From positions 1 to 33,787 of the forward strand of contig VGCA01000011.1 of the NCBI GenBank assembly GCA_016870245.1: 33,787 nucleotides of DNA. The letters are read 5' to 3'. Below, piece by piece: positions 1-33,787 of the stretch (the stretch's first letter is position 1; each line of letters opens with the position of its first letter). Origin of the DNA: Actinomycetota bacterium (lineage in GTDB: Bacteria > Actinomycetota > Acidimicrobiia > IMCC26256 > PALSA-555). The position numbers were made by a program, and so were the translations under genes. The notes below the pieces were generated by a model, which was not told where the DNA came from, made no database searches, and saw nothing but the letters and a program-made list of their open reading frames with translations.

Positions 1-1
1 C

Positions 2-286
2 GTCGAGGAGCAGCGGGCTCGTTACGCCGCCCGCCGGGCCCGGCTCGCGCCGGTGCTCGCCGCACGCGGCTACCGGTCCGACGGCGGCCCGTCGACCTTC
101 TACCTGTGGCTCGGCTCCGAGCGGGGCGAGGACGGCTGGCAGATGGCCGCCCGGCTCGCCGAGACGGCCGGGCTGCTCGCCGCCCCGGGCGACCTCTACG
201 GCCCGGCGGGCGCGATGCACGCCCGCATCGCCCTCAGCCTGCACGACGCCGACATCGAGACGGTGGTGGCGCGCCTCTCCGCCTAA
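2..286 (+). CDS. dapC: Pyridoxal-phosphate aminotransferase, C-terminal end (probable succinyldiaminopimelate aminotransferase)
   Basis: Partial gene entering from the left edge; about 94 C-terminal residues are visible, reading in frame from base 2 to TAA at 284-286. The residues GGPSTFYLWL, the following APGDLYGPAGAMHARIALSL and the final helix match the C-terminal small domain of class I/II aminotransferases, including the Arg that usually contacts the substrate carboxylate (HARIALS). The catalytic lysine lies outside the window. The next gene, 73 bp downstream on the same strand, is dapD, so the likely role is transamination of N-succinyl-2-amino-6-oxopimelate in the succinylase branch of diaminopimelate/lysine synthesis. 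The fold call is solid. The DapC assignment rests on the neighbour, and another aminotransferase is possible. Confidence 0.7.
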   Translation, partial: VEEQRARYAARRARLAPVLAARGYRSDGGPSTFYLWLGSERGEDGWQMAARLAETAGLLAAPGDLYGPAGAMHARIALSLHDADIETVVARLSA

Positions 287-359
287 CCTCCCGGCGATGG
301 TCCCCGGGAGCGCCCCGGCCGATCGCCCCACCCCGCCGGTCCGCAGCAAGGAGCCCGTC

Positions 360-1187
360 GTGTCCGAACTCGCCGCCCCGATCACCGCGTTGTGGGAGTC
401 TCGCGACGACCTGACGGCCGTCATGCCCGAGCACGAGGCCCGGGCCGCGGTCCACGCCGCGATCGCGCTGCTCGACTCCGGGCAGGCCCGGGTCGCCGAG
501 ATCGTCGACGGCGAGGTCGTCGTCAACGAGTGGCTGAAGTACGCGGTGCTGCTGCTGTTCCGGCTCTCGCAGATGGAGACGATGGAGCTCGGCCCGTTCG
601 AGTACGTCGACAAGATCCCGCTCAAGCACGACTACGCGGGCGCCCGGGTCCGGGTGGTGCCCGGGGCGTCGGCCCGCTGGGGCTCGTACCTCGCCCCGGG
701 CGTCGTGATGATGCCCAGCTACGTGAACATCGGCGCCCACGTGGGGGCCGACACCATGGTCGACACCTGGGCGACGGTGGGCTCCTGCGCCCAGATCGGC
801 GAGCGGGTGCACCTCTCGGGCGGGGTGGGCATCGGGGGCGTGCTCGAGCCGCCCCAGGCCGCGCCGGTGATCGTGGGCGACGACGCCCTCATCGGATCGC
901 GCTGCATCGTCGCCGAAGGCGCGCGGGTCGGCACCGGGGCCGTGCTGGGCGCCGGCAGCATCCTCACCGCGTCGATCCCCGTGATCGACGCCCAGACCGG
1001 CGAGGAGCTGAGCCGGGGCGTCGTGCCCGACTGGTGCGTCGCCGTCTCCGCCACCCGGCCCCGCACGTTCCCCGGGGGCGAGTTCGGCATGCCCTGCGTG
1101 CTCGTGCTCAAGCACCTCACCGAGGGGGAGCGCCACGAGAAGTCGGCGCTCAACGACGTGCTGCGCGACCACGGCGTCGCGACCTGA
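360..1187 (+). CDS. dapD: 2,3,4,5-tetrahydropyridine-2,6-dicarboxylate N-succinyltransferase
   Basis: 275 aa, close to the 274 aa of the E. coli enzyme. It transfers succinyl from succinyl-CoA to tetrahydrodipicolinate in the cytoplasmic DAP/lysine pathway. The start is GTG at 360, with AAGGAG at 348-353; an in-frame start at 297 would add 21 residues unlike the family and has no RBS. The central part is a left-handed beta-helix of hexapeptide repeats containing the family signature MVDTWATVGSCAQIG followed by HLSGGVGIGGVLEP, then the C-terminal strand region GGEFGMPCVLVLKHL. This is the E. coli-like class of DapD rather than the longer, divergent actinobacterial type known from Mycobacterium (about 317 aa). 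It lies between dapC and a hydrolase gene (26 bp gap) and is probably co-transcribed with dapC. Confidence 0.95.
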   Translation: MSELAAPITALWESRDDLTAVMPEHEARAAVHAAIALLDSGQARVAEIVDGEVVVNEWLKYAVLLLFRLSQMETMELGPFEYVDKIPLKHDYAGARVRVVPGASARWGSYLAPGVVMMPSYVNIGAHVGADTMVDTWATVGSCAQIGERVHLSGGVGIGGVLEPPQAAPVIVGDDALIGSRCIVAEGARVGTGAVLGAGSILTASIPVIDAQTGEELSRGVVPDWCVAVSATRPRTFPGGEFGMPCVLVLKHLTEGERHEKSALNDVLRDHGVAT

Positions 1188-1213
1188 TCGCGCCGCCGAG
1201 CACAGGACGACCC

Positions 1214-2044
1214 ATGGAACGCATCGACCTCGCGGTGGGCGACCTCGTCTTCGACGCGCTCGCCGACGGTCCGGCCGCCGGCGATCTGGTGCTCCTCCTG
1301 CACGGGTTCCCCGAGTCGGCGGCCGAGTGGACCCACGTGCTGCCCCGCCTCGCCGGCGCCGGCTACCGAGCGGTGGCCCCCAACCAGCGCGGCTACGCGC
1401 CCGGCGCCCGCCCCGCCGGCGTGGCGCAGTACCACATCGACCACCTCGTGGCCGACGTCGTCGGCCTGGCCGATGGCCTCGGCGCCGACCGGTTCCACCT
1501 CGTGGGCCACGACTGGGGCGCGCTGGTGGCATGGGCGTTCGCCGACCGGTATCCGGAGCGGCTGCGCAGCCTGACGATCGTGTCGGTCCCGCACCCGCAG
1601 CCGTTCGCCGCGGCCCGGGCGACCGACCCCGACCAGCAGGCCCGCTCGACCTACATCCAGGGGTTCAAGGACGATCCCGCCGCGGCCGACGCGTTCCTCG
1701 CCGACGACGCCGCGCTCTTGAAGCTGGCCTTGGCCGAGGCCGGCCCCGAGATCCTGGCCGAGCACCTGCGCGTGCTCACCGACCCCGGGGCCCTCGACGC
1801 GGGCCTCGACTGGTACCGGGCCTGGGACGATGCGCTCGACGGCACGGGCGTCGTCACCGTGCCCACGCTGTACGTGTGGTCCGACGACGACGTGGCCCTG
1901 GGTCGGCTCCCGGCCGAGCAGACCGGCGACTTCGTGAGCGGTCCGTACACGTTCGTGGTGATCGAGGGCGTGAGCCACTGGATCCCCGAGGTCGTGCCCG
2001 ACCGGCTCTCCGACCTGATCCTCGACCACATCGCGGGGCGCTGA
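1214..2044 (+). CDS. Alpha/beta hydrolase, epoxide hydrolase-like
   Basis: 276 aa, ATG at 1214 preceded by AGGA. The sequence has the alpha/beta-hydrolase core with the oxyanion motif HGFPE at residues 30-34 and a nucleophile elbow GHDWGA with Asp100. An Asp nucleophile is typical of epoxide hydrolases and haloalkane dehalogenases, not of Ser esterases. The catalytic His is probably His255 in GVSHWIPE, and the acid is within the WSDDD segment after strand 6. HGFPE together with GHDWG favours the soluble epoxide hydrolase branch. The natural substrate cannot be read from sequence. It follows dapD by 26 bp on the same strand and may be cotranscribed, but has no obvious link to lysine synthesis. 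It converges on lexA with only 21 bp between the two stop codons. Confidence 0.85.
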   Translation: MERIDLAVGDLVFDALADGPAAGDLVLLLHGFPESAAEWTHVLPRLAGAGYRAVAPNQRGYAPGARPAGVAQYHIDHLVADVVGLADGLGADRFHLVGHDWGALVAWAFADRYPERLRSLTIVSVPHPQPFAAARATDPDQQARSTYIQGFKDDPAAADAFLADDAALLKLALAEAGPEILAEHLRVLTDPGALDAGLDWYRAWDDALDGTGVVTVPTLYVWSDDDVALGRLPAEQTGDFVSGPYTFVVIEGVSHWIPEVVPDRLSDLILDHIAGR

Positions 2045-2065
2045 GGCCCCTTCCGGGGCGCCGGC

Positions 2066-2704
2066 TCAGAAGCGGCGGAGGAGCGAGACGACCTTGCCGT
2101 AGATGGTGACGTCGGCGGGGTCGAAGACCATCTCGTCCATCGTGGCGTTCTCGGGGCGCAGCACCACCTTGTTGCGGCGCACGAGGTAGGTCTTCACCGT
2201 GGCCTCCTCGCCGGGGATGCCGGCGACGACGGTGTCGCCCGGCTCGGCGGTGGGCTGCTGGCGGACCACGACGAAGTCGCCGTCGAGGATGCCGGCGTCG
2301 ACCATCGACTCGCCGCGGACCCGCAGCATGAAGAGCGTGCCGTCGCCGGTGAAGTCCTCGGGCAGGGGCAGCGTCTCCTCCACGTGCTCGTCGGCGAGCA
2401 CGCCGGTGCCGGCGGCGACGTCGCCCACGAGGGGCACGAAGCGGGCCGGCCGGCGCTCGACCACCGAGCCGGAGCCGCCGTCGAAGCAGACCTCGATTGC
2501 CCGGGGCTTGGTGGGGTCGCGGCGCAGGAACCCCTTCTCCTGCAGGGCGGCCAGATGGGCGTGGACCGTGCTGGAGGAGGAGAGGCCCACGGCCTCGCCG
2601 ATCTCGCGCACCGACGGCGGGTAGCCGCGCTCGCGCACCTGGGCATCGATGAACTCGAGGACCTGGCGCTGGCGGGGGGTGAGGTCGGGCGTGGTGTCGT
2701 TCAT
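2066..2704 (-). CDS. lexA: SOS repressor LexA
   Basis: 212 aa transcriptional repressor of the DNA-damage response. The N-terminal winged helix-turn-helix covers about residues 8-70 (LTPRQRQVLEFI, PPSVREIGEAVGLSSSS). The C-terminal S24 autoprotease domain has the cleavage site Ala98-Gly99 (VAAGTGV), catalytic Ser133 in RGESMVDAGI and general base Lys171 in EATVKTYL, so RecA-stimulated self-cleavage should be intact. The start codon is immediately preceded by a -10-like TACGTT with 6 nt spacing, so the mRNA is probably leaderless. Four SOS-box-like sites lie upstream, the nearest next to the -10 element, implying autoregulation. It is divergent from a LysM membrane protein, the same arrangement as lexA with yneA in Bacillus and lexA with Rv2719c in Mycobacterium. 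Confidence 0.97.
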   Translation of the reverse strand: MNDTTPDLTPRQRQVLEFIDAQVRERGYPPSVREIGEAVGLSSSSTVHAHLAALQEKGFLRRDPTKPRAIEVCFDGGSGSVVERRPARFVPLVGDVAAGTGVLADEHVEETLPLPEDFTGDGTLFMLRVRGESMVDAGILDGDFVVVRQQPTAEPGDTVVAGIPGEEATVKTYLVRRNKVVLRPENATMDEMVFDPADVTIYGKVVSLLRRF

Positions 2705-2710
2705 GGTCGG

Positions 2711-2716
2711 AACGTA
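2711..2716 (-). promoter_or_regulatory. -10 element of lexA (leaderless)
   Basis: On the minus strand TACGTT is followed by exactly 6 nt and then the lexA ATG. This fits an actinobacterial TAnnnT -10 with transcription starting at or next to the start codon. No Shine-Dalgarno sequence is present. Confidence 0.6.
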
Positions 2717-2719
2717 TCA

Positions 2720-2733
2720 CGAATGTGCGTTCG
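2720..2733. promoter_or_regulatory. SOS box 1 (LexA operator)
   Basis: CGAATGTGCGTTCG matches the actinobacterial/Gram-positive SOS box CGAAC-N4-GTTCG with one mismatch (T for C at position 5). It lies directly upstream of the lexA -10, where bound LexA would block RNA polymerase. Confidence 0.8.
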
Positions 2734-2736
2734 GGG

Positions 2737-2750
2737 CAAACATCTGTTCG
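2737..2750. promoter_or_regulatory. SOS box 2 (LexA operator, one mismatch)
   Basis: CAAACATCTGTTCG matches CGAAC-N4-GTTCG except for A at position 2. Its start is 17 bp from the start of box 1. Confidence 0.6.
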
Positions 2751-2766
2751 AAATTCTCCTTGACCC

Positions 2767-2780
2767 CGAACAGCCGTTCG
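2767..2780. promoter_or_regulatory. SOS box 3 (LexA operator, perfect)
   Basis: CGAACAGCCGTTCG is a perfect match to CGAAC-N4-GTTCG. It is central in the lexA/LysM-protein intergenic region. Confidence 0.85.
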
Positions 2781-2791
2781 TGTTGAATGGG

Positions 2792-2805
2792 CGAACGGGC
2801 GTTCG
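2792..2805. promoter_or_regulatory. SOS box 4 (LexA operator, perfect)
   Basis: CGAACGGGCGTTCG is a perfect match, 25 bp from box 3. It is the box nearest the divergent LysM gene and likely represses it. Confidence 0.85.
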
Positions 2806-2852
2806 GTTCGGGGTGCACCCGGGGCGACGGCGACGTAGCTGTCACACCCCCG

Positions 2853-2878
2853 TGGTTCGATCCGCTTGGTTCGATCCG
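2853..2878. repeat. Tandem direct repeat in the LysM gene leader
   Basis: The 12-mer TGGTTCGATCCG occurs at 2853-2864 and again at 2867-2878 (14 bp period), between SOS box 4 and the LysM-protein start. Its function is not evident. It could be part of the promoter/leader or a regulator site. Confidence 0.5.
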
Positions 2879-2942
2879 TTCGTCCGACCAACCGACCCGA
2901 CCGGCCCCACCGGTCGAGCACAGGAGCACAGGAGAGAAGCAA

Positions 2943-3338
2943 GTGGCCGCAGTCACGGCGTTCTTCGGCGATGGAATCCCGGGACGCCCCGCCCCGTACC
3001 GGGAGACCCCCCGTGCCGCCATCACGCGGGCCCGCCGAGCGACCCCCATCGTGTTCTGGCGACGGCGCCTCGCCGTCGTCGCCATCGCGCTGGGCCTCGT
3101 CGTCGTGGTTGCGCAGGCGGGTGACGCGCTCGGGGGCTCTCCCCTCGCAGCCCCCGAGCGCCGCCCAGCCGCGTCGCAGACGTGGGTCGACGTCCGGGTC
3201 CGCCCGGGCGACTCGCCCTGGTCGATCGTCGAGCGCACCTTCCCGGGCTCCGACCCCCGCCCGCGGGTCGACCAGCTGGTCGAGGCCCGGCGCGGCGCAC
3301 CGCTGGTCCCGGGGGAGGTGATCCAGGTCCCGCGCTGA
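2943..3338 (+). CDS. LysM-domain membrane protein, probable SOS-induced cell-division inhibitor (YneA/ChiZ-like)
   Basis: 131 aa, GTG at 2943 with AGGAGA at 2930-2935. An earlier in-frame ATG at 2787 is rejected because it would overlap SOS box 4 and lacks an RBS. The layout is a basic cytoplasmic N-terminus of about 40 residues, one transmembrane helix (RRLAVVAIALGLVVVVAQAG), a short linker and a C-terminal LysM domain (VRPGDSPWSIVERTFPG ... GAPLVPGEVIQVP) that would sit outside the membrane and bind peptidoglycan. Small single-TM LysM proteins divergent from lexA include B. subtilis YneA, which blocks division during SOS, and mycobacterial Rv2719c, a cell-wall hydrolase. The perfect SOS boxes upstream support damage induction. 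No catalytic hydrolase domain is visible, so an inhibitor role is the better guess. Confidence 0.8.
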   Translation: MAAVTAFFGDGIPGRPAPYRETPRAAITRARRATPIVFWRRRLAVVAIALGLVVVVAQAGDALGGSPLAAPERRPAASQTWVDVRVRPGDSPWSIVERTFPGSDPRPRVDQLVEARRGAPLVPGEVIQVPR

Positions 3339-3380
3339 TTCCGGGGCACGGGCCGACGCGCGCCCGTCGCGACGGGTGGC

Positions 3381-3386
3381 TACCGT
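3381..3386 (+). promoter_or_regulatory. -10 element of nrdR (leaderless)
   Basis: TACCGT, 6 nt, then the GTG start of nrdR at 3393. There is no Shine-Dalgarno sequence. The spacing is the same as at lexA and the peroxiredoxin gene. Confidence 0.55.
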
Positions 3387-3392
3387 GGCCGC

Positions 3393-3863
3393 GTGCGCTG
3401 CCCCTACTGCGAGGTCGACAACGACAAGGTCGTCGACTCGCGTCCCTCCGACGAGGGGTCGGCGGTGCGGCGCCGGCGGGAGTGCCTCGAATGCGGTCGG
3501 CGCTTCACCACCTACGAGCGCCACGAGGAGGTGCCCGTCCTGGTGCGCAAGCGCTCGGGGCTCGTCGAGCCGTACGACCGCGAGAAGCTGCTCGCCGGGA
3601 TCCAGCGGGCGATCGCCGGGCGCTCGGTGGCCGACGGTGCGGCCGAGATCATCGCCGACGACATCGACGAGCGGGTCCGGGCCCAGGGCCGCGAGGTCAC
3701 GAGCGAGTTCCTCGGCCTCGCGGTGCTCGAGCACCTGCGGGCGCTCGACCCGGTCTCGTACCTGCGCTTCGCCTCGGTCTACAAGGGCTTCGAGGACGTC
3801 GGCGACTTCGAGGCCGAGGTCGAGGAGCTCCAGAAGACCACGGCACCCAAGCGCCGGGCGTAG
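3393..3863 (+). CDS. nrdR: Transcriptional repressor NrdR
   Basis: 156 aa, the usual NrdR length. It is a nucleotide-sensing repressor of ribonucleotide reductase genes. The N-terminal zinc ribbon has the four cysteines in MRCPYC and ECLECGRRFTTYER, and the ATP-cone domain spans about residues 49-139 (VRKRSGLVEPYDREKLLAGI ... YLRFASVYKGF). The start is GTG at 3393, probably leaderless. It is followed by nrdJ on the same strand after a 294-bp gap that carries nrdJ's own promoter and a palindrome resembling an NrdR box. nrdR next to nrdJ is a known actinobacterial arrangement (Streptomyces nrdRJ). Confidence 0.96.
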   Translation: MRCPYCEVDNDKVVDSRPSDEGSAVRRRRECLECGRRFTTYERHEEVPVLVRKRSGLVEPYDREKLLAGIQRAIAGRSVADGAAEIIADDIDERVRAQGREVTSEFLGLAVLEHLRALDPVSYLRFASVYKGFEDVGDFEAEVEELQKTTAPKRRA

Positions 3864-3972
3864 GGCGGGCCCGACCGCAGCGTCGGGTCCGAGCCCGGTC
3901 GGGGGTCCGTCCGCCGCAGCGTCACCGTCGGGGAAAATCTCGGGATCCGTGCACCTTTTTTCCGGTCAGGCG

Positions 3973-4002
3973 TTGACACGACTGGAATTTCAGTGGTGTA
4001 AT
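3973..4002 (+). promoter_or_regulatory. Strong sigma-70-type promoter for nrdJ
   Basis: Perfect -35 TTGACA at 3973-3978, an 18-nt spacer and -10 TGTAAT at 3997-4002 (5 of 6 with TATAAT). This is unusually canonical for so GC-rich a genome. Expected transcription start is near 4009, giving an nrdJ leader of about 150 nt. The imperfect inverted repeat ACTGGAATTTCAGT sits in the spacer. Confidence 0.75.
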
Positions 4003-4032
4003 CCACGCCGCATCTCGCGTAGCCCTTCACGG

Positions 4033-4054
4033 AAACCACAACATGTTGTGGTTT
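4033..4054. promoter_or_regulatory. Perfect 22-bp palindrome, probable NrdR operator of nrdJ
   Basis: The left arm AAACCACAACA is followed directly by its exact reverse complement TGTTGTGGTTT. The core CAACATGTTG agrees with the published NrdR-box core CwATATATwG at 8 of 10 positions. It lies about 25-45 nt downstream of the predicted nrdJ transcription start, and nrdR is the gene just upstream, so repression by NrdR is the natural reading. NrdR usually uses two boxes; a second clear copy was not found here. Confidence 0.65.
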
Positions 4055-4157
4055 GGGGTCGGTGGGACTGCGGGCAGGCACCTCCACCGGTCTCCACCGA
4101 GGCCGCATGCAGGCACGAGCAGCATCCGGCCCCCGGCCGGGGAAGGGACGACGCACC

Positions 4158-6950
4158 ATGGCGATGGCGCCGGAGCAGATCGGCATCGGGATCCGCCGCT
4201 TCTTCACGAAGGCGGGGGTTCACGCGTACGACACCGTCCAGTGGGAGCGGCGCGAGGCCCGCATCACCAACTGGAAGGACGGCACCGACGCCTTCTACCA
4301 GCCCGACGTCGAGTTCCCCGTGGGCTGGTCGCAGAACGCCACCAACATCGTCGCCCAGAAGTACTTCCGGGGCACCCTCGGCACGCCCGAGCGCGAGACC
4401 TCGCTCAAGCAGGTCATCGACCGCGTGGCCGACACGATCACCGCGTGGGGCCTTCGCGACGGCTACTTCGTCGACGACGACGAGGCCGCGGCGTTCCGCA
4501 ACGAGCTCAAGTACGTGCTCGTCACGCAGCGGGCCGCCTTCAACTCGCCGGTGTGGTTCAACATCGGCGTGCACGGCGTGCCCCAGCAGGCCAGCGCCTG
4601 CTTCATCCTCTCCGTCGAGGACACCATGGACGGGATCCTCAACTGGTACCGCGAAGAGGGCGTGATCTTCAAGGGCGGCTCCGGCGCCGGCACCAACCTC
4701 TCCAACATCCGCTCCTCGTACGAGCACCTCGCCGGCGGTGGCACCGCCAGTGGCCCGGTGTCGTTCATGCGCGGCGCCGACGCGTCGGCCGGCACCATCA
4801 AGTCGGGCGGCAAGACCCGCCGCGCCGCCAAGATGGTCATCCTCGACGTCGACCACCCCGACGTGGAGGAGTTCCTCTGGTGCAAGGCCCGGGAGGAGCG
4901 CAAGGCCCGGGTGCTGCGCGACGCCGGCTTCGACATGGACCTCGACGGCGCCGACAGCCACTCGATCCAGTACCAGAACGCCAACAACTCGGTGCGCGTC
5001 ACCGACGACTTCATGCAGGCCGTCCTCGACGACGCCGACTGGGCGCTGCGCTCGGTCACCACGGATGAGCCGATCCGGACGCTGCGCGCCCGCGACCTCA
5101 TGCGTGACATCTCGCAGGCCGCGTGGGAGTGCGCCGACCCCGGCATGCAGTACGACACCACGATCAACCGGTGGCACACCGCGCCCAACACGGGCCGGAT
5201 CAACGCGTCCAACCCGTGCTCCGAGTACATGCACCTCGACAACTCGGCGTGCAACCTCGCCAGCATCAACCTGCTGCACTACCTCCTCGACGACGGCAGC
5301 TTCGACGTCGAGGCGTTCCGCCACACGGTCGAGGTGGTCTTCACCGCCCAGGAGATCCTGGTCGGCAACGCCGACTACCCGACGCCGTCGATCGGCGAGA
5401 CCAGCCGCCAGTTCCGCCAGCTCGGCCTCGGCTACGCCAACCTCGGCGCCCTGCTGATGGCCCAGGGCCTGCCCTACGACTCCGATGAGGGGCGGGCGTG
5501 GGCCGGGGCGATCACGTCGTTGATGACGGGGCACGCCTACGCCACCAGCGCCCGCACCGCGGGCCGCATGGGCCCGTTCGCGGGCTACGCCGACAACGCC
5601 GACCCGATGCTGGACGTCTTGCGCATGCACCGGGCCGCGGCGGCGGAGATCGACGAGGATCTCGTCCCGCACGACCTGCTCGGCGCCGCCCAGCGGTCGT
5701 GGGACGAGGCCGTCGAGGTGGGTGAGATCCACGGCGTGCGCAACTCGCAGGCCTCGGTGCTCGCCCCCACCGGGACCATCGGGCTCATGATGGACTGCGA
5801 CACCACCGGCATCGAGCCCGACCTCGCCCTCACCAAGGCGAAGAAGCTCGTGGGTGGCGGCACCATGCTGATCGTCAACCAGACGATCCCGCGGGCGCTG
5901 GCCAAGCTGGGCTACTCGGCCGAGCAGGCCGACGCGATCGTCGAGCACATCAACGAGCACAAGACGATCCTCGGGGCGCCGCACTTCGACCCCGAGCACC
6001 TGCCGGTGTTCGCCTGCTCGATGGGCGACAACACCATCCACTACATGGGCCACGTAAAGATGATGGCGGCGGTCCAGCCGTTCCTCTCGGGGGCGATCTC
6101 GAAGACCGTGAACCTCCCCGAGGAGGTCTCGGTGGAAGACGTGGAGGACGTCTACATCGAGTCGTGGCGCCTCGGCCTCAAGGCCGTCGCGCTCTACCGC
6201 GACAACTGCAAGGTGGCCCAGCCGCTCGCCACGCAGAAGAAGGCGGGCGACGACGCCGACAGGGCCGAGGCCGTCGGGGCCGAGGTCGAGCGCATCGTCG
6301 AGACGGTGATCGTGCAGCAGCCGGTCCGCCAGAAGCTGCCCCGCACCCGTACCTCGAAGACGTTCTCGTTCCGGGTGGCCGACTGCCACGGCTACGCCAC
6401 GGTGGGCGAGTACGAGGACGGGCGCCCGGGTGAGGTGTTCCTCAAGGTGGCGAAGCAGGGCTCGACCCTCGCCGGCATCATGGACGCCTTCGCCATCTCG
6501 GTGAGCCACGGCCTGCAGTACGGCGTGCCGCTGAAGGCGTTCGTCGACATGTTCACCAACATGCGCTTCGAGCCCGCGGGCATGACCGACGACCCCGACA
6601 TCCGGTTCGCCTCGAGCCTGGTCGACTACATCTTCCGCCGCATGGCGGTGGAGTACCTCACCTACGACGAGCGCCGCGACATGGGCATCCTCACCATCGG
6701 TGAGCGGACCCAGCCGACGCTGCCGGGCGTGGAGGAGGCGGCCATCGAGTCCACTCCGGGCCTCGACCTGCTGCCGCCGGAGGACCGGGCCCCGTCCGAC
6801 ACCCGTCCGGGTTTCAACCCGCCGCCCGCGGCGCCCGAGGCTCGCAGCGAGGGTGAGATGGTGCTGTGCTACGTCTGCGGCGACATCATGCAGCGGGCCG
6901 GCTCCTGCCACGCCTGCCCCAGCTGCGGCGCCACCTCCGGCTGCTCGTAG
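4158..6950 (+). CDS. nrdJ: Adenosylcobalamin-dependent (class II) ribonucleotide reductase
   Basis: 930 aa. It reduces ribonucleotides to deoxyribonucleotides using coenzyme B12 to make the active-site thiyl radical, so it needs no oxygen and no NrdB partner. ATG at 4158 with GGAAGGGA about 10 nt upstream. Active-site residues are visible: redox Cys148 (ASACFIL), Asn352/Cys354/Glu356 in NPCSE (Cys354 is the radical cysteine) and redox partner Cys365, with the same 11-residue spacing as in Thermotoga NrdJ. The C-terminal tail has a Cys-rich element (CYVCGD ... CHACPSCGATSGC) that would re-reduce the active site. No intein or insertion interrupts it. It is expressed from its own promoter with a probable NrdR palindrome, and ends at a strong bidirectional hairpin. 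Confidence 0.97.
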   Translation: MAMAPEQIGIGIRRFFTKAGVHAYDTVQWERREARITNWKDGTDAFYQPDVEFPVGWSQNATNIVAQKYFRGTLGTPERETSLKQVIDRVADTITAWGLRDGYFVDDDEAAAFRNELKYVLVTQRAAFNSPVWFNIGVHGVPQQASACFILSVEDTMDGILNWYREEGVIFKGGSGAGTNLSNIRSSYEHLAGGGTASGPVSFMRGADASAGTIKSGGKTRRAAKMVILDVDHPDVEEFLWCKAREERKARVLRDAGFDMDLDGADSHSIQYQNANNSVRVTDDFMQAVLDDADWALRSVTTDEPIRTLRARDLMRDISQAAWECADPGMQYDTTINRWHTAPNTGRINASNPCSEYMHLDNSACNLASINLLHYLLDDGSFDVEAFRHTVEVVFTAQEILVGNADYPTPSIGETSRQFRQLGLGYANLGALLMAQGLPYDSDEGRAWAGAITSLMTGHAYATSARTAGRMGPFAGYADNADPMLDVLRMHRAAAAEIDEDLVPHDLLGAAQRSWDEAVEVGEIHGVRNSQASVLAPTGTIGLMMDCDTTGIEPDLALTKAKKLVGGGTMLIVNQTIPRALAKLGYSAEQADAIVEHINEHKTILGAPHFDPEHLPVFACSMGDNTIHYMGHVKMMAAVQPFLSGAISKTVNLPEEVSVEDVEDVYIESWRLGLKAVALYRDNCKVAQPLATQKKAGDDADRAEAVGAEVERIVETVIVQQPVRQKLPRTRTSKTFSFRVADCHGYATVGEYEDGRPGEVFLKVAKQGSTLAGIMDAFAISVSHGLQYGVPLKAFVDMFTNMRFEPAGMTDDPDIRFASSLVDYIFRRMAVEYLTYDERRDMGILTIGERTQPTLPGVEEAAIESTPGLDLLPPEDRAPSDTRPGFNPPPAAPEARSEGEMVLCYVCGDIMQRAGSCHACPSCGATSGCS

Positions 6951-7001
6951 CGGTTCCTGTGCTCGGCGGCCCTGCGGCCGGTCGAGCGCACACCAAGACC
7001 T

Positions 7002-7029
7002 CGGTGCCCGGGTTCAGGCCCGGGCACCG
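7002..7029. terminator. Bidirectional hairpin terminator between nrdJ and the GT61 gene
   Basis: An 11-bp perfect GC-rich stem (CGGTGCCCGGG with CCCGGGCACCG) and a 6-nt loop, TTCAGG, lie between two convergent genes. It has no long U-tract, as is usual in high-GC genomes. Confidence 0.7.
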
Positions 7030-7038
7030 TCGCGTCGC

Positions 7039-8235
7039 TCAGGCGGGCGGCCCGAGCCCCATCGAATCGAGCGACGCCGTGAGCTTCTCGATGTCGACGA
7101 CCGGCTCGTTGGCGCGCTCGTGCACCTGCTCGACCGACTCGGTCAGGAAGTACCAGTACTCGTGGCCGAGGGACTCGGAGAGCGACCAGAAGATGTACGC
7201 GAGATCGCTCATCCCGGGCTCGACGATGTCGAGGACCTTGAGTCCGGTGGGGGCGAACAGGATGTTGGTGAGTGCCGAGCCGTGCGTCGACACGACGGCT
7301 TCGCACTCGGCGAACAGCGCGACCTGCTCCGCCAGCGGGAGTGACTCGGGTGCGACGGTCTCGAACCCGTAGCGGCGCATCGTCTCCTCGACGGCCGCTT
7401 CGTTGCGCACCCGTCTCCGGGCCTGCTCCCGGCGGGTGAGGTAGATGCGACGACCGGAGGACACCGGCACGACGGAGTACGCGTCGAAGAAGCGGTCGCG
7501 CAGCCAGACATCGACGTCGGTCCGATTCGATCCCGAGTGCACCGCCGGCGGTGCGAAGAAGAGTGTCTCGAGGTCCCAGACCTCGTCGCCGCTGAACGGC
7601 TCCAGCCGGTCGTCGATCCCGAGGACGCGCAGGGTCTCGTGCTGGTACGGGCGGAGCGTGGCCGGGACGATGAACCGGGTGTCGGGCGGCAGGACGTCGA
7701 GCACGCCGGCGAGCAGCTCGAGCGTGTCGTGAACCCAGTGGTAGTAGATGCCCTCGCGTGCGTAGAGCACCAGCAGCGAGAAGTACCGCCCCGGCTTCGT
7801 GACGCGCCGGCGGCGCGCCACCCGGGAGAACTCCGGCTCGGCCTCCAGCACCGCGTTCCCGAAGACCGACGCCGACACCAGCCGGCCGTCGGGGAGGAAC
7901 ACGAGACCGGTTCGGCCGATGAGGCGGGCTCCGTCGAGCTCCACGAGGTCACGGGCTCCGTGGCGGGCTTCGAGGCGCTGCCTGAAGACCGGGAGGACCT
8001 CCGGCTCGATGGTGTGGGGGAGGTTGCGGTGCCCCTCCGACGCCTCGAGTACCCGGCGGACCGGTCGGCCGTTGGCCACCGCCCAAGCCGCGACGTCGTC
8101 GCAGACGGGGACGCCGCCCGAGCGCTCGAGCGCCGTGGCGGTGCGGCGGCGTCTCCTGGCCTCGACGGCCCGGAGCACCCGGGTCGGCACGGCGGACGCG
8201 ACGAGGCGCCGGATTCGAGCGTTCGGTCGGATCAT
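7039..8235 (-). CDS. Glycosyltransferase family 61 (DUF563) protein
   Basis: 398 aa. ATG at 8235 has AAGGGA upstream; a 44-residue upstream extension in the same frame is unlike the family and is left out. The C-terminal half has the GT61/DUF563 pattern: RRIYLTRREQARRRVRNEAAVEE as the nucleotide-sugar half-domain start, GFETVAPESLPLAEQVALFAE, then VVSTHGSALTNILFAP, a conserved acceptor/donor-site loop, and an expanded Trp/Tyr-rich end. The central segment LYAREGIYYHWVHDTLELLAGV is also typical (the bacterial capsule-type GT61 has Y-HW near here). Such enzymes add a sugar to surface polysaccharide or glycoprotein; donor and acceptor are unknown. No signal peptide or TM helix is seen. It stands alone, divergent from an SDR gene and convergent with nrdJ. 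Confidence 0.85.
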   Translation of the reverse strand: MIRPNARIRRLVASAVPTRVLRAVEARRRRRTATALERSGGVPVCDDVAAWAVANGRPVRRVLEASEGHRNLPHTIEPEVLPVFRQRLEARHGARDLVELDGARLIGRTGLVFLPDGRLVSASVFGNAVLEAEPEFSRVARRRRVTKPGRYFSLLVLYAREGIYYHWVHDTLELLAGVLDVLPPDTRFIVPATLRPYQHETLRVLGIDDRLEPFSGDEVWDLETLFFAPPAVHSGSNRTDVDVWLRDRFFDAYSVVPVSSGRRIYLTRREQARRRVRNEAAVEETMRRYGFETVAPESLPLAEQVALFAECEAVVSTHGSALTNILFAPTGLKVLDIVEPGMSDLAYIFWSLSESLGHEYWYFLTESVEQVHERANEPVVDIEKLTASLDSMGLGPPA

Positions 8236-8296
8236 CGCACTCGTCGTCCCTTGGGCCGTGGTGTGGCGGGCAGTGCCACATGCGTGCGGCATCCGG

Positions 8297-8302
8297 AGGG
8301 TA
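8297..8302 (-). promoter_or_regulatory. Candidate -10 for the GT61 gene
   Basis: On the minus strand TACCCT (TAnnnT) lies about 60 nt upstream of the ATG, implying a leader with the visible RBS. No clear -35 is present. Confidence 0.3.
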
Positions 8303-8330
8303 CTGCGTCGGGGCTTCGAGCGATCCGGCC

Positions 8331-8336
8331 TAGGGT
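8331..8336 (+). promoter_or_regulatory. Candidate -10 for the SDR gene at 8367
   Basis: TAGGGT, followed about 15 nt later by GGAGGGA and the ATG at 8367. This would be a short, leadered transcript. Confidence 0.4.
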
Positions 8337-8366
8337 GCGTCGGTCGGACCCCGGAGGGAGCGTGCA

Positions 8367-9146
8367 ATGGCAGATCTGGAAGGGAAGACCATCCTGGTGT
8401 CCGGCGTGGGGCCGGGCCTCGGGTCGGAGACCGCGCGCATCGCGCTGCGGGAGGGCGCCGAGGTCGTGGCCGCGGCCCGCCAGATCGACCGGCTGCGGGG
8501 GATCTGCGCCGAGCTCGACCCGACGGGGGAGCGGATCGAGGCCGTGCAGGCCGACATCCTCGACCCGGCCTCGTGCGCTTCGCTGGTCGACGCCGTGCTC
8601 GCCCGGTTCGGGAAGCTCGACGGCATCGTCCACGTGGCCGCGCTCGACGCGGTGTTCGGCACCCTCGAGGGCGCCGATCTCGACGAGTGGCGTCGCACCT
8701 ACGAGATGAACGTCTTCGGCTCGATGCAGCTCGTGCAGGCGGCCATCCCCGCGCTGAAGGACGGGGGCGGCTCGGTGGTGTTCATCGGCACGCAGTCGAG
8801 CGACCTGCCCCGGCTGCCCCAGTTCGCGTACGCGTCGTCGAAGGGCGCGCTGCGCACCCTCGGGCGGCTGCTGGCGGTGGAGCTCGGACCGTCGGGAGTG
8901 CGGGTCAACAACGTGATCGCCACCTGGATGTGGGGTCCGCCGGTCCAGATGTACGTGCAGTTCACGGCGCAGGACCGCGGCGTCGACGAGCAGGTCGTCA
9001 TCGACGAGATCGCGTCCAACATGGCGCTGCGGGTGATCCCCGAGGACGACGACGTGGCCGAGATGTCGTGCTTCCTGATGAGCGACCGGGCCCGGATGGT
9101 GACCGGGCAGACCATCTGGGTCAACGCCGGCGAGTTCATCGTCTGA
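8367..9146 (+). CDS. SDR family NAD(P)-dependent oxidoreductase
   Basis: 259 aa. Classical short-chain dehydrogenase/reductase with a Rossmann fold: cofactor glycine motif GVGPGLG at residues 13-19, the catalytic Ser near residues 144-145 (GTQSS) and Tyr155/Lys159 (YASSK). The position usually occupied by NAG reads HVAALD. The C-terminus TGQTIWVNAGEFIV is the usual SDR end strand. ATG at 8367 has a good RBS (GGAGGGA). VSGVGPGLG starts are common in actinobacterial SDRs of lipid or steroid catabolism, but the substrate cannot be assigned. It is convergent with a cupin gene; the 39-bp gap has a GC hairpin. Confidence 0.88.
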   Translation: MADLEGKTILVSGVGPGLGSETARIALREGAEVVAAARQIDRLRGICAELDPTGERIEAVQADILDPASCASLVDAVLARFGKLDGIVHVAALDAVFGTLEGADLDEWRRTYEMNVFGSMQLVQAAIPALKDGGGSVVFIGTQSSDLPRLPQFAYASSKGALRTLGRLLAVELGPSGVRVNNVIATWMWGPPVQMYVQFTAQDRGVDEQVVIDEIASNMALRVIPEDDDVAEMSCFLMSDRARMVTGQTIWVNAGEFIV

Positions 9147-9151
9147 CCACC

Positions 9152-9174
9152 GCGGGCCGCCGGCCGGGGCCCGC
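9152..9174. terminator. GC hairpin between convergent SDR and cupin genes
   Basis: Stem GCGGGCC/GGCCCGC (7 bp) with a 9-nt loop. It fills the short gap between the two stop codons and may serve both. Confidence 0.45.
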
Positions 9175-9185
9175 ACCGCCGGTGC

Positions 9186-9611
9186 TCACCCCGGTGGCGG
9201 CGTCCCCAGGCACACCACGCTGATCCGGCAGCCCTCGGGGCCGGCCTTCCACGCATGGTCGACCCCGGTCATCACGATGCAGTCGCCCGCGTGCACCTCG
9301 TGGGGGCCGTCGTCGAGGGTGACCGTGACGCTGCCCGCGAGGAGCACCTCGAAGTCGATCGAGTCGGTCTGGTGGTTCGGCGTGTCGGCACCCGGCGCGT
9401 AGTCGACGAGCATCCACCGGACGGCACCGGCCGGCAGCGCCAGGTCGTGGAGCTCGGCCCGGCCGATGGGGCGCGGTCCGGGCGGCGCACCACCGGTGTC
9501 GAACACCGCGGCGATCTCGAACCCGGGGCCGAGCGGGCCGAAGGTGGGCGCGTCGTGGAACGTCGCGCACGAGCGGCCGTCGGCGTCGGTGCCGGTGATG
9601 AGGATCCGCAT
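9186..9611 (-). CDS. Cupin-domain protein
   Basis: 141 aa from ATG at 9611; an alternative ATG two codons earlier, at 9617, is possible. The 9611 start is preferred because the minus-strand -10 TAGACT ends 7 nt before it and there is no RBS. The C-terminal half is a single cupin barrel: motif 1 is degenerate (PNHQTDSIDFEVLLAGSVTVTL), and motif 2 (HAGDCIVMTGVDHAWK) keeps the final His. In motif 1 the usual HxH pair is reduced to NHQT, so metal binding is uncertain. Such small cupins occur as sugar-binding, dioxygenase-like or regulatory proteins. No specific role can be assigned. Confidence 0.78.
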   Translation of the reverse strand: MRILITGTDADGRSCATFHDAPTFGPLGPGFEIAAVFDTGGAPPGPRPIGRAELHDLALPAGAVRWMLVDYAPGADTPNHQTDSIDFEVLLAGSVTVTLDDGPHEVHAGDCIVMTGVDHAWKAGPEGCRISVVCLGTPPPG

Positions 9612-9618
9612 CCGCATG

Positions 9619-9624
9619 AGTCTA
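9619..9624 (-). promoter_or_regulatory. -10 element of the cupin gene (leaderless)
   Basis: Minus-strand TAGACT lies 7 nt before the ATG at 9611, with no Shine-Dalgarno sequence. Confidence 0.5.
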
Positions 9625-9669
9625 CGAACGCCGGTGAATTGGTGCACGAGGCCGGTGGCCCCGGTGGCC

Positions 9670-9978
9670 TCAGCAGTCGGTGGCCGCTCGGAGCGCCTCG
9701 CACGCTCGCCGCATACGGGCGGGGGAGAGCGCGGCGACCCGTCGTCGGAAGCGGTGCCGCGGCACCGTGTGGAGGTTGTCGAAGCTCACCACGCACGGTG
9801 TCGGCACCCCGTCGACCTCGGGGGTCAGTGCGAGCTCCGACACCAGGCCCCGCTCGGTGCGGGTCAGGGCCGCGACCACGACCGACCCGACTCGGTCGGC
9901 GACGGGGTCGCGCGTGAGCACGAGGACGGGGCGGTCGCCGCCCGGCGTCTCGGCGAACCAGATCTCACCGCGCCGCAT
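9670..9978 (-). CDS. Type II toxin, MazF/PemK-family endoribonuclease
   Basis: 102 aa. MazF-family mRNA interferase by pattern: RRGEIWFAETPGGDRPVLVLTRD at the N-terminus (conserved GEIW, the GxxRPVLV turn), VVVAALTRTERGLVSELAL in the middle, and CVVSFDNLHTVPRHRF followed by an RxxCEALRAATDC end. These positions include the Arg and Thr that form the RNA-cleaving site in MazF homologues. The start, ATG at 9978, overlaps the 3' end of the upstream RHH gene by 14 nt, the usual translationally coupled antitoxin-toxin layout. When freed from antitoxin it would cut specific RNA sequences and stop growth. The target motif is unknown. Confidence 0.9.
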   Translation of the reverse strand: MRRGEIWFAETPGGDRPVLVLTRDPVADRVGSVVVAALTRTERGLVSELALTPEVDGVPTPCVVSFDNLHTVPRHRFRRRVAALSPARMRRACEALRAATDC

Positions 9979-10261
9979 CGGGGCTCCCCGGGGCGCCCGA
10001 CCCATCGGGGGGATCCGACCGGTTCGCCCACTCGGACCAGTCCTCGGCCGGGCCCCAGTCGGCGACGTCGGCGAGCGCCCGTTCGCGCTCGTCGAGGGGG
10101 CGGATGAGCCACGCATCGACGTCGCGTTCCCCGGCCAACCGGACGAGGTGGTGGCGCAGGGCATCGCGCAGCAGCTGCGAGCGGTCGATGCCGAGTCGCC
10201 CGGCCCAGCCCGTCGCGGCCTCGGCGTCCTCGGTTGCGACCCGGAAGCTGAGCATCGTCAT
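9965..10261 (-). CDS. Ribbon-helix-helix antitoxin of the MazF-type module
   Basis: 98 aa. The N-terminal RHH DNA-binding domain covers residues 1-45 or so (MTMLSFRVATEDAEAATGWAGRLGIDRSQLLRDALRHHL), ending in the typical RSQLLRDALR helix. The C-terminal tail, rich in Asp, Glu and Trp (ADWGPAEDWSEWANRSD), probably wraps the toxin. ATG at 10261 is preferred; the ATG two codons later is possible. No RBS: a minus-strand TAGGAT -10 ends 7 nt before the start, so the operon is probably leaderless. A 10-bp inverted repeat covers both the -10 and the start codon and is the obvious autorepression operator. It precedes the toxin in the operon, with a 14-nt overlap. Confidence 0.87.
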   Translation of the reverse strand: MTMLSFRVATEDAEAATGWAGRLGIDRSQLLRDALRHHLVRLAGERDVDAWLIRPLDERERALADVADWGPAEDWSEWANRSDPPDGSGAPGSPDAAR

Positions 10262-10284
10262 ACAGAAGATCCTATCTGTATGAC
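10257..10284. promoter_or_regulatory. Palindromic operator of the toxin-antitoxin operon
   Basis: Perfect 10-bp arms, GTCATACAGA at 10257-10266 and TCTGTATGAC at 10275-10284, separated by 8 bp that contain the -10 element (10269-10274, minus strand). The left arm includes the antitoxin start codon. RHH antitoxins bind such repeats as dimers of dimers; occupancy here would cover both promoter and start. Confidence 0.8.
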
Positions 10285-10406
10285 ACATCGGGTCGGGGAG
10301 CACGGCTCGGACGACCCCACCGTTCGGGGGCGTGACGGCGCGCCGGCACCGGGGCCTCCGCCGTCGCTCGGCGCCCCGCCGCGCAACGGTCGGCGCCACC
10401 GCGGAC

Positions 10407-11213
10407 TCAGCCGTCGAGGCCGAAGTTGGCGCGGGTGCCGGCCGACACGCCCTCGATGAGCATCGTGCGGGGCACGGTGTAGAGGCCGGCGAACATCTGG
10501 GTCAGCTCGTCGCTGGCGCCGACGGCGGGTCCGTGGCCGAGCGCCGCGAGCGCGTTGGCCGCGACCACGGCCGGATCCATCACCGACGGGTCGTCGGCGG
10601 TCAGGACGGCGGTCCGGAGGAAGGCCGGGGTGGCGGTGGTGCCGGCCAGCACGCACACGACGTCGACACCGGTGCCGTCGAGCTCCGCCCACAGCGCCTC
10701 ACAGAGGATCTGCTGGTACGCCTTGGTGGCCGAGTAGGTGGCGATGAGCGCGGCGCCCGCGATCGCGGCGCCCGACGACATCACCACGACGCCGCCCCGG
10801 CCCCGGTCGCGCATCCGCCGCCCGAGCGCGTGGCACAGGGCCGTCGCCGTGACCACGTTGCAGCGGACCATGCCGAGGACTTCGTCGGCGTCGCGGTCGA
10901 GGAACACCTGGCCCCGCACGTCGGCGCCGGCGTTGTAGAAGAGCAGGCCGACGTCGAGGTCGGCCACCTCGGCGCACAGCCGGTCGGCGGCGTCGTCGGT
11001 CGCGAGATCGAGGGCCACGCAGCGCACCTCCGCGCCGGGCGCGGCGTCGTCGGCGAGGATGGAGGTCCGCAGCGCGTCGAGCACCTCGGGCCGGCGGGAG
11101 ACGAGGACGACCGAGCAGCCGGCGGCGGCGAGCTGGCGGGCGGCGTGCTCGCCGATGCCTTCGGAGGCGCCGGCGATCACCGCCCAGGGTCCGTAGCGGG
11201 AGGCGTCGATCAT
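10407..11213 (-). CDS. SDR family NAD(P)-dependent oxidoreductase
   Basis: 268 aa. Classical SDR with GASEGIG (residues 15-21), NAG (94-96), Ser146/147 (MSSGA), Tyr160 and Lys164 (YSATK). The N-terminus (YGPWAVIAGASEGIG) and the C-terminal stretch, which carries no quinone- or steroid-specific signature, resemble actinobacterial SDRs of unknown substrate; a fatty-acyl or ketosteroid role is possible. ATG at 11213 is preceded by -10 TAGCGT with 6 nt spacing and no RBS, so translation is probably leaderless. It lies 145 bp upstream of the toxin-antitoxin operon on the same strand but has a separate promoter. Confidence 0.88.
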   Translation of the reverse strand: MIDASRYGPWAVIAGASEGIGEHAARQLAAAGCSVVLVSRRPEVLDALRTSILADDAAPGAEVRCVALDLATDDAADRLCAEVADLDVGLLFYNAGADVRGQVFLDRDADEVLGMVRCNVVTATALCHALGRRMRDRGRGGVVVMSSGAAIAGAALIATYSATKAYQQILCEALWAELDGTGVDVVCVLAGTTATPAFLRTAVLTADDPSVMDPAVVAANALAALGHGPAVGASDELTQMFAGLYTVPRTMLIEGVSAGTRANFGLDG

Positions 11214-11219
11214 GCGGGG

Positions 11220-11225
11220 ACGCTA
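11220..11225 (-). promoter_or_regulatory. -10 element of the SDR at 10407-11213 (leaderless)
   Basis: Minus-strand TAGCGT, then 6 nt (ccccgc), then ATG. Confidence 0.55.
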
Positions 11226-11276
11226 TCGGAGCGGCCGGTGCACCGCCTCCCACCGGGGCCGCCGGGCGGCGCCGGT

Positions 11277-11843
11277 TCAGTCCTGCGTGCGGGCCCGGGA
11301 CTCGTGCGCCGGGCGCGGGTAGGGCGGCGGCCCGATGAACGGACGCGGGAGCGGCCCGGTGTGCCACTGGCGCACGGCCTCGCGGCGCGCGATCTTCCAG
11401 TCGTCGCCCGACCGAACGACCTCGTCCTCGTAGCGGAGCGCCAGCGTGAGGTGCTGCAGGGGGCTGCCGGGGGCCTCCATGTGGTAGCCGATGACCCACG
11501 TCTCGACGAAGCCGCGGTCACCGTCGATCTCGATGTACTGGTTCCCACGGAAGTGCATGGTGGCCTCGTACGCGGCGAGCCCCGCCTCGAGGCCGTCGAG
11601 GTAGTCGTCGAGCGAGCCCTCCTCCATGGTCCCCACGACGACGCAGTCGGGAGCGAACACCGATCGCACGAGGTCCATGTCGATGGAGTCGACGCCGTAC
11701 GCGTACCGGGCGTACAGGTCGCGGATCAGCTCGCGATCGCGCAGCCAGAGGAGGGTCGCCGCCGGGTCGGAGCGCTCGGGCGGTGGGCTGCTCCGGAACC
11801 GCATCCGCGTCCGGGTCGGGTTTCGCATCGTGCCGTTCGACAT
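11277..11843 (-). CDS. SnoaL-like (NTF2-fold) domain protein
   Basis: 188 aa. ATG at 11843 with AAGGAG 6 nt upstream; a start 18 residues earlier lacks an RBS. After a disordered N-terminus of about 35 residues the NTF2-like fold follows: helix RDRELIRDLYARYAYGVDSIDMDLVRSVFAPD, beta strands VVVGTMEEGSLDDYLDGL, MHFRGNQYIEID and FVETWVIGYHMEAPG, and DWKIARREAVRQWHTG. This is the SnoaL_4-type subfamily common in actinobacteria near lipid/steroid genes; members include dehydratases and isomerases, but many have no known activity. It is divergent from the AI-2E transporter gene and 63 bp upstream of the SDR on the same strand. Confidence 0.82.
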   Translation of the reverse strand: MSNGTMRNPTRTRMRFRSSPPPERSDPAATLLWLRDRELIRDLYARYAYGVDSIDMDLVRSVFAPDCVVVGTMEEGSLDDYLDGLEAGLAAYEATMHFRGNQYIEIDGDRGFVETWVIGYHMEAPGSPLQHLTLALRYEDEVVRSGDDWKIARREAVRQWHTGPLPRPFIGPPPYPRPAHESRARTQD

Positions 11844-11883
11844 GATCGCTCCTTCTCGTTGGTCGGGCCCGGCCGTTCGAAGC

Positions 11884-11889
11884 ACGTTA
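11884..11889 (-). promoter_or_regulatory. Candidate -10 of the SnoaL-like gene at 11277
   Basis: Minus-strand TAACGT lies about 40 nt upstream of the ATG, leaving a short leader that contains the AAGGAG RBS. Confidence 0.35.
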
Positions 11890-11949
11890 GGGCGCACCGG
11901 TCGGGAAGATGCGCGACCGGGACGACGCGGTCTGGTTCACTGATTCCGA

Positions 11950-13206
11950 GTGACGGACCCGACCGACCCGACCGACTCGATCGAACCGAGGGACCCGATC
12001 GAGCCCCCGGCCGACGCCGCGGCTCCGGCTGCGGCGCTGCCCGGGGCACTGCCGCCGTGGTTCACCCGGGGGCTCGTCGCGGTCGGCGGGCTGGTGGTCG
12101 CGCTCTACGCGGCCCGCTGGGTGCTGGTCGAGCTGCGGGTCCTCGTGATGATGCTCGCCGTCGCGCTGTTCCTGTCGCTGGCGATGGAGCCGCTGGTCGA
12201 CCGGCTCGCCCAGCGGGGGTGGCGCCGTGGCTCGGCCACGGGCGTGGTGATGCTCGGGCTGCTCGTGGTCATGGCGTCGTTGATCGGCGCCACCGCCTCG
12301 GTCGTGGTCACCGAGGCGAAGGACCTGATCGACAACGCCCCGAAGTACGCCCGGGACCTCGAGCGTTTCGTCAACGACGACCTCGGCATCGACTGGGACG
12401 CCGACTCCCTCGTGCGCGACCTCCGCAGCGGCGACGCGGTCGACGTGGACCAGGGCGCGATCACCCGCACGGCCCTCGACGTGGGCCTCGGCGTCGGCGG
12501 TGCCCTGCTCCAGATCGCCACCGTGCTCGTGTTCGCGTTCTACATGACGGCCGACGGGCCGCGCATGCGCCGCACGATCTGCTCGCGCCTGCCCCGACGC
12601 CACCAGGAGGTCGTGCTCTCCACCTGGGAGGTCGCGATCGACAAGACCGGAGGGTACCTCTACTCCCGGGGGATCCAGGCGGTCATCTCCGCGGTCGTCA
12701 CGATGGCGTTCCTGCTCGTGCTCGACGTGCCGTTCGCGATCGCGCTGGGCGTGTGGGTGGGGATCATCTCGCAGTTCATCCCCACCATCGGCACCTACAT
12801 CGCGATGGTGCTCCCCGTGCTCGTCGCGTTCAAGGAGAGCCCGTCGACGGCGCTGATCGTCCTCGGGTTCCTCGTGGCCTACCAGCAGTTCGAGAACTAC
12901 GTGCTCGGACCCCGGATCACCCGCCAGACGATGTCGGTCCATCCGGCCCTCGCGATCGGCACCGTCTTCGCCGGTGGGCTGCTGCTCGGCGCCGTGGGCG
13001 CGATCCTCGCCCTCCCGGCGACCGCGGTGATCCAGGCGGTGATCTCGCGGCACACGATCGAGCAGGAGGTGGTCGCCAGCCGGCTCACCACCGAGCCCGG
13101 GCGCCGTCGTCGGTCCGTCGGGCTCCGGTCCCGCCGCAGTCCCGCTGCCGACGACGGTGGTGACGCGGGCGAAGCCGGCGACGACGTGCCCGCCCACGAC
13201 GCCTGA
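11950..13206 (+). CDS. AI-2E family transporter (PerM/YdiK-type membrane protein)
   Basis: 418 aa. GTG at 11950 is the only plausible start; no RBS is visible and the N-terminus is a low-complexity stretch of Thr-Asp-Pro and Ile-Glu-Pro repeats (about 20 residues). The remainder is an AI-2E/PerM family membrane protein: TM helices near residues 40-60 and 65-85, a pair after GSATGVVMLGLLVVMASLIG, a cytoplasmic/periplasmic domain (residues 115-185), further TM helices (LLQIATVLVFAFYMT, FLLVLDVPFAIALGVWVGIISQFIPTIGTYIAMVLPV, ALIVLGFLVAYQQFENYVLGPRI, FAGGLLLGAVGAILALPATAV). The motifs FIPTIGTYIA and QQFENYVLGPRI are family hallmarks. Known relatives export AI-2 or act as Na+/H+ antiporters; substrate here is unknown. 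It converges on the GNAT gene through a hairpin that contains both stop codons. Confidence 0.9.
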   Translation: MTDPTDPTDSIEPRDPIEPPADAAAPAAALPGALPPWFTRGLVAVGGLVVALYAARWVLVELRVLVMMLAVALFLSLAMEPLVDRLAQRGWRRGSATGVVMLGLLVVMASLIGATASVVVTEAKDLIDNAPKYARDLERFVNDDLGIDWDADSLVRDLRSGDAVDVDQGAITRTALDVGLGVGGALLQIATVLVFAFYMTADGPRMRRTICSRLPRRHQEVVLSTWEVAIDKTGGYLYSRGIQAVISAVVTMAFLLVLDVPFAIALGVWVGIISQFIPTIGTYIAMVLPVLVAFKESPSTALIVLGFLVAYQQFENYVLGPRITRQTMSVHPALAIGTVFAGGLLLGAVGAILALPATAVIQAVISRHTIEQEVVASRLTTEPGRRRRSVGLRSRRSPAADDGGDAGEAGDDVPAHDA

Positions 13207-13231
13207 CGCGGGAGCGCGCTCGCCGTCAGGC
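13201..13231. terminator. Hairpin carrying the stop codons of two convergent genes
   Basis: Perfect 8-bp arms GCCTGACG (13201-13208) and CGTCAGGC (13224-13231), with an inner GAGCG/CGCTC pairing. The left arm contains the AI-2E gene's TGA, the right arm the GNAT gene's stop (TCA on the plus strand). It probably terminates both transcripts. Confidence 0.6.
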
Positions 13232-13843
13232 CCGCGGGGCGCGGTGCATCGGCCGGAGGACGGCTCCGCCGTCGGGCGTGGCCACCTCGGCCATCGTGCG
13301 GAAGCCCTGGCGCTCGTAGAACGACACGTTGCGCGGGTTGGTCGAGACGAGGCCGCACGGTACGCCTTCGGTGTCGCACACCGTGAGGATCGGGGCGACG
13401 GCGAGGGCGCCGACCCCGCGTCCCTGCGCCGAGGTCCGGACGCCGAAGTACTGGAGCGTCCAGTGGGACTCGGCGATCGAGTGCGCCCGGGCCTGGAGCA
13501 CGGTCTCGATCGACGCCGCCGCGCGCTCCTCACCCACGATGGCGGCGACGGTCTCGTAGGCCCGGTCGAAGACGTCCGGGGTCGCGAAGGTCACGTCGGG
13601 TGGGATCCACGCGACCGCGACGTCGCCGGACCGGCCGAGGTACGTGTGGCCGCACTCGAAGCACTGGTCGGCGATGAAGCCGAGCCACGCGGGACCGAAG
13701 CGGGCCCAGGTCGCGTCGTCGGGGGCCATCCACCGCAGATACGGGTCCCGGGTGAACGCGTCGACCCAGACGCTGACGACCTCGGGAAGGTCGCGGCGCA
13801 GCGCGTGACGGAGCGCGAGGTCGGGCGCCGCGTCGCCGGTCAC
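13226..13843 (-). CDS. GNAT family N-acetyltransferase
   Basis: 205 aa. GTG start at 13843 overlaps the stop of the upstream DUF1353 gene (GTGA), so the two are translationally coupled. GNAT fold: substrate-side N-terminal half (RHALRRDLPEVVSVWVDAFTRDPYLRWM), central strand WTLQYFGVRTSAQGRGVGALAVAPIL with the acetyl-CoA pyrophosphate loop (QGRGVG) and a C-terminal VSTNPRNVSFYERQGFRTMAEV motif typical of the family. The acceptor cannot be inferred; the DPYLRWM segment is common in GNATs of antibiotic/amine type. It is convergent with the AI-2E transporter. Confidence 0.88.
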   Translation of the reverse strand: MTGDAAPDLALRHALRRDLPEVVSVWVDAFTRDPYLRWMAPDDATWARFGPAWLGFIADQCFECGHTYLGRSGDVAVAWIPPDVTFATPDVFDRAYETVAAIVGEERAAASIETVLQARAHSIAESHWTLQYFGVRTSAQGRGVGALAVAPILTVCDTEGVPCGLVSTNPRNVSFYERQGFRTMAEVATPDGGAVLRPMHRAPRA

Positions 13844-14373
13844 CGGGCCTCCCCGGCGGCGACCATCTTCTCGACCTGCAGGAGCATCGCGTGCTCGAGC
13901 GGGGGTGCGCTGCCCTTGGTCTGCTGACGCCGGTAGGCCTTGAACCCGAACGCGGCGACGGCGGCCCACATCGTCCAGCGCCGCCAGCCCGCGACCCAGA
14001 CCCGGAATCGAGGGCGGGATCGCCGCCCGAGGATCGCGACGTCGAGGACCCGCATCGCCTCGCGGAAGATGCGGTCGGCTTCGCGCTTGGAGGGCCGGCG
14101 CATGGTCTGCGCGCCGACGTCGGTGACCCCACCCAGCTGGTAGAGGAAGTCGTGGACGATCGCGGCGCGGCCGTGGCGCCCCCACGGCGAGATGATCGCC
14201 CAGAACGGTCGGGGCACCGAGGCGAAGTCGGTCGCGAACTCGGGTGGGACGTTGACGGTCTCGGAGTCGGGCGTGTCGACGGTCCGGTACGAGACCGGCT
14301 CGCACAGCTCCCATTCGAACACCCGGCCCGAGAGCCGGTTCACGACGGTGACGTCCTCGGTGAACCGTGCCAT
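13840..14373 (-). CDS. DUF1353 domain protein
   Basis: 177 aa. ATG at 14373 with AGGAGAG just upstream. The DUF1353 signature is present: PPEFATDFASVPRPFWAIISPWGRHGRAAIVHDFLYQL in the middle and a C-terminal hydrophobic helix (RWTMWAAVAAFGFKAYRR) that may be a membrane anchor or packed helix. The biochemical role of DUF1353 proteins is not established. Homologues occur in phages and in bacterial chromosomes, but nothing else in this neighbourhood is phage-like. Its TGA overlaps the GNAT GTG start, forming a two-gene operon. It is divergent from the enoyl-CoA hydratase gene 73 bp away. Confidence 0.78.
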   Translation of the reverse strand: MARFTEDVTVVNRLSGRVFEWELCEPVSYRTVDTPDSETVNVPPEFATDFASVPRPFWAIISPWGRHGRAAIVHDFLYQLGGVTDVGAQTMRRPSKREADRIFREAMRVLDVAILGRRSRPRFRVWVAGWRRWTMWAAVAAFGFKAYRRQQTKGSAPPLEHAMLLQVEKMVAAGEAR

Positions 14374-14404
14374 GGCCTCTCCTGGGGTGCCGACCCGGGC
14401 TGAT

Positions 14405-14410
14405 TAGGGT
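14405..14410 (+). promoter_or_regulatory. Candidate -10 of the enoyl-CoA hydratase gene
   Basis: TAGGGT lies 36 nt before the ATG at 14447; a GAGGAG RBS lies in the leader. Confidence 0.4.
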
Positions 14411-14446
14411 GGCGCGATCATCCCACGAGGAGACGCGCCGCGACAG

Positions 14447-15235
14447 ATGAGCGATCCGACCACCGAGACCGTCGTCGTCAGGGAACAGCACGGCCACGTG
14501 CTCGTGCTGCGCCTCAACCGTCCCGAGGCCCGCAACGCCCTCAACAGCGCCATGATCGGCGCGCTCGGCGCCGCGATCCAGGAAGCCGAGGAGGGCGACG
14601 ACATCCGCGTCCTCGTGATCACCGGCACCGGCGACCGCGCGTTCTGCTCGGGCATGGACCTGCGGGCGTTCTCGGAGGGCGACACGCCCGCGCCGGGCGC
14701 GGAGGCGGCGAGCGGCAACTTCATGCGTCTGATGCGGGGCGAGGTCACCGTCCCGGTGATCGCGGCAGTGCAGGCCTCGGCCGTGGCCGGTGGCTTCGAG
14801 ATCGTCATGGGCTGCGACCTCGTCGTCGCGTCCGGCGACGCCAAGTTCGGGCTCCCCGAGGTGAAGCGGGCGCTGTTCCCCGGTGGCGACGGCATCCTCC
14901 TCGCCACCCGCATCCCGCTGCCGATCGCGCTCGAGATCAACCTCACCGGCGACTACATCGACGCCGAGCGCGCCTACGCCCTCGGCCTCGTGAACCGGGT
15001 GGTGCCCGCCGACCAGGTGCTCGACGCGGCACTGGAGCTCGCCGGGAAGATCGCGGCCAACGGTCCGCTCGGCGTGAAGGCCACCAAGGAGCTGGTTCGC
15101 CTCGCGGTGACGAGCGTGGAGCAGGCCCACGCGCGCCAGAAGGAATGGTTCCCGGTGGTGTTCCGGAGCGAGGACGCCGTCGAGGGCGCGACCGCGTTCG
15201 TGGAGAAGCGCGATCCGGTGTGGAAGGGTCGCTGA
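14447..15235 (+). CDS. Enoyl-CoA hydratase/isomerase (crotonase family)
   Basis: 262 aa. It hydrates trans-2-enoyl-CoA to 3-hydroxyacyl-CoA in fatty-acid (or steroid side-chain) beta-oxidation. Crotonase hallmarks: oxyanion-hole segments CSGMDL (67-72) and ASAVAGGFE (110-118), and the two catalytic-site acids Glu118 (GGFE) and Glu138 (GLPE), both present, so hydratase activity is plausible rather than a pure isomerase or thioesterase. The C-terminal helix ATKELVR and end EGATAFVEKRDPVWKGR are typical. ATG at 14447 with GAGGAG about 13 nt upstream. It ends in a small hairpin with the convergent glycosyltransferase-like gene. Confidence 0.9.
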   Translation: MSDPTTETVVVREQHGHVLVLRLNRPEARNALNSAMIGALGAAIQEAEEGDDIRVLVITGTGDRAFCSGMDLRAFSEGDTPAPGAEAASGNFMRLMRGEVTVPVIAAVQASAVAGGFEIVMGCDLVVASGDAKFGLPEVKRALFPGGDGILLATRIPLPIALEINLTGDYIDAERAYALGLVNRVVPADQVLDAALELAGKIAANGPLGVKATKELVRLAVTSVEQAHARQKEWFPVVFRSEDAVEGATAFVEKRDPVWKGR

Positions 15236-15249
15236 GCGAGGCGGCTCAG
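15232..15249. terminator. Small hairpin carrying the stop codons of two convergent genes
   Basis: Arms CTGAGC (15232-15237) and GCTCAG (15244-15249) with a 6-nt loop. The left arm contains the hydratase TGA and the right arm the stop of the minus-strand gene. Weaker than the other convergent hairpins. Confidence 0.35.
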
Positions 15250-16346
15250 GGGACGAAGGTCTCCGCCATCCGGACGACCGGAAGGCCGAATTGCGGCTCG
15301 TCCACGTACCCACCCGCGAGGTGGCCGATCATGCATCCGGGATGCAGCTGTGGTCCGGTCGGCTCCGCTCGTTCCAGGACCGCGTTGCGCGCGTGGAGAC
15401 CGCGCGGAACGTCGTCGAAGATGGGACCCATGGCGGCGCGTTCTCGCACGCCCCATCCGCCGCCGCGCGCGCCGAGGCTCGTGAAGGGGGAGCGGGCGGG
15501 GGAGAACCGGAAGTGCTCCGCCGCGAGCGGGCGGTCGACGACGTACATCGCCTGATAGGGGTTGGGCATCACCAGGAACGTGCGCGTGCCCTCCTCGCCG
15601 CACTCGACGTGTCGGCGCGGGTGCGCGCGGGGAACCGGCTGCTTCAGATCGATGACGAAGCGCTCGTCCGCCTTCTCCTCGAACCGGACGAAGCCCGGCA
15701 GCAGGCCGGCCGATGCCAGATGGGAGCGATACCGACACCAGTAGTCGAGGTTCTCCTGTGTGAAGCCGATGTCGTCTTCGAGGTACACGAAGTGCGAGTA
15801 CTGCCCCGATGCCAGGGCCGCCCGCATCACTGCGATGTGACCCCACGTCAGGTAGAAGCCGTGCCGCCGGAGGACGCCGGGTCGCCACTGGAGCGCGACG
15901 ACCGAGCGGCGGGGCATCGGAGTGGTGAACAGTGCCGTGAGGCGGGGGGCGACGCGGACCGCCGGCGGAGCACCCGGGGAAGGGCGGAGTCGGCGTCGGA
16001 GGCTGTCGGCTGCGCCGGCGGCGTCGTTGCTCTGCACGACGACGGTGATGGTGGGGACGTCCATGGCGAGGAGGCCATCGATGGCCTGCGCCAGGTGATC
16101 GGCGCGTCTGTCCACCGAACGGGCGGGTCCTGCCGCTTCGGATGCCGGCTGACGCCAGTGGGCGATGACGGCGACGAGCGCATCGGCGTGGGGCGGAGGT
16201 ACTCCGAGGTGGGCGTGGTCGCGACGTCGCCACCGCGCGCGCCTCCTCGCGTCTGCCGGGCGCACCATCCGAGCCGCGGCGGTCCGGATCCCCTCCCAGC
16301 TGGTCAGATATCGGGTCAGGCGGTGGATCGGCCTGCGCCGGGCCAT
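15246..16346 (-). CDS. Glycosyltransferase-like protein of unknown specificity
   Basis: 366 aa. I do not recognise a named family with certainty. The central part has a GT-A-like nucleotide-sugar pattern: VPTITVVVQSNDAAGAADSLRRRL, then SGQYSHFVYLEDDIGFTQENLDYWCRYRSHL, where LEDDI supplies the acidic metal-binding motif, then LPGFVRFEEK and an end with HPGCMIGHLAGGYVDEPQFGLPVVRM. Together these resemble bacterial polysaccharide or glycan transferases, but the first strand and donor-binding residues are divergent. The N-terminus is very basic (about 45 residues rich in Arg). ATG at 16346 overlaps the TGA of a small ORF upstream (TGATG), implying translational coupling. It is convergent with the enoyl-CoA hydratase. 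Alternative: a non-enzymatic member of the fold. Confidence 0.6.
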   Translation of the reverse strand: MARRRPIHRLTRYLTSWEGIRTAAARMVRPADARRRARWRRRDHAHLGVPPPHADALVAVIAHWRQPASEAAGPARSVDRRADHLAQAIDGLLAMDVPTITVVVQSNDAAGAADSLRRRLRPSPGAPPAVRVAPRLTALFTTPMPRRSVVALQWRPGVLRRHGFYLTWGHIAVMRAALASGQYSHFVYLEDDIGFTQENLDYWCRYRSHLASAGLLPGFVRFEEKADERFVIDLKQPVPRAHPRRHVECGEEGTRTFLVMPNPYQAMYVVDRPLAAEHFRFSPARSPFTSLGARGGGWGVRERAAMGPIFDDVPRGLHARNAVLERAEPTGPQLHPGCMIGHLAGGYVDEPQFGLPVVRMAETFVP

Positions 16347-16468
16347 CAGGACCCCGGTCGAAGGCTGCGCGCGGCGTCCGCGTCGATGAGATCCGTGTAC
16401 CGGGCTCCGCGGGCGTCGCCCTCGGCGGCTCGGGTGGTGGCGACGGTGATGCGAGAGCCACCGGACAC
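16346..16468 (-). CDS. Possible leaderless 40-aa ORF coupled to the glycosyltransferase-like gene
   Basis: 40 codons, beginning GTG at 16468 (MSGGSRITVA), ending in a TGA that overlaps the downstream ATG by one base. A perfect TAnnnT -10 (TAGGAT) ends 6 nt before the GTG, the same geometry as at other leaderless genes here, and an in-frame TAG overlapping that -10 closes the frame upstream. The peptide is hydrophilic with no TM or signal and no recognised family. It could be a real small protein, a translated leader that sets expression of the downstream gene, or an accident. No homology evidence is available from the sequence alone. Confidence 0.4.
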   Translation of the reverse strand: MSGGSRITVATTRAAEGDARGARYTDLIDADAARSLRPGS

Positions 16469-16474
16469 GGACGG

Positions 16475-16480
16475 ATCCTA
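16475..16480 (-). promoter_or_regulatory. -10 element of the 40-aa ORF/glycosyltransferase-like unit
   Basis: Minus-strand TAGGAT, then 6 nt, then GTG at 16468. There is no other good -10 between here and the glycosyltransferase ATG, so both genes likely share it. Confidence 0.5.
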
Positions 16481-16568
16481 ACGGTACCGGATCGCGAGAC
16501 GATCGACGGTGGGCGGCGTCGCGGTCAGCGGGTCCGCGTGGTCGCTGCGATGGCCGGTCCCCGGCGGG
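16481..16568. other. Intergenic gap with nothing recognised
   Basis: 88 bp between the divergent-side promoter of the glycosyltransferase-like unit and the stop codon of the acyl-CoA dehydrogenase. It is GC-rich without a convincing ORF, promoter or strong hairpin. Confidence 0.5.
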
Positions 16569-18725
16569 TCACTTGATCAGCGGATCGCGGGGGAGCCCGA
16601 GGATCCGCTCACCGATCTGGTTGCGCTTGATCTCCGAGGTGCCACCGGCGATCGACATCGCGCGGTGCATGAGCACGATCGAGCCGCTGACCATGCCGGG
16701 CCCGTCCATGAACGCGCTCTCCTCGGAGGAGAGCGACGACATGATCGCCGCGGCCTCGTGGCCGAGCTCCGACATCACGAGCTTGGTGATCGCGCCCTCC
16801 GGGCCGGGGCCGGCGCCGGTGACCGCGCGGTTCGCGCTGCGCAGGTTGAGCAGGCCCATGGCCTGCTGCATCGCGATGTAGTGGCCCACGCGGGACTCGC
16901 CGCCCGGGAGGTGCTCCTCGCGCTGGTCGAGCACCGGCACCATCATGCTGCCGGGCATGCCCATGCCGCCTTCGCCGCCGCCGATGCTCACGCTCTCGTT
17001 GCCGAGCGTGGCCCGGGCGACGGTCCAGCCGCCGTTGATCGGGCCGACGACGTCGTCATCCGGCACGAACACGTCGTTGAAGAAGACCTCGTTGAACTCC
17101 GACGCGCCGCTGGTCATGCGCAACGGGCGCACCTCCACGCCCTCCGCGTGCATGTCGATCACCATGGTGGTGATGCCCTCGTGCTTGGGTGCCTCCGGGT
17201 CGGTGCGCACGGTGGCGAAGCCCATCCCCGAGATGTGTGCGCCCGAGGTCCACACCTTCTGGCCGTTGATCAGCCAGCCGCCGTCGACCCGGGTGGCCTT
17301 GGTCTTGATGCCGGCGGCGTCGGAGCCGGCGTCGGGCTCCGAGAACAGCTGGCACCACACGACCTCCTGGGTGAGCGCGGGCTTGACCCAACGCTGCACC
17401 TGGTCGTCGTCGGCGTACTGGATGAGCGTGAGGATGACCCAGCCGGTGATTCCGTAGCCGGGGCGCTTCACGCCCGCGGCCTCGAACTCCTGCTCGATGA
17501 CGAGCTGCTCGACGGCGCCCGCCTCGCGGCCCCAGGGGGTGGGCCAGTGGGGCATCACGTAGCCGGTCTCGATGAGCTGCGTCTTCTGCGCGTCGCGGTC
17601 GAGGTCCTTGATCGAGTCGGCGAAGGCGCGGATCTCCTCGCGCATCGCTTCGGCCTCGGGCGGCAGATCGATGGTCTTGGCCCGCACCACGCCGGTGCGG
17701 GTGAGGCCGGTGACGTCGGCCGCGGCGCCGTCGGGGTCGATCAGGCCTTCGATGACCGTGGCCCGCCGGAGGTAGATGTGGGCGTCGTGCTCCCAGGTGA
17801 AGCCGATGCCGCCGTGCACCTGGATGTTGAGGTTGGCAGCGAGCACCGCGGCCGGGCCGGCCTGGCTCGCGGCGATGGCCGCGGTGAAGGCCCGCTGGTC
17901 GCCGCCGGTGTCGAACGCGCGCGCGGCGTCCCACACCGCGGCCGTGGCGAGCTCGGTGGCCACGAGCATGTTGGCGCAGTGGTGCTTGACCGCCTGGTAC
18001 ATCGCGATCGGGCGGCCGAACTGGATGCGCACCTTGGCGTACTCCGCGCCCTGCTCGGTGGTCTCGCGGGCGATGCCCACGGCTTCCGCCGCGAGGATCA
18101 GGCGGACTGCGTCGGTGAGGGCCGCCGCGCCGCCGGGGACGACCGTGGCGGGCGCCCCGTCGAGGGTGACCCGGGCGCTGCGGCGGGTGGGGTCGAACTG
18201 GGTCGGCGACTCGACGGTCACGCCGTCGCCCGCCATCTCCACGACCACGAGGTCGTCGCCGGCCGCGGCCACGAGCACGGACGCGAGGCCGCCGCCGAGG
18301 ACGGTGCCCGCGGGGCCGGAGGCCTTCCCGGCGGTCACGGTGAGCGACCCACCGAAGCCGATGCCCGCGGTGAGGGCGCCGTCGGCGAGGCCGGGCACGA
18401 AGCGCTGCTGCGTGGCGTCGTCGGCCGCGGCCACGAGGGCGGCGCTGGCGATGACGGTCGGGACGAACGGCCCCGGCACCAGCGCCCGGCCGGTCTCCTC
18501 GACCACGACGACGAGCTCTTCGAGGCCGTAGCCCGAGCCACCCAGCGCCTCGGGGACGTGCAGGCCCAGCCAACCCAGCTCGATGACGTCCTTCCACACG
18601 TCCGGCATCGGCTCGTCGGCGGCCTCGAGCAGGGCCCGGGCGGCGGCGCGGGTGTCGCGGCGCTTCAGGAGGTCGGCGGCCGTCTCGGCCAGGGCGCGGT
18701 GGTCTTCGGTGATGGCGATCGACAT
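16569..18725 (-). CDS. Fused two-domain acyl-CoA dehydrogenase (FadE34-like)
   Basis: 718 aa, about twice a normal acyl-CoA dehydrogenase (about 380-400 aa). Two complete ACAD modules are fused in tandem. The N-terminal module (about 1-350) has RIQFGRPIAMYQAVKHHCANM (233-253) and IQVHGGIGFTWEHDAHIYLRRA (301-322). The C-terminal module (about 360-718) has QLFSEPDAGSDAAGIKT (459-475), GQKVWTSGAH (488-497) and ends GGTSEIKRNQIGERILGLPRDP. Mycobacterial FadE34 (ChsE3, 711 aa) is the known enzyme of this shape; it is a fused version of the heteromeric FadEs and acts on steroid side-chain acyl-CoA. ATG at 18725 follows a -10-like TAGTGT by 8 nt, with no RBS. The exact substrate is inferred. Confidence 0.88.
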   Translation of the reverse strand: MSIAITEDHRALAETAADLLKRRDTRAAARALLEAADEPMPDVWKDVIELGWLGLHVPEALGGSGYGLEELVVVVEETGRALVPGPFVPTVIASAALVAAADDATQQRFVPGLADGALTAGIGFGGSLTVTAGKASGPAGTVLGGGLASVLVAAAGDDLVVVEMAGDGVTVESPTQFDPTRRSARVTLDGAPATVVPGGAAALTDAVRLILAAEAVGIARETTEQGAEYAKVRIQFGRPIAMYQAVKHHCANMLVATELATAAVWDAARAFDTGGDQRAFTAAIAASQAGPAAVLAANLNIQVHGGIGFTWEHDAHIYLRRATVIEGLIDPDGAAADVTGLTRTGVVRAKTIDLPPEAEAMREEIRAFADSIKDLDRDAQKTQLIETGYVMPHWPTPWGREAGAVEQLVIEQEFEAAGVKRPGYGITGWVILTLIQYADDDQVQRWVKPALTQEVVWCQLFSEPDAGSDAAGIKTKATRVDGGWLINGQKVWTSGAHISGMGFATVRTDPEAPKHEGITTMVIDMHAEGVEVRPLRMTSGASEFNEVFFNDVFVPDDDVVGPINGGWTVARATLGNESVSIGGGEGGMGMPGSMMVPVLDQREEHLPGGESRVGHYIAMQQAMGLLNLRSANRAVTGAGPGPEGAITKLVMSELGHEAAAIMSSLSSEESAFMDGPGMVSGSIVLMHRAMSIAGGTSEIKRNQIGERILGLPRDPLIK

Positions 18726-18733
18726 GGGGCCGA

Positions 18734-18739
18734 ACACTA
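18734..18739 (-). promoter_or_regulatory. -10 element of the fused acyl-CoA dehydrogenase gene
   Basis: Minus-strand TAGTGT, 8 nt before the ATG at 18725. No Shine-Dalgarno sequence between them. Probably leaderless or nearly so. Confidence 0.45.
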
Positions 18740-18795
18740 GGGCCTGGCGGGGGGATGCTCCTCCTCGCCGGCTCCGGACGCGGCCTCGGCGGCGA

Positions 18796-18912
18796 TCAGG
18801 GCGTCGGGCTGAGCGACGATCCGCGTCGCGCCGGAACGTCCTCCCCCAGGCGCGTCGAACCGGCGAGGTCCGTGAGCTGGAATGTGACCGTGCCCGTGGG
18901 CAGCCCCTGCAT
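18796..18912 (-). pseudogene. Relic of a class III nucleotidyl-cyclase-domain gene (5' fragment)
   Basis: A 38-codon frame from ATG at 18912 to TGA at 18796-18798 reads MQG followed by LPTGTVTFQLTDLAGSTR and LGED. That is the N-terminal start of class III adenylate/guanylate cyclase domains (consensus LPTGTVTFLFTDIEGSTRLWE), including the first metal-binding Asp. Such domains often begin LuxR- or AAA-type regulators in actinobacteria. After the stop, another minus-strand frame contains PDALIAAEAASGAG, which loosely resembles the next cyclase segment (HDALL-AA-EAHGG), suggesting a frameshift. Everything downstream is gone, replaced by the start of the acyl-CoA dehydrogenase. No functional product is expected. 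The motif is clear, the history is inferred. Confidence 0.65.
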
Positions 18913-18958
18913 GCGCCGAATGCCCCCTTCGGGCGGTCGTCAAGCGGGGATCGGCCAC

Positions 18959-18964
18959 TAGCGT
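18959..18964 (+). promoter_or_regulatory. Candidate -10 of the HSD10-type dehydrogenase gene
   Basis: TAGCGT, followed by a leader of about 25 nt holding GGGGAGA and the ATG at 18996. Confidence 0.4.
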
Positions 18965-18995
18965 CACCGGGTCGTCCGAACGGGGAGATTCCAGA

Positions 18996-19757
18996 ATGCA
19001 GGTCAAGGGGAGCAACGCGGTCATCGTCGGGGGTGCGTCGGGCTTCGCCCGGGCCACGGCGGAGCTGCTGGCCGCCCGCGGCGCCAAGGTCGCCATCCTC
19101 GACCGGGAGGGGACCGCGGGTCCCGAGGTCGCCGAGCAGCTCGGCGGCACGTTCCACGCGCTCGACGTGCTCGACGCCGAGGGCACCGAGGCCGCGCTCG
19201 ACGCCGCGGCCGAGGCGCTGGGCGGCTTCCACATCGCGGTGAACACGCCCGGCGGTGGTGTGGCCAAGCGGACGATCGGCAAGGACGGCCCCCACCCGCT
19301 CGAGGACTTCCGGGGCGTGATCGAGCTCAACCTGATCGCGACGTTCAACCTCGACCGGCTCGAGGCCTGGATCATGTCGAAGAACGAGCCCGACGAGGAG
19401 GGCGAGCGGGGCGTGATCATCAACACGTCGTCGATCGCCGCGTTCGAGGGCCAGATCGGCCAGGTGGCCTACACCGCGGCGAAGGCCGGCATCGCCGGCA
19501 TGTCGCTGGTCATGGCGCGTGACATGGGGAGCCTGGGCATCCGGGTCAACGCGATCGCCCCGAGCCTGTTCGCCACCGGCCTCGCCCAGGGCATCAACCC
19601 GGAGTTCGAGGCCGCGCTCACCAAGGACGCCGCGTTCCCGCGGCGCATGGGCAAGGCCGACGAGTACGCCAAGCTTGCCCTCGCGATCGTCGAGAACCCC
19701 ATGCTCAACGGCGGCACCATCCGTCTCGACGCCGGGACCCGCTTCTCCGCCAAGTAG
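18996..19757 (+). CDS. SDR, type-II 3-hydroxyacyl-CoA dehydrogenase-like (HSD10 family)
   Basis: 253 aa. The segments ILDREGTAGPEVAEQLG, LEDFRGVIELNLIATFNLDRLEAW, NEPDEEGERGVIINTSSIAAFEGQIGQVAYTAAKAGIAGMSLVMARDM and GIRVNAIAPSLFATGL align well with the HSD17B10 (type 2 3-hydroxyacyl-CoA dehydrogenase) family, which oxidises 3-hydroxyacyl-CoA or hydroxysteroids with NAD. Catalytic residues are Ser146, Tyr159 and Lys163. Two spots are unusual: the cofactor loop reads GGASGFARA (residues 12-20) instead of GGASGLG, and the NAG-type motif reads NTPGG. ATG at 18996 with GGGGAGA upstream. It ends at a long hairpin shared with the convergent methyltransferase gene. Confidence 0.85.
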   Translation: MQVKGSNAVIVGGASGFARATAELLAARGAKVAILDREGTAGPEVAEQLGGTFHALDVLDAEGTEAALDAAAEALGGFHIAVNTPGGGVAKRTIGKDGPHPLEDFRGVIELNLIATFNLDRLEAWIMSKNEPDEEGERGVIINTSSIAAFEGQIGQVAYTAAKAGIAGMSLVMARDMGSLGIRVNAIAPSLFATGLAQGINPEFEAALTKDAAFPRRMGKADEYAKLALAIVENPMLNGGTIRLDAGTRFSAK

Positions 19758-19766
19758 GTCGCCCCA

Positions 19767-19817
19767 CGAGCATGTGACGGTCAGCCACACAATGTGTGGC
19801 TGAGCGTCACATGCTCG
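19767..19817. terminator. Long near-perfect hairpin between convergent genes
   Basis: 25-bp arms at 19767-19791 and 19793-19817 around a single-base centre (A19792), with only one mismatch (a G·G pair). It begins 9 bp after the SDR stop, and its right arm contains the methyltransferase's final codons and stop (19807-19809). It is longer than a typical terminator and may be a dispersed palindromic repeat as well as a bidirectional terminator. Confidence 0.7.
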
Positions 19818-20631
19818 GTTGGGGGGCGCGGGCGAGGACCTCTCCGTGGAGGACGACGAACAGGGCGTCGTCGTCGGCTGCCCATTCGTGGAACGCGGTG
19901 GCGATCGCGTCGAGCTCGGCGCGGGTGGTGAGGCCGTACTCGAGGCCCTGACGCGCGTACTCGCTGTCGCGCACGCGATCGGCCCAGAGGCCGCCCCACC
20001 ACGCGCGGTCGTCGGGCGCCTGGAACGTCCAGGTCGACGACGACACGACGAGATCGGTGAAGCCGGCCTCGCGAACCCACCGGTGGAGGTATCGACCCGC
20101 GTCGGCCTCGGCCGCGTTGCGCCGGGTGAGGTCGTGGTAGATCGCCATCCAGCGATCGAGCCGGGAGTCCTCCGGCGTCCACACGAACGCGCCGTAGTCG
20201 CCGTCGCGCACCGCGACGAGTCCGCCGGGCCGCAGCACCCGCTTCACCTCGCGCAGCGCGGTGACCGGCTCGCTCAGGTGCTGGAGCACCTGGTGGGCGT
20301 ACACCACGTCGAACGACGCGTCGTCGTGGTCGAGCGAGTACACGTCGCCCACCGCGAACGACAGGCGCGCGTCGTCGCCCGGCGGGAAGTCACGCGCCGC
20401 GGCCGCGACCACGTCGTCGGACACGTCGACGCCGAGGACCTCGCCGGGGAACACCCGGCGGGCCAGGTCGGCCGTGATCGTGCCGGGCCCGCAGCCGACG
20501 TCGAGCACCCGGTGCCCCGGCGCGAGGTGGGGGAGCAGGAACCCGGCCGAGTTCTCGGCAGTGCGCCAGCGGTGGCTGCGCAGGACCGACTCGGCGTGCC
20601 CGTGGGAGTACCGGTCGGCGGTCGTGCCCAC
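19807..20631 (-). CDS. Class I SAM-dependent methyltransferase
   Basis: 274 aa, GTG at 20631. An AAGGAG 11 nt upstream lies inside the end of the preceding gene. The Rossmann-like methyltransferase core starts with VLDVGCGPG (residues 42-50), motif I for S-adenosylmethionine, then GVDVSDDVV, DDASFDVVYAHQVLQHLSEP and VKRVLRPGGLVAVRDGDYG. This is the Methyltransf_11 pattern and resembles small-molecule or ubiquinone-type methyltransferases. The acceptor is unknown. The upstream SnoaL-like gene ends 5 bp before it on the same strand, so the two are an operon, driven from the region between that gene and tetR. The 3' end lies inside the 19767-19817 hairpin. Confidence 0.85.
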   Translation of the reverse strand: MGTTADRYSHGHAESVLRSHRWRTAENSAGFLLPHLAPGHRVLDVGCGPGTITADLARRVFPGEVLGVDVSDDVVAAAARDFPPGDDARLSFAVGDVYSLDHDDASFDVVYAHQVLQHLSEPVTALREVKRVLRPGGLVAVRDGDYGAFVWTPEDSRLDRWMAIYHDLTRRNAAEADAGRYLHRWVREAGFTDLVVSSSTWTFQAPDDRAWWGGLWADRVRDSEYARQGLEYGLTTRAELDAIATAFHEWAADDDALFVVLHGEVLARAPQPSM

Positions 20632-20636
20632 GGTGG

Positions 20637-21074
20637 CTACTGCTCCTTCGCGAACAGGGTGTCGGGGCTGCGCCCGTCGGTCGATACCCGCCGCTTCGCG
20701 AACCGCCACTGCCCGTCGACCACCCGGTACTCGTCGAGGTACCGGCCCCAGTGGTCGAGGCCCACGGCGGTGAGCACGAAGTAGTAGCAGCGCCCGGTCG
20801 CGCGGGACTCGTCGACCAGGTCGATCTGGTGGGTGCCGGTGATGTGGCGCAGGTGGACGGGCCGGTCGCCCCAGTCGGCCCGGCCGGCCGCGCCCGTGAA
20901 GATGGTGCGGATCTCCTCGTGGCCCACCCTCGGGGCGTCACCCTCGATCTCCATCACCGCGTCGGGGGCGAACAGCGCCATCACCTGGTCGAAGCGCCCA
21001 CTGTCGCCGTTGGCGTTGTAGCGCGCCACCAGGTCGCGGATCGACTCCCGCGCGGCCAGCTCCCACAGCTCCAC
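20637..21074 (-). CDS. SnoaL-like (NTF2-fold) domain protein
   Basis: 145 aa. GTG at 21074 with GAGAGGAG in front (a strong RBS). NTF2-like fold: helix ARESIRDLVARYNANGDSGRFDQVMALFAPDAVMEI, then GDAPRVGHEEIRTIFTGAAG, LRHITGTHQIDLVDESRATGRCYYFVLTAVGLDHWGRYLDEYRVVDGQWRFAKRRVS. This is the SnoaL_4 family, often found in steroid, polyketide or xenobiotic pathways. No catalytic mechanism can be assigned. It is the first gene of a two-gene operon with the methyltransferase and is divergent from tetR, with two TetR-type operators in the 84 bp between them. Confidence 0.85.
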   Translation of the reverse strand: MELWELAARESIRDLVARYNANGDSGRFDQVMALFAPDAVMEIEGDAPRVGHEEIRTIFTGAAGRADWGDRPVHLRHITGTHQIDLVDESRATGRCYYFVLTAVGLDHWGRYLDEYRVVDGQWRFAKRRVSTDGRSPDTLFAKEQ

Positions 21075-21120
21075 CGTCGGCTCCTCTCGACGCCATCTCG
21101 GGTCTGCCCGTTCTACCGGC

Positions 21121-21150
21121 TTGACACACCCTATCGCTGATAGGTATAGT
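21121..21150 (+). promoter_or_regulatory. Promoter of the tetR gene (TTGACA / TATAGT)
   Basis: -35 TTGACA at 21121-21126, 18-bp spacer, -10 TATAGT at 21145-21150, then 8 nt and the ATG at 21159. A very strong consensus for this genome. The transcript is nearly leaderless, with no RBS. Confidence 0.75.
21130..21144. promoter_or_regulatory. TetR-type operator 1
   Basis: Inverted repeat CCTATC-GCT-GATAGG lying in the spacer between -35 and -10 of the tetR promoter. Confidence 0.7.
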
Positions 21151-21167
21151 GCCTATCGATGATAGGC
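21151..21167. promoter_or_regulatory. TetR-type operator 2 (overlaps the tetR start codon)
   Basis: Inverted repeat GCCTATC-GAT-GATAGGC, the same 15-bp core as operator 1 with centres 22 bp apart. It contains the tetR ATG at 21159-21161. Confidence 0.7.
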
Positions 21168-21743
21168 AAACTCGATCGATCGGCCTCGCGCGAGGACCGG
21201 ACGGCGGCGATCCTCGACGCGGCCTGGGTGCTCGCGGGCCGGGACGGCGTCGCCGGGCTGACGCTGCGGGGCCTCGCCCGCGAGCTCGACCTCAGCCAGC
21301 CGTCGCTGTACGAGTACTTCGAGTCGAAGCACGCTCTGTACGACGCGCTGTTCGCCGACGGCAACCGGCAGCTCCTCGGCCGGCTCGAGAACCTGCGCCT
21401 CCCCACCGACCCGCGGCGGGCGGTGAAGGTCGTGCTGCGGGCGTTCGTCGAGTTCGCGCTGGCGGACGAGGCCCGCCGCCAGCTCCTGTTCCATCGGCCG
21501 ATCCCCGGGTTCGTGCCGAGCCCGGAGTCCTACGCCATCGCCGAGGCGGTGCTGGCCCGGGGGGTCGACGTTCTCGAGGCTGCGGGGGTCGACGACCCGG
21601 CCGACGTCGACTGCATCATCGCCATGGTCGCCGGGCTGATCGACTCCCAGGCGAGCAACGACCCCGGCGGGACTCGCTGGACCCGCCACCTCGACCGGCT
21701 GGTCGACCTCTACCTCGACAACCCCAGGAAGGATGCCCGATGA
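21159..21743 (+). CDS. TetR family transcriptional regulator
   Basis: 194 aa. The N-terminal TetR_N helix-turn-helix covers about residues 10-60 (TAAILDAAWVLAGRDGVAGLTLRGLARELDLSQPSLYEYFESKHALYDALF); the C-terminal all-helical half (EFALADEARRQLLFHRP...) is the ligand-binding and dimerisation domain, unspecific in sequence. It most likely represses its own promoter and the divergent SnoaL/methyltransferase operon through the twin operators; the inducer is unknown. Its TGA overlaps the ATG of the SRPBCC gene (ATGA), so the two are coupled. Confidence 0.92.
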   Translation: MIGKLDRSASREDRTAAILDAAWVLAGRDGVAGLTLRGLARELDLSQPSLYEYFESKHALYDALFADGNRQLLGRLENLRLPTDPRRAVKVVLRAFVEFALADEARRQLLFHRPIPGFVPSPESYAIAEAVLARGVDVLEAAGVDDPADVDCIIAMVAGLIDSQASNDPGGTRWTRHLDRLVDLYLDNPRKDAR

Positions 21744-22234
21744 TCCAGGACCTCGACCACGACACCGTCAGCCTCCACATGGATGCGCCGCCCGAGGCCG
21801 TGTACGCGCTGGTGGCCGACGTGACCCGCATGCCCGAGTTCAGCCCGGAGATCCTCCGCTGCACCTGGCGGGACGGCGCGACGGGCCCTGCGGTCGGCGC
21901 GCGGTTCACCGCCCGCAACAAGGTGCCCCGCCGGCCGGCGTGGAACAACCACCCGGTGGTCACCGTCGTCGAGCCGGGCCGGCGGTTCGCGTTCGCCCGC
22001 ACCGAGAGGTTCGCGGGCACCGTCGAGTGGACCTACCGCTTCGAGCCCGAGGGGGGCGGCACGCTCGTCACCGAGTCGTACGAGGTGACCACGCCGTTGT
22101 CGCGGTTCGGGTGGTTCATCATCGGCGGGCTCTTCGGCCGCAAGGACCGCCGGTCCGATCTGCACGCGGGCATGGAGCAGACCCTCGAGCGCATGCGCGT
22201 CGCCGTCGAGCAGGAGCGCACGCCGGCTGCGTGA
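21740..22234 (+). CDS. SRPBCC family (polyketide cyclase/START-like) protein
   Basis: 164 aa. ATG at 21740 overlaps the TetR stop (ATGA) with GGAAGGA upstream. SRPBCC fold: SLHMDAPPEAVYALVADVTRMPEFSPEIL (start of the helix-grip), CTWRDGATGPAVGARFTARNKVPRRPAWNNHPVVTVVEPGRRFAFARTERFAGTVEWTYRFEPEGGGTLVTESYEV and a C-terminal helix HAGMEQTLERMRVAVEQ. Members bind hydrophobic ligands such as lipids or polyketides. Coupled to TetR it may bind the same ligand as the regulator, a speculation. The next gene (TesB-like) starts 46 bp downstream. Confidence 0.85.
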   Translation: MIQDLDHDTVSLHMDAPPEAVYALVADVTRMPEFSPEILRCTWRDGATGPAVGARFTARNKVPRRPAWNNHPVVTVVEPGRRFAFARTERFAGTVEWTYRFEPEGGGTLVTESYEVTTPLSRFGWFIIGGLFGRKDRRSDLHAGMEQTLERMRVAVEQERTPAA

Positions 22235-22280
22235 GCGGGACGGGTTGGTGCGACGGACGGCCGGGCGGTAGACCCGGGGG

Positions 22281-23135
22281 ATGACCTCGTCCGCCAAGGC
22301 GCTCCCGGCCGGGTCCGTGGTGCAGCTGCTCGACCTCGAGCAGCTCGACCGCGACCTCTACCGGGGCACGTACTCGATGATGGAGCCCGGCCGCCCCACG
22401 CTGTACGGCGGGCAGGTGGCCGCCCAGGCCCTCATGGCCGCGGGCCTCACCGTCCCCGACCGGCGGGTGCCCCACTCGCTCCACGGCTACTTCCTGCGGC
22501 CCGGGATCCCCGACGTGCCCGTCAACCTGCAGGTCCATCGCGACCGCGACGGCCGGTCGTTCTCGGCCCGCCACGTCGCGGCCGTGCAGGACGGCGAGGT
22601 GATCTTCTCGATGCTCGCCTCCTTCCATGTCGGGGCCGACGGCGTGGAGGTCGACGACGTCGACGCCACGCCGATGCCGCCGCCGGAGGACTGCGTGGTG
22701 TGGCCCACGCGGATGCCGGTCGACATGATGCAGGTGACCGAGCACGAGTACACCGACGCGCAGAAGTACTCCGACACGTTCTGGGTGCGGTCGAGCCATC
22801 CGCTGCCCGACGACGCGCTCGTGCACGCGTGCGCGCTGACCTTCATGTCCGACATCGGCACCGGCTTCGGCCAGATGCAGAACGACGAGATCGGCTACGG
22901 CGGTCCGAGCATCGACCACGCGATGTGGTTCCAGCACCCCGTCCGGGCCGACGACTGGGTGCTGGTCCACCTGTGGCCGGGCAAGGCGTTCTCCCGTCGG
23001 GCGACCTACCACGGCGCGATGCGCGACCCGGCGGGGCGCCTGGGTGCGATGCTGGTGCAGGAGCATCTGCTGGTCGCGACGCCGCACATGGACATGCGCA
23101 CCTGGCCCGAGGACTGGAAGGAGCAGATCCGATGA
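22281..23135 (+). CDS. Acyl-CoA thioesterase II (TesB-like)
   Basis: 284 aa. Double hotdog fold that hydrolyses medium/long-chain acyl-CoA to free acid and CoA. Hallmarks: LYGGQVAAQAL (41-51), HGYFLRPG (68-75), RDGRSFSARHVAAVQDGEVIF and SIDHAMWFQHP. The residues matching the E. coli TesB triad are Asp191 (MSDIGTGF), Ser210 (SIDHAMWF, Thr in E. coli) and Gln260 (VQEHLL). ATG at 22281 is preceded by TAGACC at 22269-22274 plus 6 nt, which resembles the leaderless pattern but ends in C; a GGGGG run sits directly before the ATG. Its TGA overlaps the acyl-CoA ligase ATG (ATGA), so thioesterase and ligase are coupled. Confidence 0.9.
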   Translation: MTSSAKALPAGSVVQLLDLEQLDRDLYRGTYSMMEPGRPTLYGGQVAAQALMAAGLTVPDRRVPHSLHGYFLRPGIPDVPVNLQVHRDRDGRSFSARHVAAVQDGEVIFSMLASFHVGADGVEVDDVDATPMPPPEDCVVWPTRMPVDMMQVTEHEYTDAQKYSDTFWVRSSHPLPDDALVHACALTFMSDIGTGFGQMQNDEIGYGGPSIDHAMWFQHPVRADDWVLVHLWPGKAFSRRATYHGAMRDPAGRLGAMLVQEHLLVATPHMDMRTWPEDWKEQIR

Positions 23136-24631
23136 CGGAGGCTTCGACCGACACGCCCACCGGCGAGGTCTCCTACGGCCGCCGGCTCACCGAGATCGCC
23201 GCCGAGCGGCCCGACGCCGTCGACCTGATCGTCGTCGACCGCGAGGGCAACGAGCGCGCGGTCACGTGGCGTGAGCTCGAGACCCGGGCCAACCAGATCG
23301 CTCGCGCCCTCGCGGCCCGGGGGGTGCAGTCGGACGACATCGTGGCGCTCGCGCTCCCGAGCTGCGTGGAGCACGTCTTCGTGACCGTGGCCATCTGGAA
23401 GCTCGGCGCCACACTGCTCCCGCTCCGCCACGACCTCCCGGCCTGGGAGATGGACCGGATGCTGGCGCTGGCGACCCCACGCGTGCTCGTGAGCGACCAG
23501 CACACCGCCGGGTGCCAGGTGCTCACCCGGGCCGACCTGGCCGCGACCGACGACCTCCCCGGCCATGCCCTTCCGGACGCGGTGTCGGACTGCGTCAACC
23601 TCGTCGCGTCGTCGGGCTCGACGGGGTTCCCCAAGCTCATCGTCACGCCGTCGCGCGGCGTGGTGGGTGGCGACGCCCAGCAGGGGTCGACCAAGGGTGT
23701 CGGCCCGATGCGGGTGCTCGTCCTCTCGCCGCTCTACCACGTGAACGGCTTCGCCTTCGCGGCTCCGGCGATGCTCGAGGGTGGTCACGTGGTGATCCTC
23801 GAGAAGTTCGACGCGTCGCGGGCCGTGGATCTCATCCGGAAGCACCAGATCACGTTCACCGTGATGGTCCCCACCATGCTCCAGCGGGTCGCGCGCCTCG
23901 CCGACCTCGAGCCCTCCGACTTCGCGAGCCTGCACCGGATCGTCTACGGCGGGGCCAAGGTCCCGGACTGGGTCGTCGAACGTTGGCTCGCGCTGGTCGA
24001 CCCGTCGGTGTTCGTGTTCACCTACGGGTCGAGCGAGAAGGTCGGCCTGGTGATGATGACCGGTGCCGAGTGGCCCTCCCACCCGGGGGCGGCGGGCTTG
24101 CCGTTCGACTGCGAGCTGAGCATCCGCGACGAGGCGGGCACCGAGCTCCCGCCGGGCGAGATCGGCGAGATCCACATGCGGCCGACCGGGCCCCGGCGGA
24201 TGTTCGAGTACATCGGCGTGCCCACGCCGGAGCCGTCGGCCGACGGCTACTACACGATCGGCGACGTCGGGTGGCTCGACGAGGACGGGTACCTCTACGT
24301 CACCGACCGCCGCACGGACATGATCGTCAGCGGTGGCGCCAACGTCTTCCCGGCCGAGGTCGAGAACGCCCTCAGCGAGCATCCGGCGGTCGTCGACCAG
24401 GTGGTGGTGGGAGTCCCCGACGACGAGTGGGGTCAGCGGGTCCACGCCATCCTCCAGGTGGTCGATCCCCACCACCCGCCGACCGACGACGAGCTGCGGG
24501 CGTTCTGCAAGGAGCGCTTGGCGTCGTACAAGACGCCGAAGACCTTCGAGGTCGTCGAGCGGGTGCCGCGCACCGAGGCCGGCAAGCTCAACCGCAACAC
24601 GTTGGGGACTTCCCGCGCGGAGCAAATCTGA
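23132..24631 (+). CDS. Class I adenylate-forming acyl-CoA ligase
   Basis: 499 aa. Activates a carboxylic acid as acyl-AMP and then joins it to CoA. P-loop A3 reads SSGSTGFPK (160-168), A5 YGSSE, then the A7/A8 segment GDVGWLDEDGYLYVTDRRTDMIVSGGANVFPAEVE and the catalytic Lys485 in EAGKLNR (A10). The YGSSE variant and the length match ligases of the actinobacterial bile-acid/steroid and fatty-acid groups more than long-chain FadD15-type enzymes. The start overlaps the thioesterase stop (ATGA). The 3' end falls in a hairpin (24624-24646). The presence of both thioesterase and ligase suggests cycling between free acid and CoA ester of one substrate. Confidence 0.9.
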   Translation: MTEASTDTPTGEVSYGRRLTEIAAERPDAVDLIVVDREGNERAVTWRELETRANQIARALAARGVQSDDIVALALPSCVEHVFVTVAIWKLGATLLPLRHDLPAWEMDRMLALATPRVLVSDQHTAGCQVLTRADLAATDDLPGHALPDAVSDCVNLVASSGSTGFPKLIVTPSRGVVGGDAQQGSTKGVGPMRVLVLSPLYHVNGFAFAAPAMLEGGHVVILEKFDASRAVDLIRKHQITFTVMVPTMLQRVARLADLEPSDFASLHRIVYGGAKVPDWVVERWLALVDPSVFVFTYGSSEKVGLVMMTGAEWPSHPGAAGLPFDCELSIRDEAGTELPPGEIGEIHMRPTGPRRMFEYIGVPTPEPSADGYYTIGDVGWLDEDGYLYVTDRRTDMIVSGGANVFPAEVENALSEHPAVVDQVVVGVPDDEWGQRVHAILQVVDPHHPPTDDELRAFCKERLASYKTPKTFEVVERVPRTEAGKLNRNTLGTSRAEQI

Positions 24632-24661
24632 CGACCCGTCAGATTTCGGGACCTTGGTCCC
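24624..24661. terminator. Two adjacent hairpins at the end of the acyl-CoA ligase gene
   Basis: First hairpin: arms AAATCTGACG (24624-24633) and CGTCAGATTT (24637-24646) with a 3-nt loop, and the ligase stop TGA (24629-24631) is inside the left arm. Second: GGGACC-TT-GGTCCC (24648-24661). The AT-rich ends give a terminator-like profile, though a regulatory role for the next gene is possible. Confidence 0.5.
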
Positions 24662-24730
24662 TACTCGGGGTCCGGGTGCGTCCGTCAGCATCGGCGCAAC
24701 GCCCGTGGATGCGAGAGAGGACCCGCCCCG

Positions 24731-25978
24731 ATGAGCTCTGGCCCGCTGCCCATGATCGTGAGCGTCGACGACCACATCATCGAGCCCCCCGATCTCTGGA
24801 TCTCGCGCTTCCCGAGCAAGCTGGCCGACCAGGCGCCCCGCGTGGAGCGGCGCAACATCGTGAGCACGAGGATGGTCGGCGCCGGCATCTACGAGCTGAT
24901 CGAGGGTGACGAGGGCCGGCCGGCCGACTGCTGGATCTACGACGACAAGGTGATCTACGTCCACAAGTCGCACGTCGCGATCCCCAACTGGGCGGTGCCC
25001 GGTGGCGACATCACCAAGTTCGACAAGTCGAAGATGGACCTCACCTGCATCACCTACGACGACATGTGGATCGGCTGCACCGACCCGCAGGCGCGCATCC
25101 GGGACCTCGAGGCGGCCGGGGTCGAGGCGTCGCTCGGGTTCCCCACCGCGGTGCGCTTCTGCGGCCAGGTGTTCCTCGAGGCCTCCGACAAGGAGGTCGC
25201 GCTCCTCGGCGTCCAGGCCTACAACGACTGGATGGTCGAGGAGTGGTGCGGGCCGTACGGCAACCGCAACGTCCCGTTGTGCATCGTGCCGCTGTGGGAC
25301 GTCGAGCTCGCGGCCGCCGAGATCCGTCGCAACGCGGCCCGCGGGGTACGGGCGGTGGCGTTCTCCGAGCTCCCGATCCACCTCGGGCTGCCGAGCATCC
25401 ACTCCGGGTACTGGGACCCGTTCTTCGAGGCGTGCAACGAGACGAAGACCACGGTCTGCATGCACATCGGCTCGTCGTCGAAGATGCTCGCCACCTCCGA
25501 CGACGCGCCGATCGCGGTCACCGCGACGCTCACGTTCAACAACGCGATGGCGTCGCTGTCCGACTATCTGTTCTCCGGGCTCTTCCCGCGGTTCCCGAAC
25601 CTGCGGGTCGCGTACTCGGAGGGCCAGATCGGCTGGCTGCCCTACGTGCTCGAGCGGGCCGACGACGTGTGGGAGACCCACGAAGGCTGGATGCACACCC
25701 GGAAGCTGGTGCCCGAGCCTCCCTCCACCTACTACGCCGACCACGTCTTCGGGTGCTTCTTCCGTGACAACCACGGCATCGAGTCGATCCACAAGGTCGG
25801 CGTCAACAACGTCACCTACGAGACCGACTACCCGCACACCGACACCACGTGGCCGCACACGCACGAGTACGTCGAGAAGGTGCTCGCCAACGTCCCCGAC
25901 GAGATCGTCCACAAGATCCTGCGGGGCAACGCGCTCGACATGCTCTCGCTCGACGAGGACCTGCACCTCGTGAACTAG
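24731..25978 (+). CDS. Amidohydrolase family protein (amidohydrolase_2 type)
   Basis: 415 aa. TIM-barrel amidohydrolase_2 family (PF04909): starts MIVSVDDHIIEPPDLW with the DDH-x-x-EP motif (Asp13, Asp14, His15, Glu18), middle GWLPYVLERADDVWETH and late HIGSSS ... NLRVAYSEGQIGW and YETDYPHTDTTWPHTHEYV. These correspond to the metal-ligand and acidic positions of the decarboxylase/hydrolase subgroup common in large numbers in mycobacteria and Acidimicrobiia. ATG at 24731 with AGAGAGGA about 10 nt upstream. Substrate unknown; it follows the CoA ligase after a 99-bp gap and may be part of the same catabolic set. The usual HxH of many relatives appears here as DDH. Confidence 0.85.
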   Translation: MSSGPLPMIVSVDDHIIEPPDLWISRFPSKLADQAPRVERRNIVSTRMVGAGIYELIEGDEGRPADCWIYDDKVIYVHKSHVAIPNWAVPGGDITKFDKSKMDLTCITYDDMWIGCTDPQARIRDLEAAGVEASLGFPTAVRFCGQVFLEASDKEVALLGVQAYNDWMVEEWCGPYGNRNVPLCIVPLWDVELAAAEIRRNAARGVRAVAFSELPIHLGLPSIHSGYWDPFFEACNETKTTVCMHIGSSSKMLATSDDAPIAVTATLTFNNAMASLSDYLFSGLFPRFPNLRVAYSEGQIGWLPYVLERADDVWETHEGWMHTRKLVPEPPSTYYADHVFGCFFRDNHGIESIHKVGVNNVTYETDYPHTDTTWPHTHEYVEKVLANVPDEIVHKILRGNALDMLSLDEDLHLVN

Positions 25979-26023
25979 CACTGGAATCTGACGGTGGTGG
26001 TCGGGGAGGGTCCGGCGCCGGGG

Positions 26024-26029
26024 TAGGTT
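26024..26029 (+). promoter_or_regulatory. -10 element of the peroxiredoxin gene (leaderless)
   Basis: TAGGTT, 6 nt, then ATG at 26036. No RBS. Confidence 0.6.
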
Positions 26030-26035
26030 GCCGGC

Positions 26036-26494
26036 ATGCAGGTAGGCGACCGGATCCCCGACTTCGAGCTCCTCGACCAGACGGGCGCGCCGCGCTCGCT
26101 CGGCGACCTCCTCGCCGGCGGCCCGGTGGTGCTCTTCTTCTACCCGGCGGCGATGACGTCGGGGTGCACCCGGGAGAGCTGCCACTTCCGCGACCTCAAG
26201 GCCGAGTTCGAGGCGCTCGGCGCGCAGCGGGTGGGGATCAGCGCCGACACCGTCGCGAAGCAGGCCCAGTTCGCCGACAAGCACACGTTCGACTACCCGC
26301 TGCTGTCGGACCCCGACCGGGAGGTCGCCGAGATCTTCGGCGTGAAGCGCAGCCTCGGCCTGCTCAAGGTGAAGCGGCACACGTTCGTGATCGACACCGA
26401 TCGCACGCTGCTCGCCGTCATCAAGAGCGAGGTGAACATGAACACCCACGCCGACAAGGCGCTCGAGGTGCTGCGGGGGCGGGCGACCGCCTGA
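26036..26494 (+). CDS. Peroxiredoxin (Bcp/PrxQ-type thiol peroxidase)
   Basis: 152 aa. Reduces hydrogen peroxide and organic hydroperoxides with thiol help. AhpC/TSA thioredoxin-like fold: peroxidatic Cys44 and resolving Cys49, five residues later, in SGCTRESC, which is the Bcp/PrxQ 2-Cys spacing (canonical PGCTTEAC). FADKHTFDYPLLSDPDREVAEIFGV is the usual middle. Variant: PAAMTSGCT at the active site instead of PKDFTPGCT. Leaderless start at 26036. It converges on the ABC permease gene with a 24-bp gap. Confidence 0.92.
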   Translation: MQVGDRIPDFELLDQTGAPRSLGDLLAGGPVVLFFYPAAMTSGCTRESCHFRDLKAEFEALGAQRVGISADTVAKQAQFADKHTFDYPLLSDPDREVAEIFGVKRSLGLLKVKRHTFVIDTDRTLLAVIKSEVNMNTHADKALEVLRGRATA

Positions 26495-26518
26495 GGGCTT
26501 CCCCGCCCCGGGGTGTGC

Positions 26519-27337
26519 CTACCGCTTCCGGTAGGCCCGCAGCGCCAGCGGGCTGAACACCGCGAGCAGCACGACCGCCCACAGCAGGCCGCCCACGATG
26601 TAGTACGACAGGTCGTGCTCGAACGACTGCACCACGGGATCGCCGAGGAGCAGCCCGCGCCACGAGTTGATCCAGAACGTGAGCGGCTGGGCCTCGGCGA
26701 ACCACTGGATCCAGCCCGGCATCGTGGCGATCGGCACGAAGGCGCTGGAGATGAACGAGAAGGGCACCCCGAGGATGCTCAGTCCCTGGGCGGCCTGGGC
26801 GTTGCCGGCGACGAGACCGAGCCAGACGAAGACGCAGGCCACGACGAGCGCGTAGACGCACAGCAGCACCAGTGCGAGCGCGACGTCGCCGGGACTGGTG
26901 TCCATGCGGAAGCCGACCAGGAACCCGACGCCAGTGGTGACCAGTGCCACGACCACCAAGAGGAACGCGTCGGCGATGCCCCGGCCGGCGAGGACGGCCC
27001 AGTCGGAGACGGGCAGCGAACGCAGCCGGTCGTAGAGCCCGCCGGCCGCCTCCTCGGCGACCGCGACGGCGGAGCCGCCCGCGGTGAAGAGCATGCCCGA
27101 GATCACGAAGCCAGGGACGAGGAAGTCGACGTAGTCGACCCCGGTGATCCCGATCGCTCCGCCGAGGATGTAGCGGAACATGAGCAGGAACACGATGCTC
27201 TGCACGATCGCGATGCCGAGGATCTGCGGCGACCGCAGGATCTTCCTGGCGGTACGGACCGCGATCGCCTTGGCGGTGACGCCGAAGCCGGCGGTGCCGG
27301 ACGGCGCGGGGATGTGCTCGGTGGACAGGGCGGTCAC
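26519..27337 (-). CDS. ABC-2 type transporter permease (DrrB-like)
   Basis: 272 aa. GTG at 27337 overlaps the stop of the ATPase reading frame by four bases (GTGA). ABC-2 membrane domain with about six TM helices: ILGIAIVQSIVFLLMFRYILGG, FLVPGFVISGMLFTAGGSAVAV, ADAFLLVVVALVTTGVGFLVGF, VALALVLLCVYALVVACVFVWLGLVAG, LSILGVPFSFISSAFVPIATMP, YIVGGLLWAVVLLAVFSPLALRAYRKR. The motif FVPIATMPGWIQWFAEAQPLTFWINSWRGLLLG matches DrrB-type exporters of antibiotics and hydrophobic compounds. It depends on the ATPase gene just upstream, whose frame is interrupted. The plus-strand peroxiredoxin gene is convergent. Confidence 0.88.
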   Translation of the reverse strand: MTALSTEHIPAPSGTAGFGVTAKAIAVRTARKILRSPQILGIAIVQSIVFLLMFRYILGGAIGITGVDYVDFLVPGFVISGMLFTAGGSAVAVAEEAAGGLYDRLRSLPVSDWAVLAGRGIADAFLLVVVALVTTGVGFLVGFRMDTSPGDVALALVLLCVYALVVACVFVWLGLVAGNAQAAQGLSILGVPFSFISSAFVPIATMPGWIQWFAEAQPLTFWINSWRGLLLGDPVVQSFEHDLSYYIVGGLLWAVVLLAVFSPLALRAYRKR

Positions 27338-28302
27338 GGCGCCACCTCCTCGGCCTGCTTCTCGACCGTCTTCTTGCCGGTGAGCGCCAGGAACACGTCG
27401 TCGAGCGTCGGACGCCGGAGAGCGACGTCGTCGAGGGCGATGTCGGCCGCACCGAGCGCCTGGATAGCGGCGACGAGCTCGTCGGGCCCGCCCGCCACCG
27501 GCACCGAGACCCGGCAGCCCTCGAGGTCGACCTTGGCCTCGGGGCCGAGCGCGGCGGCCGCCCGCTCGAGGTTCTCGTGGTCGTGCACCTTCACGTCGAC
27601 GACGTCGCGTCCGAGGCGGGACTTGAGCTCGTCGCCGGTGCCCGAGGCCACGAGGCGTCCGTGGTCGATGATCGCGATCGTGTCGGCGAGGCGGTCGGCC
27701 TCGTCGAGTTACTGGGTGGTGAGGATGACGTCGGTGCCGCGGGCGGCGAGGTCCTCGATCGCGAGCCACAGGTCGTTGCGGCTGCGCGGGTCGAGGCCGG
27801 TGGTGGGCTCGTCGAGCAGGAGCAGCCTGGGCGCGCCCACGAGGCCGGCGCCCAGGTCGAGGCGGCGCTGCATGCCCCCGGAGTAGGTGCGCACGAGTCG
27901 GTCGCCGGCGTCGGTGAGCCCGAGCTGCTCGAGCACGATGTCGGCGGCCCGGGTAGCGGTGCTCGCGTCGTGGCCGAAGAGGCGGGCGACCATCCGCAGG
28001 TTCTCGCGACCGGTCAGCGCGGGCTCGACGGCGGCGTACTGGCCGGCGAGGCCGATGGCGCGGCGGACCTGCTTGGGGTGCCGGGCGACGTCGATGCCAC
28101 AGACGGAGAGCGAGCCGGAGTCGAACCGGGTGAGGGTGGAGATCGCCCGGATGAACGTGGTCTTGCCCGCGCCGTTGGGGCCGAGGATGGCGAAGACCTG
28201 TCCGGCCTCGGCGGTGAGGTCGAGCCCGTCGAGGGCGCGGACGTCACCGAAGTGCTTGTGGAGGCCGCGGGCCTCGATCATCAGGTCGGGATCGGGAGAC
28301 AT
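27334..28302 (-). pseudogene. ABC transporter ATP-binding protein (DrrA-like), interrupted by an in-frame TAA
   Basis: Full-length frame of 322 codons before the final stop, typical for DrrA-type ATPases, but codon 198 is TAA (27709-27711, minus strand). The read-through frame continues L-T-T-Q-stop-L-D-E-A-D-R, where relatives have LTTQYLDEAD, so one base (TAC to TAA) breaks it. The N-terminal 197 aa hold Walker A GPNGAGKT (41-48), Q-loop Gln89, signature SGGMQ (141-145) and Walker B LLLLDEP (160-166), and stop right after the Gln at the usual switch-His position. The remaining 124 codons are intact in the same frame (DELKSRLG..., TLDDVFLALTGKK). ATG at 28302 with AGGAAG. Possible readings: recent pseudogene, read-through, assembly error, or a separate C-terminal product from GTG at 27651. 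Confidence 0.85.
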
Positions 28303-28405
28303 GGGGTGCTTCCTGACGGGTGGGGTGCGGCCCGGGATCCCATGGGTCGGCCGTCAGTCTGGCAGCCGGGTGCGACGGTCACGACCGCCTTCTCCCGACC
28401 CCCGC
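28303..28405. other. Gap upstream of the ABC exporter operon
   Basis: 103 bp between the ABC ATPase start and the MmpL stop (both minus strand). It contains a widely spaced inverted repeat CTGACGG (28313-28319) and CCGTCAG (28351-28357) that could be a regulator site. No convincing ORF. Confidence 0.3.
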
Positions 28406-30778
28406 CTACGACGGAACCGCCACTCCGGGATCAGTGGGCGCGGGCGGTGCGTCGGGCGGGTCGCCCTCCTCCAGCCGGAGGTGCGGCAGCCACCCCAGCC
28501 ACCGGGGGAACCACCAGGCCGACTTCCCGAGGAGGGCCATCACCGCGGGCACCATCACCATGCGGAGGAGTGTGGAGTCGATCAGCACCGCGACGGCCAT
28601 GCCGAAGCCGATCAGCTTCACGGTCGGGCTCGCGTTGGTGACGAAGGAGCCGAACACCACGATCATGATCAGCGCGGCGGTGGTGATCACCCGCGCGGTG
28701 TTGGCGACGCCGAGCACCACCGACTCCTGGGGGTCGCCACTGCGGTCCCACTCCTCCTTGATGCGCGACATCAAGAAGACCTCGTAGTCCATCGACAGGC
28801 CGAAGAGGATGACGAACATCACCAGCGGCACGAACGACACGATGGGGATCGTCGACGTGAGGCCGACGGCCCCCTTCGCCCAGCCCCACTGGAAGACGGC
28901 GACGACCACGCCGTACGCAGCCGCGATCGACACCAGGTTCATGATCGCGGCCTTGAGCGGCACGAGGATCGACCGGAACACGATCACGAGCAGGATGAAC
29001 GCGCCGAGCACGACGGCGCCGATCACCCACGGCAGGTAGCGCGTCACGACGTCGGTCAGGTCGATGAGCGTGGCCGTTGGTCCACCGACCGACGCCACGA
29101 GGTCGGTGCCGGCGGTCGCGGCGGCGAGATCGGCCCGCAGGCGCTCCACCAGGTCGGTGGTCGCCGGATCGTCGGGCGCGGTGGTCGGCGTGAGCTCGTA
29201 GACGACCGCCGTCACCTTGTCGGCGTTGTTGGGGATCGGCCCAACCGAGTACTCGACCCCCTCGACGGTGCCCGGGGGCTGGAGCGCGCCCAGTGCCTTG
29301 TTCACCGGCGCGAGCGCCTCGAACGCGTCGAGGTAGGTCTGTGGGTCGTTCTCCGGCAGGGCGACGGCGACGACGAGCGGCCCGTTGGTGCCGGGTCCGA
29401 ACGCGTCGGTGGTGATGGTGAACGCCTGCTGCTGGGAGAGATCGTTCGGCAGCGAGCTGTCGTCGGGCATGCCGAAGTGGATGCGGAGGAACGGCATCGC
29501 GATCACGAGCAGCACCACGCCGCCCGAGACGAGGAAGATCCAGGGGCGGTGCGTGACCCGCCGGGCGAATCGGCCCCAGAACGTCGTCGTGGGGTCGGCC
29601 GGGCCGTCCTTGGCGATGAACTTCAACCGCACCGCGTCGATCTTCCGGCCGGCGAAGCCGAGGAGCGCGGGGAGCAGGGTGAGCGCGGCGACCATCATCA
29701 CCGCGACGCCGACCGCCGCGGCGACGCCCAGCGTCTGCACGAGGGGGATCGGGACGAAGACCAGGCCGAGGAGGGCGACGCACACGGTGACGCCCGCGAA
29801 CATCGAGGCCTTGCCGGCCGACCCCATCGCCCGGGCGACCGCGTCCTCCGGTGCGAGGCCGGCCTTCAGGTACTGCCGGTAGCGGGTGACGATCAGCAGC
29901 GAGTAGTCGAGCCCGACGCCCAGGCTGATCATCAGGGTCACCGGCGGGGCGGCCGACGAGATCGTGATGTGGCTGGCGAGGAAGTAGACGAGGCCGCTCG
30001 CGGTGATCGCGCCGAGCAGTGCGGTGGCGATGGGGATGGCCATCCCGAACAGCGACCCGAACGCGACGAGCAGGAGGACGGCGCCGAGCCCCAGGCCCAC
30101 CTCGTCGGCGTGGCTGGCCCACCACGAGACCGGCACGTTCCACATGTCGGCAACCTCACCGCCGATGTCCACCTGCACGCGGCCGGTCTCCACCGAGTCG
30201 ATCGCCCGCTGGAGGCGGTCGTACGGGTTGTCGTAGTCGGTGGCCTGCTCGTCGGGGTTGACGGGGAACTGGTCGATCAGGTCGACGATCGACCGGTCGA
30301 ACGACACGTTGGCGACCGCCACCCGCCCGTTGGCGGACACCGTGGGCGGGAGGTTCTTCGCGACCGCGGCAAGGGCGGCGGCCTCGTCGGCCGGCAGCTG
30401 GTCCGTGACGTGCTGGAGCGCCGACGCGGCGTCGGTGGTCAGTGGGTCGGGTGCCGACGAGATGCCCTTGGCCTTCCCGATGGCCTCCATCACCGCGGCG
30501 ACGACCGCGGCGTTGTCGGCGTCGGAGAGCTGCTGCCCCGCGGGGACCGAGAACACCACCCTCGCGGTCGCGGCGTTCTGCGACGTGAACCGCTCCTTCA
30601 GCAGGTCGTACGCGTCCTGCGAGTCGGCGTGGGGGATGCGGAACGAGTTGGAGACCGACTTCTTGTCGACGCCGTTGAGGTACCCGGCCGCGAGGATGAC
30701 GAGGACCCAGGCGAGGGCGACCCAACGGCGATGCCGCACGATGAACGCCCCGCTGCGCGCCATGAGTCCGCGCTGCAT
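28406..30778 (-). CDS. MmpL/RND superfamily transporter
   Basis: 790 aa. ATG at 30778; another Met six codons in is possible. The family layout is visible: TM1 after SGAFIVRHRRWVALAWVLVILAAGYLNG, a large loop 1 (SVSNSFRIPHADSQDAYDLLKERF ... ), a block of TM helices (VGLGLGAVLLLVAFGSLFGMAIPIATALLGAITASG, ISLGVGLDYSLLIVTRYR), a second loop and a second TM block ending in the MmpL hallmark ILFGLSMDYEVFLMSRIKEEWDRSGD. MmpL proteins move lipids or other hydrophobic molecules out of actinobacterial cells, powered by proton gradient. No accessory MmpS or periplasmic partner is seen beside it. It lies between the ABC exporter and the Bax-inhibitor-like gene, all on the minus strand; the short hairpin at 30818-30833 separates it from the upstream gene. 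Confidence 0.93.
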   Translation of the reverse strand: MQRGLMARSGAFIVRHRRWVALAWVLVILAAGYLNGVDKKSVSNSFRIPHADSQDAYDLLKERFTSQNAATARVVFSVPAGQQLSDADNAAVVAAVMEAIGKAKGISSAPDPLTTDAASALQHVTDQLPADEAAALAAVAKNLPPTVSANGRVAVANVSFDRSIVDLIDQFPVNPDEQATDYDNPYDRLQRAIDSVETGRVQVDIGGEVADMWNVPVSWWASHADEVGLGLGAVLLLVAFGSLFGMAIPIATALLGAITASGLVYFLASHITISSAAPPVTLMISLGVGLDYSLLIVTRYRQYLKAGLAPEDAVARAMGSAGKASMFAGVTVCVALLGLVFVPIPLVQTLGVAAAVGVAVMMVAALTLLPALLGFAGRKIDAVRLKFIAKDGPADPTTTFWGRFARRVTHRPWIFLVSGGVVLLVIAMPFLRIHFGMPDDSSLPNDLSQQQAFTITTDAFGPGTNGPLVVAVALPENDPQTYLDAFEALAPVNKALGALQPPGTVEGVEYSVGPIPNNADKVTAVVYELTPTTAPDDPATTDLVERLRADLAAATAGTDLVASVGGPTATLIDLTDVVTRYLPWVIGAVVLGAFILLVIVFRSILVPLKAAIMNLVSIAAAYGVVVAVFQWGWAKGAVGLTSTIPIVSFVPLVMFVILFGLSMDYEVFLMSRIKEEWDRSGDPQESVVLGVANTARVITTAALIMIVVFGSFVTNASPTVKLIGFGMAVAVLIDSTLLRMVMVPAVMALLGKSAWWFPRWLGWLPHLRLEEGDPPDAPPAPTDPGVAVPS

Positions 30779-30817
30779 GGTCCCCCCAGCCCCTCGCGAT
30801 CGGTGACGCGGGGGCAC

Positions 30818-30833
30818 TCGGCCCCTGGGCCGA
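30818..30833. terminator. Hairpin 3' of the Bax-inhibitor-1-like gene
   Basis: Perfect 7-bp arms TCGGCCC/GGGCCGA with a 2-nt loop, starting 3 nt after the BI-1-like stop on the minus strand. A likely terminator for that gene; it also lies just upstream of the MmpL start. Confidence 0.5.
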
Positions 30834-30836
30834 ATC

Positions 30837-31646
30837 TTAACGGCGCAGCAGCGACAGCAGGCGGAGGATCTCCAGGTACAGCCACACCAGGGTGACCATG
30901 ATCCCGAAGGCCCCGTACCACTCCATGTACTTCGGCGCGCCGGCGAGCGACGCTCGCCGGATGAACTCGTAGTCGAGGAACAGATTCAGCGCGGCGACCA
31001 CGCAGATCACGACGCTGATGAGGATCCCGAGCGGCGTGGGGTCGTTCCAGAACACCATGTCGACGCCGAACAGCGACAGCACCAGCCCGAGCAGGTACAT
31101 GACCATGATCCCGAGGGTGGCCCCGATCACCACCGCCTGGAACTTCTTGGTGACCTTGACGACGCCGAACACGTAGAGCGCGAGCGTGGCGAAGAAGACC
31201 CCGATGGTGGCGAGGACGGCCTGGAAGACGATGCCGTCCCACCGCAGCTCGAACGCCTTCGAGATGCCGCCGAGGAAGACACCCTCGGCGATGGCGTACA
31301 GCGGCGCGAGGACCGGTGACAGCTTCGGCTTGAAGATGCAGACCATCGCCAGGCCGAACCCGACGAACAGGCTGATCCAGACGACCGCGGAGAGCTCGAT
31401 CTGGTTGGTGGGGGAGACGTCGGTCTGCTGCCAGCCGAACACACCGCCGGCGATCACCAGCAGGAACAGCAGGAACGTCTTGAAGAAGGTGCCGTTGGCC
31501 GTCATCACCGCGCCGCGCGCGGTGGGCGGGGCCGGGCGGGTGCCGGACTCGGTGACGGCGGTGGCCGTGGCGGGGGAGGCCCAGCCGGCCCTCCACTCGT
31601 CGGTCTCGTGCTCGAACCGCTTGTCGTTCAGTGCCGGGTTGGCCAT
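30837..31646 (-). CDS. Bax inhibitor-1/YccA family membrane protein
   Basis: 269 aa. ATG at 31646 with GAGG about 8 nt upstream; a longer in-frame N-terminus (44 codons) has no RBS and is rejected. The N-terminal cytoplasmic segment of about 50 residues (MANPALNDKRFEHE...) is followed by seven predicted TM helices: FFKTFLLFLLVIAGGVFGWQQ, LSAVVWISLFVGFGLAMVCIF, APLYAIAEGVFLGGISKAF, GIVFQAVLATIGVFFATLALYVFG, QAVVIGATLGIMVMYLLGLVLSLFGV, LGILISVVICVVAALNLFLDYEF and FGIMVTLVWLYLEILRLLSLL. YccA/BI-1-type proteins are integral membrane proteins linked to ion homeostasis or proteolysis (FtsH regulation in E. coli). No partner is adjacent. TACCCT -10 at 31677-31682. Confidence 0.9.
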   Translation of the reverse strand: MANPALNDKRFEHETDEWRAGWASPATATAVTESGTRPAPPTARGAVMTANGTFFKTFLLFLLVIAGGVFGWQQTDVSPTNQIELSAVVWISLFVGFGLAMVCIFKPKLSPVLAPLYAIAEGVFLGGISKAFELRWDGIVFQAVLATIGVFFATLALYVFGVVKVTKKFQAVVIGATLGIMVMYLLGLVLSLFGVDMVFWNDPTPLGILISVVICVVAALNLFLDYEFIRRASLAGAPKYMEWYGAFGIMVTLVWLYLEILRLLSLLRR

Positions 31647-31676
31647 CAGGACCTCGCTCGGGTGGGTGAGGCCCCC

Positions 31677-31682
31677 AGGGTA
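31677..31682 (-). promoter_or_regulatory. Candidate -10 of the Bax-inhibitor-1-like gene
   Basis: Minus-strand TACCCT with a short leader of about 25 nt that carries GAGG before the ATG at 31646. Confidence 0.4.
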
Positions 31683-31778
31683 CGGCCCCGGAGGGGGTTG
31701 CCCGGTCCGCCCGTGCGACGATGAGGCCATGGACGACGGCCTGCTCTGCAAGCGCCTGCGGGCGCAGGGGCTCACCGG

Positions 31779-32729
31779 TCAGTCGGCGACCTGGCGGGCG
31801 ACCCAGTCGTCGACGTCGCGCACCCACTGCTGGGCGGCGGGCGCGTGGGGCACGATGTGCGCGCCGTGTGGCGCGCCCGGGTAGACGTGGAGCTCGGTCG
31901 ACACCCCGGCCCGCATCAGCGCCAGCGCGTAGAGCACGTCCTCGTCGCGGAACCCGTCGGCGCCACCGACGCACACGATGGCAGGCGGCAGGCCCGAGAG
32001 GTCCTCGCACCGTGCCGGGGCCGCGGTGTAGGGCACGTCGTCGGTGCCGTGGCGGTCGCCCAGGTAGGCGCGCCAGCCGTACACGTTGGCCTCGCGGCTC
32101 CACACCTGGAGGTTGTGGATGTTGCTCGACGCGGTGTGGAGGCGGTCGTCGATCATCGGGCACTCGAGCACCTGGAACGCGATCGGGATCTCACCCCGGT
32201 CGCGGGCCAGCAGGGCCAGGGCCGCGGCGAGGCCGCCGCCGGCGCTCGTGCCCTGGATGCCGATGCGGTCGGGGTCGATCCCGAGGTCGGCGGCGTGCGC
32301 GTGCACCCAGGCGAGGCCGGCGTAGCAGTCCTCGAGGGGGATGGGGTATGCCGCCTCCGGCGCGAGGCGGTACTCGACCGACACGCCGACGATGCCGAGG
32401 GTGGCGCACCACTCGTCCATCACCCGGTCGAGCATCTCGTAGGTGCCCATCACGTAGCCGCCGCCGTGGATCGCGTACACACACGGCCGGGCGCCGGTGC
32501 GGCCCTCGGGCGTGTAGATGCGCAGGACGATGTCCTGCCCGTCGACCGAGGCCACGGTGAGGTCCTCGTGGCGGACCTTGCCCGACGGGGCGAACGGCGG
32601 TGCCATCCCCGCGATCTGCTCCCGCATCGCGACCACGGTCTCATCGGACAGGTGGAAGGCCGGCAGCTCGCTGACGAGGGCGGCGTACACCGGGTCGAGC
32701 AGGGTGATTCCGTCGTGTGCGTCGGTCAT
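31779..32729 (-). CDS. Alpha/beta hydrolase, HSL/bHSL family esterase
   Basis: 316 aa. Hormone-sensitive-lipase-type fold: oxyanion HGGG at 88-91 (AIHGGGYVMGTYE), then VSVEYRLAPEAAYPIPLEDCYAGLAWVHAHA, nucleophile Ser162 in GTSAGGGLAAA, acid in CVGGADGFRDEDVLYA and catalytic His in YPGAPHGAH. These are the family signatures, predicting carboxylesterase/lipase activity on small esters. ATG at 32729; no strong RBS is visible, and a minus-strand TAGGTG at 32741-32746 could be a weak -10. It is divergent from the sterol desaturase gene, with a CGTTCG-TGT-CGAACG repeat in between. Confidence 0.9.
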   Translation of the reverse strand: MTDAHDGITLLDPVYAALVSELPAFHLSDETVVAMREQIAGMAPPFAPSGKVRHEDLTVASVDGQDIVLRIYTPEGRTGARPCVYAIHGGGYVMGTYEMLDRVMDEWCATLGIVGVSVEYRLAPEAAYPIPLEDCYAGLAWVHAHAADLGIDPDRIGIQGTSAGGGLAAALALLARDRGEIPIAFQVLECPMIDDRLHTASSNIHNLQVWSREANVYGWRAYLGDRHGTDDVPYTAAPARCEDLSGLPPAIVCVGGADGFRDEDVLYALALMRAGVSTELHVYPGAPHGAHIVPHAPAAQQWVRDVDDWVARQVAD

Positions 32730-32753
32730 GGCGTCATCTTCACCTACCCCTCA

Positions 32754-32768
32754 CGTTCGTGTCGAACG
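32754..32768. promoter_or_regulatory. Inverted repeat in a divergent promoter region
   Basis: Perfect arms CGTTCG/CGAACG around TGT. It sits between the hydrolase start (32729) and the desaturase start (32799), at the usual place for a shared operator. It is not an SOS box (the half-sites are in the opposite order). Confidence 0.4.
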
Positions 32769-32798
32769 CGCCTCACACGCGACGGCGACAACGGGTGC

Positions 32799-33611
32799 AT
32801 GGCCCTCCTCACGTTCCTGTGCGCGGTCGCGGCGGCTCTGGTGGTGCGCGGCCCGGGCGCCGTGGTCGGAGTCGTGGTGCTCGCGGCGGTGTTCGTCCCA
32901 CTCGAGCGGTGCGTCGCGCTGCATCGCATCCGGGTCCTGCGTCGCGGCCTCCTCGCCGACCTCACCCACCTGCTCCTGAACGCGACGATCGTCGCCGTGC
33001 TCACCATCGTGGGCGTCGTCGTCAGCACCGCGCCGCTGTGGTGGGTGCGGGCCGTCGACGTCGAGGGGCGGCTGCCGGCCCCGGCCTCGGTCGCGCTCGC
33101 GGTCGTCCTGGTCCTCGTGGCGCAGTACTGGGCGCACCGCTTCACGCATCAGGTGCCCGCGCTGTGGCGGTTCCATGCCGTGCACCACAGCATCGAGGAG
33201 ATGGACTGGGTCGCGTCGGCCCGGCTCCACCCGCTCGACCAGGCGATCACCCAGACGTTCACCGCGATGCCGCTCGTCCTGCTCGGGTACCGCCCCGGCG
33301 CGGTCGCGGGGTTGACGGTGGCCGTCGCGCTCCTGGCGATCTTCCAGCACGCCAACGTGCGGCTGCGGTTCCCGGGCCTGCGGTGGGTGGTGAACACGCC
33401 GGAGTGGCACCACTGGCACCACGCCCGAGACCCGGAGGCCCGTGACCGCAACTTCGGTCTGCCCGTGGTCGACCTGGCCTTCGGCACGGCGTACCTGCCC
33501 CGAGGTCGCCGGGCCCGGAGCTTCGGGACCGACGAGCCGGTGCCGGCCGCGGGGTACGTGGCCCAGCTCGTGTACCCCTTCCGGCCCCCGCACGAGCGGC
33601 CGCTGGCCTAG
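32799..33611 (+). CDS. Sterol desaturase / fatty acid hydroxylase superfamily protein
   Basis: 270 aa. Membrane di-iron enzyme family. Several hydrophobic helices at the N-terminus (MALLTFLCAVAAALVV, GAVVGVVVLAAVFVPL, LLNATIVAVLTIVGVVV, ALAVVLVLVAQYWAHRF) and three His clusters that bind the di-iron: HRFTH (113-117), HAVHH (126-130) and HHWHH (204-208), plus His144 and His184. The spacing HX3H, HX2HH, HX2HH matches the superfamily (C5 sterol desaturases, alkylglycerol monooxygenase and bacterial relatives). ATG at 32799 has no RBS. Such proteins oxidise hydrophobic substrates; the exact one is unknown. It is divergent from the HSL esterase, and the downstream gene starts 9 bp after its stop. 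Confidence 0.88.
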   Translation: MALLTFLCAVAAALVVRGPGAVVGVVVLAAVFVPLERCVALHRIRVLRRGLLADLTHLLLNATIVAVLTIVGVVVSTAPLWWVRAVDVEGRLPAPASVALAVVLVLVAQYWAHRFTHQVPALWRFHAVHHSIEEMDWVASARLHPLDQAITQTFTAMPLVLLGYRPGAVAGLTVAVALLAIFQHANVRLRFPGLRWVVNTPEWHHWHHARDPEARDRNFGLPVVDLAFGTAYLPRGRRARSFGTDEPVPAAGYVAQLVYPFRPPHERPLA

Positions 33612-33614
33612 CCT
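33609..33614 (+). promoter_or_regulatory. -10 element of the last gene (leaderless)
   Basis: TAGCCT, 6 nt (ccgggg), GTG at 33621. The TAG of the preceding gene is the first half of the element. Confidence 0.5.
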
Positions 33615-33620
33615 CCGGGG

Positions 33621-33787
33621 GTGCCCGTCACCGTGCGCGTGTCCCGCGGCCGTCCGCTGGCGCCCGTGTTCGCGATCACCCTGGTCGTGGTCGGCGCGTT
33701 CCTCGTGTTCTACGGGATCGCGGTGGTCGGCAAGACCGAGGTCCCCGGCGACCCCGACGCGACAGGGACCTTCTCCTGGGTGGTCGG
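33621..33787 (+). CDS. Single-TM membrane protein, 5' end only
   Basis: Partial: 55 codons from GTG 33621 to the window end. A short basic start (MPVTVRVSRGRPLA) leads to one hydrophobic helix (VFAITLVVVGAFLVFYGIAVV), then GKTEVPGDPDATGT. No recognised domain is visible. The start follows the desaturase stop by 9 nt and is placed by the leaderless -10. Confidence 0.55.
   Translation, partial: MPVTVRVSRGRPLAPVFAITLVVVGAFLVFYGIAVVGKTEVPGDPDATGTFSWVV

Follow-up and report, generated by a model that had tools for sequence, protein, structure and literature searches.

The question raised by this locus is how the LexA boxes lying between lexA and a divergent gene for a small LysM protein are shared between the two genes, and what else may act on the LysM gene. 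The window, by which we mean the whole 33,787-nucleotide stretch of actinomycetotal DNA that was analysed, holds four CGAAC-N4-GTTCG sites within 86 bp in this intergenic region. Box 1 (2720-2733, CGAATGTGCGTTCG) and box 2 (2737-2750, CAAACATCTGTTCG, in the CAAAC form) have one mismatch each; box 3 (2767-2780, CGAACAGCCGTTCG) and box 4 (2792-2805, CGAACGGGCGTTCG) are perfect. Scanning the window for the motif gave exactly the four SOS-box-like sites, with the coordinates and mismatch counts, that a sequence-only reading had claimed, and no fifth site was found at 2705-2942 with up to two mismatches. When at most one mismatch is allowed, the 33.8-kb window has seven sites, four in the array and three elsewhere; when up to two are allowed, it has 50 matches against 28.0 +/- 5.3 in shuffles. 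The array is far above chance expectation.

The same reading would have been refuted by failure of the boxes to be conserved in close relatives; they are in fact kept at about 44 loci of the order, the relatives being uncultured Acidimicrobiia and freshwater Actinomycetota MAGs. The conservation table comprises 44 alignable order loci, 43 of them tabulated for spacing. The array is kept across the order (Acidimicrobiia MAGs) and, with altered spacing, across the phylum too. Box 1 is perfect in none of the 44 relatives; it is mostly CGATC, and its forms CGATC, CGAAT and CGGAC are fixed. Box 2 is never perfect in the 44 order loci either, and reads CAAAC in about 40 of them; exact CAAACN4GTTCG is found at 40/45 order loci and 50/81 phylum loci. 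The distance between boxes 1 and 2 is 17 bp in 42 of the 43 tabulated loci. For most loci the distance from this pair to box 3, which is perfect in 28/43, is 29-31 bp, and box 4, or a second LysM-side box, is present at 29/44 loci (perfect in 22 of those 29). We rejected decay as the origin of the mismatched boxes, since boxes 1 and 2 have kept their mismatches across genera, and we set aside a single four-box threshold switch. The favoured reading gives each of the two promoters a pair, boxes 1 and 2 belonging to the lexA promoter and boxes 3 and 4 to the LysM promoter. Box 1 is less certain as a separate LexA site because the 17-bp spacing is specific to the order; elsewhere in the phylum the second lexA-side box is often at 15, 24 or 41-46 bp.

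The lexA gene (2066-2704, minus strand) encodes a 212-aa protein with a helix-turn-helix and an S24 peptidase domain (TIGR00498, E 1.6e-65; PF01726; PF00717). The ESM serine, the ATVK lysine and the AAG cleavage motif are all present, and the protein aligns to LexA structure 3k2z with E 1.1e-36. Column conservation in 43 aligned loci places a predicted -35, TTGCCC, at 2739-2734 and a predicted extended -10, TGATACGTT, at 2719-2711, both on the minus strand; the T and A columns of the latter are conserved in 42/43 loci. The two elements are 17 nt apart, with box 1 in the spacer, and the lexA ATG lies 7 nt beyond the end of the extended -10. Box 2 overlaps the predicted -35, the TTG of which is made by the G-to-A change of this box (CAAAC). 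Across the phylum, TANNNT follows at a spacer of 16-18 in 47 of the 50 loci with an exact CAAAC box. Transcription is predicted to start at the A of the ATG (2704) or close to it; of the 43 order genomes for which a -10 could be predicted, 33 have an in-frame lexA start codon 7-8 nt past it. Since the start codon coincides with the predicted +1 both in the window and in these genomes, the mRNA is probably leaderless, and the lexA promoter prediction gains an independent test.

On the other side, a strict sigma-70 scan found no promoter, because both LysM -10 elements are without A at position 2, and the promoters were therefore positioned by conservation. Promoter P1 has a predicted -35, TTGACC, at 2760-2765 and a predicted -10, TTGAAT, at 2783-2788, both on the plus strand with a 17-nt spacer read from the sequence; TTGAC stands right before box 3 in 42/44 loci. 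Box 3 is thus inside TTGACC-17-TTGAAT, and box 4 covers the predicted P1 start near 2795. That TTGAAT, like the TTCGAT of the second LysM-side element described below, does not have the usual A at position 2 counts against the promoter reading.

Box number also varies with the LysM gene. In a sample of the phylum, the mean number of boxes per locus is 3.1 with a LysM gene and 1.4 without, the control with the reversed pattern giving about 0.02. The corresponding family means are 2.80 and 1.59 (p = 0.001, to be taken as a guide, since families are only partly independent and divergent LysM genes can escape the search). At least one box is nearly always present at lexA. One actinobacterial family (f52) has the same lexA/LysM/nrdR order, with LysM matches of E 1e-6 to 1e-9. 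Another, with large genomes (f47), which we take to be Streptomyces-like, has an exact CAAAC-type lexA box in common with the window, but as its one box, and there is no LysM neighbour.

The same palindrome occurs elsewhere in the genome. Perfect copies number 20 in the 3.36-Mb draft, against none of the reversed pattern, and precede recA, uvrA, dnaE2 (two), ruvC (where the box overlaps the start codon), and DEDD-exonuclease/UvrC-like, DUF72 and HNH/DUF222 genes; among relatives, 29/30 recA leaders have a perfect box. Judged by sequence, this predicted site set is a recognisable actinobacterial LexA regulon, and a few of the sites, lying within other genes, could be due to chance. Perfect boxes at HNH/DUF222 (13E12-like) genes or their upstream ends are found on contigs C5, C26, C47, C103 and C111, several of the copies being near-identical. 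Other SOS promoters too have a LexA box between -35 and -10, for instance TTGCAATCGAACGTGCGTTCGTGTAGGGT at locus L048, and at L011, upstream of dnaE2, the second perfect box is beside TTGCAA on the opposite strand. In relatives G006, G012, G014, G019, G028 and G029, inteins are suggested by recA matches that are split, mostly inside open frames some 730-830 aa long.

Between P1 and the LysM gene, a second putative promoter, P2, is of the PafBC/RecA-NDp type (2840-2861, plus strand, TGTCACACCCCCGTGGTTCGAT) and has the form TGTCAC-N10-TTCGAT. It is found in 35 of 42 order LysM loci, as against 0.09 in shuffles and 0 on the opposite strand, and the same strict pattern occurs in 19/30 recA leaders (shuffles under 0.1). 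The genome's own recA is preceded by CGTCAC-N10-TACCGT in the same register as the LysM-locus element, and in most relatives recA has a TGTCAC core with a TANNNT -10 at the same distance. PafBC sites in M. tuberculosis are TGTCGG, TGTCAG or TGTCAC followed by N10-TA-N3-T (PMC8151990). Set against TGTC(R)-N10-TANNNT, the -35 part and the spacing at the LysM locus fit, but the second -10 base is T and not A, as it is in 28 of 37 LysM-locus copies. The LysM-locus copies also have a longer conserved core, CACCCCCGTGG, and an invariant TG one base upstream of the -10, which may compensate for the absent A. The TANNNT form has six matches genome-wide and none in the control; the sites precede rpsF (probably serving an rpsF-ssb operon), a dgt-like (dGTPase-like) gene, recA, a RecB-like nuclease, a UvrD-like helicase and one unknown gene, these genes being named by reading the downstream frames. 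An adjacent WYL-WYL pair (pafB-pafC-like) is found on contig C242 behind genes that we read from the ORFs as pafA-like and DUF3866-like. The register shared with recA, the M. tuberculosis site form, the WYL-WYL pair and the TG together make PafBC control of the LysM gene via P2 likely, and with such an element present the gene is probably not dependent on LexA alone. The promoters of the TANNNT set before rpsF and the other five genes, of the form GTCACACC-N6-GTANNNT, lie on contigs C20, C28, C114, C209 and C241, and several of them look leaderless.

The LysM gene itself (2943-3338, plus strand), the GTG start of which is backed by a conserved MAAV, encodes 131 aa: a disordered basic N-terminus, a transmembrane (TM) helix at about residues 35-63 and a LysM domain at 81-131. 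Searched alone against Pfam and NCBIfam, the protein gave no useful match and no LysM match. In the family alignment, LysM PF01476 is matched by 20/37 orthologues, and a profile of the orthologues finds LysM structures. The structure model has the TM helix followed by a beta-alpha-alpha-beta domain with pLDDT of about 90, the best Foldseek match of which is a LysM domain (probability 0.82, E 0.33, a weak match, the domain being tiny). No catalytic domain was found in the 131 aa by Pfam, NCBIfam or the structure model. The model is consistent with one TM helix and then an extracellular LysM domain, the basic RRR that precedes the helix being our ground for this orientation. By analogy, this small wall-binding membrane protein probably stops division once DNA is damaged. 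The next gene, nrdR (3393-3863, plus strand; TIGR00244, E 1.8e-48), starts about 55 nt past the LysM stop (3338-3393) and is probably co-transcribed with it; given this gap, the ribonucleotide reductase repressor is probably also induced alongside the LysM gene after DNA damage. Throughout the order, lexA, the LysM ORF and nrdR remain neighbours. Further along, at 4033-4054, a perfect 22-bp palindrome, AAACCACAACATGTTGTGGTTT, which looks like an NrdR box, lies upstream of nrdJ, the gene for the B12-dependent ribonucleotide reductase, and ACCACAA-N4-TTGTGGT-like sites follow nrdR in many relatives.

Compared by layout, the locus resembles that of M. tuberculosis, with a divergent lexA and TM-LysM gene, nrdR next, four boxes and a PafBC motif; the M. 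tuberculosis nrdR is Rv2718c, after Rv2719c (ChiZ). B. subtilis lexA-yneA is not known to have an nrdR or a PafBC element. In M. tuberculosis, the four SOS boxes and the PafBC motif lie between lexA and Rv2719c, lexA using one box and the Rv2719c operon the other three together with the motif (PMC8151990), whereas in the window each side has two boxes, the lexA-side pair having the 17-bp spacing specific to the order. The domain order of ChiZ (N-terminal IDR, TM helix, linker, LysM) matches that of the window protein (PMC7355643), although their lengths differ (165 and 131 aa). The first label given to Rv2719c, that of a wall hydrolase (PMC3989709), may be a misnomer (PMC7355643), and the assertion of the earlier reading that Rv2719c trims the wall is accordingly doubtful. 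The N-terminus and TM helix of ChiZ suffice for division arrest, whereas YneA needs its LysM domain (PMC7355643). B. subtilis YneA, also a LexA-controlled small TM-LysM protein adjoining lexA, is an architecture match; it targets FtsW and needs binding of peptidoglycan by its LysM (PMC13396833). DivS of C. glutamicum is likewise an SOS-induced division suppressor beside lexA (PMC3989709); described as having no significant homology to YneA, it is set beside the window protein by description. Streptomyces has no clear homologues of known division regulators (PMC9380542). A literature search for LexA or PafBC together with Acidimicrobiia gave nothing on the class among the matches listed. The arrangement is old and widely conserved, and is the layout of M. 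tuberculosis rather than a new system.

Other explanations must be set against this one. It might be argued that lexA autoregulation is the sole function of the four boxes, which would form a cooperative threshold switch and leave the LysM gene a bystander; the clustering of the boxes, and the box that lexA nearly always has, would suit such a scheme. Lineages without the LysM gene nevertheless keep about one box, box 3 is placed between the conserved TTGAC and a -10 directed at the LysM gene, and in M. tuberculosis the Rv2719c operon has three of the four boxes (PMC8151990). We consider this scheme very improbable. The TGTCAC element, for its part, could be the site of another regulator or part of an mRNA leader instead of a PafBC promoter, as the T for A in the -10 (28/37) and the longer core CACCCCCGTGG of the LysM-locus copies might indicate. 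This is rather unlikely, given a register identical to that of recA elements with TANNNT and the company that the TANNNT form keeps genome-wide (rpsF, probably with ssb, the dgt-like gene, recA, the UvrD-like helicase and the RecB-like nuclease); moreover, no part of the window matched an Rfam family.

There is also the view that the LysM protein is under SOS control but serves wall maintenance or remodelling and not division inhibition. In its favour are that LysM/TM architecture is what the analysis shows of the protein, and the original description of Rv2719c as a wall hydrolase (PMC3989709); set against these are the position, topology and dual damage control, which fit YneA and ChiZ, and a length of 131 aa with no detected catalytic domain. 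We regard the wall role as unlikely.

The reading that we favour, and hold to be quite probable from the sequence comparisons, is that this is the divergent lexA/LysM region of an actinobacterial DNA-damage checkpoint, with LexA on four boxes, PafBC as a second input and a hold on division as the outcome. LexA control of both genes and the likeness to YneA and Rv2719c, as first proposed, are supported by conservation, the regulon and the placement of the boxes; the proposal had treated the boxes as one block and had missed the PafBC input. LexA dimers would occupy the four operators, boxes 1 and 2 giving lexA autorepression and boxes 3 and 4, in the spacer and over the start site of P1, repression of the LysM gene. 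DNA damage would lead to RecA-driven self-cleavage of LexA and so free both promoters, first that of lexA with its imperfect boxes and later that of the LysM gene with its perfect ones. The downstream PafBC-type promoter would provide a second, LexA-independent damage input to the LysM-nrdR transcript, and the LysM protein, anchored in the membrane by one helix, would probably restrain the building of the septal wall in the manner of YneA and ChiZ. Binding by LexA and PafBC, the timing and division arrest are all inferred here. The fixed weak boxes on the lexA side and mostly perfect ones on the LysM side suggest graded timing, and timing by operator strength is a better-supported guess than a threshold effect. 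A bolder version, which we put forward tentatively as possible rather than probable, is a graded timer as old as the phylum, in which weaker fixed lexA-side operators, one of them doubling as the promoter -35, and near-perfect LysM-side operators would place lexA re-synthesis before the division block, with a PafBC promoter as an independent second key.

What the locus would mean for these organisms is that the dual LexA/PafBC cassette of lexA, TM-LysM protein and nrdR, known from M. tuberculosis, is kept in uncultured Acidimicrobiia and widely in the phylum. Among its natural variants the number of operators goes with whether a LysM gene is there, and they offer a direct route to testing which boxes belong to which gene.
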